Part shown: one piece after another, positions 1-64,000 of the stretch
How positions within the stretch are numbered: the first letter of the stretch is position 1
Layout: each line of letters opens with the position of its first letter
Assembly (NCBI GenBank): GCA_015060975.1
Contig: SUXI01000007.1
Coordinates: forward strand, 62,001-126,000
From: Bacteroidales bacterium
GTDB taxonomy: Bacteria; Bacteroidota; Bacteroidia; Bacteroidales; Muribaculaceae
Length of the DNA: 64,000 bases
Reading direction: 5' to 3'
Position numbers and translations under genes: made by a program
Notes under the pieces: generated by a model
Told to the model about the DNA's origin: nothing
Seen by the model: the letters and a program-made list of their open reading frames with translations, nothing else
The model's database searches: none

Positions 1-858
1 TTGAGAAGCACCATTTACAGTAATTGAATAGTTGAAGTTGTATAGGTCGGTATTGCCAATGAGTGTAACTTTATCGCCCATCATTACAGACAAATTTTTG
101 CCGTCAAAATCAGTCACATCAACCCCATTTACTTTAACAGAAATACACCCAAGAACCTCAGCTTCATTTGCGCCGTATGAAAAAGTGATTGATGCAGGAA
201 TTACAGGGAAATTTGCAGCGATGTCAAGTTTGTCACCGTCAGCAACAGTTACATAATAACGACCGTAAGAATCGGTTTGTGCTACATCATTAAGTTTAAC
301 AGAATACAAAGTTTCGCCATAGTTAGTGTGTGAGATTTGGAATTGACTTTCAGTTTGAGGATTGAATTTAACAATGTTTTCTCCATTAATCAATTCTACT
401 TTTGTTCCATCATAATAAGTCATGTTAACTTTTGAAGCATCGTCAATATTAACCGTGCAACTTGCTGTGCGAGATGCAGCTAAATCAGCCGATTTAACCG
501 AAATCGTTTGTGCTGCGCCTGCATAAGAGCCGATATAGAAGTAGGTAGAACTGCCTGTTGAAGCTGAGCTGCCTGTTGTCTCGTTCATTGCATAGGTAAT
601 GACGTTTCCAGTTGTTGCGTTTACATATAAATATCCATAGTCTCCGGGAATTGTAAATGAACCACCTTGTTCGCTTGTAAATTGCGTTAAGTCAAGGTCA
701 ACTTGTTGAGTATTATAAGTTGCATCATAATACTGGTAATAAGCAGTTAAACGTGTTGCATCATCAACTTTTAATGTAACCGTAATGTCGGCTTTTGCGG
801 TAAATGACAATGCGATAGTCATTAGCGACATCATAAAAACAGAGTAAAGTTTTTTCAT
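1..858 (-). CDS. Secreted hypothetical protein, C-terminus cut by the window edge (MKKLYSVFMMSLMTIALSFTAKADITVTLKVDDATRLTAYYQYYDATYN...)
   Basis: Reverse-strand frame open from ATG at 858 to position 1 (286 codons, no stop); signal-peptide-like N-terminus; missing from the ORF track because no stop lies inside the window. Confidence 0.85.
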   Translation of the reverse strand, partial: MKKLYSVFMMSLMTIALSFTAKADITVTLKVDDATRLTAYYQYYDATYNTQQVDLDLTQFTSEQGGSFTIPGDYGYLYVNATTGNVITYAMNETTGSSASTGSSTYFYIGSYAGAAQTISVKSADLAASRTASCTVNIDDASKVNMTYYDGTKVELINGENIVKFNPQTESQFQISHTNYGETLYSVKLNDVAQTDSYGRYYVTVADGDKLDIAANFPVIPASITFSYGANEAEVLGCISVKVNGVDVTDFDGKNLSVMMGDKVTLIGNTDLYNFNYSITVNGASQ

Positions 859-1155
859 AAAATTTGAATTTAAATTATTTATTGATTTTAATTTTAAGAT
901 TAATATTCAAAGACTTTTTATAACCTTTCTAAAAAATTGGGCACAAAATTTGCAAAAAATATTCAGTTATGCAAGTTTTTGACTGAAAAATAATAATGAA
1001 ATGTTATATTTTTATAATAAATGTGAGAATGTGAAAGTTATTTGGTTTAAATAGTTTCACATTGTAAGTGGTGGATAGGATTTTTAGTTTAAATTTATGA
1101 TTATGTTGAATCTCTTTGTTACCTTTGTAAGGAAAATAAAAAATGAAATAAACTT

Positions 1156-1614
1156 ATGGCACTTGAAATAGGTGATAAAATTCCTAATGTATTGGGTATT
1201 GATGCCGATGGAAATGAGGTGTTGGCATCGGAATTTAAGGGTAAAAAATTAGTGATATATTTTTATCCAAAAGATAACACACCAGGATGTACTGCCGAGG
1301 CTTGTAGTCTGAGTAATGGATATGATGAATTGTTGCATGCGGGTTTTGCGGTTGTGGGAGTGAGCAAAGATAGCATAGCTTCTCATCGCAAATTCAGTGA
1401 CAAATATTCACTTCCGTTTAAATTGATTGCCGATGTCGATTTAATGTTAAATAAAGAGTTTGGTGTGTGGCAAGAGAAAAGAATGTGTGGCAGGACGTAT
1501 ATGGGAACTGTGCGCACTACATTTATAACCGATGAGGAGGGTTATATTACACATATTATAAAGAAAGTCGATACAAAAGGTGCGGCAACACAAATTCTTG
1601 ACATTACAAAATAA
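1156..1614 (+). CDS. bcp: Thioredoxin-dependent thiol peroxidase (peroxiredoxin, BCP type)
   Basis: YFYPKDNTPGCTAEACSL peroxidatic-Cys motif; TACCTTTG promoter at 1120-1127. Confidence 0.93.
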   Translation: MALEIGDKIPNVLGIDADGNEVLASEFKGKKLVIYFYPKDNTPGCTAEACSLSNGYDELLHAGFAVVGVSKDSIASHRKFSDKYSLPFKLIADVDLMLNKEFGVWQEKRMCGRTYMGTVRTTFITDEEGYITHIIKKVDTKGAATQILDITK

Positions 1615-1739
1615 AATATCAAAGCAGGACTTGAATTTGAGTGTATAAAGAAAATATCAAACAAATAATATAACTCAGAAAAATATACTATCTTTGCAAA
1701 GATTTATATTGAGATTTTTAATCCTATTAATTTTACAAG

Positions 1740-3059
1740 ATGAAAGTAATGAAATTTGGGGGTACATCAGTCGGTAGTGCCCAACGAATTAAACAAGTCG
1801 CGAAATTAGTGACTGAAAGAGGTAAAAATATTATTGTTTTATCGGCAATGTCTGGTACAACAAATACACTTGTGGAGATTTCGGATTATCTTTACAAGAA
1901 AAATACCGATGGAGCAAAAGAAACAATAAATGGATTGGAACAGAAATATAATCGCACCATTGATGAGTTGTATTCAACGCAAGAGTATAAAGAAAAAGCG
2001 TTAAAAGAAATAAAGGCATGCTTTAATTATATTCGTTCGTTTACAAAAGATATTTTCACCCTGTTTGAAGAAAAAGAAATACTTGCTCAAGGAGAATTGA
2101 TGTCAACAGCTTTAATGAACCTATATCTTCAAGAACAAGGTGTAAACTCAGAAATGTTGCCGGCGCTTGATTATATGCGTACAGATAAAAATGCTGAGCC
2201 TGATACTCAGTATATCAAGCAAAAGTTGACCGCGTTGCTTGAAAAGCATAAAGATGCCGATATATATATAACACAAGGATATATTTGTCGTAACGCCTAT
2301 GGTGAGATTGATAATTTGCAACGTGGGGGAAGTGACTATTCGGCATCATTGATAGGCTCTGCATTAAATGTCGATGAAATAGAAATATGGACCGATATTG
2401 ACGGTATGCATAACAACGACCCTCGATTTGTTGACGGAACTGAACCGGTTGAACAGTTGCATTTTGAGGAAGCTGCCGAATTGGCTTATTTTGGAGCTAA
2501 AATTCTTCATCCCACATGTGTGTTGCCAGCAAAATTAAACAACATCCCTGTGCGGTTGCTTAATACAATGCAACCCGAAGCCAAGGGCACATTGATTTAT
2601 AACACATCGTCAAGTTGTTCAATTAAGGCAGTAGCCGCAAAAGATAACATTACCGCAATTAAAATTAAAAGTGGTCGCATGTTGTTGGCATACGGATTTT
2701 TGCGTAAAGTGTTTGAAATTTTTGAAACATACCAAACTCCAATCGACATGATTGCTACTTCAGAAGTTGGCGTATCGGTAACCATTGACAATGAACGTAA
2801 TCTTCAAAACATTGTTGATGACTTAAAAAAATTCGGTACCGTTACCGTTGACAAAGATATGGTAATCATTTGCGTGGTAGGAGACCTTGAATGGCAAAAC
2901 CGCGGATTTGAAGCTAAGGTTATTGAAGCATTGAAGGATATCCCTGTGCGTATGATTTCGTATGGTGGTAGTAACTATAATATTTCTGTGCTCGTTCGCA
3001 AAGAAGATAAAGTGAAAGCGCTAAATGCATTGAGTGATCACCTATTTAAAAACAAATAA
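1740..3059 (+). CDS. lysC: Aspartate kinase
   Basis: MKVMKFGGTSVGSAQRI start, GGSDYSAS motif, C-terminal ACT-like region; followed by lysA. Confidence 0.93.
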   Translation: MKVMKFGGTSVGSAQRIKQVAKLVTERGKNIIVLSAMSGTTNTLVEISDYLYKKNTDGAKETINGLEQKYNRTIDELYSTQEYKEKALKEIKACFNYIRSFTKDIFTLFEEKEILAQGELMSTALMNLYLQEQGVNSEMLPALDYMRTDKNAEPDTQYIKQKLTALLEKHKDADIYITQGYICRNAYGEIDNLQRGGSDYSASLIGSALNVDEIEIWTDIDGMHNNDPRFVDGTEPVEQLHFEEAAELAYFGAKILHPTCVLPAKLNNIPVRLLNTMQPEAKGTLIYNTSSSCSIKAVAAKDNITAIKIKSGRMLLAYGFLRKVFEIFETYQTPIDMIATSEVGVSVTIDNERNLQNIVDDLKKFGTVTVDKDMVIICVVGDLEWQNRGFEAKVIEALKDIPVRMISYGGSNYNISVLVRKEDKVKALNALSDHLFKNK

Positions 3060-3089
3060 AGCTACATTTTTTACGATTACAAAAAAAAA

Positions 3090-4235
3090 ATGACAAATTT
3101 TCCGATATCAGAGTTTGAGAATCAATGCACTCCGTTTTATTTTTACGATATTACGTTGCTTCGCAGAACTCTCGATGAAATAAAACGCTATAGTAATCAT
3201 CCTGGTTATCATGTGCATTATGCTGTTAAGGCTAATGTAAATCCAGTGATCTTAGGTGAAATACTCAATGCCGGTCTTGGAGTGGATTGTGTGAGTGGGG
3301 GAGAGGTTGAAGCGGCGATGAAAGCCGGATTCTCTGCCGATAAAATCGTTTTCGCGGGTGTAGGTAAAAGTGATTGGGAAATAGAGATGGGGCTTACTCA
3401 TGATATTGCCTGTTTTAATGTTGAATCATTGCCCGAACTTGAAGTGATTCAAGAGATAGCTGCGAAGATGCAAAAAGTGGCGCGTGTCGCATTACGGGTA
3501 AACCCCAATATTGATGCACATACTCATCACTATATCACTACAGGATTGGCAGAAAATAAATTTGGCATCAATATTGAGAAACTTGATGATATTATTGAAG
3601 CGGCGATGAAAATGTCAAATGTGGAATTGCAAGGATTGCATTTTCATATAGGTAGCCAAATAACAATCAATGACCCATTTAAGCTATTAAGTGAAAAAAT
3701 CAATGAATTGCAGGCAAAATATGGCAAAAAAGGGATAACGTTCAAGTCAATTAACGTGGGTGGAGGATTAGGTATTGATTATGATAACCCGAATGAAAAC
3801 GATATTCCTGATTTTTATAGCTATTTCAATACATTCAAAAAGTATCTAAAACTCAACGAAGGGCAAGAACTTCATTTTGAGCTTGGTCGCTCGATAGTTG
3901 GGCAATGTGGAAGCCTAATCACTCGTGTGCTTTATGTGAAAGAAGGTACTGAAAAGAAATTTGCGATTGTTGATGCAGGCTTTACCGAATTGATTCGTCC
4001 TGCACTATATCAAGCACACCATAATATTGAAAATCTCACTAGCAATGATGAGATAGAAAAGTATGATGTAGTGGGTCCAATATGTGAGTCGTCGGATTGC
4101 TTTGGAGAAGATGAAATGTTGCCAAAAGTAAAAAGAGGTGATATAATTGCAATTCGTTCAGCAGGAGCATATGGCGAAATTATGGCTTCGCAATATAATT
4201 GTCGCAAGTTGCCAAAATCAGTTTATAAAATGTAG
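3090..4235 (+). CDS. lysA: Diaminopimelate decarboxylase
   Basis: HYAVKANVNP PLP-Lys motif, GLHFHIGSQ, NVGGGLGIDY, CESSDCFGED; ends with TAG. Confidence 0.95.
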   Translation: MTNFPISEFENQCTPFYFYDITLLRRTLDEIKRYSNHPGYHVHYAVKANVNPVILGEILNAGLGVDCVSGGEVEAAMKAGFSADKIVFAGVGKSDWEIEMGLTHDIACFNVESLPELEVIQEIAAKMQKVARVALRVNPNIDAHTHHYITTGLAENKFGINIEKLDDIIEAAMKMSNVELQGLHFHIGSQITINDPFKLLSEKINELQAKYGKKGITFKSINVGGGLGIDYDNPNENDIPDFYSYFNTFKKYLKLNEGQELHFELGRSIVGQCGSLITRVLYVKEGTEKKFAIVDAGFTELIRPALYQAHHNIENLTSNDEIEKYDVVGPICESSDCFGEDEMLPKVKRGDIIAIRSAGAYGEIMASQYNCRKLPKSVYKM

Positions 4236-4258
4236 AAAAATCAGACCTGAAAATATGT

Positions 4259-4298
4259 GTGAGGTGTATCAAAAAAAATGATATACCTCACTTCTTTT
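4259..4298 (+). terminator. Intrinsic terminator after lysA
   Basis: GTGAGGTGTATCA-aaaaaa-TGATATACCTCAC followed by a T-rich tract. Confidence 0.8.
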
Positions 4299-4381
4299 TG
4301 TGACAAAGATGTTTTTACGGTAAATAGAAAAATCATTCTCAAAAAAGATGTGATTAACTTTTATTTACGACACTAAAATGT

Positions 4382-4389
4382 TAACTTTG
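4382..4389 (+). promoter_or_regulatory. Bacteroidota -7 box TAACTTTG upstream of the hydrolase-Mur ligase-Ddl operon
   Basis: Matches TAnnTTTG; 16 nt before the ATG at 4405. Confidence 0.6.
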
Positions 4390-4404
4390 TGGTCATAAAA
4401 AATT

Positions 4405-5166
4405 ATGGAAAAGAATATCACAATCAACGGCTTAAATTTTCACTATACGGTGCACGGAAATGGGACTCCCATTGTTTTGATGCATGGGTGGGGATGCAAT
4501 TTAACAACCTTAAAAAGCATTGAAAAAATTGCCGCTGAAAATCATACTGTTTATAATGTGGATTTTCCCGGATTTGGAGATTCTAAAGAGCCGGGTGAAG
4601 TGTGGGGTGTGGAAGAATACACTCAACTCATAGAGGAGTTTATAAAGATCGAAAAGATAGAAAACCCCATATTGCTCGGGCATTCCTTTGGAGGTAGAGT
4701 GGGTATTTTATATTCATCACGCAATAAAGTGAAAAAACTAATACTTGTAGATGCGGCAGGAGTTAAGCCCATTCGTTCGTTGAAGTATTACTACAAAGTA
4801 TATACCTACAAGATAGGCAAACGGCTAATGCCATTGATTTATGGCAAAGAGGGCGCTCAAAAGCGAATTGAAGAGATGCGTGCAAAAAGAGGTTCAAGCG
4901 ATTATAATAACGCAAGCCCTATGATGCGTGCCATTTTGAGTAAAGTTGTAAATGAGGATTTGAGGTATTGTATGTCTGACATAAAAGCTCCGACATTGCT
5001 AATTTGGGGTGAAAATGACACAGCTACACCATTGAGAGACGCAAAAATCATGGAAAAACTGATTCCTGATGCCGGTTTAGTATCATTTCCGGGTTGTGGT
5101 CATTATAGCTTCCTTGACAACCCATTTCAATTTGCAGCAGTGTTGCGTAGTTTTATAAAAGAATAA
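4405..5166 (+). CDS. Alpha/beta hydrolase
   Basis: MHGWGCN oxyanion motif, GHSFGGR nucleophile elbow, GCGHYSFLDNP catalytic His region. Confidence 0.9.
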   Translation: MEKNITINGLNFHYTVHGNGTPIVLMHGWGCNLTTLKSIEKIAAENHTVYNVDFPGFGDSKEPGEVWGVEEYTQLIEEFIKIEKIENPILLGHSFGGRVGILYSSRNKVKKLILVDAAGVKPIRSLKYYYKVYTYKIGKRLMPLIYGKEGAQKRIEEMRAKRGSSDYNNASPMMRAILSKVVNEDLRYCMSDIKAPTLLIWGENDTATPLRDAKIMEKLIPDAGLVSFPGCGHYSFLDNPFQFAAVLRSFIKE

Positions 5167-5186
5167 TCTAACGAAAAGATATAATA

Positions 5187-6779
5187 ATGGAAATCGTGTT
5201 TTATATAGTTCCTTTATTTGCAATCATCAATATGTTTCTTGAATTGAAACGCGATTTGATGATGTTGCAACAAAATTCATATCGTAATGAACGATATATG
5301 CGTTGGCTTCGCGGTAGTCAAGACACAACTTCGACATCTCGATTGATAGCCATAGCAATTTTGTTTTTATCGCTAACATCATTTTGCCCTAATTTCATTG
5401 GTGCATATTTGATTTTATTATTCTCGGTTTTTAACTCGTTCAGATTTATCAAAGCCAAATACAAAAAACCGCTTGTTTTCACCAATAGAGCGCGTCGCAT
5501 CTACATCGTTGCTTCAATTCTCGCTATTATCTTGATTTGTGTAGGCGCATTTGCTTTTGGGATATCAGGAGACATCAAATCATTGTTGTCGACAAGTGCG
5601 GTTGTCGCATTAGGAACCTATATTGCCTCTCATGTCATAATATATATTGCGAATATTTTACTTGCTCCGGTTGAAAAACATATCAACAATGGATACTATA
5701 ATGATGCGGCTCGCATTCTATCATTAATGCCCGATTTGAAAATTATTGGTATTACCGGCAGTTATGGCAAAACAAGTACAAAGCATTATCTGCATCGTAT
5801 ATTGAGCGAAAAATATGATGTATTGATGACTCCCGGCAGTTTCAACACTACACTTGGCGTGATTCGCACTATTCGTGAATACCTTAAGCCTTATAATGAG
5901 GTTTTTATCGTAGAAATGGGCGCAAAGCAACAAGGCGACATCAAGGAGATTTGCGACCTTGTAAAACCTTATATGGGTATTGTCACGGCTGTTGGCGAGC
6001 AACATCTTGAATCGTTTAAGTCTATAGAAAATGTGCAACGCACAAAATTCGAATTGATTGATGCGCTTCCTAAAAATGGGGTGGGGATAGTCAATGATGA
6101 TTTTCCTTATGTGGCAAATCGCAAAGTGGATAATGTGGAATGTATTCGTTATGCTGTTAATGGAACTAAAAATGCGACATATACAGCAAAAGATATAGTA
6201 TATGATGAAACCGGCTCTCAATTCACCATAGTGGGAGGCGGCAAAGAATTGCGTCTTCACACTCGTTTGGTCGGAGAATGTAATATTTCTAACCTCATTG
6301 CAGCCGTAATTATCGCACTTCGTCTTGATGTTCCCGATGAAAAGATTCGTTATGCCGTTGAAAAGATTGAACAAGTTGAACATCGCCTCAACCTCAAACG
6401 CACACCGGGTGGTATTACAATAATCGATGATGCATTCAATAGCAATCCTACCGGTTCAAAAATGGCAATGGACGTATTGAGCCGATTCAACAAGGGCAAA
6501 CGTATTGTTATCACTCCCGGCATGATTGAACTTGGAGACAAGCAATATGAACTCAACGAAGCCTTGGGCGTAAAAATCGCTGAGTGTGCCGATGTCGCTA
6601 TTATAGTTGGGGAATACAACAAAGAAGCGCTTCTTAATGGCATCAAACAGGGTAAGATGAACAAAGAAAACGTTCATGCAGTAGCGTCATTTAACGATGC
6701 TCAACGAGTTCTTGCCTCAATAGCAAAAGCCGGCGATACCGTTCTTTACGAAAACGACCTTCCCGACACGTTTAAGTAA
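5187..6779 (+). CDS. Membrane-anchored Mur ligase family protein (MurF-like) with N-terminal TM domain
   Basis: Several hydrophobic segments in the first ~165 residues, then GITGSYGKTSTK P-loop, MGAKQQGDI, GEQHLESF, IDDAFNSNPTG and TPGMIELG. Confidence 0.85.
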   Translation: MEIVFYIVPLFAIINMFLELKRDLMMLQQNSYRNERYMRWLRGSQDTTSTSRLIAIAILFLSLTSFCPNFIGAYLILLFSVFNSFRFIKAKYKKPLVFTNRARRIYIVASILAIILICVGAFAFGISGDIKSLLSTSAVVALGTYIASHVIIYIANILLAPVEKHINNGYYNDAARILSLMPDLKIIGITGSYGKTSTKHYLHRILSEKYDVLMTPGSFNTTLGVIRTIREYLKPYNEVFIVEMGAKQQGDIKEICDLVKPYMGIVTAVGEQHLESFKSIENVQRTKFELIDALPKNGVGIVNDDFPYVANRKVDNVECIRYAVNGTKNATYTAKDIVYDETGSQFTIVGGGKELRLHTRLVGECNISNLIAAVIIALRLDVPDEKIRYAVEKIEQVEHRLNLKRTPGGITIIDDAFNSNPTGSKMAMDVLSRFNKGKRIVITPGMIELGDKQYELNEALGVKIAECADVAIIVGEYNKEALLNGIKQGKMNKENVHAVASFNDAQRVLASIAKAGDTVLYENDLPDTFK

Positions 6780-6820
6780 TGCATAATTCACAATAAAATT
6801 AATAGTAAAATCAATATATA

Positions 6821-7999
6821 ATGAAAACTAACATTGGAGTATTTTTTGGTGGACGCTCTACCGAACATGAAATATCAGTGATTTCGGCATCACAAGCTAT
6901 GCACGCTATCAATCGTGACAAATATGATGTTACACCAATCTATATCACAAAGCAAGGCAAATGGTTTACCGGTGAGGCTCTTTTTGATGTGGCAAACTAT
7001 CGCGACATTCCGGCGTTAACAGCTAAATGTACCGAAGTATATATGAAGCCAATTTATGACGATTACAACCTTTATAAAGCTAAAAAATCGTTGTTTGGCT
7101 CAGATGTATTTTCACATCTTGATGTAGTTATCCCTGTGCTTCACGGCTCAAATGGCGAAGATGGAATATTTGAAGGTGTATTAGAGTCAACAGGCATTCC
7201 TTTTGCCGGTTGTAATACGTTGTCGTCGGCTAATGGTATGGATAAAATCACGATGAAGATGATACTTCAAGCTTGTGACATTCCTGTTGTAGATTACATT
7301 TGGTTTACCGATAAACAATGGTTTGCTCAACGCGATGAATTAATCGCCAAAATCGAAGAAAAAATCGGATATCCGGTAATCGTTAAACCCGCCAATCTCG
7401 GTTCAAGTGTAGGTATCGGTCGTGCAATCAATCGCGAACAGCTCATCGAAAAAATCAACGATGCCGAACGTTATTCTACTCGCATCATCGTTGAAGATAT
7501 GATTGAAGAACTTCAAGAAATCAACTGCTCTGTACTCGGTGACTGCGACGAATATCAAGCATCGGTGTGTGAAGAACCTATCAAGAGTGGCGAAATTCTC
7601 TCTTACGAAGATAAATATATGGGTGGCACAAAGGGGGCAAAAGGTATGCAAGCTTCACAAAAACGTATTCCCGCTGAATTGCCTGCCGAAGAAACTAAGC
7701 GCATTCAATTTCTCGCAAGCGAAACATTCCGAGTACTTTCATGTCATGGTGTGAGCCGTGTTGATGTAATTATTGACCGCAAAACTCGCAACATCTACGT
7801 TAACGAAATCAACACTATTCCGGGTTCATTATCGTTCTATTTGTGGGAAGCTACCGGCATTTCATTTGACAAATTGATGGATAAGCTTGTGCAACTCGCA
7901 CTTAAACGCAAACGAGAATCGGGCATGAAAACCGTATCATACGACCAAAATATCTTCTCACTTGGTGGTGGAGGCGTGAAAGGCAGTAAATTAAAATAA
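6821..7999 (+). CDS. D-alanine--D-alanine ligase family protein (ATP-grasp)
   Basis: FFGGRSTEHEISVISA start, HGSNGEDG, KPANLGSSVGIG, VNEINTIPGSLSFYLWEATG; 41 nt after the Mur ligase gene. Confidence 0.88.
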   Translation: MKTNIGVFFGGRSTEHEISVISASQAMHAINRDKYDVTPIYITKQGKWFTGEALFDVANYRDIPALTAKCTEVYMKPIYDDYNLYKAKKSLFGSDVFSHLDVVIPVLHGSNGEDGIFEGVLESTGIPFAGCNTLSSANGMDKITMKMILQACDIPVVDYIWFTDKQWFAQRDELIAKIEEKIGYPVIVKPANLGSSVGIGRAINREQLIEKINDAERYSTRIIVEDMIEELQEINCSVLGDCDEYQASVCEEPIKSGEILSYEDKYMGGTKGAKGMQASQKRIPAELPAEETKRIQFLASETFRVLSCHGVSRVDVIIDRKTRNIYVNEINTIPGSLSFYLWEATGISFDKLMDKLVQLALKRKRESGMKTVSYDQNIFSLGGGGVKGSKLK

Positions 8000-8026
8000 A
8001 GAATTTGTTGTTTAAATTTTATTATG

Positions 8027-8034
8027 TAACTTTG
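8027..8034 (+). promoter_or_regulatory. Candidate promoter -7 box TAACTTTG for the downstream structured RNA
   Basis: TAnnTTTG match with an upstream TTTG at 8004-8007 (19-nt gap). Confidence 0.55.
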
Positions 8035-8039
8035 TTGTA

Positions 8040-8322
8040 ATTTACCAATGAGGCTGTAGCGACAGTCTCCGATAAAATAAATCTAGATAGAGAAATCTAT
8101 CAAAAAGGTGTTATTGAAATTTTATCTTCTACATTCAAACTTGGCCGTTAGAATTAGCAATGAAGATAAATTGACAATGGCACCTACATCGGTAGTTATA
8201 CACATATCCTGAGGATAATTGTATATACTAATCGGTGTGGGGCTGTCGTCTTATCCATTGCTAAGGTAAGCCAAGACCTGAATGTAGGATAAGATATAGA
8301 TACAATCCTCACACCTTTTTTA
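8040..8322 (+). ncRNA. Candidate structured ncRNA with long rod topology (possibly 6S-like), preceded by two small hairpins
   Basis: Nested complementarity: AAAAAGGTGT 8102-8111/ACACCTTTTT 8311-8320; TATCTT 8123-8128/AAGATA 8291-8296; CTACATTCA 8129-8137/TGAATGTAG 8279-8287; CTTGGC 8140-8145/GCCAAG 8270-8275; AGCAATG 8156-8162/CATTGCT 8256-8262; GATAA/TTATC; GACA/TGTC; CACC/GGTG; TAGT/ACTA; TACA/TGTA; ATCC/GGAT. Ends in a T-run and contains no plausible ORF. Confidence 0.55.
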
Positions 8323-8374
8323 TGTCTAAACGTTAACCGTTTCGCAGAGGATTGAGGAACACAAAATAGAAATA

Positions 8375-9442
8375 ATGAAAAGAGTTAAGAGTTTATTGTT
8401 TGCTGTAGTAGCAACATTAGTGTGTAGTATTAATGCAGTTGCGTATGATTTTGTGGTGGATGGGATTTATTACAATATAGTATCCCTATCTGATTTTACT
8501 TGTGCAGTCACACAACATCCAAATAGAGGATATGTTGGAAATATTGCAATACCGTCAATACTTACTTATAATGGAAAAGAATTAAAAGTAGTGTCGATTG
8601 AAAAAGACGCATTTTATAATTGTAAAGACTTAAAATCTATAATTGTGCCAAATACGGTGATAACAATTGGATCTTATGCTTTTTGTAATTGTACCGGACT
8701 TAAATCGGTTTCAATAGGGAATTCTGTTGAATATATCTATTACAGAGCTTTTGGCGATTGTGTTGATCTGTCAGATGTGAAATTTGAAGATGGAGAGAAA
8801 ACGATATTTCTTGAGAATGGATATTATGGTGGAATATTTGTCGAGTGTCCTCAATTAAAAAGTATATATTTGGGACGAAATGTAAGTAATTATTCCCACA
8901 GCCTAATTAATTTTGGTGGTATAACGTCGCTAAAAACTGTGACAATCGGAAATTTAGTGACGACTATGCCTAGTTTTTCTGGCTGTGCAGGTTTGACATC
9001 TGTAACAATTGGGACGTCTGTAAAAAATGTTGAAAAAAATGCATTTAGCGGTTGCAGAAATATTATTGAGGTAAATTCATTAAATCCAGTTCCTCCGATA
9101 TTATTAAGCGATTTTGAAACAACTGTTTATATTAATGCGGTGCTAAGTGTCCCAGGTGGTGCAAAAGGATTATATCAAGTAGAAGATTATTGGAAAAATT
9201 TTTGGTTTATAAATGAAAATATTTCAACAAAAGTAGAGCGAATTCAAATGAATAGTTGTAATTTGTCAGTAACGACGAAAAATGGTTATGTTATTATAGA
9301 TGGAATTTTTGACCCACAGGTAGAATTGTTTGATATTAAAGGTCAATGTATTTATAGAGGTAATGATACCGCTATTCCAGTATTTAAGAGCGGCGTTTTT
9401 ATTGCTAAAATCAATGGCAAATCCTATAAAATCATCATTTGA
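8375..9442 (+). CDS. Secreted BspA-like leucine-rich repeat protein (LRR_5) with T9SS-like C-terminal tail
   Basis: Signal peptide; repeats such as IGSYAFCNCTGLKSVSIGNSVEYI; C-terminal VELFDIKGQCIYRGN...GVFIAKINGKSYKIII. Confidence 0.85.
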   Translation: MKRVKSLLFAVVATLVCSINAVAYDFVVDGIYYNIVSLSDFTCAVTQHPNRGYVGNIAIPSILTYNGKELKVVSIEKDAFYNCKDLKSIIVPNTVITIGSYAFCNCTGLKSVSIGNSVEYIYYRAFGDCVDLSDVKFEDGEKTIFLENGYYGGIFVECPQLKSIYLGRNVSNYSHSLINFGGITSLKTVTIGNLVTTMPSFSGCAGLTSVTIGTSVKNVEKNAFSGCRNIIEVNSLNPVPPILLSDFETTVYINAVLSVPGGAKGLYQVEDYWKNFWFINENISTKVERIQMNSCNLSVTTKNGYVIIDGIFDPQVELFDIKGQCIYRGNDTAIPVFKSGVFIAKINGKSYKIII

Positions 9443-9465
9443 ATAGTATTAAATTTTTGAAATAT

Positions 9466-9520
9466 AACAATAATCTCCTAAATAATTGTGTCTAAAATTT
9501 ATTTAGGAGATTATTGTTTT
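9466..9520 (+). terminator. Strong intrinsic terminator
   Basis: Perfect 20-bp stem AACAATAATCTCCTAAATAA/TTATTTAGGAGATTATTGTT followed by Ts. Confidence 0.85.
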
Positions 9521-9659
9521 TTAGTTTGAATAATATTTAGTAATTTTGCATAGAAATAGGTGTGATTTGACCAATTTTAATAACCATAGTTTAATAAAAA
9601 TAAACTTAATCTTATTTTAGATTTTATAATTTCAGCATTAACGCATAATTTATCAAGTA

Positions 9660-11381
9660 ATGAAAAAAATAGTCATAGTTTGTGTTATCTTGACAATAGG
9701 CATATTTTTTGCAAATGCAAATGTGTATGACCATAATAGTATGTCGGCATCGCAATGCGAAGAATATGGTAAAAATTTATTTGAGAAGGGGCAATATGTG
9801 CAAGCATTACCTTTCATCAAAAAAGCTGCTGAAGCAGGGTATAAAGATGCTCATTATATGTATGCGTGGATGCATGAAAATGGTAAGGCAGTTTCAGTAA
9901 ATTATTCAATAGCAATGCGTGAGTACTTAAAAGCTAAAGAAAAAGGTTGTGCTAAGGCCTCAAATGCATTGGGTTTGATGTATGAAAATGAAAAAGGAGT
10001 TGCGAAAAATTTAAAACAAGCCGCTGATTTTTATAAACAAGCTGCTGATAGAGGTTATATTTATGGACTAAGAAATTTGGCCAATTGTTATGAATATGGC
10101 AAAGGGGTTGAAGTTAATTATTATAAGGCTGCGCAAAACTATTGGGATGCTAGAGATAATTCAACAGATACCGAATTTAGAGATGAGACATATAAATTTT
10201 GGCAACGTGCAAACTCTAAAAGAAAAGATATAGAATTAAAAAGCAAACAAAATAAAACTAAAGAAGGAAGTATAATTCCTCATATTCATCTCATAGTTTC
10301 TGACTTTAAAATTAGTAAGGATTATAAAGAAACGATTGATTTGCAGAGTTATGGACGTCAAATCAAATTAGCGGATATATATCATAAAAGTGATTATATG
10401 CTCATTCATTTTGACCCAGATTTTTCAGGTATTGAAGAGAAGATAAAATTCTATAATCGACATAATAGTTATTTACACATTATTGATTGGCGAAGCAGTA
10501 ATTATTTGGTTGAAAATATTGCTTGGAGTCAATATCATGAGGATAATGGTGATAATGATGATTACAATGAGGAATTTGGAGTAAGATGGGAAAGTTTTAA
10601 TGAAAACTGTGAAAGCGTTATTACCAAGTCCGACTTTGCTGTATTAGTTGATAGCGTAGGAAAAATAATTTGGAGAGGTAGTCTGATTGATAATGTTGAT
10701 GGTAAAGTGATTATCAATAAAGAATTGGAAAATAAGCTACAACCTAGATTTAATGCATTAAAAGCTGAAGTTATAAGTAAGTTTAATGTTTTGGATGTAA
10801 TGGATCGTCATCCGTTATGTATAACTCGTGAGAAGAATGGCTATTATGAAATGAGTTTTTATGATGAGCCACAATTTTTGCCAAAAGGATTCCTTAAGGA
10901 AGACTTTACTTCACAAGAGTTGTCGGCATTAAATGATTCAGCTTATGTGCAATTTAATCGCATTGGTAATTTTTATAGTGCATTGGCTCCGACATTAAAT
11001 AGTGGTCCGGTTGTACTTGGTACATTTAGCAAAGATGTGTTATTTAGTAGTACAAATAATACATTCTTGGTAAATAAGAAAACGTCAAAATATGATGATT
11101 TGTTTTTAGATTTATCTAAAAGATATAAAGAAAGTCCAATAATAAGAAATCGATTGTATTTTCTACGTTTGATACCAATGCAGGCTTATCAAGCTAAGGA
11201 GATAACTGGTCAGAATGAAGAGGAAGATTTGCGTAATGTGAGATTATATCCATCAGAACTTAATCTCAAAAAATTTATTGATAGTTATCCTAACAGTGAG
11301 CATATTGCGATAATTCAAGAAATGTATAATTTCCATATAACAGAAATAAAAGGTAAAGAATCTAATTTAAAGAAGAATTAA
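9660..11381 (+). CDS. Sel1-repeat protein with a large uncharacterised C-terminal region
   Basis: Signal peptide, then Sel1/TPR-like repeats (ALPFIKKAAEAGYKDAHYMYAWMHENG; ASNALGLMYENEKGVAKNLKQAADFYKQAADRG). Confidence 0.8.
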   Translation: MKKIVIVCVILTIGIFFANANVYDHNSMSASQCEEYGKNLFEKGQYVQALPFIKKAAEAGYKDAHYMYAWMHENGKAVSVNYSIAMREYLKAKEKGCAKASNALGLMYENEKGVAKNLKQAADFYKQAADRGYIYGLRNLANCYEYGKGVEVNYYKAAQNYWDARDNSTDTEFRDETYKFWQRANSKRKDIELKSKQNKTKEGSIIPHIHLIVSDFKISKDYKETIDLQSYGRQIKLADIYHKSDYMLIHFDPDFSGIEEKIKFYNRHNSYLHIIDWRSSNYLVENIAWSQYHEDNGDNDDYNEEFGVRWESFNENCESVITKSDFAVLVDSVGKIIWRGSLIDNVDGKVIINKELENKLQPRFNALKAEVISKFNVLDVMDRHPLCITREKNGYYEMSFYDEPQFLPKGFLKEDFTSQELSALNDSAYVQFNRIGNFYSALAPTLNSGPVVLGTFSKDVLFSSTNNTFLVNKKTSKYDDLFLDLSKRYKESPIIRNRLYFLRLIPMQAYQAKEITGQNEEEDLRNVRLYPSELNLKKFIDSYPNSEHIAIIQEMYNFHITEIKGKESNLKKN

Positions 11382-11409
11382 ATAAGTAATATATTTCCTT
11401 ATAAATATA

Positions 11410-11442
11410 AAAATAGTAGCAGTTTTCTGTTACTATTTTTTG
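11410..11442 (+). terminator. Intrinsic terminator after the Sel1 protein gene
   Basis: AAAATAGTAGC/GTTACTATTTTTT hairpin. Confidence 0.7.
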
Positions 11443-11504
11443 CATTATAGACTAATTAATACCTTAATGACTTGATAAGATATTTGGGATGAGTAACTAA
11501 TGCG

Positions 11505-12173
11505 TTAAAAGTCAATTGAGTTGAAGTGGGAACGCATATATTTCTTTGAATAGTATTGGAAGTGCCACCATTCACATCTATAAGTATCAAATCCGGCTCT
11601 TGTCATTACTTTTCGTAAGAGCTGACGATTATTATAGGCTTCTTGGCTTAGTCGCCCTTTCTTCAAATTTGTTAATTCATTATTGATATGCGATAAGGTG
11701 GAAAACTCGTCAAACCCGGCTCCCATGTCAAGTGGCTTACCATTATAGATAATGGTTACATCTATAGCACACCCATAGTTGTGATAACCTCCGCCTTTTG
11801 CAGGTTTTGCAACATACTTGCTGAATTTTGTCCCTTGCACTTTCTCGTACATCATTCGTTGAGCACTCAATGGTCGAGCCGCATCATATATCACGAGTGA
11901 GTATTCGGGGTTAATCTCTTTGAGATATTTTTGAGCCATTACAACCATTTTCGCAATTTCGGGGCGAAGGTATGCTTTGTGGAGGTCGCCATACATATTT
12001 ATTCCCATGAAATTGTCGGTAGATGAATATTTTAAATCTACTTGAATTGTAGAGTCAAGAGTTTGGACATTGACAAACCCCATTTTTGCAAACTCTTTGT
12101 CATAATCAACCGCAATTATGTTAAGTGAGCTGATTAGAAGTGAAAATATAAATAAAAAATGTTTCATGACCAT
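11505..12173 (-). CDS. D-alanyl-D-alanine dipeptidase (M15D, VanX-like)
   Basis: YDAARPLSAQ, GGYHNYGCAIDVT (HxxxxxxD zinc site), CEWWHFQY motif; signal peptide. Confidence 0.9.
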   Translation of the reverse strand: MVMKHFLFIFSLLISSLNIIAVDYDKEFAKMGFVNVQTLDSTIQVDLKYSSTDNFMGINMYGDLHKAYLRPEIAKMVVMAQKYLKEINPEYSLVIYDAARPLSAQRMMYEKVQGTKFSKYVAKPAKGGGYHNYGCAIDVTIIYNGKPLDMGAGFDEFSTLSHINNELTNLKKGRLSQEAYNNRQLLRKVMTRAGFDTYRCEWWHFQYYSKKYMRSHFNSIDF

Positions 12174-12290
12174 AATACATATAATATTTGTACAAAGGTA
12201 CTTCTTTTATTTATGTTCACAAAAAAAAGAAATGGTGATAGGTCATTTTCAGAGCTATCACCATAATTTCACATTAATAGTGTATTCTAA

Positions 12291-14867
12291 CTATAGGAGT
12301 ATTTTAGAAACTTTATTACCTTGTTTTTTGATGAAGATACCCTTTGAAGGATTTACAACTTTGATGCCTTGTAGATTGTAATATTCAATAGGAGCTTCTT
12401 CTTCGATTATTGTATCTTCAATACCGGTAGTAATCAGTGCGAATGTATATTGAGCAGCAAGTTGTCCGGGGACATATTGGTAAATGATTGCTTGGTTTGT
12501 GTCAACAACTTCGGCTGAGAAGCAGTTGGCGTTAGGAGCAACTGCGGCGGCGGCGAGTTGGGCATCGTGAGTTGCGACAACTTTATTGTTTGAGATGTCA
12601 ACAATCTGAAATCCATCGATATATGCGGTGCCAATAGGTTGCACATTATAGAGGGAGCCATTAAGAGTGAAGAATGTCCCGCCTTGAGTGGTATTGATGC
12701 CATTGTCGGGATATGCTACAAAGTTTGTACCATCATTGTGGTAGAAATGTTTGTTGCCACGAACTCTCACTGCAAAGTTGTCACCAAAGTTGTCTTCCAA
12801 AGGCATTGCAAATGATTGACCATCGGCAGTGATACCAACAGGAATTCCTCGTTGAGCTTTTTGTTCTCCATATTGGATATATATCTTAGCAACCGATGTC
12901 GCATCTTTCGGGAACATAAAAACAATACCGCCTTCGCCGTTTAAGATGTTTCCAACGATTTTGCCGAGGTATTGCATTTGACCGGCACTAACGCCATCAG
13001 GCATTGTAAGAGTGAGGTCTTGGAATTCAGTACCACCGGCAGGAAGCACTTTAAACATAGTGTTATTAAACATGTCGTTGGAGATTATGATATTACCGGC
13101 ATCATCGCTTGTGATTGCTGTACCACCTGCTGAAGTGATACCGGTATTTGTCAACCCGTTTACGTCCCAATAATATAATATAGAGTCGGCATGGTTGTTT
13201 ATGTATATTTTACCACCGAATCCTGTAGCCCAACGGGTGTTGGCGTTTGCGGTAAGATGACCTGTAGTGTGTGCCCAGTCTTGAGTGAGTGTGTATCCGG
13301 TAACAATTTCCGGTTCTTCTGGAGTTGGTTCTTCTGGAGTTTCAGTGTTTGAACCGATGAGGCTGACAGTTACAGAATCTGTAGCCTTAGATGTGATTGT
13401 TATATTGGCAGTGTGAGTGCCCACTGCGGTGGGTTTGTATGTAACGGTGATTGTTGCAGAAGCGGCACTTTGGCTGATTGAAGTTGACGAGATACTGAAT
13501 TGGTTAGCGTTTGTGCCGGAGAGAGAGAGTGAAATATCTCCACGCAAATTTACACCTGTTACTGTAAAAGTTTTAGTTACAGGAGTATTGTCGATGGTGC
13601 TTAGTGATAATGCGGCGGAACTTGTAGTGAGTGATACTGAAGGTAGTTTAACTACAAATAAACCGTCGGCAACGGCACGAATGCCTCCGCCTGAATTGTT
13701 TGTATTGGCATCGTTTACAAGACCATTACCGGTAATCCAAAATTGAGAAGAACCGCCGCCATCGAAGTTCATAGCATCGCTACAGCCTAAGTTTTTCATA
13801 ATGTCACCGAGAACCTTACCATTACAACCTGTGCTCCAACCAGAGCTACGACCATCGACAACACACATGATAAGTTTTGTTTTGTCGGCATTGTAACCAA
13901 CAGCAGTGCGAGGTTGATTGCTTGAAATAGCACCGAGGTCGTTGGCATAAGAACTAATGCGAGTGCCGCCATCAAGAATCATCAATGAGCCACCGAGTGC
14001 TTGTGAGGCTACCGGAGTAGTGATATTGCCAGCGTTATCTTTGATGTTGGCGTTCATATATACTGTAATTTCAGTGCCAACAGTAAGGCCTTTCACGTAT
14101 GCGCCGTTTTGAGTACCTTTACCAAACATTACAATCCCGTTTGATGGAATAGTTACGTCTCCGTTTGATGGAGTACTTGCCACTTTGTATTTCAAATATT
14201 TGCCGGGAGTGAGTTTTGAACCGTTAACAGGAGTGAGTTGCACTGCATATCCACCCATACCAGATGTTCCCGATGTGGAACTATTGCTTTCGGGAGTATA
14301 AAAAATGATTTGTTCGCCAACTCCGGCATTTGATGCGGCTGTTGAAGTGGTATTGATAGCAGCAAAGTCAGTCCAGCCTTCAACTCCATTTACTGCGCTA
14401 CACCAACAAGTAATTTTGTTAAGATAGCCTGTTGTTGGAGTATTATTGTCATCAAATGTGATAGCATAATATCCATCTCCACTAAATCCTTTGCGGGCTT
14501 CGCTGCCTACAACTGTTAGCCCCCCTGGAGTGTTGTCGCTGAAGAATCCTCCGTTTGTACCAACGATAGGGGTTGCATCGGTAATGCGGGCTGCCATTGT
14601 ACCTACTGTAGCTGTGTTGGTGAGTTTGCTACCTCCGGGCACTGTGCGTACAGCAATGTCCTCATTCGTTAAATCGGTGATTGTGTAGAAAATTCGCATA
14701 TTATGCGAACTGGTGTAAACGTGAGCTGTTGAGTATGTAACTCCCGTAGTCAACGTTTTTGTTGATGTGACGTCAACGGTGTAGTTTGTGCCGTTTAACG
14801 TCCAAGTCGCAGCCATTGCGCTAAATTGCATAGCAATAGCCATCAAACCTAAGTAAATCTTTTTCAT
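12291..14867 (-). CDS. Secreted phosphodiester glycosidase (NAGPA-type) family protein with Ig-like segment and C-terminal sorting tail
   Basis: TPIVGTNGGFF, NQPRTAVGYN, LGCSDAMNFDGGGSSQFW motifs; C-terminus YYNLQGIKVVNPSKGIFIKKQGNKVSKILL. Confidence 0.82.
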   Translation of the reverse strand: MKKIYLGLMAIAMQFSAMAATWTLNGTNYTVDVTSTKTLTTGVTYSTAHVYTSSHNMRIFYTITDLTNEDIAVRTVPGGSKLTNTATVGTMAARITDATPIVGTNGGFFSDNTPGGLTVVGSEARKGFSGDGYYAITFDDNNTPTTGYLNKITCWCSAVNGVEGWTDFAAINTTSTAASNAGVGEQIIFYTPESNSSTSGTSGMGGYAVQLTPVNGSKLTPGKYLKYKVASTPSNGDVTIPSNGIVMFGKGTQNGAYVKGLTVGTEITVYMNANIKDNAGNITTPVASQALGGSLMILDGGTRISSYANDLGAISSNQPRTAVGYNADKTKLIMCVVDGRSSGWSTGCNGKVLGDIMKNLGCSDAMNFDGGGSSQFWITGNGLVNDANTNNSGGGIRAVADGLFVVKLPSVSLTTSSAALSLSTIDNTPVTKTFTVTGVNLRGDISLSLSGTNANQFSISSTSISQSAASATITVTYKPTAVGTHTANITITSKATDSVTVSLIGSNTETPEEPTPEEPEIVTGYTLTQDWAHTTGHLTANANTRWATGFGGKIYINNHADSILYYWDVNGLTNTGITSAGGTAITSDDAGNIIISNDMFNNTMFKVLPAGGTEFQDLTLTMPDGVSAGQMQYLGKIVGNILNGEGGIVFMFPKDATSVAKIYIQYGEQKAQRGIPVGITADGQSFAMPLEDNFGDNFAVRVRGNKHFYHNDGTNFVAYPDNGINTTQGGTFFTLNGSLYNVQPIGTAYIDGFQIVDISNNKVVATHDAQLAAAAVAPNANCFSAEVVDTNQAIIYQYVPGQLAAQYTFALITTGIEDTIIEEEAPIEYYNLQGIKVVNPSKGIFIKKQGNKVSKILL

Positions 14868-15008
14868 TAATTTAATTTTTGGTTATATGAAATTTTAAAA
14901 GTGCAAAGGTAGTATTTTTTCTTTAGTTGTACTAATATAGTGAGGTATAATGGATGAATTTACGCCAAGGAAACATTTATAGATTATTATTTCGAGTCGT
15001 TTTAATTA

Positions 15009-15046
15009 GCAAAAAATAGAAGTTGTTTTCCAACTTCTATTTTTGC
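15009..15046 (-). terminator. Terminator-like hairpin downstream of the DUF3127 gene
   Basis: GCAAAAAATAGAAGTTG-ttttc-CAACTTCTATTTTTGC, near-perfect stem. Confidence 0.8.
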
Positions 15047-15064
15047 TATGTAATATGTTTAAGT

Positions 15065-15445
15065 TTAGAACGGAAGATCGTCATTTTGGTCACCGCCTCC
15101 CAAATCAATTGGAGCTTCAGTCATGGTTGGTGGTGCAAATGGCACATCAGTTGGTGTTGGCATTCCTACAGTTGTTGCATCAACTTTATCGGCTTTCCAT
15201 CCACGAATACTTGTAAACCACCGTCCATTGTATTCTCTACTTTCAATGTCAAAACTGAGCTTTATTGTGTCACCTACCGATAAAGGATATTGGTCGGCGC
15301 GTTCTCCAAAAAAATCGAAATGAACTTTTCGGGGATATGTTTCTTGTGTTTCAAGTACATATTCTCTTTTTTTCCATGCGTTGCCAGCTTTAGATGTTCC
15401 CGACATTTCGGGAAGGGCAACAATAATCTTACCAGTAATTTCCAT
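15065..15445 (-). CDS. DUF3127 domain-containing protein with SSB-like acidic C-terminal tip
   Basis: MEITGKIIVALPEMSGTSKAGNAWKKREYVLET...; C-terminus GGGDQNDDLPF. Confidence 0.82.
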   Translation of the reverse strand: MEITGKIIVALPEMSGTSKAGNAWKKREYVLETQETYPRKVHFDFFGERADQYPLSVGDTIKLSFDIESREYNGRWFTSIRGWKADKVDATTVGMPTPTDVPFAPPTMTEAPIDLGGGDQNDDLPF

Positions 15446-15502
15446 TTATGTTTATATTATTTATTTTACAAAATTAGATATTCATTTTTAATGAGTAAAC
15501 TT

Positions 15503-17200
15503 TTAACGAATAAACTTATTAACACTCTTATTCCCATTTTTATTAATTGTGCGTACGATATATACGCCCATAGGAAAGTTTTCGCAATCTATTGTTGCGC
15601 TTGGTCCTGAAATTTTTGTTTGTATTAATTTGTATCCAGAGATTGTGTATATTTCTACAAAATCAATTTCATTTGATCCGGAAATATGAATAGAGCCATT
15701 TGCATAGTAAAATATATTATCATGAGTATTAATATCATCTACATTAGCTATTGAAGAATAAGCGGGAGAACTTTCGTAATAGTTTTTATCAAATGTGGTT
15801 ACTGCGAATCTCAAATTGGGATTTGTTGATGGATAAGAAAATGTTGTTTCTTTTACTATGTGACCTATAACATTTTGTGGATTATCTAAATCTACCGATG
15901 AGCCATCACTTAGATATACCGAATAATATTTTATTGGAGTTTCATTGATATCAAGTTCTGGAGTTTCCCAAGTGATGGTATATTCACCGTTGTAATATTC
16001 ATGTATTACATTTATAGGAGCATTAGGTTGGGTTATTCCATTATAATCCATAGGCACGATATGAGCCGGATATTTGAAATAATTATCTTTAAGCGCTTCA
16101 TATAAAGCGGCTATTTTGGGCTCAGACTCATCTATTACATGATCTGTGCGAAAAAAACACACACCCGAAGTCCCATTTTTAGCGCGTATTTTTTCTATTT
16201 GGTCAGTAACTACTGTCGTTTCCCAGTTATTTGAGTCAATCATTTTATAAGGAGCAAGACCAATTATGAGTTGACGACCTGCACAATTTGTCACCCAAGT
16301 TGACATATTTGGAGAGAACCCATAACTTTCATTCCAATACATTTGAGGAATTAGTAAGTCATGGTTTCCCGATTGCATCCATTGACAAGCATCTTGATAT
16401 ACACTTCCGTATGCAGTCATATTGCCATATCCTGATACGTTTTTGTATGTTCCAATAGGAGCGGCGCCAACTTTTATGTCGGGATTTATATCTTTTGCCA
16501 TTTCATAAAATTCAGCGATAAATGTATTGATATTTTGACGGCGCCAATCATCTTTTGGCAAGCCTTCAGGGTTGTATGTTGCATACGAATCGGCATCATC
16601 AAAATCAGAACCCGGATATCGTGTATAGTCGAAGTTGACTCCGTCATAATCGTAGTTGGTAATCAGTTCTCTATATACATTAAGAAGATATTCTCGAGTT
16701 TCAGGCAAACCAGGATCAAGATAATACGCTCCATTATAATTTACACATAATTCGGGATGTGATTTATATGGATGTTTAACGGCGTTATTTTTATATCTGT
16801 TAGCTTCGCTACTTGTCCCAATGCGATAAGGTACAATCCATGCATGGCACTCAAGATTTCGTTTGTGACATTCGTCAATAACAAATTCACTCACATCATA
16901 ACTCATTCCCTTTGCTCCATTACCGGTTACAGAGCTCATTGCCGGTTGCATTGTTGATTCCCACAATACATCACCTTTTACTTGGGCTTGAAAAATAATA
17001 GTGTTGAAATTTGCTGCTACAAGTTTATCTAAAATTTCACAAAGGTTTTCTTTTTGTGTTTCTACATCATATTTACTTTTAGGCCAATCCAAACCGCTAT
17101 TGGTTGTTAACCACACCGCTCTCACTTCATGTTTAGGTTGAGCTATGGCGGTAATACAGTAGATTAAAGCAATAATAAAGAATATTTTTCTCATAAGCAA
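15503..17200 (-). CDS. Family 10 glycosyl hydrolase-like (GHL10/DUF187) secreted protein with C-terminal sorting tail; likely start is ATG at 17194
   Basis: EVRAVWLTTNSGLDWP, FNTIIFQAQVKGDVLWES, YDGVNFDYTRYPG, LIPQMYWN; C-terminus EIYTISGYKLI...MGVYIVRT. Confidence 0.87.
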   Translation of the reverse strand: MLMRKIFFIIALIYCITAIAQPKHEVRAVWLTTNSGLDWPKSKYDVETQKENLCEILDKLVAANFNTIIFQAQVKGDVLWESTMQPAMSSVTGNGAKGMSYDVSEFVIDECHKRNLECHAWIVPYRIGTSSEANRYKNNAVKHPYKSHPELCVNYNGAYYLDPGLPETREYLLNVYRELITNYDYDGVNFDYTRYPGSDFDDADSYATYNPEGLPKDDWRRQNINTFIAEFYEMAKDINPDIKVGAAPIGTYKNVSGYGNMTAYGSVYQDACQWMQSGNHDLLIPQMYWNESYGFSPNMSTWVTNCAGRQLIIGLAPYKMIDSNNWETTVVTDQIEKIRAKNGTSGVCFFRTDHVIDESEPKIAALYEALKDNYFKYPAHIVPMDYNGITQPNAPINVIHEYYNGEYTITWETPELDINETPIKYYSVYLSDGSSVDLDNPQNVIGHIVKETTFSYPSTNPNLRFAVTTFDKNYYESSPAYSSIANVDDINTHDNIFYYANGSIHISGSNEIDFVEIYTISGYKLIQTKISGPSATIDCENFPMGVYIVRTINKNGNKSVNKFIR

Positions 17201-17387
17201 TTCATTCTAATTTAATTGCAACAAAATTAATCAATAATAAGAATATACACAAATTTTACTCTGTTAATAGTATAAATTAAATATCATCACTTTAATCAGT
17301 GATATTAAAATATATGGAAAATCGTGAAGTTGAAATTATGATAAAATTTACTAACTTTGACACAAAATAAAAATATAAATACATATT

Positions 17388-17828
17388 ATGGCAAAAGAGA
17401 ATGATTGGTGGACATCTCCAACGGAAAGTGAAAGCGGAAAATTAATTATGGTTACCGGTCGCAGAGATGTGGATAAATTTATGAAGAATCCTCGATTTAA
17501 TATCCGAGTTGAAGTATCATGGAAATATGATGGCGATTCTTCGGGTATGCCCGATTTTAATACATCGTCACTAATGGAGAAAGCACAAGAAGCCATTGAA
17601 AAAGAGTTTGAAAAAGACCCGGTAGCAGTGCTTACAGGCATATATACAGGTGACAATGAGCGTAATTGGGTGTTTTATACATTAAGCACGCATATATTTG
17701 GACGAAAAATTAATAATGCGCTTGCTCCTTTTGAATTGCTTCCTATAACAATTTATTGTGAAAATGATCCCGATTGGAATGAATATAAAGAAATGAAAGA
17801 ACTTTCAGAGATTGAAGCAGGGGATTAA
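17388..17828 (+). CDS. DUF695-like protein
   Basis: Domain-like sequence FNIRVEVSWKYDGDSSGMPD...TGIYTGDNERNWVFYT; TAACTTTG box ~35 nt upstream. Confidence 0.6.
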   Translation: MAKENDWWTSPTESESGKLIMVTGRRDVDKFMKNPRFNIRVEVSWKYDGDSSGMPDFNTSSLMEKAQEAIEKEFEKDPVAVLTGIYTGDNERNWVFYTLSTHIFGRKINNALAPFELLPITIYCENDPDWNEYKEMKELSEIEAGD

Positions 17829-17830
17829 TA

Positions 17831-19396
17831 TTAAGTTGTTATTAAATAATTAAATACAGCATCGGCGCAACGTTCGCCGTCGATGGCTGCCGATACGATA
17901 CCTCCTGCATATCCGGCACCTTCGCCACATGGGAATAAACCACGGATTTCAATGTGCATTAATGCATATTTATCTCGGGGAATTCTAATTGGGGCAGATG
18001 TGCGAGTTTCATCACCAATAAGAATAGCCTCATTGGTTAAGAATCCTTTTGATTTACGACCAAATTCTTTAAACCCTTTTTGTAATCGGGTTGATATGTG
18101 TTTTGGCAGTAATATGTCGATGCGTGCACAATGAATACCGGGAGCGTATGAAGTAGATGGCAAATCTTTTGATTCATATCCTTCAACAAAATCAATCATG
18201 CGTTGTGCGGGCGCATTTTGTGTGCCATCGCCCGATTCATAAAATTTTAGCTCTATATCTTCTTGAAATTTCAACATCTTCAGATTTCCGTATTTTTCAT
18301 ATTTAGGCAAATCTTCGGGAAGAACTTCCACTACCATGCCCGAATTAGCCCATTTTGTGCCGCGATTAGATGGTGACATACCGTTGACTACCATTTGCCC
18401 GGGTGCACTTGCTGCCGGAATGATAAAACCTCCGGGACACATGCAGAATGAATATACGGCACGACCGTCAACACGTGTTAGCATCGAATATTCGGCAGCG
18501 GGCAGATATTTGCCACGTCCGTTTTTGCTATGATATTGAATGCAATCGATGAGGTGTTGAGGGTGTTCCAATCTCACTCCAATGGCAATACCTTTTGGCT
18601 CGATTTTTACTTTTTTATCTTCAAGCATGTAATAAATGTCTCTTGCCGAATGTCCGGTAGCCAAAATCACCGGACCATGATAAATTTCGTTATTGGCACA
18701 TTTAACTCCTATTGATTCACCATTTGCTATTAAGAGTTCTGTTACTCGGGTTGAAAAATGAACCTCGCCACCACATTCAATAATGGTATTGCGCATCGCT
18801 TTTATCACAGTTGGTAATTTGTCGGTTCCTATATGTGGATGTGCGTCGATTAAAATATCTTGAGATGCTCCGTGTTGATGGAACACAGTAAGGATTTTTT
18901 CAACTGAACCGCGTTTTTTACTTCGTGTATATAGTTTGCCATCGGAATATGCGCCTGCACCTCCTTCGCCAAAACAATAATTGGAATCGGGGTCAACTAT
19001 ATTTTCACGAGCGATGCGGGCCATATCACGGCGACGTGAGTCAACATCTTTTCCTCGTTCAAGGATTATAGGGCAAAGACCTAATTCGATTAATCGCAAT
19101 GCGGCAAATAAACCGGCGGGTCCTGCGCCCACTACTATCACATGTTTTTTCCCTGCCACATTTTGATATTTAACAGGGGTTATTAATGAATCGGTTTCAG
19201 GACGTTCATTTATATAAACTTTAACTGAAAGGTTTATCATTACATTACGTTGACGGGCATCAATCGACCTTTTCACAATTTGCACTTTTGTTATTGAGTT
19301 TGCATCAATGTGTAATTGGGTTGAAACATAACCTAATAATCGAAGTTCCTCGTATGCTATTTCAGGAATAACCCTCAGTTGAAGTTCTTGAATCAT
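17831..19396 (-). CDS. NAD(P)/FAD-dependent oxidoreductase
   Basis: GAGPAGLFAALRL dinucleotide-binding motif, GEGGAGAYSDGKL, GHSARDIY, PCGEGAGYAGGI. Confidence 0.88.
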   Translation of the reverse strand: MIQELQLRVIPEIAYEELRLLGYVSTQLHIDANSITKVQIVKRSIDARQRNVMINLSVKVYINERPETDSLITPVKYQNVAGKKHVIVVGAGPAGLFAALRLIELGLCPIILERGKDVDSRRRDMARIARENIVDPDSNYCFGEGGAGAYSDGKLYTRSKKRGSVEKILTVFHQHGASQDILIDAHPHIGTDKLPTVIKAMRNTIIECGGEVHFSTRVTELLIANGESIGVKCANNEIYHGPVILATGHSARDIYYMLEDKKVKIEPKGIAIGVRLEHPQHLIDCIQYHSKNGRGKYLPAAEYSMLTRVDGRAVYSFCMCPGGFIIPAASAPGQMVVNGMSPSNRGTKWANSGMVVEVLPEDLPKYEKYGNLKMLKFQEDIELKFYESGDGTQNAPAQRMIDFVEGYESKDLPSTSYAPGIHCARIDILLPKHISTRLQKGFKEFGRKSKGFLTNEAILIGDETRTSAPIRIPRDKYALMHIEIRGLFPCGEGAGYAGGIVSAAIDGERCADAVFNYLITT

Positions 19397-20769
19397 AATC
19401 TTTGAATTAAATTTTTATTTTTGCGTCGCATAATTATGATTAATGTTATTATAGCCACAATAAATGCTAACAAATCCGACACTGCCAAACTTGTCCAAAC
19501 TCCCTCTACTCCCCATAACTTAGGGAAAATTAATAGGGTGGGGATTAAGAATATTAATTGTCGAGTTAATGATAGAAATATTGATATTCCCGGTTTGCCT
19601 ATTGCCTGGAAAAAATTTTGTATTACCACCTGTCCGCCTATGACGGCAAAGAACATGAAGCTGATTCTAAATCCGGTGGTGGAAATATCAATCAATGTTG
19701 CATCGGTTGCAAATAATGATGAAATTTCGCATGGTATAAGTTCTGCTACAATAAGCCCCATCGTTGTTACGAATATACCTACTACGAAACCTATATTTAA
19801 GGTGCGCTTCACTCTGTCCCAATTGTTGGCACCATAATTATATCCTAATATTGGTTGCATTCCTTGAGTGATGCCAAAAACAATCATTACAAACAACATA
19901 CCCACACGATTAACAATTCCGTAAGCGCCCACAGCAAGTTCTCCTTTGTCTCCACCGGTATCGAGTAATGCTTTATTGATAAATATCACAACAATGCATG
20001 CACACACATTCATTAAAAACGGAGGTAACCCAATTGTATATACGTTTTTTATTATCGACCAAGAAAAGTGATTATGAGATTTGTCAAAATGCACAAAACT
20101 TGTTTTTGCTTTGAAATGTTTGATATGCCACACCAATGCCACGGCTTGTCCGCAAATTGTGGCAAGCGCTGCACCGGCAATGCCCCATTTCAATATAAAA
20201 ATATATATAGGAGCCAATATGATGTTAATTAATACTGATAATAGAGCCGATTGCATTGCTTTCTTAGGATATCCGGTAGCACGCATCAAGTTGTTTAATA
20301 CTATAAATAAATATGAAATAGGGGTGCCATATAGTATTATTTTCATAAACTCGCGGGCATACTTTATTGTCGCATCTGTTGCACCAAAGAAATATAATAT
20401 TTCATCAATATATATCAATGATAATCCGCCAAACACTATTGAATGAACAAGACTCAATTTAACCACATTCGACAACACATTTGTTGCTCGTGAATAATCT
20501 TTTTGCCCTAAGAAAATAGAACTTATCGCCGAGCCTCCTGCTGCGATAAACACACAAAAAGCTATAACCAAATTCATTAATGGGAATGTGATTGCTAGTC
20601 CTGATATTGCCATTGTTCCAACTCCCTGACCAATGAATATGCTATCAACAATGTTATACAACGAAGTGGCAACGCTGGCAATAATGGCAGGCACCGAATA
20701 TTGGATTAATAGTTTCCCTATTGATTCGGTTCCTAATGTTATAGGTGTATTTGATGTTGTTTCAGCCAT
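19393..20769 (-). CDS. MATE family efflux transporter
   Basis: Multi-pass membrane protein with typical MATE motifs (GTESIGKLLIQYSVPAI, IFIGQGVGTMAISGLAI); 4-nt overlap with the next gene. Confidence 0.92.
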   Translation of the reverse strand: MAETTSNTPITLGTESIGKLLIQYSVPAIIASVATSLYNIVDSIFIGQGVGTMAISGLAITFPLMNLVIAFCVFIAAGGSAISSIFLGQKDYSRATNVLSNVVKLSLVHSIVFGGLSLIYIDEILYFFGATDATIKYAREFMKIILYGTPISYLFIVLNNLMRATGYPKKAMQSALLSVLINIILAPIYIFILKWGIAGAALATICGQAVALVWHIKHFKAKTSFVHFDKSHNHFSWSIIKNVYTIGLPPFLMNVCACIVVIFINKALLDTGGDKGELAVGAYGIVNRVGMLFVMIVFGITQGMQPILGYNYGANNWDRVKRTLNIGFVVGIFVTTMGLIVAELIPCEISSLFATDATLIDISTTGFRISFMFFAVIGGQVVIQNFFQAIGKPGISIFLSLTRQLIFLIPTLLIFPKLWGVEGVWTSLAVSDLLAFIVAIITLIIIMRRKNKNLIQRL

Positions 20770-20858
20770 AATATCAATTATTTTACAAAATTAACTCAAA
20801 TCAATACAATAGTTGGCATTTTCAGTATTAATTTTGCGTAAAAATAAAACAATCGACA

Positions 20859-21494
20859 ATGAAAAAAGTAGGAGTATTATTTGATTTAGATGGAGTTTTG
20901 ATTGATAGTGAGGGACTTTACACCGAGTTTTGGGAGGATATAGAACAAATTTATCCCACCGGTGTCGAGAATTTCGCTCTCGTTATAAAAGGTAATGCTT
21001 TGTTCAAGATACTTGACACTTATTTCCCTAAAAATATACATCAGAATATTATTGATAAAGTGCATGAATTTGAGCATAACATCAAATATCCTATTTATGA
21101 TGGTGTGATGGATTTTCTCAAATCATTGAAAGAGCTGGGGATTCCCGCAGCAATTGTTACAAGTAGTGATGATGTGAAAATGAATGCTCTGTATGTCGAG
21201 TATCCTTTTTTTCGTCAATATTTCGATGTTGTCATAACCGGATCTGACGTTTCTGAATCAAAACCGCATCCGCAAGGTTACCTTATGGCGGCTGAGAGAA
21301 TAGGATGTGATCCTAAAGATTGTTATGTTTTTGAAGACTCGTTACAAGGACTTGATGCGGGAATGGCTGCCGGTGCCACTGTTATAGGATTGACCACAAG
21401 TAATTCTCGTGAGAAACTAATAAATAAAGCCCACGCACTGATTGACAGCTTCGCAGGCTTCAGTATCGACAAGATGCTTGCCGTTACGAAATAA
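20859..21494 (+). CDS. HAD family hydrolase (beta-phosphoglucomutase-like)
   Basis: FDLDGVLIDSE, ITGSDVSESKPHPQGYL, FEDSLQGLDAGMAAG. Confidence 0.92.
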   Translation: MKKVGVLFDLDGVLIDSEGLYTEFWEDIEQIYPTGVENFALVIKGNALFKILDTYFPKNIHQNIIDKVHEFEHNIKYPIYDGVMDFLKSLKELGIPAAIVTSSDDVKMNALYVEYPFFRQYFDVVITGSDVSESKPHPQGYLMAAERIGCDPKDCYVFEDSLQGLDAGMAAGATVIGLTTSNSREKLINKAHALIDSFAGFSIDKMLAVTK

Positions 21495-21497
21495 TAT

Positions 21498-22343
21498 TTA
21501 GCAAGCTTTAAAGCTCATATCCAAACCTTTTACCGAGTGGGTTAATGCTCCTACCGATATGAAATCGACACCGCATTCGCCGTATGCGCGGAGTGTGTCG
21601 ATAGTAATACCTCCCGAAGATTCTATTTCAACGGCTCCATTTATCAACTTCACTGCTTCGCGGGTGCGTTCGGGAGTGAAATTGTCGAGCATTATACGGT
21701 CAACTCCCACCTCAAGGGCTTGGCGAATTTCATCTTCATTTCGCACTTCAAGCTCTATTTTAAGGTTGCGACCGGTTTCTTTGCAATATTTTTTTGCCGA
21801 CTCTACAGCTTCTTTTATCCCTCCGGCAAAATCAACATGATTGTCTTTTATTAATATCATGTCAAACAATCCAATCCGATGATTGCATCCGCCACCTATT
21901 CTCACAGCCTCTTTTTCAAGCATGCGCAATCCCGGAGTCGTTTTGCGGGTGTCGAGCACCTTTGTTTTCAATCCGTCAAGCAATTTTTGATATTTGGCTG
22001 TAACGGTTGCTATGCCGCTCATGCGTTGCATGATGTTGAGCATCACACGTTCGGTTTGCAACAATGAACGCACTCTGCCTTCAACCTCAAATGCAATGTC
22101 GCCGGGCTTAACCTCTGCACCGTCATTTATATATACGGTCATTTTTAATTCGGGGTCAAACTTATCAAACACTTTTTTTGCCATTTCCACACCGGCAATA
22201 ATCCCCGGTTCTTTCACTATAAGGCGCTGTTTCCCCATCGCATCGGCAGGGATAGTGCTTAATGTGGTGTGGTCGCCATCGCCCACATCTTCGGCAAACG
22301 CCAATGTCAACAAATCATCTATTAGTTCGTCTTTGGTTTTCAT
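21498..22343 (-). CDS. nadC: Nicotinate-nucleotide pyrophosphorylase (carboxylating)
   Basis: AEDVGDGDHTT, LDTRKTTPGLR, KDNHVDFAGGI, ESSGGI; TAACTTTG promoter on the reverse strand near 22364-22371. Confidence 0.95.
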   Translation of the reverse strand: MKTKDELIDDLLTLAFAEDVGDGDHTTLSTIPADAMGKQRLIVKEPGIIAGVEMAKKVFDKFDPELKMTVYINDGAEVKPGDIAFEVEGRVRSLLQTERVMLNIMQRMSGIATVTAKYQKLLDGLKTKVLDTRKTTPGLRMLEKEAVRIGGGCNHRIGLFDMILIKDNHVDFAGGIKEAVESAKKYCKETGRNLKIELEVRNEDEIRQALEVGVDRIMLDNFTPERTREAVKLINGAVEIESSGGITIDTLRAYGECGVDFISVGALTHSVKGLDMSFKAC

Positions 22344-22680
22344 ATCAATATATTTATATTTTTCACAAAGTTAAAGGAATTTCTATAAATTACCCAATTC
22401 TTTACTTGAAAAATCTTATTATTATAATAAGCCTAAACGCCTAATTCTATTAATGTTAATTTTTTGTCCATTGAATAAAGGTCTTGCTTACAGAATAAAC
22501 GTTATCTATAGCGTTTGCTAGATAGTTACTGAATATTATTAAGTGTTATTTCTTGCTAAAACGCTCTGCCTCAATAGCTTCATATTTGTATTTATTGGAT
22601 TTTTATTATTTTTGTTTATTGAAATTGCACACCTATTTATTGAAAATATTCATTGATTATTAATTTCAAACAAAACATTC

Positions 22681-23370
22681 ATGAAAATCATTTTACATTT
22701 ATCAAAAACACTTTTTTCTCTCGGTTTATTATTTACTATGAGTAGTAATGTTTTTGCCCACGACTTTGAAGTCGATGTTATTTTTTACAACTTCATTGAC
22801 AAAATCGCAAATACTGTCGAAGTCACTTATAAAGGTGATGATTTTTTTAGTTATGACAATGAATATGCCGGTGCGGTGATTATACCTTCTTCAGTAACTG
22901 AAATTGGAGACCATGCGTTCGTAAGTTGCTCAGAACTGACATCCGTTACCATTCCCAACTCAGTGAATTAGATTGGCATTCAAGCATTATACTATTGCAA
23001 TAGCTTAACCTCAATAACTATCCCAAAATCTGTAGCAGAGATTGGTTGGCGTGCATTCTATGGTTGCTCCTTTAATTCAGTAACATCTTATAGCGAAACA
23101 CCTCCAACGTGTGGAGGAACTGTATTTGAAGGCTAGTATTCGGCGGCGTTAGTGGTGCCAGAGGGCTCTAAAAAGGATTACGCTAATGCTGATGAATGGT
23201 GTAAATTTTCAAATATACAAGAGATTGCCGGGGTGGAAGGAATTGAAACCGACAACAATGCCATTGAGGTGGCTCGTTATGATATTCATGGGCGATTGCT
23301 TGCAGAGCCTGCATAGGGCATCATCATCAAGATGAGCGATGGCTCAACCCACAAAGTAATGGTGAAATAG
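22681..23370 (+). pseudogene. BspA-like LRR protein gene interrupted by three in-frame TAG codons
   Basis: One frame from ATG 22681 to TAG 23368-23370 with TAG at 22969, 23134 and 23314; translated product closely resembles the intact LRR protein at 50902-51762 (AHDFEVD..FYNF; EIAGVEGIE..AIEVARYDIHGRLLAEP). Confidence 0.85.
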
Positions 23371-23407
23371 TGAATTGAAAATAAATACTGAGCAGTATAT
23401 TATATTT

Positions 23408-23446
23408 AAAGGGAGATATGCCGAAAAATGGTATATCTCCCTTTAA
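23408..23446 (+). terminator. Bidirectional terminator hairpin between the LRR pseudogene and htpG
   Basis: AAAGGGAGATATGCC/GGTATATCTCCCTTT. Confidence 0.75.
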
Positions 23447-23464
23447 GGTATTAACGTTTTAGTT

Positions 23465-25507
23465 TTATAATAATGATACTGAGCGGTTGATAAATGCATT
23501 GAGCGCTTCACCTTTAAGCAACCCATTACCAAGAAGTGCAAGGTCAACAAGTTGTCTTACCATTGGTTGTGTTGCTGCATAATCGGACAACGCTTTGCTT
23601 TCATCATCGCGTAATGCTTTAGTGGCATTTTCAAGTGTGGAGATTTTTGCATTATCCTCATCGCTAAGTTTGCCATCTTTGTGTGTATCACGTATTTTTG
23701 TAATTTCAGCATTGTTGTCATCAATAGATTTAGAGATGGGTGAAATTGTCGAAGCGATGTCGTTATCGGCGTTTTCACGAATTTTGACGATTAACGGGTG
23801 TTCGGTGTTGACAATGAGATTATAGCTATCGGGCATTTCTCCATAGAAACTCATGCCTGGTTGGAACGCAGCCATTTCTTTCATGCGTCGCATATATTCA
23901 TTTTGTGTGATAACGATGGGGGAATCGTTTTCGCTCATAGCTTCAAACGACACGATGAATTGAGAGTTCTCAACAGTGGGGATTTGAGAGTTGAAGATGC
24001 CGGTGAGAATGTTACGTTGCGCAGATGTGAGCAAAACTTCCTTTTTGTTCTCTTTGCGAATGAGATTGTCGATAACATCACTATCGACACGCACAAATTG
24101 TGATTTCTCGATTTGTTGTTCAAGAAGACCGATAAAATGGCTGTCGAGTTGTCCATCCATGAGCAATACGTTATAACCTTTGTCGGTAGCGGCTTTGATA
24201 TAGGTGAATTGCGCTATAGGGTCGGTAGAATATAGATGTATGAGATTTCCGTCTTTATCGGTTTGAGATGCACCGATGAGTTGTTTGTATTCATCAAGAG
24301 TGAAATATTTTCCGTCGGTATCTTTCAGCAGTGTGAATTTTTTGCCTGCGTCACGGAATTTTTCATCGCTTAGCATTCCATATTCAATAAAGATCTTAAT
24401 ATCATCCCATTTCTTTTCAAATTCATTGCGGTCGGCTTTGAATATTTCTTCAAGTCGAGATGAAACTTTTTTCGTGATATATGTGGATATTTTTTTGACA
24501 GCGGCATCGCTTTGAAGATAAGAGCGTGATACGTTCAACGGAATGTCGGGAGAGTCGATAACGCCTTGAAGCAACATCAAAAATTCAGGAACAACACCTT
24601 CGACCGAATCGGTCACAAATACTTGGTTGCAGTATAGTTGGATGCGATTCTTGTTGATGTCGAAATTATTCTTGATTTTAGGGAAATATAAAATGCCGGT
24701 TAATGTGAATGGGAAATCGACATTGAGATGAATCCAAAATAGAGGTTCATCTTGACCGGGGTATAGCTCATTATAAAATTTTAGATAATCCTCATCTTTT
24801 AACTCAGATGGTTTTTTCATCCAAGCCGGAGCTGTTTCGTTGATAACTTTGTCTTTATCGGTATCAACATATTTTCCATCTTTCCATTCTTGTTCTTTTC
24901 CCGAAATTACAGGAATAGGAAGGAATCGGCAATATTTTTTTAATAATGTGTCGATGCGAGATTGTTCGAGAAAATCTTTGTTTTCATCATCGATATAAAG
25001 AATTATATCGGTTCCTCGATTATCTTTTTCGATTTGCTCCATTGAGTATTCGGGAGAACCATCGCATTCCCATTTTACGGCTTGAGCTCCGTCTTTATAT
25101 GATTGTGATTTAATGACAACTTTTTTTGCGACCATAAACGCCGAATAGAAACCAAGACCGAAATGACCTATAATGGTGTTGGCATTGTCTTTATATTTTT
25201 CAAGGAACTCTTCGGCACCTGAAAATGCTATTTGGTTGATATATTTGTCAATGTCTTCGGCGGTCATACCAATACCATGGTCGCTGACGGTGAGTGTGCC
25301 ATTTTCTTTGTCAATGGATACAGTCACTTTTAGTTCGCCAAGCTCACCTTTATATTCACCGCATGAAGATAACGTTTTTAGTTTTTGTGTAGCGTCGATA
25401 GCGTTTGATACAAGCTCACGAAGGAATATTTCGTGATCGCTATAAAGAAATTTTTTTATTACGGGGAAGATATTTTCAGTTGTTACCCCAATATTACCTT
25501 TTTTCAT
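23465..25507 (-). CDS. htpG: Molecular chaperone HtpG (Hsp90)
   Basis: IFLRELVSNAIDATQKL, SDHGIGMT, GHFGLGFYSAFMVA. Confidence 0.96.
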   Translation of the reverse strand: MKKGNIGVTTENIFPVIKKFLYSDHEIFLRELVSNAIDATQKLKTLSSCGEYKGELGELKVTVSIDKENGTLTVSDHGIGMTAEDIDKYINQIAFSGAEEFLEKYKDNANTIIGHFGLGFYSAFMVAKKVVIKSQSYKDGAQAVKWECDGSPEYSMEQIEKDNRGTDIILYIDDENKDFLEQSRIDTLLKKYCRFLPIPVISGKEQEWKDGKYVDTDKDKVINETAPAWMKKPSELKDEDYLKFYNELYPGQDEPLFWIHLNVDFPFTLTGILYFPKIKNNFDINKNRIQLYCNQVFVTDSVEGVVPEFLMLLQGVIDSPDIPLNVSRSYLQSDAAVKKISTYITKKVSSRLEEIFKADRNEFEKKWDDIKIFIEYGMLSDEKFRDAGKKFTLLKDTDGKYFTLDEYKQLIGASQTDKDGNLIHLYSTDPIAQFTYIKAATDKGYNVLLMDGQLDSHFIGLLEQQIEKSQFVRVDSDVIDNLIRKENKKEVLLTSAQRNILTGIFNSQIPTVENSQFIVSFEAMSENDSPIVITQNEYMRRMKEMAAFQPGMSFYGEMPDSYNLIVNTEHPLIVKIRENADNDIASTISPISKSIDDNNAEITKIRDTHKDGKLSDEDNAKISTLENATKALRDDESKALSDYAATQPMVRQLVDLALLGNGLLKGEALNAFINRSVSLL

Positions 25508-25552
25508 ATGAGTTTGTTTTATTGTAATTGTTTTTATTTAGTATATAACAAA

Positions 25553-25586
25553 AAAAATGCCACATTGATTAATGTGACATTTTTAC
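25553..25586 (-). terminator. Terminator hairpin downstream of clpC-like gene
   Basis: AAAAATGCCACAT/ATGTGACATTTTT. Confidence 0.65.
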
Positions 25587-25604
25587 GGTTATTGGGTGAC
25601 ATTT

Positions 25605-27764
25605 TTACTTTGTGGCATTATCGGGGTGGATAATCGTTGTGGAAATTTTGTCATTTTCACTATCATAATCCATTTTTATAGTATCTCCTGCAACAGCGGC
25701 TTCGCTGATAATAATTTCGGATAATTCATCTTCAAGATATTTTTGTATGGCACGTTTTAGGGGTCTTGCTCCATATTGAACATCGTAACCTTTTTCGGCA
25801 ATAAAATCTTTTGCATTATTGGTTATTTCCAAGTTATATCCCAATGCGTTTATGCGATTTAAAAAGCTGACTAATTCAATATCTATAATTTTGAATATTG
25901 CGTCTTTATCGAGAGTGTCAAACATCACTATATCGTCGATGCGATTTAAAAACTCGGGAGCAAATGCTTTATTGAGAGCTTTTTGCAAAATGCTGTGGGT
26001 GTATTCTTTATCGATGGATCGAGTGTTGAAACCCACTCCCGAACCAAATTCTTTAAGTTGACGTGTTCCAATGTTGGAGGTCATGATTATGATTGTGTTT
26101 TTGAAATCAATTTTACGACCAAGACTATCAGTGAGTCGGCCTTCGTCCATGACTTGTAACAATATATTGAACACATCGGGGTGCGCTTTTTCGATTTCGT
26201 CGAGAAGAACAACAGAGTAGGGGCGACGGCGCACTTTCTCGGTTAATTGTCCTCCTTCTTCATAACCAACATATCCTGGAGGCGCTCCAACCAACCTTGA
26301 AACAGTGAATTTTTCCATATATTCGCTCATGTCAACACGAATTAAAGTATCGGCTGAGTCAAAAAGATATTCGGCAAGTTTTTTTGCCAAATGTGTTTTC
26401 CCCACACCTGTAGGACCAAGGAACATGAATGTGCCAATAGGTTTGTTGGGATCTTTCAACCCAATGCGATTGCGTTGGATGGCTTTTGTTATTTTATCAA
26501 TTGCATTATCTTGTCCGATGATTTCACGTTTAAGAGTGGGAGCCATCTCAAGAAGACGTTTACCCTCGGCTTGTGCCACACGTTGAACCGGAACACCGGT
26601 CATCATTGCCACAACTTCAGCTATTTTATCTTCATCAACGGTTTCTCGTTCATTGCTTAAACGCTCATCCCATTTGCGTTTGGCAATTTCGAGTTGTTCT
26701 CTCAGATTGTGTTCTTTATCACGATATAAAGTCGCGCTCTCAAAGTTATGAGATTTTGCGGCTTTTAGTTTCTTTTGGGTGGTTTCGTCAATCTCAATTT
26801 CTAATTCTTCGATTTCTTTAGGTACTGAGATATTTGTAATGTGAACCCGAGAACCGGCTTCGTCAAGAGCGTCAATGGCTTTATCGGGGAAGTTTCGATC
26901 GCTTACATATCGTTGAGTTAACTTCACGCAAGCCTCTAATGCTTCGGGAGTATATTTTACATTATGGTGACTTTCATATTTATCTTTTATATTGTTAAGA
27001 ATTTGCAAAGTTTCATCGGCGGTAGTGGGTTCAACCATTACTTTTTGGAAACGCCGTTCAAGAGCTCCGTCTTTTTCAATATTTTTGCGATATTCATCGA
27101 GAGTTGTTGCTCCTATGCATTGAATTTCTCCACGGGCTAATGCCGGTTTGAGCATATTTGCCGCATCCATTGAGCCTTGAGTGTTTCCGGCTCCGACAAT
27201 GGTGTGTATCTCGTCAATAAATAAAATGATGTCTTTATTTTTTGATAATTCGTCAAGAATTGCTTTTACTCTCTCTTCAAATTGACCTCGATATTTTGTT
27301 CCGGCAACTATTGATGCCATATCAAGAGCTATTACACGTTTGCCAAATAGTAAACGAGACACATTGCGTTGAATGATGCGTAGTGCTAAACCCTCGACAA
27401 TTGCTGATTTGCCTACACCGGGCTCACCGATGAGAACAGGATTGTTCTTTTTGCGTCTGCTGAGAATTTGAGCAATGCGTTCGATCTCCATGTCACGCCC
27501 AATCACAGGGTCTAACCGGTTTTCTTCGGCGGCGCGTGTCATGTCAATGCCATATTTGTCAAGGACCGGGGTGTCATTACCACGATTTGCCCCATTTCCT
27601 TTGGGGCTTTTTGTTGAGGATTGCTTGTTGACAGAATCATTGTTTTGTGACATAATGTCATTATCTTCAATCTCATCGTCTTCGGTAAATCCGGCTCCAA
27701 ATTTAATATCGCAGATTTCGTTATTGTGAAATGACATATAATTAGATGAAAATGTTGTATCCAT
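25605..27764 (-). CDS. clpC: ClpC-like AAA+ ATPase lacking the N-terminal Clp-N domain
   Basis: Two AAA+ modules ([30 protein letters not shown]) and a UVR-like middle segment; first ~70 aa are an acidic/polar linker, not a Clp-N repeat. Confidence 0.88.
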
Positions 27765-27901
27765 ATCAATTTTTACAAAGAACTAATCCTAAGTATGCAA
27801 TTATTGTGCCAAATATGTGGTGCTACTTCTTAAATAGATATATCATAGAATTAAAAAAAATAAAACGAGTTGATAAAGTTTAATTTTTCATTAAAAATCA
27901 C

Positions 27902-27909
27902 TATCTTTG
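27902..27909 (+). promoter_or_regulatory. TATCTTTG -7 box upstream of gyrA
   Basis: TAnnTTTG match; ~90-nt leader before ATG. Confidence 0.5.
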
Positions 27910-27996
27910 TATGATTATTTAAATTAAAATAAACTTAAATAGACATCTATTGTCTGAATGTATTAATATAGCTAATTAACTATCACTATAATAGAA

Positions 27997-30540
27997 ATGT
28001 TGGAACAAGATCGAATATTAAAGATCAATATCGAAAATGAGATGAAGTCGGCATATATCGACTATTCTATGTCGGTTATTGTGTCGCGAGCATTGCCTGA
28101 TGTGCGAGATGGATTAAAACCGGTGCATCGTCGTGTGTTATATGGAATGAATGAGATGGGTAATACATCTGATCATCCTCACAAAAAATCAGCGAATTGT
28201 GTGGGTGAAGTTATGGGTAAGTATCACCCGCATGGAGACTCCTCTATATATGGAACTGTTGTTCGACTTGCACAACCATGGGCGCTAAGATATACTCTTG
28301 TCGATGGTCATGGAAACTTTGGCTCGGTTGATGGTGACAGTGCAGCGGCAATGCGTTATACAGAAGTTCGCTTGGATAAAATTGGGGAAGAGATGCTCCA
28401 AGATATAGATGCCGACACAGTGGATTTCCAACCAAACTATGACAACTCACGAAAGGAACCAACGGTATTGCCAACACGTTTTCCAAATTTGCTTGTAAAT
28501 GGAGCGTCGGGAATTGCGGTGGGTATGGCAACCAATATGCCACCTCACAATCTCACAGAGTCGATAAATGCGTGCGTGGCATTAATTGATAGTCCTGAAA
28601 TGACTATTCAGGAGCTTATGCAATATATAAAAGCTCCAGACTTTCCTACCGGAGGGACTATCTATGGTTATAATGGAGTGAAAGATGCATACGAAACCGG
28701 TCGTGGGCGAATCTTAATTCGCGCAAAAGCTGAGATTGAAAGTGATGGAAACCACGAAGACATAATTGTAACTGAAATACCTTATAATGTTAATAAAGCT
28801 GAGTTGATAAAGTATATTGCCGAGCTTGTTAATGAGAAAAAAATAGAAGGTATTGCCGACCTCAACGATGAGAGTAACTATAAGGGCATGCGCATTGTCA
28901 TAAAATTGAAGAGCGATGCTAATGCCAATGTTGTGCTCAACAAGTTATACAAAATGACACAAATGCAGGCTTCATTTAGTGTTAATAATGTAGCACTTGT
29001 GAAAGGACGTCCTAAGTTGCTTAATTTAAAAGAGCTATTGCAATCATTTGTGGATCACCGTCATGATGTTGTTATTCGTCGCACAAAATACCAACTTGGT
29101 AAAGCTCAGGAACGAGCTCATATTTTGCAAGGATTAATTATTGCATCTCAAAATATAGATGAAGTTATTCATATTATTCGTTCTTCGGCAAATACTGAAG
29201 AGGCAAAAGAGCGCTTGAGTGAACGGTTTGAGCTTACCGATGCTCAAACCTCTGCGATTGTTGAGATGCGATTGAAACAACTCACAGGTCTTGAACAAGA
29301 TAAACTTACTCAAGCATATGAGGAAATTATGCAATTAATTGCAAGTTTGGAAGAAATTCTAAATAATGATGTGGTTTGTCGCAATCTAATTAAAGAAGAA
29401 CTTCTTGAAATACGCGATAAATTTGGAGATGAGCGTCGCACAGAAATTGATTATACAGCAGGTGATTTCAATGCTGAAGATTTCTATGCTGATGAAGAGA
29501 TGATTATTACAATCTCTCATTTAGGATATATTAAACGTACACCATTGACAGAATTCCGTGCGCAAAACCGTGGTGGAGTAGGCGCTAAAGGTAGTGATAC
29601 TCGTGATGAAGACTTTATCGAATATATCTATCCGGCGTCAATGCACAATTATATGTTGTTCTTTACTCAGAAAGGTCGCTGTTATTGGTTGAAAGTTTAT
29701 GATATTCCTGAGGGTACCAAAAACTCAAAAGGGCGTGCAATCCAAAATCTGCTTAATATTGAGCCTGATGATGCAGTTAAAGCATTTATTCGCATAAAAG
29801 CTCTTGGCGATAGTGAGTTTGTGAATAGTCATAATTTAATTTTCTGTACAAAGAATGGTATAATAAAGAAAACTAAACTTGAAGCATACTCGCGCCCTCG
29901 TGCAAATGGTGTAAACGCAATTATCATTCGTGAGGACGACCAATTGTTACAAGTTGAATTGACCGATGGGAATTCTGAAATACTTATTGCTAATCGCAAT
30001 GGTAGAGCTATCCGCTTCCATGAAAGCAAGGTGCGAGAAATGGGACGCATGTCAACCGGTGTTAGAGGTATGACACTTGATGGTGGTGATGATGAGGTAG
30101 TTGGTATGATTTGTATGAATGCCGATTCGGAAAACAATGTGATGGTGCTTTCTGAAAATGGTTATGGCAAACGTTCTCTACTTGATGATTATCGAATCAC
30201 AAACCGAGGTGGAAAAGGTGTTAAGACTATAAATGTTACTGAAAAGACCGGTGCGCTTGTTGCTATTAAGAGTGTTAATGATGAAAATGATTTGGTTATC
30301 ATAAATAAATCGGGTATAACATTGCGCATTCATGTTGCCGATTTCAGGGTTATGGGACGTGCGACACAAGGAGTAAGAGTTATTAACCTTGAAAAACGTA
30401 ACGATTCAATTGCGTCTGTATGCTGTGTTGACACCGATCCTGAAGAAGCTGTAGAGCAAGTAGATGGCGAAGTTTTGGACGGTCCGGTGTTAGAGGATAA
30501 CGTTGATGCAACTGAAGAAATACAAGAAGTGGAAGAATAA
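27997..30540 (+). CDS. gyrA: DNA gyrase subunit A
   Basis: [28 protein letters not shown]-type start, [20 protein letters not shown] active-site Tyr; C-terminal beta-pinwheel repeats. Confidence 0.95.
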
Positions 30541-30566
30541 TATAAACAACTTATATACATTAAATT

Positions 30567-31781
30567 ATGAAAAAAATAAGTATTTTAGGATTATGTTTGG
30601 TTGCCGGATTAACTATGTCGGCACAAAAGAGCCTTCTAAAAGAGGTTGAAAATACTGTAAAAAGTGGTAATTTTGATTATGCGGCTATTAGTGATAAAAT
30701 TTCACAAATAACAACTAATCCCGAAACTAAAGATGACGTTAAGGCATGGTTGGTTGCAGGGCAGGCTGCATTTGCTAATTATGATGCTTTATTCTTGAAA
30801 GTTCAAATGGGGCAAGATGTTGATAAAAAACTTATGGGGCAGTCTATGCTTGATGGGTATAACTATATGGTAAAAGCCCTACCTCTCGATACAGTAGTTG
30901 ATGATAAAGGAAAAATTAAGACAAAAGAGTCAAAGAAAATAGTAAAAACAATTGCTGATAATTATAGCCATTTTAATAATGCCGGTATTTTCTTGTGGGA
31001 AGTAGAAGATTATAAAGGTGCGTATAATGCATGGGATATTTATGTAAATCTTCCTAATGATCCACGCATGGGAAAAACCGGATTGAAAGCTGATAATGAT
31101 TCAATCGTGTCACAAATTGTATTTAATCAGGCATTGGCTGCATGGCAAACAGATGAATTGGACAAAGCGTTAGTTGCTTTTGATAAAGCATATAAAATGG
31201 GATATAATAAGAAAAACCTTTTTGATTATGCAATATCTGTAGCTACACAAGCAAGAAAAAATAATGAAGCTTTGAAATATGCAAATTTGGCATATCCTAT
31301 ATATGGCAAAGAAAACCCGGTGTATCTTCAAGTTATTGTTAATGATTTCTTGGAAAAGAAAGAATATGTAAAAGCGCGTGAGATGCTTACCGGTTTACTT
31401 GCTTCAGAGCCTAACAATGCAGAATATTATGATTTGATAGGTGTTCTTTATGAAAATGAAGGTAAAACCGATGAGGCTCTTGGCTCATATAAGAAATCGG
31501 TTGAATTAAATGGAAAGTCAGCAGTGGCAAAATTTCATTTAGGAAATTTGTTGTACAATAAAGCATACGCTATTGACAATGAGGCTTCAAATAAATCTCA
31601 AGCCGAATATGATAAAATTCGCAAAGAGCAAACTGAGCCCCTTTTACGCGAGGCTGCTACTCAATTAGAAGATGCATATAATCTCGATGAGCAAAATATG
31701 GGAGATGCATTGAAACATTTGAAGAACATCTATTATATTCTTGGTGATGAAGAAAATCTTAAACGAGTTGAATTAATGTAA
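30567..31781 (+). CDS. Tetratricopeptide repeat protein, secreted or periplasmic
   Basis: Signal peptide MKKISILGLCLVAGLTMSAQ; TPR motif EYYDLIGVLYENEGKTDEALGSYKKSVELN. Confidence 0.85.
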   Translation: MKKISILGLCLVAGLTMSAQKSLLKEVENTVKSGNFDYAAISDKISQITTNPETKDDVKAWLVAGQAAFANYDALFLKVQMGQDVDKKLMGQSMLDGYNYMVKALPLDTVVDDKGKIKTKESKKIVKTIADNYSHFNNAGIFLWEVEDYKGAYNAWDIYVNLPNDPRMGKTGLKADNDSIVSQIVFNQALAAWQTDELDKALVAFDKAYKMGYNKKNLFDYAISVATQARKNNEALKYANLAYPIYGKENPVYLQVIVNDFLEKKEYVKAREMLTGLLASEPNNAEYYDLIGVLYENEGKTDEALGSYKKSVELNGKSAVAKFHLGNLLYNKAYAIDNEASNKSQAEYDKIRKEQTEPLLREAATQLEDAYNLDEQNMGDALKHLKNIYYILGDEENLKRVELM

Positions 31782-31803
31782 CATAATTAATATAATCATT
31801 GCT

Positions 31804-31845
31804 AAAAGCCGTGTTGCAGAGAATTGTGATACGGCTTTTGTTTTA
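31804..31845 (+). terminator. Intrinsic terminator after the TPR gene
   Basis: AAAAGCCGT/ACGGCTTTT followed by Ts. Confidence 0.75.
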
Positions 31846-31956
31846 GAAAAAAAGGAAGGTATTTGATGTTATTGTGTATAAATATGGTTTTTAATCTCTT
31901 AAAGTTTCAGTATCAGCAAATAAATCGTAACTTTACAATAAAATGTAATTTGCTAT

Positions 31957-32430
31957 ATGAAAATAATTTTATTGGCGATAGGTAAGACCGGAGAAAAATA
32001 TATAAAAGAGGGGATAGGGCAATATATAAAACGGTTATCTCATTATGTGCCGTTTGAGTTTAAGATTCTTCCCGATGTGAAAACAACAAAAGGAATCTCA
32101 CGGGATCGACAAAAGAATATAGAAGGAGTTATGTTTCAGTCCGTAATACAGCCGGGCGATGTTGTTGTGTTGCTTGATGAAAGAGGCAAGGAATATACTT
32201 CGAGAGAATTTGCGAATTATCTTGATCGCAAGATGGTTACTGTTGCTAAAAATATAGTATTTATTATAGGTGGTCCATACGGATTTTCCCAGGAAATGTA
32301 TGATAGGGCAAATGAAAAGTTATCATTGTCGAAGATGACTTTTTCTCACGAAATGATACGCTTGTTCTTTGTTGAACAGATTTACAGGGCAATGACCATA
32401 CTTAGGGGAGAACCATATCATCACGATTGA
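31957..32430 (+). CDS. rlmH: 23S rRNA (pseudouridine1915-N3)-methyltransferase
   Basis: LLDERGKEYTSREFA, FIIGGPYGFS, MTFSHEMIRLFFVEQIYRAMTI. Confidence 0.95.
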   Translation: MKIILLAIGKTGEKYIKEGIGQYIKRLSHYVPFEFKILPDVKTTKGISRDRQKNIEGVMFQSVIQPGDVVVLLDERGKEYTSREFANYLDRKMVTVAKNIVFIIGGPYGFSQEMYDRANEKLSLSKMTFSHEMIRLFFVEQIYRAMTILRGEPYHHD

Positions 32431-33552
32431 TTATTTTATAACGTCGAGCATTATGCGGTCGGAGATAAGCATCGCTTTTTCTGAGATGGAAAGATGTGTT
32501 TGTGTTAACTGCATGTTTCCCTTGTCAATGTGAGGCTCAGATAATTTAATCAGCTCATTTAGTGTAGCTGTTCCAAATTTTGATTTATAAGTTTCTAAGT
32601 TTATCCCTTGAGATGTGCGTAGTGCGACAATAATATAATCATTATGTAGCTCTTCAGCGGTTTCATCTTCAATTACATGTATGCAATTCCCTTTTGACAA
32701 TTCGGTGATATAGTTTTTTAAGTTTGATGGGTTAAAGCTTCTTGCTTTGCCATCAAATGAATGAGCCGAGACGCCTAATCCGAGGTAGGGTAGGCCTTTC
32801 CAGTAATTGGAATTATGAATGGCTTGAAATCCGGGCTGTGCAAAATTTGATATTTCATAGTGTTCATATCCATATCTTTTTGCTTGAGATATTAAGTAGG
32901 AATACATTTGGGTAACTAAATCTTCAGTCGCTTCCTCAATTTTTCCGGAGATTAATTGCGTATATAAGCCGGTACCTTTTTCGTAGGATAACAAATAGGC
33001 TGAAAAGTGTGGTAATCGCAAATTTAGCATGCAATTCAATGAGTATTTCCAACTATTAAGGTCTTGTTTGGGTAATCCAAAAATTAAATCACCACTAATG
33101 TTATTTATGCCATTTTCTCGTAAAACATTTATTGCATTAAGTGCGGTCTCTGCCGAATGTCGCCGATTGATGTATTTTAATTCGATATTATTAAATGATT
33201 GTATGCCTAAGCTAACTCTGTTTATGCCAAAGTTTTTTACAGTTTTTACCCAATGAGCGGTTATATCTTCAGGGTTCGCTTCAATTGTAAATTCAATGAT
33301 GTTGCAAGGTTTTATGATTGTATTTATGGATATAATTAATCGTTCCAATAAATGTATTGGTAAAATTGAAGGTGTCCCACCTCCGATATATATTGAGGAA
33401 AAAGTGTTGTGAAATTGTGGACCTCTAATTTTCAATTCAAAAATTAGAGCGTTGATATATTTTTCAACGCTATCTAAGCGTGGAGTAGAGAAAAAATCGC
33501 AGTAGGAACATTTGCTATGACAAAAAGGAATGTGTATATATAGTCCTGCCAT
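32431..33552 (-). CDS. hemW: Radical SAM family heme chaperone HemW
   Basis: YIHIPFCHSKCSYCDFFS CxxxCxxC cluster motif, YIGGGTPSIL, HYEISNFA. Confidence 0.92.
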   Translation of the reverse strand: MAGLYIHIPFCHSKCSYCDFFSTPRLDSVEKYINALIFELKIRGPQFHNTFSSIYIGGGTPSILPIHLLERLIISINTIIKPCNIIEFTIEANPEDITAHWVKTVKNFGINRVSLGIQSFNNIELKYINRRHSAETALNAINVLRENGINNISGDLIFGLPKQDLNSWKYSLNCMLNLRLPHFSAYLLSYEKGTGLYTQLISGKIEEATEDLVTQMYSYLISQAKRYGYEHYEISNFAQPGFQAIHNSNYWKGLPYLGLGVSAHSFDGKARSFNPSNLKNYITELSKGNCIHVIEDETAEELHNDYIIVALRTSQGINLETYKSKFGTATLNELIKLSEPHIDKGNMQLTQTHLSISEKAMLISDRIMLDVIK

Positions 33553-36488
33553 TATTGAGGTTGTTTATTGCATAATTCAGTAAACTTACAGTATAAACAA
33601 GCGTTGTCGTTTTTGGCAGGTTCAAAAGGAATTGTCTCATCAAAAATTTCATTGATTAAATTCTCAAATAAAGACCAAAATTCAGTCTCATATTCCTTGT
33701 AGCTCGTTAATGTTTTCTTTGCGATTTTTATGGGAGGCAAATGTTCGGTATTTAGTGTGCGATATGTGTAGATATATGGTTGTATATCGCCGTCATATCC
33801 GGTGGTATATGCATAATAAAAACAGTAAGTGAATAATTGAAAAATTGCTTTACGTCGGTCGGTTTGATTTTTGTCAAACAATGATTCAAGTGTGGATAAA
33901 TTTACTTTATCACTTCCTGTTTTATAATCGACAAAACGCAAAATCGGTTCTGAAAGAGAATCAGTATAAACTTTGTCAATGCGGTCAATGATTTGTTTAA
34001 AGTTAATAGTGTGTTGTTCATTTATTTTCCATTGCCCATATTGTTTTTTCTCGGCATCAACGAAATAAAAATTGGTGAATTGTTTTTCGTTTTCAAGCAT
34101 TAACAATGTGAAATGTAGCATTATTTCTCCTATTATCTTTCCATCACCTTGTAATGGGGTGTCGTTCTTGTCACCTAATTTATTATAATGCTTGTTTATT
34201 GAACGAGTTATTTGTTTCATTATATCACCTTGTCGGCGTTTTAGAAAATCAAGAGTATTTTTTGATACTAATACTTCATCAGCTTCATTTTTAAGTCCTA
34301 TATATATCTTTTCGGCAACTTCATGCATGATGGTTCCGTAGGTTCCTTCATCCATATATTCAGTAATATCATCATCTTGTTGTAATCCTTCAACATATTG
34401 CAAATAGAATGAAAGAGGGCAACTTATATATTTATTAAGAGCACTTGCTGATAGATATTTTTTTGAGTCAGGATCTTTATAAATATTGAGTTTTTGAATT
34501 ATTTGAGGAGTTTTTTCAATAATAAGAGTATTATTGTTTGTGGCAGTAACATCATAGTTAATCATAGAAAATTTTATGTCGTTGCTGCTATATAGGAATT
34601 TTAATTGGTAAAGATATCTTGACATCTCGCCACTACTAACCCCACTGGTTCGAGCATCATACATAATATACACATTTTTTGCTCTTGAAAGCATGCGGTA
34701 AAAATAATAAGCATACATACTTTCCTGGTATGATATGGTTGACATCCCATATCCGCTTCTTAACGCATTTGGGATAAAAGTCTTTGTATAGTGTTTGCGT
34801 GGAAAAATTCGTTCATTCATTGAAAGAATTATGAGGTTGTCAAAATCAAGAGAACGAGTTTCAAGAACTCCCATTATTTGTAAGCCTTTTAATGGCTCTC
34901 CTGTGAAATTGACAGATTCGTTACCAACTATTCGTTCCACTAAATGAAACACTGTTTTATCATTCATTTTGATATGGTAACGATTGGTTAGTAACTCAAG
35001 ATTGTCTAACGCATCAATATATTTGTCAATAAACCCAACATCAACCGGATTTGGGTTGGATAGTGTAGTTTTAATCCAATATATTAATACTCTGATGTAT
35101 TGGATGACCTCATGAGTATCTCTAACATCTTTTACTGGTTTAAATATAGTTGCTAGTTTGGGATTTTGTTCAATTAGGAAACTGGAGCTAATGTTAAATG
35201 CTCTGTTTTTGTTGATATATTGGTTGATTTTTAAGCATTCGTCAGATGCAATATTTTGTATAATAGGATGTGATAGCACATTTAAAATGTCTTCATAAAA
35301 AAAATGCATTTTATTGTGTATAATGCGAGCCCGTAAATGCATTGATGTAATATCTCCAATCAAAGCAGCTATAGGTGTGTGTCGCATTGGATATCCCATT
35401 GTTATGTTTATATTTTTTATTTCAGGTGGTATTGAATGAAGAAGCGGAATAAAAAGGTGTTCATCAGGTAGAACTACTGCAGTATTGACATCTGTAATTT
35501 TACCGTGTTGATATAACTCTGATATTATTATAGACGCCTCTTTGGTTTGTCCTATATTTGATGGTATGCCTATGACATTTATTTTAGGGAATGATTTTAT
35601 CGGTTCTTCTTGCAAGGGATATAATGATTTGAATTTTGTAATATATTTTCCCACAAATTGAGAAGCATGATTGTCCTTCAAAATATAAGAGGGTGAATTA
35701 TAATCCCAATAGAAATCGGCGCAGCCGATTTGTTTAAGCCTTTCGAAAATCTTTATCTCTGATGTAGATAATACATTAAATCCAACGAAAATATAGCGTT
35801 TATCAGAAAGCATATCTATATCATTGAATTTTACAGTCTCAGCGACTTCGCGATAAGACATTCCGGCGTAACATAATCCTAAATTGGTTAATCGTTCTTT
35901 AAAAGAAGTATATAACTCAAATAATATTTGCCAAAGTTTTATAAATTTATTTGCTAATATATTTTTGTCATCAGAATGATTTATGTGCTTCCAAAATGAG
36001 TTAATAGATTCATTATATACTCTATTTTCATTCCAATATTGATTTATAACTTCAATTTGAGCATCGGTTAAGAAATTGCTGTTAATTTCTTTTAATTTGT
36101 ATATATTTACAAATAATTGCTTGGCGTCAACAAGATATTTATCAACATCGTTAAAATCATTAATAAGCATTTCAGCCCAAAATTGAAATTTATCAAAATC
36201 AACAATTTGTGTTTCTGCCGATTTTTCAATTAAAAGTTTGCGATATTCATCATAGAGAATAAACATTAATTCCATGCGAGTTGCTTCCACTCCTGATGAA
36301 TACTCTGCAATGAAGTCGCTAATAGTAATTATTCGTGGCATTATAGTGCTTGATTCAATTATTGATGATAAATAATTTGAAAAAAACACGCCACTTCGTT
36401 TGTTTGGAAATACAAAACAAAAATCCATCAAGTTCTGTGAATCGTTTTTTTTGTATTCTTTAGCTACTTGTAATAAAAAAGGATCCAT
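33552..36488 (-). CDS. AddB-like PD-(D/E)XK nuclease family protein
   Basis: FVFPNKRSGVFFSNYL start; LSASALNKYISCPLSFYLQYVEGL; RFVDYKTGS nuclease motif; terminal ACLYCKFTELC cysteines. Confidence 0.85.
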   Translation of the reverse strand: MDPFLLQVAKEYKKNDSQNLMDFCFVFPNKRSGVFFSNYLSSIIESSTIMPRIITISDFIAEYSSGVEATRMELMFILYDEYRKLLIEKSAETQIVDFDKFQFWAEMLINDFNDVDKYLVDAKQLFVNIYKLKEINSNFLTDAQIEVINQYWNENRVYNESINSFWKHINHSDDKNILANKFIKLWQILFELYTSFKERLTNLGLCYAGMSYREVAETVKFNDIDMLSDKRYIFVGFNVLSTSEIKIFERLKQIGCADFYWDYNSPSYILKDNHASQFVGKYITKFKSLYPLQEEPIKSFPKINVIGIPSNIGQTKEASIIISELYQHGKITDVNTAVVLPDEHLFIPLLHSIPPEIKNINITMGYPMRHTPIAALIGDITSMHLRARIIHNKMHFFYEDILNVLSHPIIQNIASDECLKINQYINKNRAFNISSSFLIEQNPKLATIFKPVKDVRDTHEVIQYIRVLIYWIKTTLSNPNPVDVGFIDKYIDALDNLELLTNRYHIKMNDKTVFHLVERIVGNESVNFTGEPLKGLQIMGVLETRSLDFDNLIILSMNERIFPRKHYTKTFIPNALRSGYGMSTISYQESMYAYYFYRMLSRAKNVYIMYDARTSGVSSGEMSRYLYQLKFLYSSNDIKFSMINYDVTATNNNTLIIEKTPQIIQKLNIYKDPDSKKYLSASALNKYISCPLSFYLQYVEGLQQDDDITEYMDEGTYGTIMHEVAEKIYIGLKNEADEVLVSKNTLDFLKRRQGDIMKQITRSINKHYNKLGDKNDTPLQGDGKIIGEIMLHFTLLMLENEKQFTNFYFVDAEKKQYGQWKINEQHTINFKQIIDRIDKVYTDSLSEPILRFVDYKTGSDKVNLSTLESLFDKNQTDRRKAIFQLFTYCFYYAYTTGYDGDIQPYIYTYRTLNTEHLPPIKIAKKTLTSYKEYETEFWSLFENLINEIFDETIPFEPAKNDNACLYCKFTELCNKQPQ

Positions 36489-36491
36489 TAG

Positions 36492-37616
36492 TTAGGATTT
36501 TAATAATAATATTATTTTTACAGAGAGATCAAAAAAAACAATCTTGGCATTAGCATTTCCAGATATATCAATTAATGCTTTGTTTAACACCTCCATGAGT
36601 TTTATAACATTTCGTTCTGATATAAAATGGGCAAAATTAATACTAAATTGCGCTTCATTATGATTCATATAGTTTAACTCGGCTACATTCAGATTATAGA
36701 TGAAGTTTTCTCGAATTAGTCGTTGGCAGTAGTTTAAAAATTGAGTTTCTTGTTCCCTGCCAAGTGTTGCTACGTCATAACTCCATCTTTTTAATTCGTG
36801 GATTTTGCGTTGATAAGCTAAACGCATCAATTCAATGAACATTGATAAATATTTAGATGTGTCTTTTGATAAGGTAATTTCTTTTTCGGCTTTGTTAATG
36901 TTTCCTTCGGCAATATGGGCAATAGAAATAGCATCATTTTGTCCAATAGCATATTTCTGAACCAAATAATTGGCTATTGCGTCGTCTCCTAAACGAAGTA
37001 ATTCAATGCGTTGAGTCCTTGAATATATTGTTGGCAAAATTTGTTTGGCATCATTAGATACCATGATAAAAATAGTATCATGATATGGTTCTTCTATAAG
37101 TTTGAGTAGCTTATTAGAACATTCTATTTTCATACGTTCAGGTAACCATAATAATACTATTTTATATTTTGCTTTGTGTGCAGTAAAATTTAGTTTTCGC
37201 ATAATATCGGCACTCTCATCAACATATATGTGAGGTTGCGCATTTGCATTATCAAGAGTTATTAGCCATTTTTCAAAATCCATATATGGGTTTTGTCCTA
37301 AATATTCACGCCATTCTTCGATAAAATTGTCGGAGATGGAAACTTTTCCGCTCCCTTTTTTAATAATTGGAAAAATGAAATGGGTGTCAATGTGGTTAAA
37401 AGACTGATGTTGAATGCAAGATGGGCACTGTCCACAGCTATCTCCATTTTGTGGATTTTCACAATGTATATATTGTGCGAATGCACGTGCTAATGCAAAT
37501 TTGCCAATACCAGGCTGACCCTCAATTAGAATTGCATGTGGAATGCGGTTATTATCAACAAATGAACGCAACTTGTTTTTCGCTGCTTCATGTGAAATAA
37601 TATCAATGAATCTCAT
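36492..37616 (-). CDS. holB: DNA polymerase III delta' subunit
   Basis: RIPHAILIEGQPGIGKFALARAFA, CGQCPSC zinc site, SNKLLKLIEEPYHDTIFI. Confidence 0.88.
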   Translation of the reverse strand: MRFIDIISHEAAKNKLRSFVDNNRIPHAILIEGQPGIGKFALARAFAQYIHCENPQNGDSCGQCPSCIQHQSFNHIDTHFIFPIIKKGSGKVSISDNFIEEWREYLGQNPYMDFEKWLITLDNANAQPHIYVDESADIMRKLNFTAHKAKYKIVLLWLPERMKIECSNKLLKLIEEPYHDTIFIMVSNDAKQILPTIYSRTQRIELLRLGDDAIANYLVQKYAIGQNDAISIAHIAEGNINKAEKEITLSKDTSKYLSMFIELMRLAYQRKIHELKRWSYDVATLGREQETQFLNYCQRLIRENFIYNLNVAELNYMNHNEAQFSINFAHFISERNVIKLMEVLNKALIDISGNANAKIVFFDLSVKIILLLKS

Positions 37617-37627
37617 GATGAATAATG

Positions 37628-38584
37628 TTAAAACAATTGAGCTACGACATTTTTTACGCTTTGCACCGCATTATGTGAGTAAAAATGTATTGAGGGAACC
37701 CCATTTTGCATGAGTTCGTGAGTTTGTTTGATACACCAATCAATGCCAACAGTTTTTGCGGATATATCATTTTTGCAATTCATTAGTTTGGTTACTAATT
37801 CTGTAGGGATATCAACTTTAAAAACCTTTGGGAGTACCGTTAGTTGATTAAGGTTTACTATTGGTTTTATTCCGGGAATTATAGGAACTGTAATGCCGGC
37901 TTTACGACATTTTTTTACAAAATTAAAATATTTAGTATTGTCAAAAAACATTTGAGTGACAATATACTCGGCACCGTTGTCAACTTTGGCTTTTAACCAT
38001 TGAATATCAATTTCTTGGTTTGGTGCTTCTTCGTGTTTTTCTGGGTATCCGGCTACTCCGTAGGTAAATTTCTCTCCGGTATTTATGTCCATTTTTGTTC
38101 CATCAATGAATAACCCTCGATTAAAATCATTTATTTGTAATTGAAGATCAGAAGCATGGGAATGCCCATCGGGGTTTGCAATAAATTTGCTATCATGTTT
38201 TGCTTTATCTCCTCGTAATACCAAAAGATTTGTAATTCCAAGGAAATTTAAATCAATTAAAGCATATTCGGTTTCTATTTTGGAATATCCGCTACATATT
38301 ATATGTGGTACGGCTGTAATTCCATAACGATGTTGTATTGTGGCTGCAACAGCTACCGTCCCGGGGCGAGAGCGTTCTGTGACTTTTTGATATAACCCAT
38401 CATGAGTGCATTTATATACCATTTCACTACGATGGGTTGTGATATTAATAAATAATGGATTAAATTCCATTAATTGGTCAATATTGTTAAATAATTGCGA
38501 AATGCCATTGCCTTTAATTGGGGGTAAAACTTCAAAAGAAAATCCAATGCCATTATGGTTATCTATAATATGCGGAATAGACAT
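37628..38584 (-). CDS. metF: Methylenetetrahydrofolate reductase
   Basis: FSFEVLPP, LLVLRGDKAKHD, YIVTQMFFDNTKYF, IPGIKPI. Confidence 0.93.
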   Translation of the reverse strand: MSIPHIIDNHNGIGFSFEVLPPIKGNGISQLFNNIDQLMEFNPLFINITTHRSEMVYKCTHDGLYQKVTERSRPGTVAVAATIQHRYGITAVPHIICSGYSKIETEYALIDLNFLGITNLLVLRGDKAKHDSKFIANPDGHSHASDLQLQINDFNRGLFIDGTKMDINTGEKFTYGVAGYPEKHEEAPNQEIDIQWLKAKVDNGAEYIVTQMFFDNTKYFNFVKKCRKAGITVPIIPGIKPIVNLNQLTVLPKVFKVDIPTELVTKLMNCKNDISAKTVGIDWCIKQTHELMQNGVPSIHFYSHNAVQSVKNVVAQLF

Positions 38585-38678
38585 AATTCAAGTTGTATTT
38601 TTAGGTTCAATATTATTACAAATTTACAATCTTATGGCAAATTCTCAAAATAAAGCTTCTCATAGTTTATAAATGAAT

Positions 38679-39119
38679 TTATTTGTCAATGAGAATAGTA
38701 TCGTTATCATCAAGCATTCGGGCTATCTGATTTCGGGCTATCTGTAATTGTCGTTCTAATTTTTCTTTTTTTATTCGTAATTTGTATATATCAACCGATG
38801 GCGCTTTTGAAATTTGAGCCATTACAAGAAGACTATCTGTTTTTAGGATTTCAGATATAATTAATTGTTCTTTTATGCGAGGTCTCAATTTCATTGCTTT
38901 TCTTCGTATGTCAATTTGATTTGAGTAAACCCTATCAATAGAATCAATTAATTTTATTGCTAATTTGTGATTATTTTTGTTATAAGCAGCATTGGCATGA
39001 AGTAATAGTAATTCAGCGTTTGCTCGTTCTTCTTTTGCTTGTTCATTGTTTGAACTTTTGCATGAAATAACACTTATTGTTATAATGAATATAATCAGTA
39101 TTTTAACTACGTTGAACAT
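38679..39119 (-). CDS. Putative lipoprotein, coiled-coil
   Basis: Lipobox-like ITISVISCKSS; heptad-rich region; overlaps the Rel-family gene by 17 nt. Confidence 0.65.
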   Translation of the reverse strand: MFNVVKILIIFIITISVISCKSSNNEQAKEERANAELLLLHANAAYNKNNHKLAIKLIDSIDRVYSNQIDIRRKAMKLRPRIKEQLIISEILKTDSLLVMAQISKAPSVDIYKLRIKKEKLERQLQIARNQIARMLDDNDTILIDK

Positions 39120-41313
39120 CTTTTACACCTTTTACGATTTTTATTTTTTTTATTAGTGAGTTTAATGATTGCGTATCTGAAACATTTACAACTAAATATC
39201 CTTGAAATAATCCATCGTTAGAATCGATAGAAATGCTTTTTAGTAGAATATTCTTTTCTTTTGTGATAATTGATGTAATATTATTTACAATACCAATGTC
39301 ATCATATCCAACAATGCGAAGTGTGGCTCCAAATTGGGTGCCAACTTTCCCGGACCACCGTGTGGATATAATGCGATAAGGGTATCGGGTTTTTATATGA
39401 GATGCGTTATTACAATCATTTTTATGGATTTTTATGACTCCATCGGCTGAGATAAATCCAAACACGTCGTCACCATATATTGGATTACAACATTTAGCAA
39501 GACGATAATTTATGCCTTTAATATTGTCTCCAATAATTAAAACATCATTATTTTGATCAGAATAGTCGCTTTTGTTAAACGTAAATTCAGTAGCAGAGCG
39601 AACTTCAATGTTTGTGTCGGTTAATTTTTGTTCAAGTAGTTCATATTGTGCGATAACATCGTTGATGTCTAATTTATTTTTAGCTATTGCATGATAAAAA
39701 TCTGTAACTGTTTTGAATCCATACTTCTTTATCAGTTTCATTAAAACAGCTTCATCAATTTCGATTTTGCGGTTTTTAAAACGTCTTTGTAATAATTCTT
39801 TGCCAAGTTCTGACGCACGATTGTTCAATTCGTGTATTGTCTGTTTGATCTTGTTTTTGGCTTTAGTCGTTACTACAAAATTAAGCCAATCGAGTTTGGG
39901 TGTTTGGTTGGAAGATGTTAGTATTTCAACCGAATCGCCATTATTTAGCTTGTAATTTAACTTTTTGTTTTTGCCATTTACTTTGCCACCTATACATTGA
40001 CAACCAAGCCTTGAGTGGATATTGAATGCAAAATCTACGATTGTTGCACCTAATGGTAACTTATATAAATCACCTTTTGGAGTAAACACAAAAACTTCTT
40101 TGGCATAAATATCCATTTTAAAGTTTTTCATTAGCTCCATAGGTCCGGTTTCTGCGGCTTCAAGAATATCTCTAATATTATTCATCCAAGCGTCGAGGTC
40201 GTTCTCACTTTTAACACCTTTGTATTTCCAATGTGCCGCTAATCCTTTTTCTGCAATAAGATCCATTCGTTTAGTTCTTATTTGCACTTCTACCCATCTG
40301 TTTTTAGGACCTAAAACGGTCGTGTGGAGTGATTCATATCCATTACTTTTGGGAATCGTCAGCCAATCTTTGAGCCTGGATGTATTAGGGAGGTACATAT
40401 CTGTGACAATGGAATATGCTGTCCAACAATCGGCTTTTTCTTTTTCAATAGATGAATCTAATATTATACGAATCGCAAATAGGTCATATATATTATCGAT
40501 GTCATTTTTTTGTTTGCGCATTTTATTCCAAATGGAATATATGGATTTTGTGCGACCTTTTATCTCAAATTTAAAACCAGAATCCTCAAGTTTCTTTTTT
40601 ATTGGAGTTATGAATGACGCAATATATTCTTCTCGTTCAATTTTTGTTTCATTTAGCTTATGGGCTATTTCTGTGAATTTCTCTCGATTAGTGTATTTTA
40701 AAGATAAATCTTCGAGTTCAGATTTAATAACATATAAGCCTAATCGATGAGCTAATGGAGAGTATAAATAGTTTGCTTCGTATGCAACATCTCTCACATA
40801 TTTTTCGTTGGGATGATGATTGATTGCGCGCATCAATGATAGCCTTTCCACAATCATTATAATAATAACTCTAATATCTTCCGCAAAAGTAAGTAACAAC
40901 TTTCTGAAATTATCACTTTCAACAGCGGCCTGACGACTATAAAGAGTATGAACCTTTAATAATCCTTTTATGAGTTTTGCGACATCATCGCCCCATTGCA
41001 TAGCGAGTTCTTCAATTTTGATAAAACCAGATTGGCACAGGTTGTAAAGTAATATGGCAATTACCATATTTCTATCAGGACTTATTTTTTCGCAAAGTAA
41101 AGATGCGGTTTCGATATTGTGTATAATTGGATTTATACCAAATCTATCTCTGCTACAATGATTTTCGGTTACCGCATTTTTTAGTACCTTTTTTATTAAA
41201 TAAAAGTCTCGGTTTTGTACAACATCGACCATAAGTGCCAATAATTTATGACACAATTGTGCTAATTTCTCTTTCTCTTGCCTATTAAAATAATTATTGC
41301 TCATTATCTTCAT
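39103..41313 (-). CDS. RelA/SpoT family (p)ppGpp synthetase with degenerate HD hydrolase domain
   Basis: Synthetase motifs GRTKSIYSIWNKM, YDLFAIRIIL, PKSNGYESLHTTVLGP, VEVQIRT; TGS and ACT domains; HD residues replaced (LLYNLCQSG). Confidence 0.9.
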   Translation of the reverse strand: MKIMSNNYFNRQEKEKLAQLCHKLLALMVDVVQNRDFYLIKKVLKNAVTENHCSRDRFGINPIIHNIETASLLCEKISPDRNMVIAILLYNLCQSGFIKIEELAMQWGDDVAKLIKGLLKVHTLYSRQAAVESDNFRKLLLTFAEDIRVIIIMIVERLSLMRAINHHPNEKYVRDVAYEANYLYSPLAHRLGLYVIKSELEDLSLKYTNREKFTEIAHKLNETKIEREEYIASFITPIKKKLEDSGFKFEIKGRTKSIYSIWNKMRKQKNDIDNIYDLFAIRIILDSSIEKEKADCWTAYSIVTDMYLPNTSRLKDWLTIPKSNGYESLHTTVLGPKNRWVEVQIRTKRMDLIAEKGLAAHWKYKGVKSENDLDAWMNNIRDILEAAETGPMELMKNFKMDIYAKEVFVFTPKGDLYKLPLGATIVDFAFNIHSRLGCQCIGGKVNGKNKKLNYKLNNGDSVEILTSSNQTPKLDWLNFVVTTKAKNKIKQTIHELNNRASELGKELLQRRFKNRKIEIDEAVLMKLIKKYGFKTVTDFYHAIAKNKLDINDVIAQYELLEQKLTDTNIEVRSATEFTFNKSDYSDQNNDVLIIGDNIKGINYRLAKCCNPIYGDDVFGFISADGVIKIHKNDCNNASHIKTRYPYRIISTRWSGKVGTQFGATLRIVGYDDIGIVNNITSIITKEKNILLKSISIDSNDGLFQGYLVVNVSDTQSLNSLIKKIKIVKGVKDVQRS

Positions 41314-41318
41314 TGGCT

Positions 41319-41930
41319 TTATTGGTCGCTATTTTGCATTAGGTTGTTTAATCCTTCAATATAATTTAATATTTCATTACGCCCTCTGCCATCCTCGCTT
41401 GAAGATTTGAATAAAGGAGGTAGTTCTTCCCACGTTTCTTTAAGTGTACAGCAATAATTATCGATAGATTTTTTAGCGGCGGCAGATGATAATTTGTCAA
41501 GTTTAGTAAATATAATGCTAAATGGTATCTCGTTTTCTCCGAGCCATAGCATAAATTCCATGTCAATTTTTTGAGGTTTGTGGCGACAATCAATAAGAAG
41601 AAATAAAGACACCATTTGTTGGCGTTTTAAGATATAGCTTTCGATAATTTTTTTTAGTTGGTTACGGCTGTCTTTGCCTCTTTGAGCATAACCATAACCG
41701 GGTAAATCGACCAAATACCACGATTCATTTATCAGAAAATGGTTTATAAGCATAGTCTTGCCGGGAGTTGAAGAAGTCTTTGCTAAAGATTTGCTTCGGG
41801 TCAACATATTTATTAAAGATGATTTACCGACATTGGATCTACCTATAAATGCATATTCGGGTAAATTGTCTTGTGGGCATTTATTTACATTCGTATTGCT
41901 TATTATGAATTTGGCGCTTTTTATTTCCAT
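41319..41930 (-). CDS. engB: Ribosome biogenesis GTPase YihA/YsxC
   Basis: [47 protein letters not shown]. Confidence 0.95.
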
Positions 41931-42044
41931 CTTTATCTAATTTTGATGTAAAGATAGTTAATTACAACATATTAAGCAAGTAAAAGAAACGTGTTAGATT
42001 ACTAGTTTTGAAAATTATCGTAACTTTGTAGATAATATTCACAA

Positions 42045-42776
42045 TTGGCAATGAGTGATAACGATAAATTCCGGTTCAGATTTAAGCAATTCGGCATCAA
42101 TGATAGTGAATGTGCGATGAAAATTGGCACAGATGGTGTCTTACTCGGAGCGTGGACGAATATTGAGCAATCGCATAATATCCTTGATGTTGGGTCGGGT
42201 AGCGGTCTTATATCTTTGATGATTGCTCAGCGAAGTAGTGCGTCAATTACAGGCATAGAAATTGACAAATGTGCGGCAAAACAATCTATTGAAAATATAA
42301 ATGATTCCCCATGGAGCAATCGGATTTCAATAATTAATTCTGATTTTATCAAATGGGCATCTATATCTCATAATATTAATAAATTTGACCATATAGTGAG
42401 CAATCCTCCATTCTTTAATAATGGTCCAATCTCCACCTTTCAATCTCGGGCAATTGCACGACATAATAATTCTCTTGGATATGAGCAACTAATAAAGTTA
42501 TCTAAACGACTATTAACCGATGATGGTAAGTTATCAATTATATCACCCATTGAACGTAAAGATGACATTATTTTCTATTCAGAATTAGAACAAATGTTTA
42601 TTTCTCGTCTAACTAATGTTTACTCAAAGGAAGGTGGAAAAATAACTCGTATTTTATGGGAATTTAGCAAAATAAAATGTGCGACTGAATATGCATCTCT
42701 TTCAATTAGAAACATTAATAATAGTTTTAGTCAAGAATATGTTAATTTAACCACTGAATTTTATCTGAATTTTTAA
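42045..42776 (+). CDS. tRNA1(Val) (adenine(37)-N6)-methyltransferase-like
   Basis: MKIGTDGVLLGAW, DVGSGSGLISLMIAQR, DHIVSNPPFF (NPPF) motif. Confidence 0.9.
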   Translation: MAMSDNDKFRFRFKQFGINDSECAMKIGTDGVLLGAWTNIEQSHNILDVGSGSGLISLMIAQRSSASITGIEIDKCAAKQSIENINDSPWSNRISIINSDFIKWASISHNINKFDHIVSNPPFFNNGPISTFQSRAIARHNNSLGYEQLIKLSKRLLTDDGKLSIISPIERKDDIIFYSELEQMFISRLTNVYSKEGGKITRILWEFSKIKCATEYASLSIRNINNSFSQEYVNLTTEFYLNF

Positions 42777-42791
42777 TTAAATGGAATAATT

Positions 42792-43670
42792 ATGATTGAT
42801 AACAATAAACTTATCTTAAATTTTAAATCAAGAATAGGGATATTCTGTTGCCTTACTATAATTGGAATGTTTATTAGTGGATTCCTTGCGCAAATTATTG
42901 CATTTATTTGGGGCGAAAGTTCAACAACGCTACGCATTTCAACAGTAATTCAAAATCTCTTGTTTTTTATTTCTCCTGCTATAATTATAGCGCTTTTCAT
43001 TACGAAATTACCTGCTGATTTTTTGCAATTACGAAAAACTCCAACATTAAAAAGTGTCATCTTGACAATCTTAATAATAGTTCTTAGCATTCCGGCTATG
43101 AATTATATTATTTATTATAATGAGTCTGTAGTGTTGCCCGAATCTTTAAGTGGCTTGGAAAGCTCATTAAAAGCATTAGAAGAATCTAGCCGAAGGCAAA
43201 TTAACATACTTCTTGGGGAACCAACATTTGGCGGCCTCATCCTTTCAATTCTTATTGTTGGTGTTCTTACGGGATTAGGAGAAGAATTATTTTTTAGAGG
43301 TGCGCTTCAAAATATTCTTCGTACTCGTCCAATGAATCCTCATTGTGCAATTTGGATAACTGCTATTATTTTTAGTGCATTACATTTCCAATTTTATGGT
43401 TTTATTCCTCGTATTCTAATTGGTGCATTCTTTGGTTATTTAGTCCTATGGAGTGGCTCAATATGGCTTCCAATATTCGCACATGCGTTGAATAATACAC
43501 TTGTGGTTATATCGATGTGGTTTGTTAATAGAGGTATAATGACTACCGATATAAATAAAGTTGGTATAACAGTGTCGGCTATTGACTGGATGATGGTTGT
43601 CGTGAGTGTTATTGCTACAATAATTGTGATAATTGTTTTACGCAAAGAGTTATTATTGAATAATAGATAA
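42792..43670 (+). CDS. CPBP family intramembrane metalloprotease
   Basis: GLGEELFFRGALQNIL (EExxxR), FSALHFQ, FAHALNN. Confidence 0.9.
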   Translation: MIDNNKLILNFKSRIGIFCCLTIIGMFISGFLAQIIAFIWGESSTTLRISTVIQNLLFFISPAIIIALFITKLPADFLQLRKTPTLKSVILTILIIVLSIPAMNYIIYYNESVVLPESLSGLESSLKALEESSRRQINILLGEPTFGGLILSILIVGVLTGLGEELFFRGALQNILRTRPMNPHCAIWITAIIFSALHFQFYGFIPRILIGAFFGYLVLWSGSIWLPIFAHALNNTLVVISMWFVNRGIMTTDINKVGITVSAIDWMMVVVSVIATIIVIIVLRKELLLNNR

Positions 43671-43726
43671 ATAATACCTGCAATTGCTCTCAAAATAGTT
43701 TTGTCAGTGTTTTTTTAATTAAAAAA

Positions 43727-44123
43727 GTTGGTACAGACTATAAGCCGGGTTATGTCATTGTGATACTATCAATATGAGTTGTCACAATGTTTCGTCATTT
43801 ATCTGAACGATATGTTGCCACATCGCTTGAAACTTGTGTTTCAGCACTCTACCCCCCGACAATGGACGAGCAATCCTTAAATGCCGGTATACTTGAGCTT
43901 GCAACCCATAAGGTGTGCGGCACGCAATATCGCTATTGCGTCCGGTGGGCTCTTACTCCACCTTTTCACCCTTACCTCCGGAGGGGGAGGAGGCGGTTAT
44001 TTTCTGTCACACTTCTCTACCGTTACCGATAGCTTCTCGTTAAGAAATATGGTGCTCTATGTTGCCCGGACTTTCCTCACACCCCTCATTATTGTGGGTG
44101 AGCGACGAAACGTCTGTGCCAAC
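43727..44123 (-). ncRNA. rnpB: RNase P RNA
   Basis: Reverse strand has GAGGAAAGTCCGGGC signature and AACCCGGCTTATAG 3' signature; P1 GTTGGCACAGAC/GTCTGTACCAAC closes the ends. Confidence 0.95.
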
Positions 44124-44133
44124 TTTTATTTTA

Positions 44134-44141
44134 CAAAGGTA
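44134..44141 (-). promoter_or_regulatory. rnpB -7 box TACCTTTG
   Basis: TAnnTTTG on the reverse strand 11 nt upstream of rnpB. Confidence 0.7.
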
Positions 44142-44193
44142 CAAAAATCTTGTAGATGTGGCAATTTTAAAAGTAATAACAACTGAGTTATGT

Positions 44194-45468
44194 TTAAAAT
44201 GCCTCGCCAATAGCAAATACTATTCCGTTGGTTCCTTCTCCAAATCCCCAGTCGATACGAGCATTAACATTGTGTTTAAACTCATATCTTATGCCAACAC
44301 CAAAGTTGTATAGCCATTCAGGTTTTATATTTTGGTCTTTAAATTCGTCAAAATCGGCAAATAATGTTGCGTTACCAACCCACGCAGTCATCCCTAATCG
44401 TTTCCATAAATGTTGGCGATATTCAATTTGAGCAACGACTTGATTATTATCAATGGTAGAGCCCATATAATATCCGCGCATTCGTATTCCGTCTGATGCA
44501 AGCATTTCTCGCATGGTCCATGGTGTGTTTACACTATTTAGTTTTGTGTATAAATCAACTGCCATTATCGCACCATTCCACATGTGAAAATAGCCATTTG
44601 CAATAAATGTGTGGCTGAAAAATGTTTTTGGGGCATTGCCCAACCCCTTTGGATATATCATAGGTTTATATGCTATATGTAATCCTTTAGTGGGGGTTAG
44701 AAGGTTATTACGAGAGTCATATTCGAGAGATACCCCCATTCCGGTAACATAATATTGAGGTCTGTCGCCTAATAAATATTCCGGGTTAAGGATTCTTTTT
44801 GCATCGGTATAGTTGGAACGAAGCATAGCTCCGGCATAAACATTGCGATTGACTTTATAAATATATTCGGCTTGAACATCTATTTGTCGTCGGTCATACT
44901 GCGATTGGCGATTTTTTGCTGTTTCTTCCGATGTAATTCCCCAAAAATTCAATCGTTTTTGATATAATTCAGTTTTATATGATAATCTTGAGCGATGGTC
45001 ATTGAATAGATTATTGCCTTTGAGTGTTAATACATAAAAGCCTTTATATGATACATTTATAGATGCAAAAATATCCGAAGGTTGCATCGTTGAATCTTTG
45101 CGGTTAACTCGATATAGACCGGTCATTGCTCCGCCTATGCCAAACCCTCCTTCTCGGGTATATGATGGTGTGATGGCAAAACCTACGTCAAGAGCTTTTT
45201 CATGGGTGCGGTCGATATTTCCTCGCATAAGTGAGTTAAGATATTTCCTTGACCATTCAGGAAATTTGGATATAAAGCCTAAAGAGTCGGGGTATTCAGT
45301 TGGTGATTTCGGAATTTCATACGGCACGGGGGCAGGTGCAACATAAAATGTTCCTTGAATCACTTCTTTGTTGGCTCGAATAGAATCAATATTTGTTTTT
45401 GCCGATATAGGACTATGGTATATAATTGATGATATAAGTACAATAAAAAATGCAACGATTCTATTCAT
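44194..45468 (-). CDS. BamA/TamA-family outer-membrane beta-barrel protein (no POTRA seen)
   Basis: Signal peptide; GVSLEYDSRNNLLTPTKGLHIAYK and DGIRMRGYYMG surface-antigen motifs; terminal aromatic residue. Confidence 0.8.
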   Translation of the reverse strand: MNRIVAFFIVLISSIIYHSPISAKTNIDSIRANKEVIQGTFYVAPAPVPYEIPKSPTEYPDSLGFISKFPEWSRKYLNSLMRGNIDRTHEKALDVGFAITPSYTREGGFGIGGAMTGLYRVNRKDSTMQPSDIFASINVSYKGFYVLTLKGNNLFNDHRSRLSYKTELYQKRLNFWGITSEETAKNRQSQYDRRQIDVQAEYIYKVNRNVYAGAMLRSNYTDAKRILNPEYLLGDRPQYYVTGMGVSLEYDSRNNLLTPTKGLHIAYKPMIYPKGLGNAPKTFFSHTFIANGYFHMWNGAIMAVDLYTKLNSVNTPWTMREMLASDGIRMRGYYMGSTIDNNQVVAQIEYRQHLWKRLGMTAWVGNATLFADFDEFKDQNIKPEWLYNFGVGIRYEFKHNVNARIDWGFGEGTNGIVFAIGEAF

Positions 45469-45524
45469 TTTATTCTATTTTATATTTAATACAAATATAC
45501 AAATTTAGAGACGTATGACAAAAA

Positions 45525-45566
45525 CCAAAAGCTATGCTACATATCTTATATGCATAGCTTTTGGTA
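45525..45566 (-). terminator. Terminator hairpin downstream of ftsH
   Basis: CCAAAAGCTATGC/GCATAGCTTTTGG 13-bp stem. Confidence 0.75.
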
Positions 45567-45583
45567 TTTATTGATAATAAAAA

Positions 45584-47662
45584 CTACTTTTGGGGTAATG
45601 GAGGCATATTTGCGGGGAATGATTTATCTTCGTTTGGACTAATTTCAGAATCTTCTGCTTTAGTCGCACGCTCTTGAGCTATTTTCTCATTCTCGGCTAT
45701 TTCTTCTGCTTCGGCATTTGCAGCCTCTGCCGATTTTGCTTTAAGTATCTCATCGGTGCGTGATGTCCATTGTCGTTTCCCAAAAATATTTTCTACATCT
45801 TCAGTAAATATAACCTCACGAGTAATGAGAATATCAGCAAGCTGTTTATGCCCGTCGGCATAATTTGTTAGTAATTCTTTTGCTCGATTATATTGTTCAT
45901 TTATTATGCGTGACACCTCATCATCAATCATTTTTGCTCGTTGGTCACTGAATGGCTTTGAAAATCCGTATTCTTGCCCTGTAGAGTCATAATAACTGAT
46001 GTTAGGAAGTTTGTCACTCATGCCATAATATACAACCATTGCGTATGCTTGTTTTGTCACTCGTTCAAGGTCATTTGCCGCACCCGTTGAGATGTGTCCT
46101 AAGAATAACTCTTCTGCGGCACGTCCTGCAAGTAACGAGCAGATATCATCAAGAATAGCTTGCGTAGGAGTAATCTGACGTTCTTCGGGAAGATACCATG
46201 CGGCACCAAGAGCTTTACCTCTTGGAACAATGGTAACTTTAATCAGGGGATTGGCATATTTCAAATGCCATGACACGGTAGCGTGCCCTGCCTCGTGAAC
46301 GGCAATAGCTCGTTTTTCTTCATCGGTTGTTATTTTGTTGCGTTTTTCCAATCCACCGATTATACGATCTACCGCATCAATAAAATCTTGACGCTCAACG
46401 ACTGATTTATTGTGACGAGCTGCAATAAGAGCTGCTTCGTTACATACATTTGCAATATCGGCACCTGAAAATCCCGGAGTTTGTCGTGCAAGTAAATCAA
46501 CATCAACACTTTCGTCTATTTTAATTTTACGCAAATGCACATTAAATATAGCTACACGGTCATTGAGGTCGGGTAGTTCTACATAGATTTGTCGGTCAAA
46601 ACGTCCAGCGCGAAGTAAGGCTTTGTCTAGGATGTCGGCACGATTTGTTGCGGCAAGTATTATGACACCACTATTTGTGCCGAATCCGTCCATTTCGGTA
46701 AGTAGTTGATTTAATGTGTTTTCACGTTCGTCATTGGCTCCCATGCTTGGGTTTTTCCCTCGAGCACGTCCCACGGTATCAATCTCGTCAATAAAGACGA
46801 TACATGGCGATTTTTCTTTTGCTTGACGAAATAGGTCGCGAACGCGTGATGCCCCAACACCTACAAACATTTCGGTAAAATCCGATCCCGACATATAGAA
46901 GAATGGCACATTGGCTTCTCCTGCCACGGCTTTTGCCAATAAAGTTTTTCCGGTTCCCGGAGGTCCCACAAGTAAGGCTCCTTTGGGTATTTTACCACCG
47001 AGTTCGGTATATCTATTGGGGTTTTTAAGAAATTCAACGATTTCTTCAATTTCTGTTTTTGCTTCGGCAAGTCCAGCAACGTCATTGAAATTTACTTTTA
47101 CATTGCTGTCTTTGTCAAAAATTTGGGCTTTAGATTTTCCTACATTGAAAATCCCCGCACTTCCGCTACCGCCACCACCCATGCGACGCATCATGAATAT
47201 CCAAAGGGCAATGAGTAGAATAATTGGACCTACCGACCATAGAAATTGACTTATGCCACTTTCTTGTTCGACATCATATTTTGGAACATCAATACCGCTT
47301 TTCTCCCACTCGTTGATTTCGTTGAGCATTGATACTTGGTCGCAATTGGTATGAACACGTGCTGTTGTTCCTTGCGTATTTGCCTGTTTATATTGTTCCG
47401 GAAATATTTTTGTTGCTAATGAGTCGTTTAATATTCCAATAACAATCCTGTCATCGCCTTTAATTATAATTTCTTTGATGCCATGATCTTTTGTTATATA
47501 TTCCTTGAATTCTTGTAGGGAAATTTCTTTATCCATCGTGTTCCCTTGATTAAGGAAATACATGCCAAACAAAAAAAGTATTATTAATGCATACATCCAA
47601 AAGATGTTAAATTTGATTAATGGTTTTTTATTCGGGCTGTTTGTCGGTTTAAAATTTGCCAT
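45584..47662 (-). CDS. ftsH: ATP-dependent zinc metalloprotease FtsH
   Basis: [39 protein letters not shown] (HExxH). Confidence 0.97.
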
Positions 47663-47688
47663 ATTATTGGTTGTGAATAATATTTATT

Positions 47689-48048
47689 TTAATCTAAGTC
47701 GGGAATCTCTGTTATTTTGGCATCACTCCACAATTCCTCAAGATTGTAAAGCGTGCGAGTTTCGGGCAAAAATACATGAACAATGGTTTCTCCATAATCA
47801 ATTACAATCCATTGTGAGTTTTGGTAGCCGTCATAGTTATAAGGTTTAATGCCGGCATTCTCAAGGAGGTATTCTCTAATGCTATCGGCGATAGCGCTCA
47901 CTTGCATTGTTGAGGACCCCTCGCATATAATAAATTGCTGTGTTGCCGCCGATTCAATATTGCTGAGATCGACAATAGAAATACCTCTACCTTTTCGTTC
48001 TTGTATTCCTTCTATTATTAATTGGGTTATATTAGTAGATATTGTCAT
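47689..48048 (-). CDS. rsfS: Ribosome silencing factor
   Basis: GISIVDLSNIESAATQQFIICEGSS, DYGETIVHVFLPETRTLYNLEELW. Confidence 0.94.
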   Translation of the reverse strand: MTISTNITQLIIEGIQERKGRGISIVDLSNIESAATQQFIICEGSSTMQVSAIADSIREYLLENAGIKPYNYDGYQNSQWIVIDYGETIVHVFLPETRTLYNLEELWSDAKITEIPDLD

Positions 48049-48172
48049 TAATATGTTGATTTTGTATTTTTAATGCAAAGGTAATCAAAAAATGCTATTG
48101 GAATAAAGTCATTTGTGATTATATCACCATTATAACAAATAATGTGCCAAAAAAGGTCAATGTGTGGCAATA

Positions 48173-49438
48173 TTATTCATATCTCATAGTTTGCGAGGGA
48201 CTGATTGTCGATACCAAATGAGATGGTAGGATTAAAATGAGTATTGAAACAATTATTACTACTATATTTAAAATGGCAATGTGCCACCAATTTATGTCGA
48301 TGGGAACATAGCTAAGGTAATATGCTTCAGGGTCGAGAGGTATAATATGGAATCTGTTTTGAATTATGACAAAAGATATAGACAATAAATTACCAATAGC
48401 CATGCCACGCAACACTAACCGCTGTGTCATATATATGAAAATGTTGCGAATTTGGGAGTTTGTCGCTCCTATAGATTTAAGCAGCCCAATTGTTTTTACA
48501 CGCTCGAGTATTAAAATGAAAAGGCATGAAACGAGTGTGAAACCGGCAACGCACGACATCAGTATTAATATTACAACGACATTTGTGTCAAGTAGGTCAA
48601 GCCAATTAAGGTATATTGCGCCTGTGTGCATAACGTTGTCGATATTATACAATTTGTTTAGTTTTTGTGTGTAAACCGCTTGGTTTATTGCCGATTGCAG
48701 TAGCTTTGACTTGGTGATGATTCCTTTATTGTCAAGGCCCGATATATCGATGGAATTTCCCGATAAAGAGTCGAGCAGTGATAATCTTTGCAATGTAGTT
48801 GTTGAAGCATAGGCTGTGACTTTGTCATATTCACCGAAACCGCTGTTGTATATGCCAGCTATCTCAAATTTTCGAGGTTTTATATTTCCATGCGTGAAAA
48901 AATAGGTGTTGATATTGTCGCCTATTTCAAGATTGAGCGCGTTGGCTGTCAGTGTGGATATAATGATTTTATTTTTACAAGAATCATTATTGTAGTCGGG
49001 TATTGCGCCTGATATAATATTCTGTTCAATAAAACTGTTGTCATGGTTGTTATTTATCCCTTTAAATATTGCACCAACAAAATTTTTATCGTTTTTTAAC
49101 ATCCCAGGCTGTGTTACGCCAATGGAAATAATGGCATTTGAACTGTCGGGATTGATGACAGGTTCTATTATATCATAAAGTGTTTTGTCTAATGTTATGC
49201 TTTGGTCGGTGATTCCGGTGGAATAGTCTATTGCGGGATTGATTGTTATCTGGGCGTTAAAACCCATTACTTTTTCTTGGATTTGTTTCTTGAATCCCGA
49301 TACCACGGTTAAAGTTATCACCATCACAACTATGGCTATTGCCACACCTGTGACGGCGATTATTGTACTCGATGACGATGTGTCTCGTTTAGTTCCCTTG
49401 AGTTGAAGTCGTTGGGCGATAAATAAAGAAAAATTCAT
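48173..49438 (-). CDS. FtsX/LolCE-like ABC transporter permease
   Basis: Signature N-terminus and VVILILMSCVAGFTLVSCLFILILERVKTIGLLKSIGATNSQIRNIFI. Confidence 0.87.
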   Translation of the reverse strand: MNFSLFIAQRLQLKGTKRDTSSSSTIIAVTGVAIAIVVMVITLTVVSGFKKQIQEKVMGFNAQITINPAIDYSTGITDQSITLDKTLYDIIEPVINPDSSNAIISIGVTQPGMLKNDKNFVGAIFKGINNNHDNSFIEQNIISGAIPDYNNDSCKNKIIISTLTANALNLEIGDNINTYFFTHGNIKPRKFEIAGIYNSGFGEYDKVTAYASTTTLQRLSLLDSLSGNSIDISGLDNKGIITKSKLLQSAINQAVYTQKLNKLYNIDNVMHTGAIYLNWLDLLDTNVVVILILMSCVAGFTLVSCLFILILERVKTIGLLKSIGATNSQIRNIFIYMTQRLVLRGMAIGNLLSISFVIIQNRFHIIPLDPEAYYLSYVPIDINWWHIAILNIVVIIVSILILILPSHLVSTISPSQTMRYE

Positions 49439-49441
49439 CGA

Positions 49442-50641
49442 TTAGTTTGTCTTTCCCGGATATGCTTTTAATGCTTCGGCAAGTACTTTAAGGGCTTTGG
49501 CGAGATTCTCTTTCTTGAGAACGTATGCCATTCGCACTTCATTGCGTCCCACTCCTTCGGTTGTGTAGAATCCCGATGCCGGAGCCATAAACACGGTTTG
49601 TCTTTCATATTCAAAGTCACGAAGGCACCATTCGCAAAACTTGTCGGCGTCATCGACAGGAAGTGATACCACTGTGTAGAATGCTCCCATAGGAATAGGG
49701 GAGTAGCACCCCGGTATTTTATTCAAACCGTCGATAAGATATTTACGGCGCTCTACATATTCGTTATATGTCATCAACATATAGTCGGCACTTGCATCGA
49801 TTGAAGCTTCTGCCACGATTTGTCCCAATAGGGGTGGACTTAATCGGGCTTGGCAAAATTTCATCACATTTTTCTTAAGCTCTTTGTGCTTTGTGATGAT
49901 TGCACCTATGCGAATGCCACATTCGCTATAACGTTTTGATACTGAATCGATAAGCACGACCTGTTCCTCGATTCCGGGAAGATGAAATGCTGAGATATAT
50001 GGAGCACCTGTATAGCAAAATTCACGATAAACCTCATCAGAGAACAAGAAAAGGTCATATTTCTTTACAATATCGCGAATTTGGTTCATCTCCTTTTGAG
50101 TATATAGATAGCCGGTGGGATTGTTGGGATTGCATATCAAAATACCCTTGGTGCGAGGAGTTATCAATGCTTCAAATTTCTCTACCGGGGGCAATGCAAA
50201 CCCTTCATCTATACTTGAAGGAACGGTAACGATTTTTGCACCTGCCGAAATTGCAAATGCCATATAGTTGGCATAGGCCGGTTCGGGAACTATAATTTCG
50301 TCTCCGGGATCAAGACATGCCATAAATGCAAACAACACAGCCTCGCTACCACCGGTTGTGACGATAATATCGTCAACATCGACATCAATGTTGAATCGCT
50401 TATAATATGCCGCCAATTTTTGACGCAAAGAAAGCAGTCCCTCCGATGGGCTGTATTCAAGCGTAGTGCGGTCGATATGTTTCAAAGCCTCCAATCCTTC
50501 TTGGGGAGAGGGTAAGTCGGGCTGACCGATGTTCAAGTGATAAACTTTCACTCCTCGAGCTTTTGCCGCATTTGACAATGGCACGAGTTTGCGAATGGGT
50601 GATGCCGGCATTATCTGCCCGCGTTGTGATATACTTGGCAT
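49442..50641 (-). CDS. Pyridoxal phosphate-dependent class I aminotransferase
   Basis: NIGQPDLPSP, NPNNPTGYLY, SVSKRYSECGIRIG PLP-Lys motif. Confidence 0.93.
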   Translation of the reverse strand: MPSISQRGQIMPASPIRKLVPLSNAAKARGVKVYHLNIGQPDLPSPQEGLEALKHIDRTTLEYSPSEGLLSLRQKLAAYYKRFNIDVDVDDIIVTTGGSEAVLFAFMACLDPGDEIIVPEPAYANYMAFAISAGAKIVTVPSSIDEGFALPPVEKFEALITPRTKGILICNPNNPTGYLYTQKEMNQIRDIVKKYDLFLFSDEVYREFCYTGAPYISAFHLPGIEEQVVLIDSVSKRYSECGIRIGAIITKHKELKKNVMKFCQARLSPPLLGQIVAEASIDASADYMLMTYNEYVERRKYLIDGLNKIPGCYSPIPMGAFYTVVSLPVDDADKFCEWCLRDFEYERQTVFMAPASGFYTTEGVGRNEVRMAYVLKKENLAKALKVLAEALKAYPGKTN

Positions 50642-50901
50642 TTTATAAAAATGTTTTTATTCTGAAATCTAAAATATTTTGCAACATATTATTAAAATGC
50701 AAAGGTAATGCAAAACCACATAAAATAAAAACTAATCTCAAAATTTAACCATGAAATGACACAAAAAAAGGTATAAAAAGGCTACCGCTGCTCATTGCGA
50801 TAGCCCTGTTATATAAAAGTACATAATTACATAAAATTAGTATCTTTTATGCCTTTTGTTTTTTTGTTGAAAAAATATCGTACGACCTTAATTATTAACA
50901 T

Positions 50902-51762
50902 TTAATTTTTAATTATAAATTTCTTTGTGGTTCCGTCGCTATACTTCACAATATTTAAGCCTTTAGTTGGTTCCGAGAGCAATCGACCGTAAATATCATA
51001 GCGTACCACCTCGATGGCTTTTTTATCTATTTCAATGCCTTCTACCCCTGCTATTTCAGTAATATTGGTAAAATTACGCCATTCATAAGCATTAACGTAT
51101 GCATCTTTTGTTCCTTCCGGCACATTTAATAGAGCTGAAAAGCTTCCCCCGAAAGCGCAATAGTCACATATTGGCGGAGTTTCACAATAAGATGTGACAG
51201 AGTCTAAATAGCAATAAGCGAACGCATACCTTCCAATATATGTAATCGAATTGCCAATAGTTACCTCAGTCAGCTTGTAGCAATACTGGAACGCCCCATC
51301 GCCAATTTTAGTCACCGAATTAGGTATAGTTACCTCGGTTAATCCTGAACAATTATAGAACGCATAGTTACCAATTGATGTCACCGAATTAGAGATATTG
51401 ATCACAGTCATCCCAGTGCATTCCATGAATGCGTTGTTCCCAATTGTAGTTACCGAATTAGGTATAGTTGCCTCAGTTAGCCCATAGCAACCATAGAACG
51501 CCAAGTTCCCAATTTCAGTAACCGAATAAGTAATACCATTATGTGTCACCGAATTAGGGATCGAAACCGCACCGTAGTATTCGTTAGAATAATCATCGTA
51601 AGAATCTCCTCTATATGTCACCTTCACAGTATTATTAGACGAGTTAGAGAAGTTGTAATAAATGCCATCGGCTTCAAAGTCGTGAGCGGAAGCTGAAAGC
51701 CCAATGGAAAGCATTGCCACGATAGTGACAAAAGCCTTTGATAGAAAGATTAAATTTTTCAT
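50902..51762 (-). CDS. Secreted BspA-like leucine-rich repeat protein (LRR_5)
   Basis: Signal peptide ...SASAHDFEADGIYYNF; repeats such as IPNSVTTIGNNAFMECTGMTVINISNSVTSIGNYAFYNCSGLTEV. Confidence 0.87.
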   Translation of the reverse strand: MKNLIFLSKAFVTIVAMLSIGLSASAHDFEADGIYYNFSNSSNNTVKVTYRGDSYDDYSNEYYGAVSIPNSVTHNGITYSVTEIGNLAFYGCYGLTEATIPNSVTTIGNNAFMECTGMTVINISNSVTSIGNYAFYNCSGLTEVTIPNSVTKIGDGAFQYCYKLTEVTIGNSITYIGRYAFAYCYLDSVTSYCETPPICDYCAFGGSFSALLNVPEGTKDAYVNAYEWRNFTNITEIAGVEGIEIDKKAIEVVRYDIYGRLLSEPTKGLNIVKYSDGTTKKFIIKN

Positions 51763-52034
51763 TATAGAATAAATTATATTATTGGTTTGTTGTTGATTAT
51801 CAAATTATTAGTAATAAAATAACATCTCCGTTTTTAATAAGAGAGAGATGCAATTACCTTAAATGACTGAAAACCAACTTCGTAAGTCATGACAGAATAC
51901 AACGACTTGCAACGAAATTATTTATATTGTTGCTATTTTTTATGAGTTATATTTTGTAAACGTTTGATTTTTAATTACTTTTGTGAAGCGATTCTCTCTT
52001 ATTAAGAGAGAGATTTTGACATATTTTAAGTATT

Positions 52035-52076
52035 AAAAATTATATACCAAAAATTATATACCAAAAATTATATACC
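52035..52076. repeat. Perfect 3x14-nt tandem repeat AAAAATTATATACC
   Basis: Three consecutive identical units. Confidence 0.9.
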
Positions 52077-52104
52077 GAAAATCAAGGTGTTTAGCACCTA
52101 AACT

Positions 52105-52156
52105 GTCCCCTTTTTGAATGAAAGGGGGACGAGGCTCGCAGAGCCGGAGGGGGATA
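52105..52156. repeat. GC-rich double-hairpin extragenic palindrome
   Basis: GTCCCCTTT/AAAGGGGGAC hairpin followed by GGCTC-gca-GAGCC hairpin in AT-rich intergenic DNA. Confidence 0.55.
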
Positions 52157-52393
52157 GAACAATGCACAATTAATAATTCACAATGCATTAGCCGTTATGT
52201 TCATTATGTCCTTCTGTCAAAAAAACTCTCGGTGGCGGTGAGGACAGAACGACAAAAGTTTTAAATTTATGTAATATTTAGAGATTGTTGAATTAAAGAA
52301 ACGTTTAATTGGATTGATTCTAAATAAATAATGTGAAATTCTTCTTAGTTAGCGTTTTTTTTCGGATATTTGCACTCTCAAAAATCAAGTTTA

Positions 52394-54790
52394 ATGAGAT
52401 TGTCGGGATTAAAGCCGGGAGAATCGGGCATAATAGTAAAAATTCTTGGTCACGGAGCTTTTCGTAAGCGTGTGATAGAGATGGGGTTTGTGAAAGGTCG
52501 CAAAATCACCGCTCTTATGAGTGCGCCCTTAAACGACCCGGTGAAATATACGCTTATGGGATATGAAGTGTCGCTTCGATTGAGCGAGGCTAATCTTGTT
52601 GAAGTTATTCCTGTCTCGGATGCCGATAAAGTTGCCGACATGGCACACCTTGATGTTATTGATGAAACCGACGAATATTCGGCTGAGTATCGCGGGTTGC
52701 GTCACACTATTAATGTGGCACTTATAGGCAATCCAAATTGTGGCAAAACTTCGTTGTTTAATATTGCCGCCGGCACTCATGAGCATGTGGGGAATTATAG
52801 TGGAGTTACGGTTGATGCAAAAAAGGGAAAATTTGAATATGGAGGATATAAATTCAATATAGTTGATCTTCCGGGCACATACTCACTCTCGGCATATACT
52901 CCCGAGGAACTTTATGTGCGTCGTTACCTCAAAGATGAAATTCCCGATGTGATTATAAATGTTGTTGATGCCTCAAATCTTGAGCGCAATCTATATCTCA
53001 CTACCGAGTTGATCGACATGGACCGAAGCATGGTAATCGCATTGAACATGTATGACGAGCTTAAACGCTCGGGGTGCGAACTTGATTATTCAATGCTTGG
53101 CAATATGATTGGAGTGCCGGTAGTGCCAACTGTTTCCACTTCGGGGAATGGTATTAATCGATTGTTTGATACCGTTATTGCGGTTTATGAAGGCAGGGAG
53201 GCAACAGTGCGTCACATTCATGTCAATCTTGGAGAGGATATTGAGGCAAGTGTAAAGTCGCTTAAAGATGAGCTAAAGAAAGACCGTCATGTAGGTCAAC
53301 ATTTTTCACCTCGATATCTTGCAATTAAGTTACTTGAATGTGATGGAGAGGTTGATACTATGCTTAAAGTATCGCCCGAATATAATAGGCTTATTGCATT
53401 GCGTGATCGTGAATTAAAACGCATAGAATTATTGAGGGGGGAAGATGTGACATCGTTAATCGCCAATCAAAAATATGGTTTTATTGCAGGTGCCTTGGCA
53501 GAGACTATGACTGAAAACGAGAAAGATGTCACACGCAACACTCGCATAATCGATGCTTTTGTAACCAATCGTTTATTTGGTTTCCCTATTTTCTTGCTTA
53601 TAATGTTTGCTATCTTTTGGGCAACGTTTGAAGTAGGCGCTTACCCGATGCAGTGGATTGATTGTGGGGTTAATTGGCTTTCGTCGGTTGTTGACGACAT
53701 TTTACCTGTTGGGCCATTGAAAGACTTGATTGTCGATGGTGTGATAGGTGGAGTTGGTGGTGTGATTGTTTTTTTACCCAACATTTTGATACTTTTTTTC
53801 TGCATCTCCTTTATGGAAGATTCGGGATATATGGCACGAGCCGCATTTATTATGGATAAACTTATGCATCGCATAGGGCTGCATGGTAAATCGTTTATTC
53901 CATTAGTGATGGGTTTTGGTTGCAATGTGCCGGCTATTATCGCTTCAAGGTCGATTGAAAGCCGTAGTAGCCGATTGATAACGATATTAATAAATCCGTT
54001 TATGTCGTGTTCGGCGCGATTGCCAATATATGTGTTGCTTGTGTCAACATTTTTTCGTGAATATGCGGCTGTTGCGTTCTTCTCAATGTATTTGTTGGGG
54101 ATATTAATTGCAATGATAACGGCAAAACTGTTGCGTAGATTTTATTTTAAGGTCGATGAAACCCCTTTTGTAATGGAGTTGCCTCCCTATCGCATGCCTT
54201 CGCTTAAAATGTCGCTTAGCCATACTTGGAGCAAAGGTCAGCAATATCTCAAAAAAATGGGTGGGATTATTCTTTTTGCAAGTATTATAGTGTGGGCGTT
54301 GAACTATTTTCCTATGCGCAATGAAATGTCACAACATAATATGGAGATGATTCATGATGAAGCAACAATAAATCCGGCAACCGATTCATATCTCGAAATG
54401 ATAGGAAAGGCTATTAATCCTGTTTTAGAGCCTCTCGGATTTCATTGGCGGGCATCGGTGGCGGCGATTGCCGGATTGCCGGCCAAAGAAATTGTTGTTT
54501 CAACCATGGGGGTATTATATGCCGATTATGGTGACAATGAAATGACAGATGCGACTTTATCGGCTCGCATTACAGCACCTTCGCCAATTACAGGAGAACC
54601 CGATTTCACACCAGCATCGGCGTTGAGTTTTATGGTGTTTATATTGTTATATTGCCCATGTATCGCATCGGTTACTGCGATAATTAAAGAATCGGGGAAT
54701 TGGAAATATGGAGCATTTGCTGTGTTGTATAACACGGCAGTGGCATGGTTGGCAGGATTTTTAATTTATCAAATAGCCTCGTTATTCTAA
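52394..54790 (+). CDS. feoB: FeoA-FeoB fusion ferrous iron transporter
   Basis: N-terminal FeoA-like domain (LSGLKPGESGIIVKILGHGAFRKRVIEMGFVKG) then GNPNCGKTSLFN G1 motif, VDLPGTYSLSAYTPEE, FeoB membrane domain. Confidence 0.95.
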   Translation: MRLSGLKPGESGIIVKILGHGAFRKRVIEMGFVKGRKITALMSAPLNDPVKYTLMGYEVSLRLSEANLVEVIPVSDADKVADMAHLDVIDETDEYSAEYRGLRHTINVALIGNPNCGKTSLFNIAAGTHEHVGNYSGVTVDAKKGKFEYGGYKFNIVDLPGTYSLSAYTPEELYVRRYLKDEIPDVIINVVDASNLERNLYLTTELIDMDRSMVIALNMYDELKRSGCELDYSMLGNMIGVPVVPTVSTSGNGINRLFDTVIAVYEGREATVRHIHVNLGEDIEASVKSLKDELKKDRHVGQHFSPRYLAIKLLECDGEVDTMLKVSPEYNRLIALRDRELKRIELLRGEDVTSLIANQKYGFIAGALAETMTENEKDVTRNTRIIDAFVTNRLFGFPIFLLIMFAIFWATFEVGAYPMQWIDCGVNWLSSVVDDILPVGPLKDLIVDGVIGGVGGVIVFLPNILILFFCISFMEDSGYMARAAFIMDKLMHRIGLHGKSFIPLVMGFGCNVPAIIASRSIESRSSRLITILINPFMSCSARLPIYVLLVSTFFREYAAVAFFSMYLLGILIAMITAKLLRRFYFKVDETPFVMELPPYRMPSLKMSLSHTWSKGQQYLKKMGGIILFASIIVWALNYFPMRNEMSQHNMEMIHDEATINPATDSYLEMIGKAINPVLEPLGFHWRASVAAIAGLPAKEIVVSTMGVLYADYGDNEMTDATLSARITAPSPITGEPDFTPASALSFMVFILLYCPCIASVTAIIKESGNWKYGAFAVLYNTAVAWLAGFLIYQIASLF

Positions 54791-57235
54791 AGTGACAACT
54801 GTAATACCTGCGCCACCGAGTTGCACATGCTCGTCGCGGTAGGATTTTACACCGTTTACCGAGTCGAGATATTGGCGCAAATATTGACGTAAAGCCCCGG
54901 TGCCTGTGCCATGAAGTATTCTCACTTGCTTGGCATTAAATTGAATGGCGTCATCGATGAAGTATGTGATAGCTTGCACGGCTTCATCTACACGCATGCC
55001 TCTCACATCAATTTCTTGTTTGAAATTCAGTTGACGCTCGCGCAGTTTGTCGGTAGTTGACGCACTCACAAACGATGCTTTTTTTGCTCCCGATTGAGCT
55101 TGAGCAATGGTGCGTTTCAATCGGTCGAGTTTTACTGATGTTTTTAGCATGCCAAATGCCACAAGAGCATTCTTGCCATTGATTTCCATTACTGTGCCCA
55201 CAATTGATTGACCGTCCATTTTCACGTTATCACCTATTGATATAGGTTCTGCATCTTTTTTAGGCGCTTGATTATTATGTTTGTTTTTACTTTTGGGGGC
55301 TTTTTTGAGCAGATGATGCTCATTATTGTCACTTCTCTCTTTAGCTAATTGCTTTTTCTCCTCTTGGAGACGGCGGCGAGCCTCAAGTGTGCGCTCTTTT
55401 TCGGCTTGAGCTTGCTTTATCTCATGTATTGTGCGCTCTATTGATGCGTTACTGCTATCAAGAATGCGACGAGCCTCATCGCGAGCTTCACTTATGATTT
55501 CACGACGTTTCTCACGAAGTTGTGTCGCATCGTTTTCGTATTGTTCGAGAAGATGTTCGAGTTTTTTCTCTTTTTGACGAATTGCGGTACGCTTGTTTTC
55601 CCAATAGCGTTTGTCGCGAGTTATGTCGAGCAGATATTTATCGAGATTGATGTAATCGCTTCCCACAATCTCCTCGGCATTAGCGATAATCTCGCTTGGC
55701 AACCCAATCTTTTTCGCAATTTCTACGGCAAACGAACTTCCGGGATTGCCTATCGACAATTTGAACTGGGGTTGCATCAGATGCCTGTCATATAGCATTG
55801 AGCCATTAATGAGCCCCGGAGTGTCTTCGGCAAAATGTTTGAGGTTTTGGTAATGGGTTGTAATTACTCCCCACATTTCTTTGTCGTTAAATACTTTTAG
55901 AATCGCTTGTGCTATTGCTCCTCCTATTTGGGGTTCGGTGCCTCCTCCAAATTCATCAATCAATACCAATGTCGATTTGCGTCCTCTTGCCACAAAATGT
56001 TTCATGTTTTTGAGGTGAGAACTATAGGTGCTCAAATCATCTTCGAGCGATTGGTCGTCGCCTATATCTATAAATATGTCATCGAAAAAACCGATGTGAG
56101 AATTTTCATATAGTGGAGGCAATAAACCGCATTGAGTCATATATTGCACTATTCCTACAGTTTTAAGGCACACCGATTTCCCTCCGGCATTTGGGCCCGA
56201 GATGATTAACAATCGATTTTCGGGCGTGAGTGTAATATCGAGTGGCACAATTTCTTTTCCTTGACGTGCGAGTGATTGTAATAACACAGGGTGGCAAGCG
56301 TGATACCATTCTATTTCGGGGTTGTCGCTCAATGATGGCAATTCGCCTCCAATCTCTTGCGCAAATAACGCTTTGGCATGAATGAAGTCAAATTCGCCAA
56401 GGACTCCATAGCTTACAAGCATTTCATCAATATGTGGACGCATCTCGTCGGCTACCGATGTCAAAATACGGGTAATCTCGCGTCGTTCATCCATTTGTAG
56501 TTCTCGCACACGATTGTTGGCTTCAACGATTTCGGCGGGTTCGATAAACACAGTTTTACCTGATGCCGATTCGTCATGCACAATGCCATTTATTTTGCGT
56601 TTATACATGGGAGGCACAGGAATAACCAATCGTCCGTCGCGCATCGATGGGGTAGTGTCTCCTTCGAGGTACCCCTCTTTTGTCGCTCGAGAAATAACAC
56701 GACGCATAGCCGCATTGATTGTGCCGGTCATAGCCGATAGCGCTCGGCGAATTTCTGCCAACTCGGGCGATGCATTATCTTTCACATTCCCGAAACGATC
56801 TACTATGCGGTCTATTGTTGAAACAATATGAGGGAATGCAATTAGTGTTAGCGATAGTTGGTCGAGGGTTGGGTAGGAACTGACTCCGTTTTCATTGCGA
56901 TGATGAGCAAAAAATGTGGCTATGCCGGCTATTGTAGCAAGCGATTGGCGAATGCTAAACAAATCGGGAGCAGAGATAAAAGTTCCCGGTACTCGCAAAT
57001 TTTTCAATAATCCGTTTACATCGTGGATATTCTCTAAAGGTAGAGTTTCTTCGCTTACGATGATGGTTTTCATTTCGATTGTTGAAGTGAGTAGGCGTTT
57101 CACTGTGTCAAAATCGGTTGAAAACACCATTTTTCGGCAGCATTCTTTGCCGAGAGCTGATGAGCAGTGATTTGCTACCATATCACGCACCGTGGTAAAT
57201 CCTATCTTTGTTTCAAAGCTATCGGGATAGATCAT
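54782..57235 (-). CDS. mutS2: Endonuclease MutS2
   Basis: ISGPNAGGKSVCLKTVG Walker A, DDQSLEDDLSTYSSHL, LIDEFGGGTEP; C-terminal Smr domain DVRGMRVDEA...HGTGTGALR. Confidence 0.96.
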   Translation of the reverse strand: MIYPDSFETKIGFTTVRDMVANHCSSALGKECCRKMVFSTDFDTVKRLLTSTIEMKTIIVSEETLPLENIHDVNGLLKNLRVPGTFISAPDLFSIRQSLATIAGIATFFAHHRNENGVSSYPTLDQLSLTLIAFPHIVSTIDRIVDRFGNVKDNASPELAEIRRALSAMTGTINAAMRRVISRATKEGYLEGDTTPSMRDGRLVIPVPPMYKRKINGIVHDESASGKTVFIEPAEIVEANNRVRELQMDERREITRILTSVADEMRPHIDEMLVSYGVLGEFDFIHAKALFAQEIGGELPSLSDNPEIEWYHACHPVLLQSLARQGKEIVPLDITLTPENRLLIISGPNAGGKSVCLKTVGIVQYMTQCGLLPPLYENSHIGFFDDIFIDIGDDQSLEDDLSTYSSHLKNMKHFVARGRKSTLVLIDEFGGGTEPQIGGAIAQAILKVFNDKEMWGVITTHYQNLKHFAEDTPGLINGSMLYDRHLMQPQFKLSIGNPGSSFAVEIAKKIGLPSEIIANAEEIVGSDYINLDKYLLDITRDKRYWENKRTAIRQKEKKLEHLLEQYENDATQLREKRREIISEARDEARRILDSSNASIERTIHEIKQAQAEKERTLEARRRLQEEKKQLAKERSDNNEHHLLKKAPKSKNKHNNQAPKKDAEPISIGDNVKMDGQSIVGTVMEINGKNALVAFGMLKTSVKLDRLKRTIAQAQSGAKKASFVSASTTDKLRERQLNFKQEIDVRGMRVDEAVQAITYFIDDAIQFNAKQVRILHGTGTGALRQYLRQYLDSVNGVKSYRDEHVQLGGAGITVVTLE

Positions 57236-57268
57236 AATCGTAGAATATAGAAAAATATGATTATGATA

Positions 57269-58030
57269 TTATTCAAATTTCTTGCGGTGAAACACAAAGT
57301 TGCGACCAAGATATTTTTCTTTTACTACCGGATTTTCTGCTAATTCCTCAGATGTACCTTGAAATAGTATTTTACCTTCAAATAAAAGATAAGCACGGTC
57401 GGTAATGCTTAATGTTTCGGGTGCATTGTGGTCGGTAATCAGTATGCCTATGTTTTTTTCCTTAAGTTTATATACAACCGATTGTATTTCTTCAACAGCA
57501 ATGGGATCGACACCTGCAAATGGTTCGTCAAGCATGATGAATTTGGGACTTATGGCGAGGCAACGGGCTATTTCAGTGCGACGTCGTTCACCACCCGAAA
57601 GACGGTCTCCGAGATTTTTTCTTACCTTTTCAAGGCTGAATTCAGAAATGAGACTTTCTAATTTTTCTCGTTGATATTCCTTTGTAGTGTTTGTCAATTC
57701 AAGAACCGACCTGATATTGTCCTCTACTGTCATTTTGCGGAAAACAGAAGGCTCTTGAGCAAGGTAACCAATACCGTTTTGAGCTCGTTTATATACCGGG
57801 AATTTGGTAATATTCAAGTCATTTAGATATATTTCACCTTCATTTGGGGTGACAAGTCCTACAGTCATATAAAAGGTTGTTGTCTTTCCGGCTCCATTGG
57901 GACCAAGAAGACCAACAATCTCACCTTGTGTCACATCTATTGACACATGATTTACTACCGTGCGTTGACGATATTTTTTTACGAGATTTTCGGTGCGAAG
58001 CACCATGCGCTCATTTTTTTGTTCTTCCAT
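57269..58030 (-). CDS. lptB: LPS export ABC transporter ATP-binding protein
   Basis: [55 protein letters not shown]. Confidence 0.95.
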
Positions 58031-58179
58031 AAATATATTTGAGGCTGCAACTATCTATTTAGCTACGAAATTACTAAAAAATCATTATACCTACGAATCT
58101 TTGTAGCTAAAAATGCTCATTTATTAGCCAAATGTGTGAAACATTCGTTTAGTAAGTGGGCTTTATGCCGAAAAATCAT

Positions 58180-58187
58180 TAAATTTG
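58180..58187 (+). promoter_or_regulatory. TAAATTTG -7 box upstream of mlaE-like gene
   Basis: TAnnTTTG match, 19 nt before ATG. Confidence 0.5.
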
Positions 58188-58206
58188 CAATTTAAAATTA
58201 ATAATA

Positions 58207-58956
58207 ATGTTATTAACCGATTCATTAGCTACGTTTGGCAAATATTGCCTTTTTATAAAACGAGTTTTTGCATTGCCCGATAGATGGCATGTGTTTTTGC
58301 GTCGCACTATTTTTGAGATATCTAAACTTGGAGTTGATTCAATTCCATTGGTGCTTATAATTTCATTGTTTATCGGTGCGGTGATTACAATTCAAATGCA
58401 ACTCAACATCATGTCGCCACTCATTCCGAGTTATTCTGTGGGGCTTGCAACTCGTGAGATTATTCTTTTGGAATTCTCATCATCGATATTGTGCCTCATT
58501 CTTGCCGGAAAAGTTGGGTCAAATATTGCGTCTGAGATTGGAACGATGAGAGTGACAGAGCAAATTGATGCACTTGAAATTATGGGTGTTAATTCGTGTA
58601 ATTTTTTGGTGCTTCCTAAAATCACGGCGTTTTTGCTGTTTATGCCGGTATTAGTTGTATTTTGTATGGGGACATCATTAATAGGAGGTTATTTAATTGC
58701 ATTATTGACCGATATGATTCCGGTATCTCGTTATATATATGGTATTCAAACATTATTTAACGAGTGGTATGTTTGGTATGGGTTGATAAAGTCATTATTC
58801 TTTTCATTTATAATTTCATCGGTAGCATCGTTTTTTGGATATTATGTAAAAGGAGGTGCGCTTGATGTTGGTAAGTCAAGTACAAATGCAGTAGTTACAA
58901 GTAGCATTTTGATTCTTCTTTTCGATGTACTTCTCACAAAATTATTATTGCAATGA
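58207..58956 (+). CDS. mlaE: MlaE-family ABC transporter permease
   Basis: SLFIGAVITIQMQLN, ILAGKVGSNIASEIGTMRVTEQIDALEIMGV. Confidence 0.93.
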   Translation: MLLTDSLATFGKYCLFIKRVFALPDRWHVFLRRTIFEISKLGVDSIPLVLIISLFIGAVITIQMQLNIMSPLIPSYSVGLATREIILLEFSSSILCLILAGKVGSNIASEIGTMRVTEQIDALEIMGVNSCNFLVLPKITAFLLFMPVLVVFCMGTSLIGGYLIALLTDMIPVSRYIYGIQTLFNEWYVWYGLIKSLFFSFIISSVASFFGYYVKGGALDVGKSSTNAVVTSSILILLFDVLLTKLLLQ

Positions 58957-59717
58957 TTGAGGTTAAAAGCATAAACAAGTCGTTTGACGATAAAACGATA
59001 CTTCATAATGTTGACGCTGTTTTTTATGAAGGTAAAACCAATCTTATAATAGGTCAAAGCGGGTCGGGAAAAACAGTGTTGATGAAATCTATTGTTGGAC
59101 TTGTCACTCCCGAGGTTGGTGAGATATTATATGATGGGCGTGATCTCTTGAAAATGGATGCCGGACAAAAGAAAGATTTGCGAAAGGAAATTGGTATGTT
59201 GTTTCAGGGTTCGGCACTATTTGACTCAGAAACAGTGCTTGGTAATGTGATGTTTCCTTTGATAATGTTTACCGATATGAGTCAATCAGAAATTCGTGAT
59301 AGAGCTTTATTTTGTATAGAGCGAGTGAACCTAAAAGGAGCTGATAAGAAATATCCGTCGGAATTATCGGGTGGTATGCAAAAACGTGTTGCTATTGCAA
59401 GGGCAATAGCAATGAATCCTAAATATTTGTTTTGTGATGAGCCAAATTCGGGATTAGATCCCAAAACCTCAATTCTTATTGATGAGTTGTTGAGTGATAT
59501 TACTCATGAATATAATATGACCACAATTATTAATACCCATGATATGAATTCGGTATTGGGTATTGGTGAAAACATAATATTCTTAAATAAAGGTCATAAA
59601 GAATGGGTAGGGGATAAGGACCAGATTTATAGTAGTGACAATGTTGCATTAAATGATTTTGTGTTTGCAACAGATTTGTTCCAACAAGTTAAAAATTATT
59701 TGGTTTCTAAGAAATGA
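58953..59717 (+). CDS. mlaF: MlaF-type ABC transporter ATP-binding protein
   Basis: IGQSGSGKTVLMKSIVGL, LFQGSALFDSETV, ELSGGMQKRVAIARAIA; ATGA overlap with the permease. Confidence 0.93.
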   Translation: MIEVKSINKSFDDKTILHNVDAVFYEGKTNLIIGQSGSGKTVLMKSIVGLVTPEVGEILYDGRDLLKMDAGQKKDLRKEIGMLFQGSALFDSETVLGNVMFPLIMFTDMSQSEIRDRALFCIERVNLKGADKKYPSELSGGMQKRVAIARAIAMNPKYLFCDEPNSGLDPKTSILIDELLSDITHEYNMTTIINTHDMNSVLGIGENIIFLNKGHKEWVGDKDQIYSSDNVALNDFVFATDLFQQVKNYLVSKK

Positions 59718-59776
59718 TAAATTTGTAAGATAGTTTTTTCTCTTTCAAATTAGATTAAATGTTAATGCAAATAAAA

Positions 59777-59807
59777 AGAACCTCGGAAACAATGTTTTCG
59801 AGGTTCT
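59777..59807 (-). terminator. rpsP terminator hairpin
   Basis: AGAACCTCG/CGAGGTTCT with nested AAAC/GTTT. Confidence 0.75.
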
Positions 59808-59840
59808 AAATTTTTCAACAAGTTTGAGATTGTCAAGCGA

Positions 59841-60368
59841 TTATTCTGCGCTTTCAGCAACGACTTCTTCTGCAGGAGTTTCTTCTGCAGGAGCTGCAGC
59901 CGCAGCGAGTTCAGCTTTTTTCTTAGCAACAGCTTCGGCTTTTGCTTTGTTTTTAGCTTGCTCGTCTTCAAAACGTTGTTTAGCATCGCTTGCCTTTTTG
60001 CTTGCAAGGTCAGATTTGAATGCTTCAGTAGCAGCTGTCTTTTTGCTTTTCCAAGCGTCGAAACGACGTTGAGCTTCAGCTTCATCAAAAGCACCTTTTT
60101 TCACACCACCTTGGAGGTGTTTCATCAAAAGTACACCTTCGTTAGAAAGGATAGTGCGCACTGTGTCGGTGGGTTGAGCACCGCAGTTTACCCAATACAA
60201 AGCCCGTTCGAAGTTCAATGTTATTGTAGCAGGATTAGTGTTAGGATTATAAGTACCTATCCTTTCAATAAATTTACCATCTCGTGGTGCTCTGCTATCG
60301 GCGATAACAATAGGATAAAACGCATAGTTTTTGCGACCATGACGTTGTAATCTGATTTTAGTTGCCAT
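59841..60368 (-). CDS. rpsP: 30S ribosomal protein S16 with Ala/Lys-rich C-terminal extension
   Basis: [50 protein letters not shown] promoter on the reverse strand near 60412-60419. Confidence 0.96.
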
Positions 60369-60494
60369 TTAAATAAAAATTAAAAAATTGGTTTTGTATT
60401 GATTTTGCGACTGCAAAGTTACACAAAATATATTGTTTGGCAAAATATTAATCTTGATATTTTGTTTTTGTAGATTCAACAAGCAAGTGCAAAA

Positions 60495-61445
60495 TTATTT
60501 CAAAAGTTTGAAGAATTCAATTATAGGAGAAGAAAAAATCAATTTTTCTCGAGGTCGTCGATTTATTTTAGCTTGAATAGCATCAAACTGACTCTGCTCA
60601 ATTAGTCTAAAATCGGTTCCTTTAGGGAAGTATTGTCGGAAAAGTTTGTTTGCGTTTTCAACGGCACCTTTTTGTCCGGAGCAGAAAGGATCAGCAAAAT
60701 ACACTGTAGCACCAATGTGTTTGGTTAGCCACTGATGATTCATGAACTCGCTGCCATTATCAGTAGTTATTGTAAGGACGTTAGCTTTATATGGCAACAA
60801 TAATCTCCAAGCGGCTTTAGCAACTACGTCAGGCTTTTTAGAAGTTAGTTTAGTTTGCAAAAACATATTTGTTTTGCGTTCTATCATAGTTAACACTGCG
60901 CTTTTCAGACCTTTTCCGATTACCAAATCCATTTCCCAATCCCCGAAACGGGTTCCATCAGCCTCAACCGGACGTTGGTGAATGGATATGCGATTGGGGA
61001 TAAGAGTTCGTCCCGATGATTTGCGTTTATGCCATTTATGTCTGCGGTATTTCATCTTGTGACGGCAATGCTTCTTAAGCAGTCCTGTTTCATCAGCACG
61101 TATTTCTCGGTAAATGCGTTCATGGCTTATGTTTATCCCCTCGCGCTTAAGATAACCTGATATTTGCTTGGGTGACCAATCTTCTTCAATAAGCAAATTT
61201 AAAGCCCTTTTCAGTATGTGATTTGGCGTCTTTCGGTTGGAACTACTTCGTTCTCTACGAACTATGGTAAGTTCAACGGCATTTTGGAACAAGTATCGTC
61301 CATGACGATTACTATTACGCCTAACCTCTCTACTGACTGTTGAAACAGAACAATTAATCTGCCGAGCAATAGCAGTATATGTCTTTTTTTCTTGTAGTCC
61401 CAGGTAAATTGCGTACCTTTGCTCTCGGGATAATTGTTTATACAT
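60495..61445 (-). CDS. IS30-family transposase
   Basis: HTH region YTAIARQINCSVSTVSREVRRN, DDE-type catalytic core (FGDWEMDLVIG, TTDNGSEF, PFCSGQKGAVENANKLFRQYFPKGT); ATG at 61445 preferred over TTG at 61451. Confidence 0.95.
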   Translation of the reverse strand: MYKQLSREQRYAIYLGLQEKKTYTAIARQINCSVSTVSREVRRNSNRHGRYLFQNAVELTIVRRERSSSNRKTPNHILKRALNLLIEEDWSPKQISGYLKREGINISHERIYREIRADETGLLKKHCRHKMKYRRHKWHKRKSSGRTLIPNRISIHQRPVEADGTRFGDWEMDLVIGKGLKSAVLTMIERKTNMFLQTKLTSKKPDVVAKAAWRLLLPYKANVLTITTDNGSEFMNHQWLTKHIGATVYFADPFCSGQKGAVENANKLFRQYFPKGTDFRLIEQSQFDAIQAKINRRPREKLIFSSPIIEFFKLLK

Positions 61446-61471
61446 AAGCAATACAAATTTAATTATTCCAT

Positions 61472-61497
61472 GGGAGACTGTGAAGTCTCCCTTTTTT
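61472..61497 (+). terminator. Hairpin plus T6 inside the IS30 end
   Basis: GGGAGACT-gtga-AGTCTCCC-TTTTTT. Confidence 0.7.
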
Positions 61498-61627
61498 GTA
61501 TTGCTTGTTTCTCTACAAATTCACTCTTTGGGGCTACGCGCCCCAGCCGTTTGGCAAACCTGCGGTGTTTTTCATATTATTATTTTTTTACCGCAAATTT
61601 TGCACTTCGGTTTTGAATGTACATGAT

Positions 61628-61658
61628 ATTTTGTTTTGCTGATTAAGCAAAACAAAAT
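61628..61658 (-). terminator. Terminator hairpin downstream of the MurU-like gene
   Basis: ATTTTGTTTTGCT-gatta-AGCAAAACAAAAT perfect 13-bp stem. Confidence 0.75.
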
Positions 61659-61670
61659 TTTGACGATTAT

Positions 61671-62426
61671 TTATGTATTTATGTTTATATTGTCGCAAAA
61701 TTCCTTTTCGGCTATTGCGATTGATTCAATTTTGCCAATATCGTGCCATTTATAATCTTCTGTTGGCGTATATCCCATTATTTTCAAGTCATTACATTTG
61801 TCAATATAAAATGGTGTAATTGAAAATTTTGGCTCGTTGCTATAACTTTTCAGCTCATTGAATATTGCTGGAGAAACGATGTGAACTCCACCAAAAGCGC
61901 GCAATTTATCGGTATCATTTGCGATATAATTTGCCGGTTTTACTTCTCCGGTTGAGATATTTGTCCACCCGCGAAGTCTATTTGTGTCATCTATGTAGAA
62001 GTATCGAGCAGTTTTGCGGTCGGCTACAAGTAGGGTTGCATCGGCATCATTTTCGATATGTTGTTTTACCATTTTGTGTAAATCAAAATCGGTAAGAATG
62101 TCAGCGTTGTGAATTATAATTGGCTCATTGCCGTCAAGCCATTCTTTGGTTTTTAATATCCCCCCTCCTGTATCAAGCAATAAATCTCGTTCATCGCTTA
62201 TGTGTATATTAATTCCAAAGTTGTTGTTTTCTTTTAAAAAATCGATAATTTTTTCACCAAAATGATGAATATTTATAACGATTTCATCTATCCCATGACC
62301 TTTTAGTCGATTTATAACACGTTCAAGCATCACTACGCCACCCACTTTAACAAGAGCTTTTGGTCGGTCATTTGTCAACGGGCGCAGGCGAGTGCCTAAT
62401 CCGGCTGCAAAAATCATCGCTTTCAT
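61671..62426 (-). CDS. Nucleotidyltransferase family protein (MurU-like sugar-1-phosphate nucleotidyltransferase)
   Basis: MKAMIFAAGLGTRLRPLTNDRPKALVKVGG, IHNADILTDFDL; directly follows the kinase gene. Confidence 0.88.
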   Translation of the reverse strand: MKAMIFAAGLGTRLRPLTNDRPKALVKVGGVVMLERVINRLKGHGIDEIVINIHHFGEKIIDFLKENNNFGINIHISDERDLLLDTGGGILKTKEWLDGNEPIIIHNADILTDFDLHKMVKQHIENDADATLLVADRKTARYFYIDDTNRLRGWTNISTGEVKPANYIANDTDKLRAFGGVHIVSPAIFNELKSYSNEPKFSITPFYIDKCNDLKIMGYTPTEDYKWHDIGKIESIAIAEKEFCDNININT

Positions 62427-62437
62427 AGATGGGAGTA

Positions 62438-63868
62438 TTATAACTTGGCGTTGAATGTTTGCTCTATGTTTTGTTCGCGATGCACCAACTCAACTTTCAC
62501 ATTGAATTTTTTGTTGATATGTTCAGCCATGTGTTGTGCACTATATACCGAGCGATGTTGTCCGCCGGTGCAACCAAAACATACCATAAGATTGGTAAAT
62601 CCACGTTCAATATAACGTTTGACGGTGGAGTCAACAAGCTCGTATGCGTGTTCAAGGAAAGTTATAATTTCGCCATCATCTTCAAGGAATTGAATAACTT
62701 GTTGGTCAAGCCCGGTAAAAGGTTTATAGCGTTCATATTTTCCGGGATTATTTACCGCGCGACAATCAAATACATACCCACCGCCATTTCCCGAAGTGTC
62801 ATTAGGAATACCTTTTTTATATGCAAAACTCATAACTTTAACTGTTAGAGTGTGTTTTTGCAAATCATCGCTGAATTGTTTCATTTCAACCAATTCTTTA
62901 AGTATTTTGCTCAAATAGGGGTATTCGGGATATGGCTCTTGCAGTAGTGTGCGAAGGTTGGCTACAGCGTATGGCACACTTTGCATAAAATGTGGTTTTT
63001 TCTCGAAATAACCACGGAAACCGTATGCTCCTAAGACTTGAAGAGTTCGGAATAATACAAAATGGCGCAATTGTTCATAAAAATATGTTTCATCTACAGG
63101 CATATATTTACGAAGTGCGTCAATGTATTCATTGATGAGTTCGTTACGAAGACTGTCGGGCATATTCGCTTTTGCCTGCCATAGGAATGACGCTACATCA
63201 TAGTAGAACGGACCTTTGCGACCTCCTTGAAAATCAATGAACCATGGCTCATTGTCAACAAGCATCACGTTGCGTGATTGGAAGTCACGGTACATGAATG
63301 TGCTTGATTGGCTACGCATTAATACTTCACTCATCGCTTGAAAATCATCTTCAAGAAGATCTTCTTGAAACTCCAATCCCGTAGCTTTAAGGAAGCAATA
63401 TTTAAAGTAATTGAGATCCCACATGATTGTGCGGGTGTCAAACTCGGCAAGAGGATAGCATTTGCTGAAATCAAGACCTACAGCACCGGCAAATTGTATG
63501 TCGGGTAGCATCCTGATAGTTTTAATCAACAACTCTTTTTCCTCATTACTGAATGAGCGGGTTAAACGACCTTTCTCAATTGCTTTGAATAACATTTCAT
63601 CTCCAAGATCCTCTTGGATATATGCCGAATGATCATCTGATACCGCAAGCACTTTAGGTACAGGCAATTCTTTCTCTTTGAAATGGTCGGCAAGATAAAT
63701 AAATGCTTCGTTTTCTTCCCGGCAAGTGCCTAAAACGCCAATGATAGATGTTTTGCCCAAAAGTCTGAAATACCGGCGATTGGAGCCCGATGCCGGAAGT
63801 TCGATTATTTCAGTGGATTCGCTACCCACTACTTGTTTATATAATTGTGCTAATATTGTAGTTTTCAT
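62438..63868 (-). CDS. Aminoglycoside phosphotransferase/AmgK-like kinase fused to RapZ C-terminal domain
   Basis: N-terminal APH-like kinase (YIQEDLGDEMLF, FMYRDFQSRNVML, WFIDFQGGRKGPFYYDVASFL) and C-terminal GCTGGQHRSVYSAQHMAEHI RapZ motif; TATCTTTG promoter at 63890-63897. Confidence 0.88.
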   Translation of the reverse strand: MKTTILAQLYKQVVGSESTEIIELPASGSNRRYFRLLGKTSIIGVLGTCREENEAFIYLADHFKEKELPVPKVLAVSDDHSAYIQEDLGDEMLFKAIEKGRLTRSFSNEEKELLIKTIRMLPDIQFAGAVGLDFSKCYPLAEFDTRTIMWDLNYFKYCFLKATGLEFQEDLLEDDFQAMSEVLMRSQSSTFMYRDFQSRNVMLVDNEPWFIDFQGGRKGPFYYDVASFLWQAKANMPDSLRNELINEYIDALRKYMPVDETYFYEQLRHFVLFRTLQVLGAYGFRGYFEKKPHFMQSVPYAVANLRTLLQEPYPEYPYLSKILKELVEMKQFSDDLQKHTLTVKVMSFAYKKGIPNDTSGNGGGYVFDCRAVNNPGKYERYKPFTGLDQQVIQFLEDDGEIITFLEHAYELVDSTVKRYIERGFTNLMVCFGCTGGQHRSVYSAQHMAEHINKKFNVKVELVHREQNIEQTFNAKL

Positions 63869-64000
63869 TGTCGAAATTTTTATTTATTGCAAAGATAATG
63901 GTTTATTTTGGTTTATAGCTTTATGCCATAGTCTTAATTTCTTCTTTTTTATATAATTGGGAGAAATTACATTAAGTTATGTATAAAAAACATTGAAATT

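Follow-up and report, generated by a model that had tools for sequence, protein, structure and literature searches.

An AmgK-like kinase with a RapZ C-terminal domain and its MurU-like neighbour as a likely MurNAc salvage arm in Bacteroidales

The fusion gene and the MurU-like gene

The window, i.e., the whole stretch of 64,000 nucleotides that was analysed, carries near its end a 476-aa open reading frame (positions 62438-63868, minus strand) that joins an AmgK-like anomeric sugar kinase to a RapZ C-terminal domain. The kinase domain is of the APH fold and occupies residues 1-330 (62879-63868, minus strand), PF01636 matching residues 23-255 with 50.6 bits against a cut-off of 23.2. It contains the catalytic loop RDFQSRN (residues 194-200; 63269-63289, minus strand) and the metal-binding motif DFQGG (residues 212-216; 63221-63235, minus strand), which recur as RDFxxRN and D[FY]QxG in 24 of 24 homologues. 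The RapZ C-terminal domain follows at residues 341-466 (62471-62848, minus strand), where PF22740 scores 119.5 bits (cut-off 27); it is the only copy of this domain that a profile search finds in the host genome. A sequence search of the PDB with the fusion retrieves both E. coli RapZ (3e-15) and the AmgK-like protein 3CSV (2e-12), the latter being the nearest solved structure to the kinase. The AF2 models have a mean pLDDT of 90.4 for the whole fusion and 94.0 for the RapZ domain alone, and Foldseek aligns the RapZ-domain model with the E. coli RapZ-CTD structure 5o5s (TMt 0.92, rmsd 1.8 Å) and the kinase part of the full model with 3CSV (5.4e-13). Both fold assignments of the first-pass annotation, an APH/AmgK-like kinase and a RapZ-type C-terminal part, are therefore borne out by profile, sequence and structure searches. 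The P-loop N-terminal kinase-fold domain of RapZ itself is missing from the fusion, where the APH domain stands in its place, and the NCBIfam model PRK05416 aligns only at positions 149-277 of 278 (109 bits, against a cut-off of 244).

On the same minus strand, 11 nt downstream of the fusion gene, lies the gene for a MurU-like sugar-1-phosphate nucleotidyltransferase of 251 aa (61671-62426), matched by PF00483 (NTP_transferase) with 92 bits. The first-pass annotation had reported such a transferase twelve nucleotides downstream on the same strand; its identity, strand and close downstream position hold, and only the measured gap is different. Two MurU models are the top-scoring NCBIfam families for this protein, which remains under their equivalog cut-offs (134.1 and 121.8 bits versus 250 and 370). 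In the same way, AmgK is the best NCBIfam match of the kinase, despite scores of 71.1 and 46.7 bits for the fusion against equivalog cut-offs of 550 and 500. Because both proteins score far under the AmgK and MurU cut-offs, their specificity may differ from that of the reference enzymes, and the kinase is labelled AmgK-like only. An IS30-like transposase gene (HTH_38, rve; 60495-61451, minus strand) is found directly downstream of the MurU-like gene, before rpsP.

Conserved features of the RapZ domain

RapZ is an sRNA adapter in E. coli. The domain of the fusion shares with it the C-terminal fold and the CTGGxHRSV loop, present here as the anion-binding loop GCTGGQHRSV (residues 432-441; 62546-62575, minus strand), which has the CX5R(S) form and is equivalent to C247-R253 of E. 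coli RapZ. The cysteine, histidine and arginine of this loop are invariant in all 139 distinct copies, and a CX5R(S/T) loop is present in 33 of 33 aligned RapZ domains; in the AF2 model, the loop links a strand to a helix. Alignment with E. coli RapZ indicates that, of the phosphate pocket formed by H190, T248, G249, H252 and R253 together with C247, all residues are kept except H190. The equivalents of Lys170 and Arg184 are largely kept as well, while Lys251 is not conserved and the basic C-terminal RNA-binding tail is missing. The fusion also differs from E. coli RapZ in carrying a glycine-rich insertion, which includes the NGGG loop (residues 361-364; 62777-62788, minus strand) and whose [NH]GGG core is found in 134 of the 139 Bacteroidota copies.

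Distribution and gene arrangement

Of 197 Bacteroidales genomes, 164 contain PF22740, almost always within fusion-length open reading frames, the fusion being missing from about 30 of the 197; across a phylum-wide sample the domain is present in 48 of 396 genomes. A contig scan found the fusion in Bacteroides timonensis and in Mediterranea, Parabacteroides, Phocaeicola, Prevotella, Paludibacter and Tannerella species. The MurU-like gene lies directly downstream of the fusion in most of 80 Bacteroidales loci, around which no other conserved neighbour genes were found: the fusion and MurU alone recur. They form a conserved unit, and the fusion is near-universal in Bacteroidales rather than peculiar to the host genome. 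Three loci (L031, L032 and L033) carry a lone RapZ domain with no kinase or MurU nearby, followed in L031 and L033 by an MFS transporter.

In another family of the class, AmgK, RapZ-C and MurU are encoded by individual genes that follow one another in the same order (loci L035-L042, L041 likewise), and in one Bacteroidales MAG (L112:7986-10271) the kinase, the RapZ domain and MurU are encoded in a single 761-aa open reading frame with no internal stop. That the order kinase-RapZ-MurU is kept whether the parts are split or fused is strong evidence that the three act together. Two loci (L078 and L099) show a wider linkage, SpoIID-AmpG-NamZ-x-fusion-MurU, which is partial in L094. AnmK was considered as a further partner of the cassette and rejected, since it is present in 31 of the 48 fusion- or domain-bearing genomes versus 272 of 396 overall and does not track the cassette.

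MurNAc supply in the host and its relatives

In Pseudomonas, AmgK and MurU, together with AnmK and MupP, constitute the anabolic MurNAc recycling route. The present pair resembles this system in combining an APH-fold kinase with a small nucleotidyltransferase whose best models are AmgK and MurU; it differs in its scores, far under the equivalog cut-offs, in the RapZ C-terminal domain carried by the kinase, and in the lack of AnmK in the host. Indeed, whole-genome HMM searches of the host, a draft genome of 2.45 Mb that is 92% complete, detected no murA, murB or anmK, and for glmS they returned weak partial matches alone, one of them inside MurQ. The host does have murC over the cut-off and other ligase homologues, which implies that its peptidoglycan precursors are assembled from UDP-MurNAc on.

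A separate contig of the host (C2) carries a salvage locus (L128:9051-18724) with genes for MurQ (over its cut-off), MurK (1.8e-92 to the T. forsythia MurNAc kinase 8ow9), a NagX-like membrane protein, NamZ (267 bits), an AmpG-family transporter and SpoIID, as well as a DUF4922 gene and, in its middle, a large glycolate-oxidase-like gene. This locus resembles the MurNAc operon of T. forsythia; the NagX-like protein occupies the position expected for MurT, a label that it would bear by position only. T. forsythia lacks murA, murB, glmS and glmU (PMC5790795), and its AmgK and MurU, when produced in E. coli, permit labelling with a MurNAc probe (PMC13041923). The likeness to its MurNAc salvage system (MurT-MurK-MurQ, AmgK and MurU) thus extends from the MurK, MurQ, NamZ and AmpG homologues of the host to the shared absence of murA, murB and glmS. 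A RapZ domain is not mentioned for the T. forsythia AmgK in its cited literature, yet the fusion is present in three Tannerella sp. MAGs (L070, L072 and L095).

Loss of the de novo genes is not confined to the host. In HMM searches of relatives, which are MAGs of undisclosed completeness, 7 of 18 further genomes lack both murA and murB, making eight with the host, and all seven keep the fusion and MurU adjacent. These genomes (those of loci L047, L048, L049, L050, L052, L053 and L054) are candidate MurNAc auxotrophs. murA is missing from only 5 of 197 Bacteroidales; since most fusion carriers have it, the fusion is unnecessary for de novo supply there. An association test between murA loss and the fusion was uninformative because 83% of genomes carry the fusion anyway. 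In the fusion tree, the genomes that lack murA and murB are spread over more than one clade: four changes are required under parsimony, a count that could be inflated by gaps in the MAGs, and well-supported branches force two. Repeated loss, some missing data, or a combination of the two would account for this scatter. In some relatives murA and murB are neighbours, so that a single gap or deletion could remove both; a search by synteny for the empty site found, in the stretches examined, none of the genes that directly flank murA and murB in relatives. In one relative (G420, L161:9652-17101), murB lies near AmpG, SpoIID and DUF4922 on a contig that also carries that genome's fusion.

Absence of glmS is wider, being seen in 14 of the 19 fusion-bearing genomes tested (the host and 13 others), several of which keep murA and murB. 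Parabacteroides chinchillae (L058) and the three Tannerella MAGs have both genes and no full-length glmS match. GlmS regulation consequently cannot be the general role of the RapZ domain in Bacteroidales, and the link to GlmS control drawn by the first-pass annotation is not supported; the RNA tail and His190 are missing as well.

Function of the pair and of the RapZ domain

Altogether, the loss of murA and murB, the MurNAc locus of the host and the linkage to NamZ and AmpG lead us to read the pair as an anabolic MurNAc salvage arm. In the host, the pair looks like the sole way to obtain UDP-MurNAc and is probably essential. The split and triple-fusion forms point the same way, and the AmgK/MurU-type salvage put forward at the outset is thereby strengthened. 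That the two genes constitute a UDP-sugar salvage module is highly probable, and MurNAc can be taken with good confidence as the main substrate; the whole explanation, in which the pair yields UDP-MurNAc and the RapZ domain tunes the kinase, seems likely, with slightly more reserve.

In this model, the kinase domain would phosphorylate MurNAc, and possibly GlcNAc too, at C1, and the MurU-like enzyme would then presumably convert the sugar-1-phosphate and UTP to UDP-MurNAc, bypassing MurA and MurB. The NamZ/AmpG-type salvage locus of the host would supply the MurNAc, and MurK and MurQ would compete for it by phosphorylating it at position 6 and directing it into catabolism. The conserved anion loop of the RapZ domain is the probable binding site of an amino-sugar 6-phosphate, which would tune the kinase at the MurNAc branch point: such a gate would sense the sugar 6-phosphate arising from the competing MurK branch or from catabolism and adjust the 1-kinase. 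In E. coli, the RapZ-CTD is sufficient to bind GlcN6P, with a KD of 10 nM (PMC7073468). The gating function, which the first-pass annotation had suggested for an amino-sugar metabolite, is proposed tentatively, at somewhat less than an even chance, and is slightly favoured over the idea that the domain is itself an enzyme.

According to that alternative, which we regard as rather unlikely, the RapZ domain is a Cys-dependent sugar-6-phosphatase that converts MurNAc-6P to MurNAc and feeds the kinase, as MupP does in Pseudomonas. The step would match the one that precedes AmgK there, although MupP is a HAD-type MurNAc-6P phosphatase of unrelated fold. The GCTGGxHRS loop shares its CX5R(S) form with the P-loops of Cys-phosphatases, has a strand-loop-helix setting in the model and is invariant in all 139 copies; in enzyme-style operons, kinase and transferase always flank the domain. 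For E. coli RapZ, a sulfate at the anion loop and the inactivity of C247S led the authors to propose a catalytic -SH (PMC5737377, PMC9841335), the ligand in the crystal with GlcN6P is probably a transformed product (PMC9841335), and phosphatase activity has been reported for YvcJ (PMC7525490). However, a Foldseek search with the RapZ-domain model returned RapZ alone at a meaningful score and no Cys-phosphatase structure, and the host genome lacks AnmK, from which MurNAc-6P usually comes. MurK is present, so that a phosphatase would create a futile cycle, and since the C247 variants of E. coli RapZ fail to bind RNA, their inactivity can be explained without catalysis. Shuffling of the domain yields the CX5R(S) motif in 1.2% of cases, a figure that was weighed both for and against a phosphatase. 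Bolder still, and held with less confidence, is the notion that RapZ C-terminal domains are at root Cys-dependent amino-sugar-6-phosphate phosphatases, the Bacteroidota fusion performing a MupP-like step and RNA regulation in E. coli being a later use of that site. If this were true, one polypeptide would withdraw MurNAc-6-phosphate from catabolism and pass it to the anabolic branch.

Two further readings are improbable. One concerns the substrate: the module could activate GlcNAc, giving UDP-GlcNAc, or another amino sugar instead of MurNAc, and so offset the missing glmS. The frequent absence of glmS, including from genomes that keep murA and murB, agrees with this, as does the NCBIfam description of AmgK as a MurNAc/GlcNAc kinase; yet eight genomes have lost murA along with murB, and in these UDP-GlcNAc alone would not give UDP-MurNAc, and the gene linkage is to the MurNAc-releasing NamZ. 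The other would reduce the RapZ domain to a mere dimerisation or scaffold element joining kinase and transferase, consistent with the dimerisation of the E. coli RapZ-CTD (PMC5737377) and with the natural triple fusion in L112, but a fully invariant anion loop exceeds what a scaffold needs. Finally, it is very doubtful that the domain regulates amino-sugar genes post-transcriptionally by binding RNA as in E. coli, for although the fold is shared and the Lys170 and Arg184 equivalents are largely kept, the basic tail is missing, His190 and Lys251 are not conserved, and the host genome has no glmS to serve as a target.

Significance for Bacteroidales

The salvage pathway and both domain families are already known. 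A literature search, with subscription papers outside its reach, found no paper that deals with both RapZ and AmgK, and we did not find described either the fusion as the standard salvage kinase of Bacteroidales or its likely essentiality in lineages that lack murA and murB. A near-universal Bacteroidales RapZ domain that has no RNA tail and is tied to a sugar-1-kinase offers a simple system in which to test the chemistry of the domain. Gene content also predicts that MurNAc auxotrophy, known in T. forsythia, extends to further uncultured Bacteroidales, in which the pair would be essential and for which a MurNAc supplement is suggested in culturing attempts.
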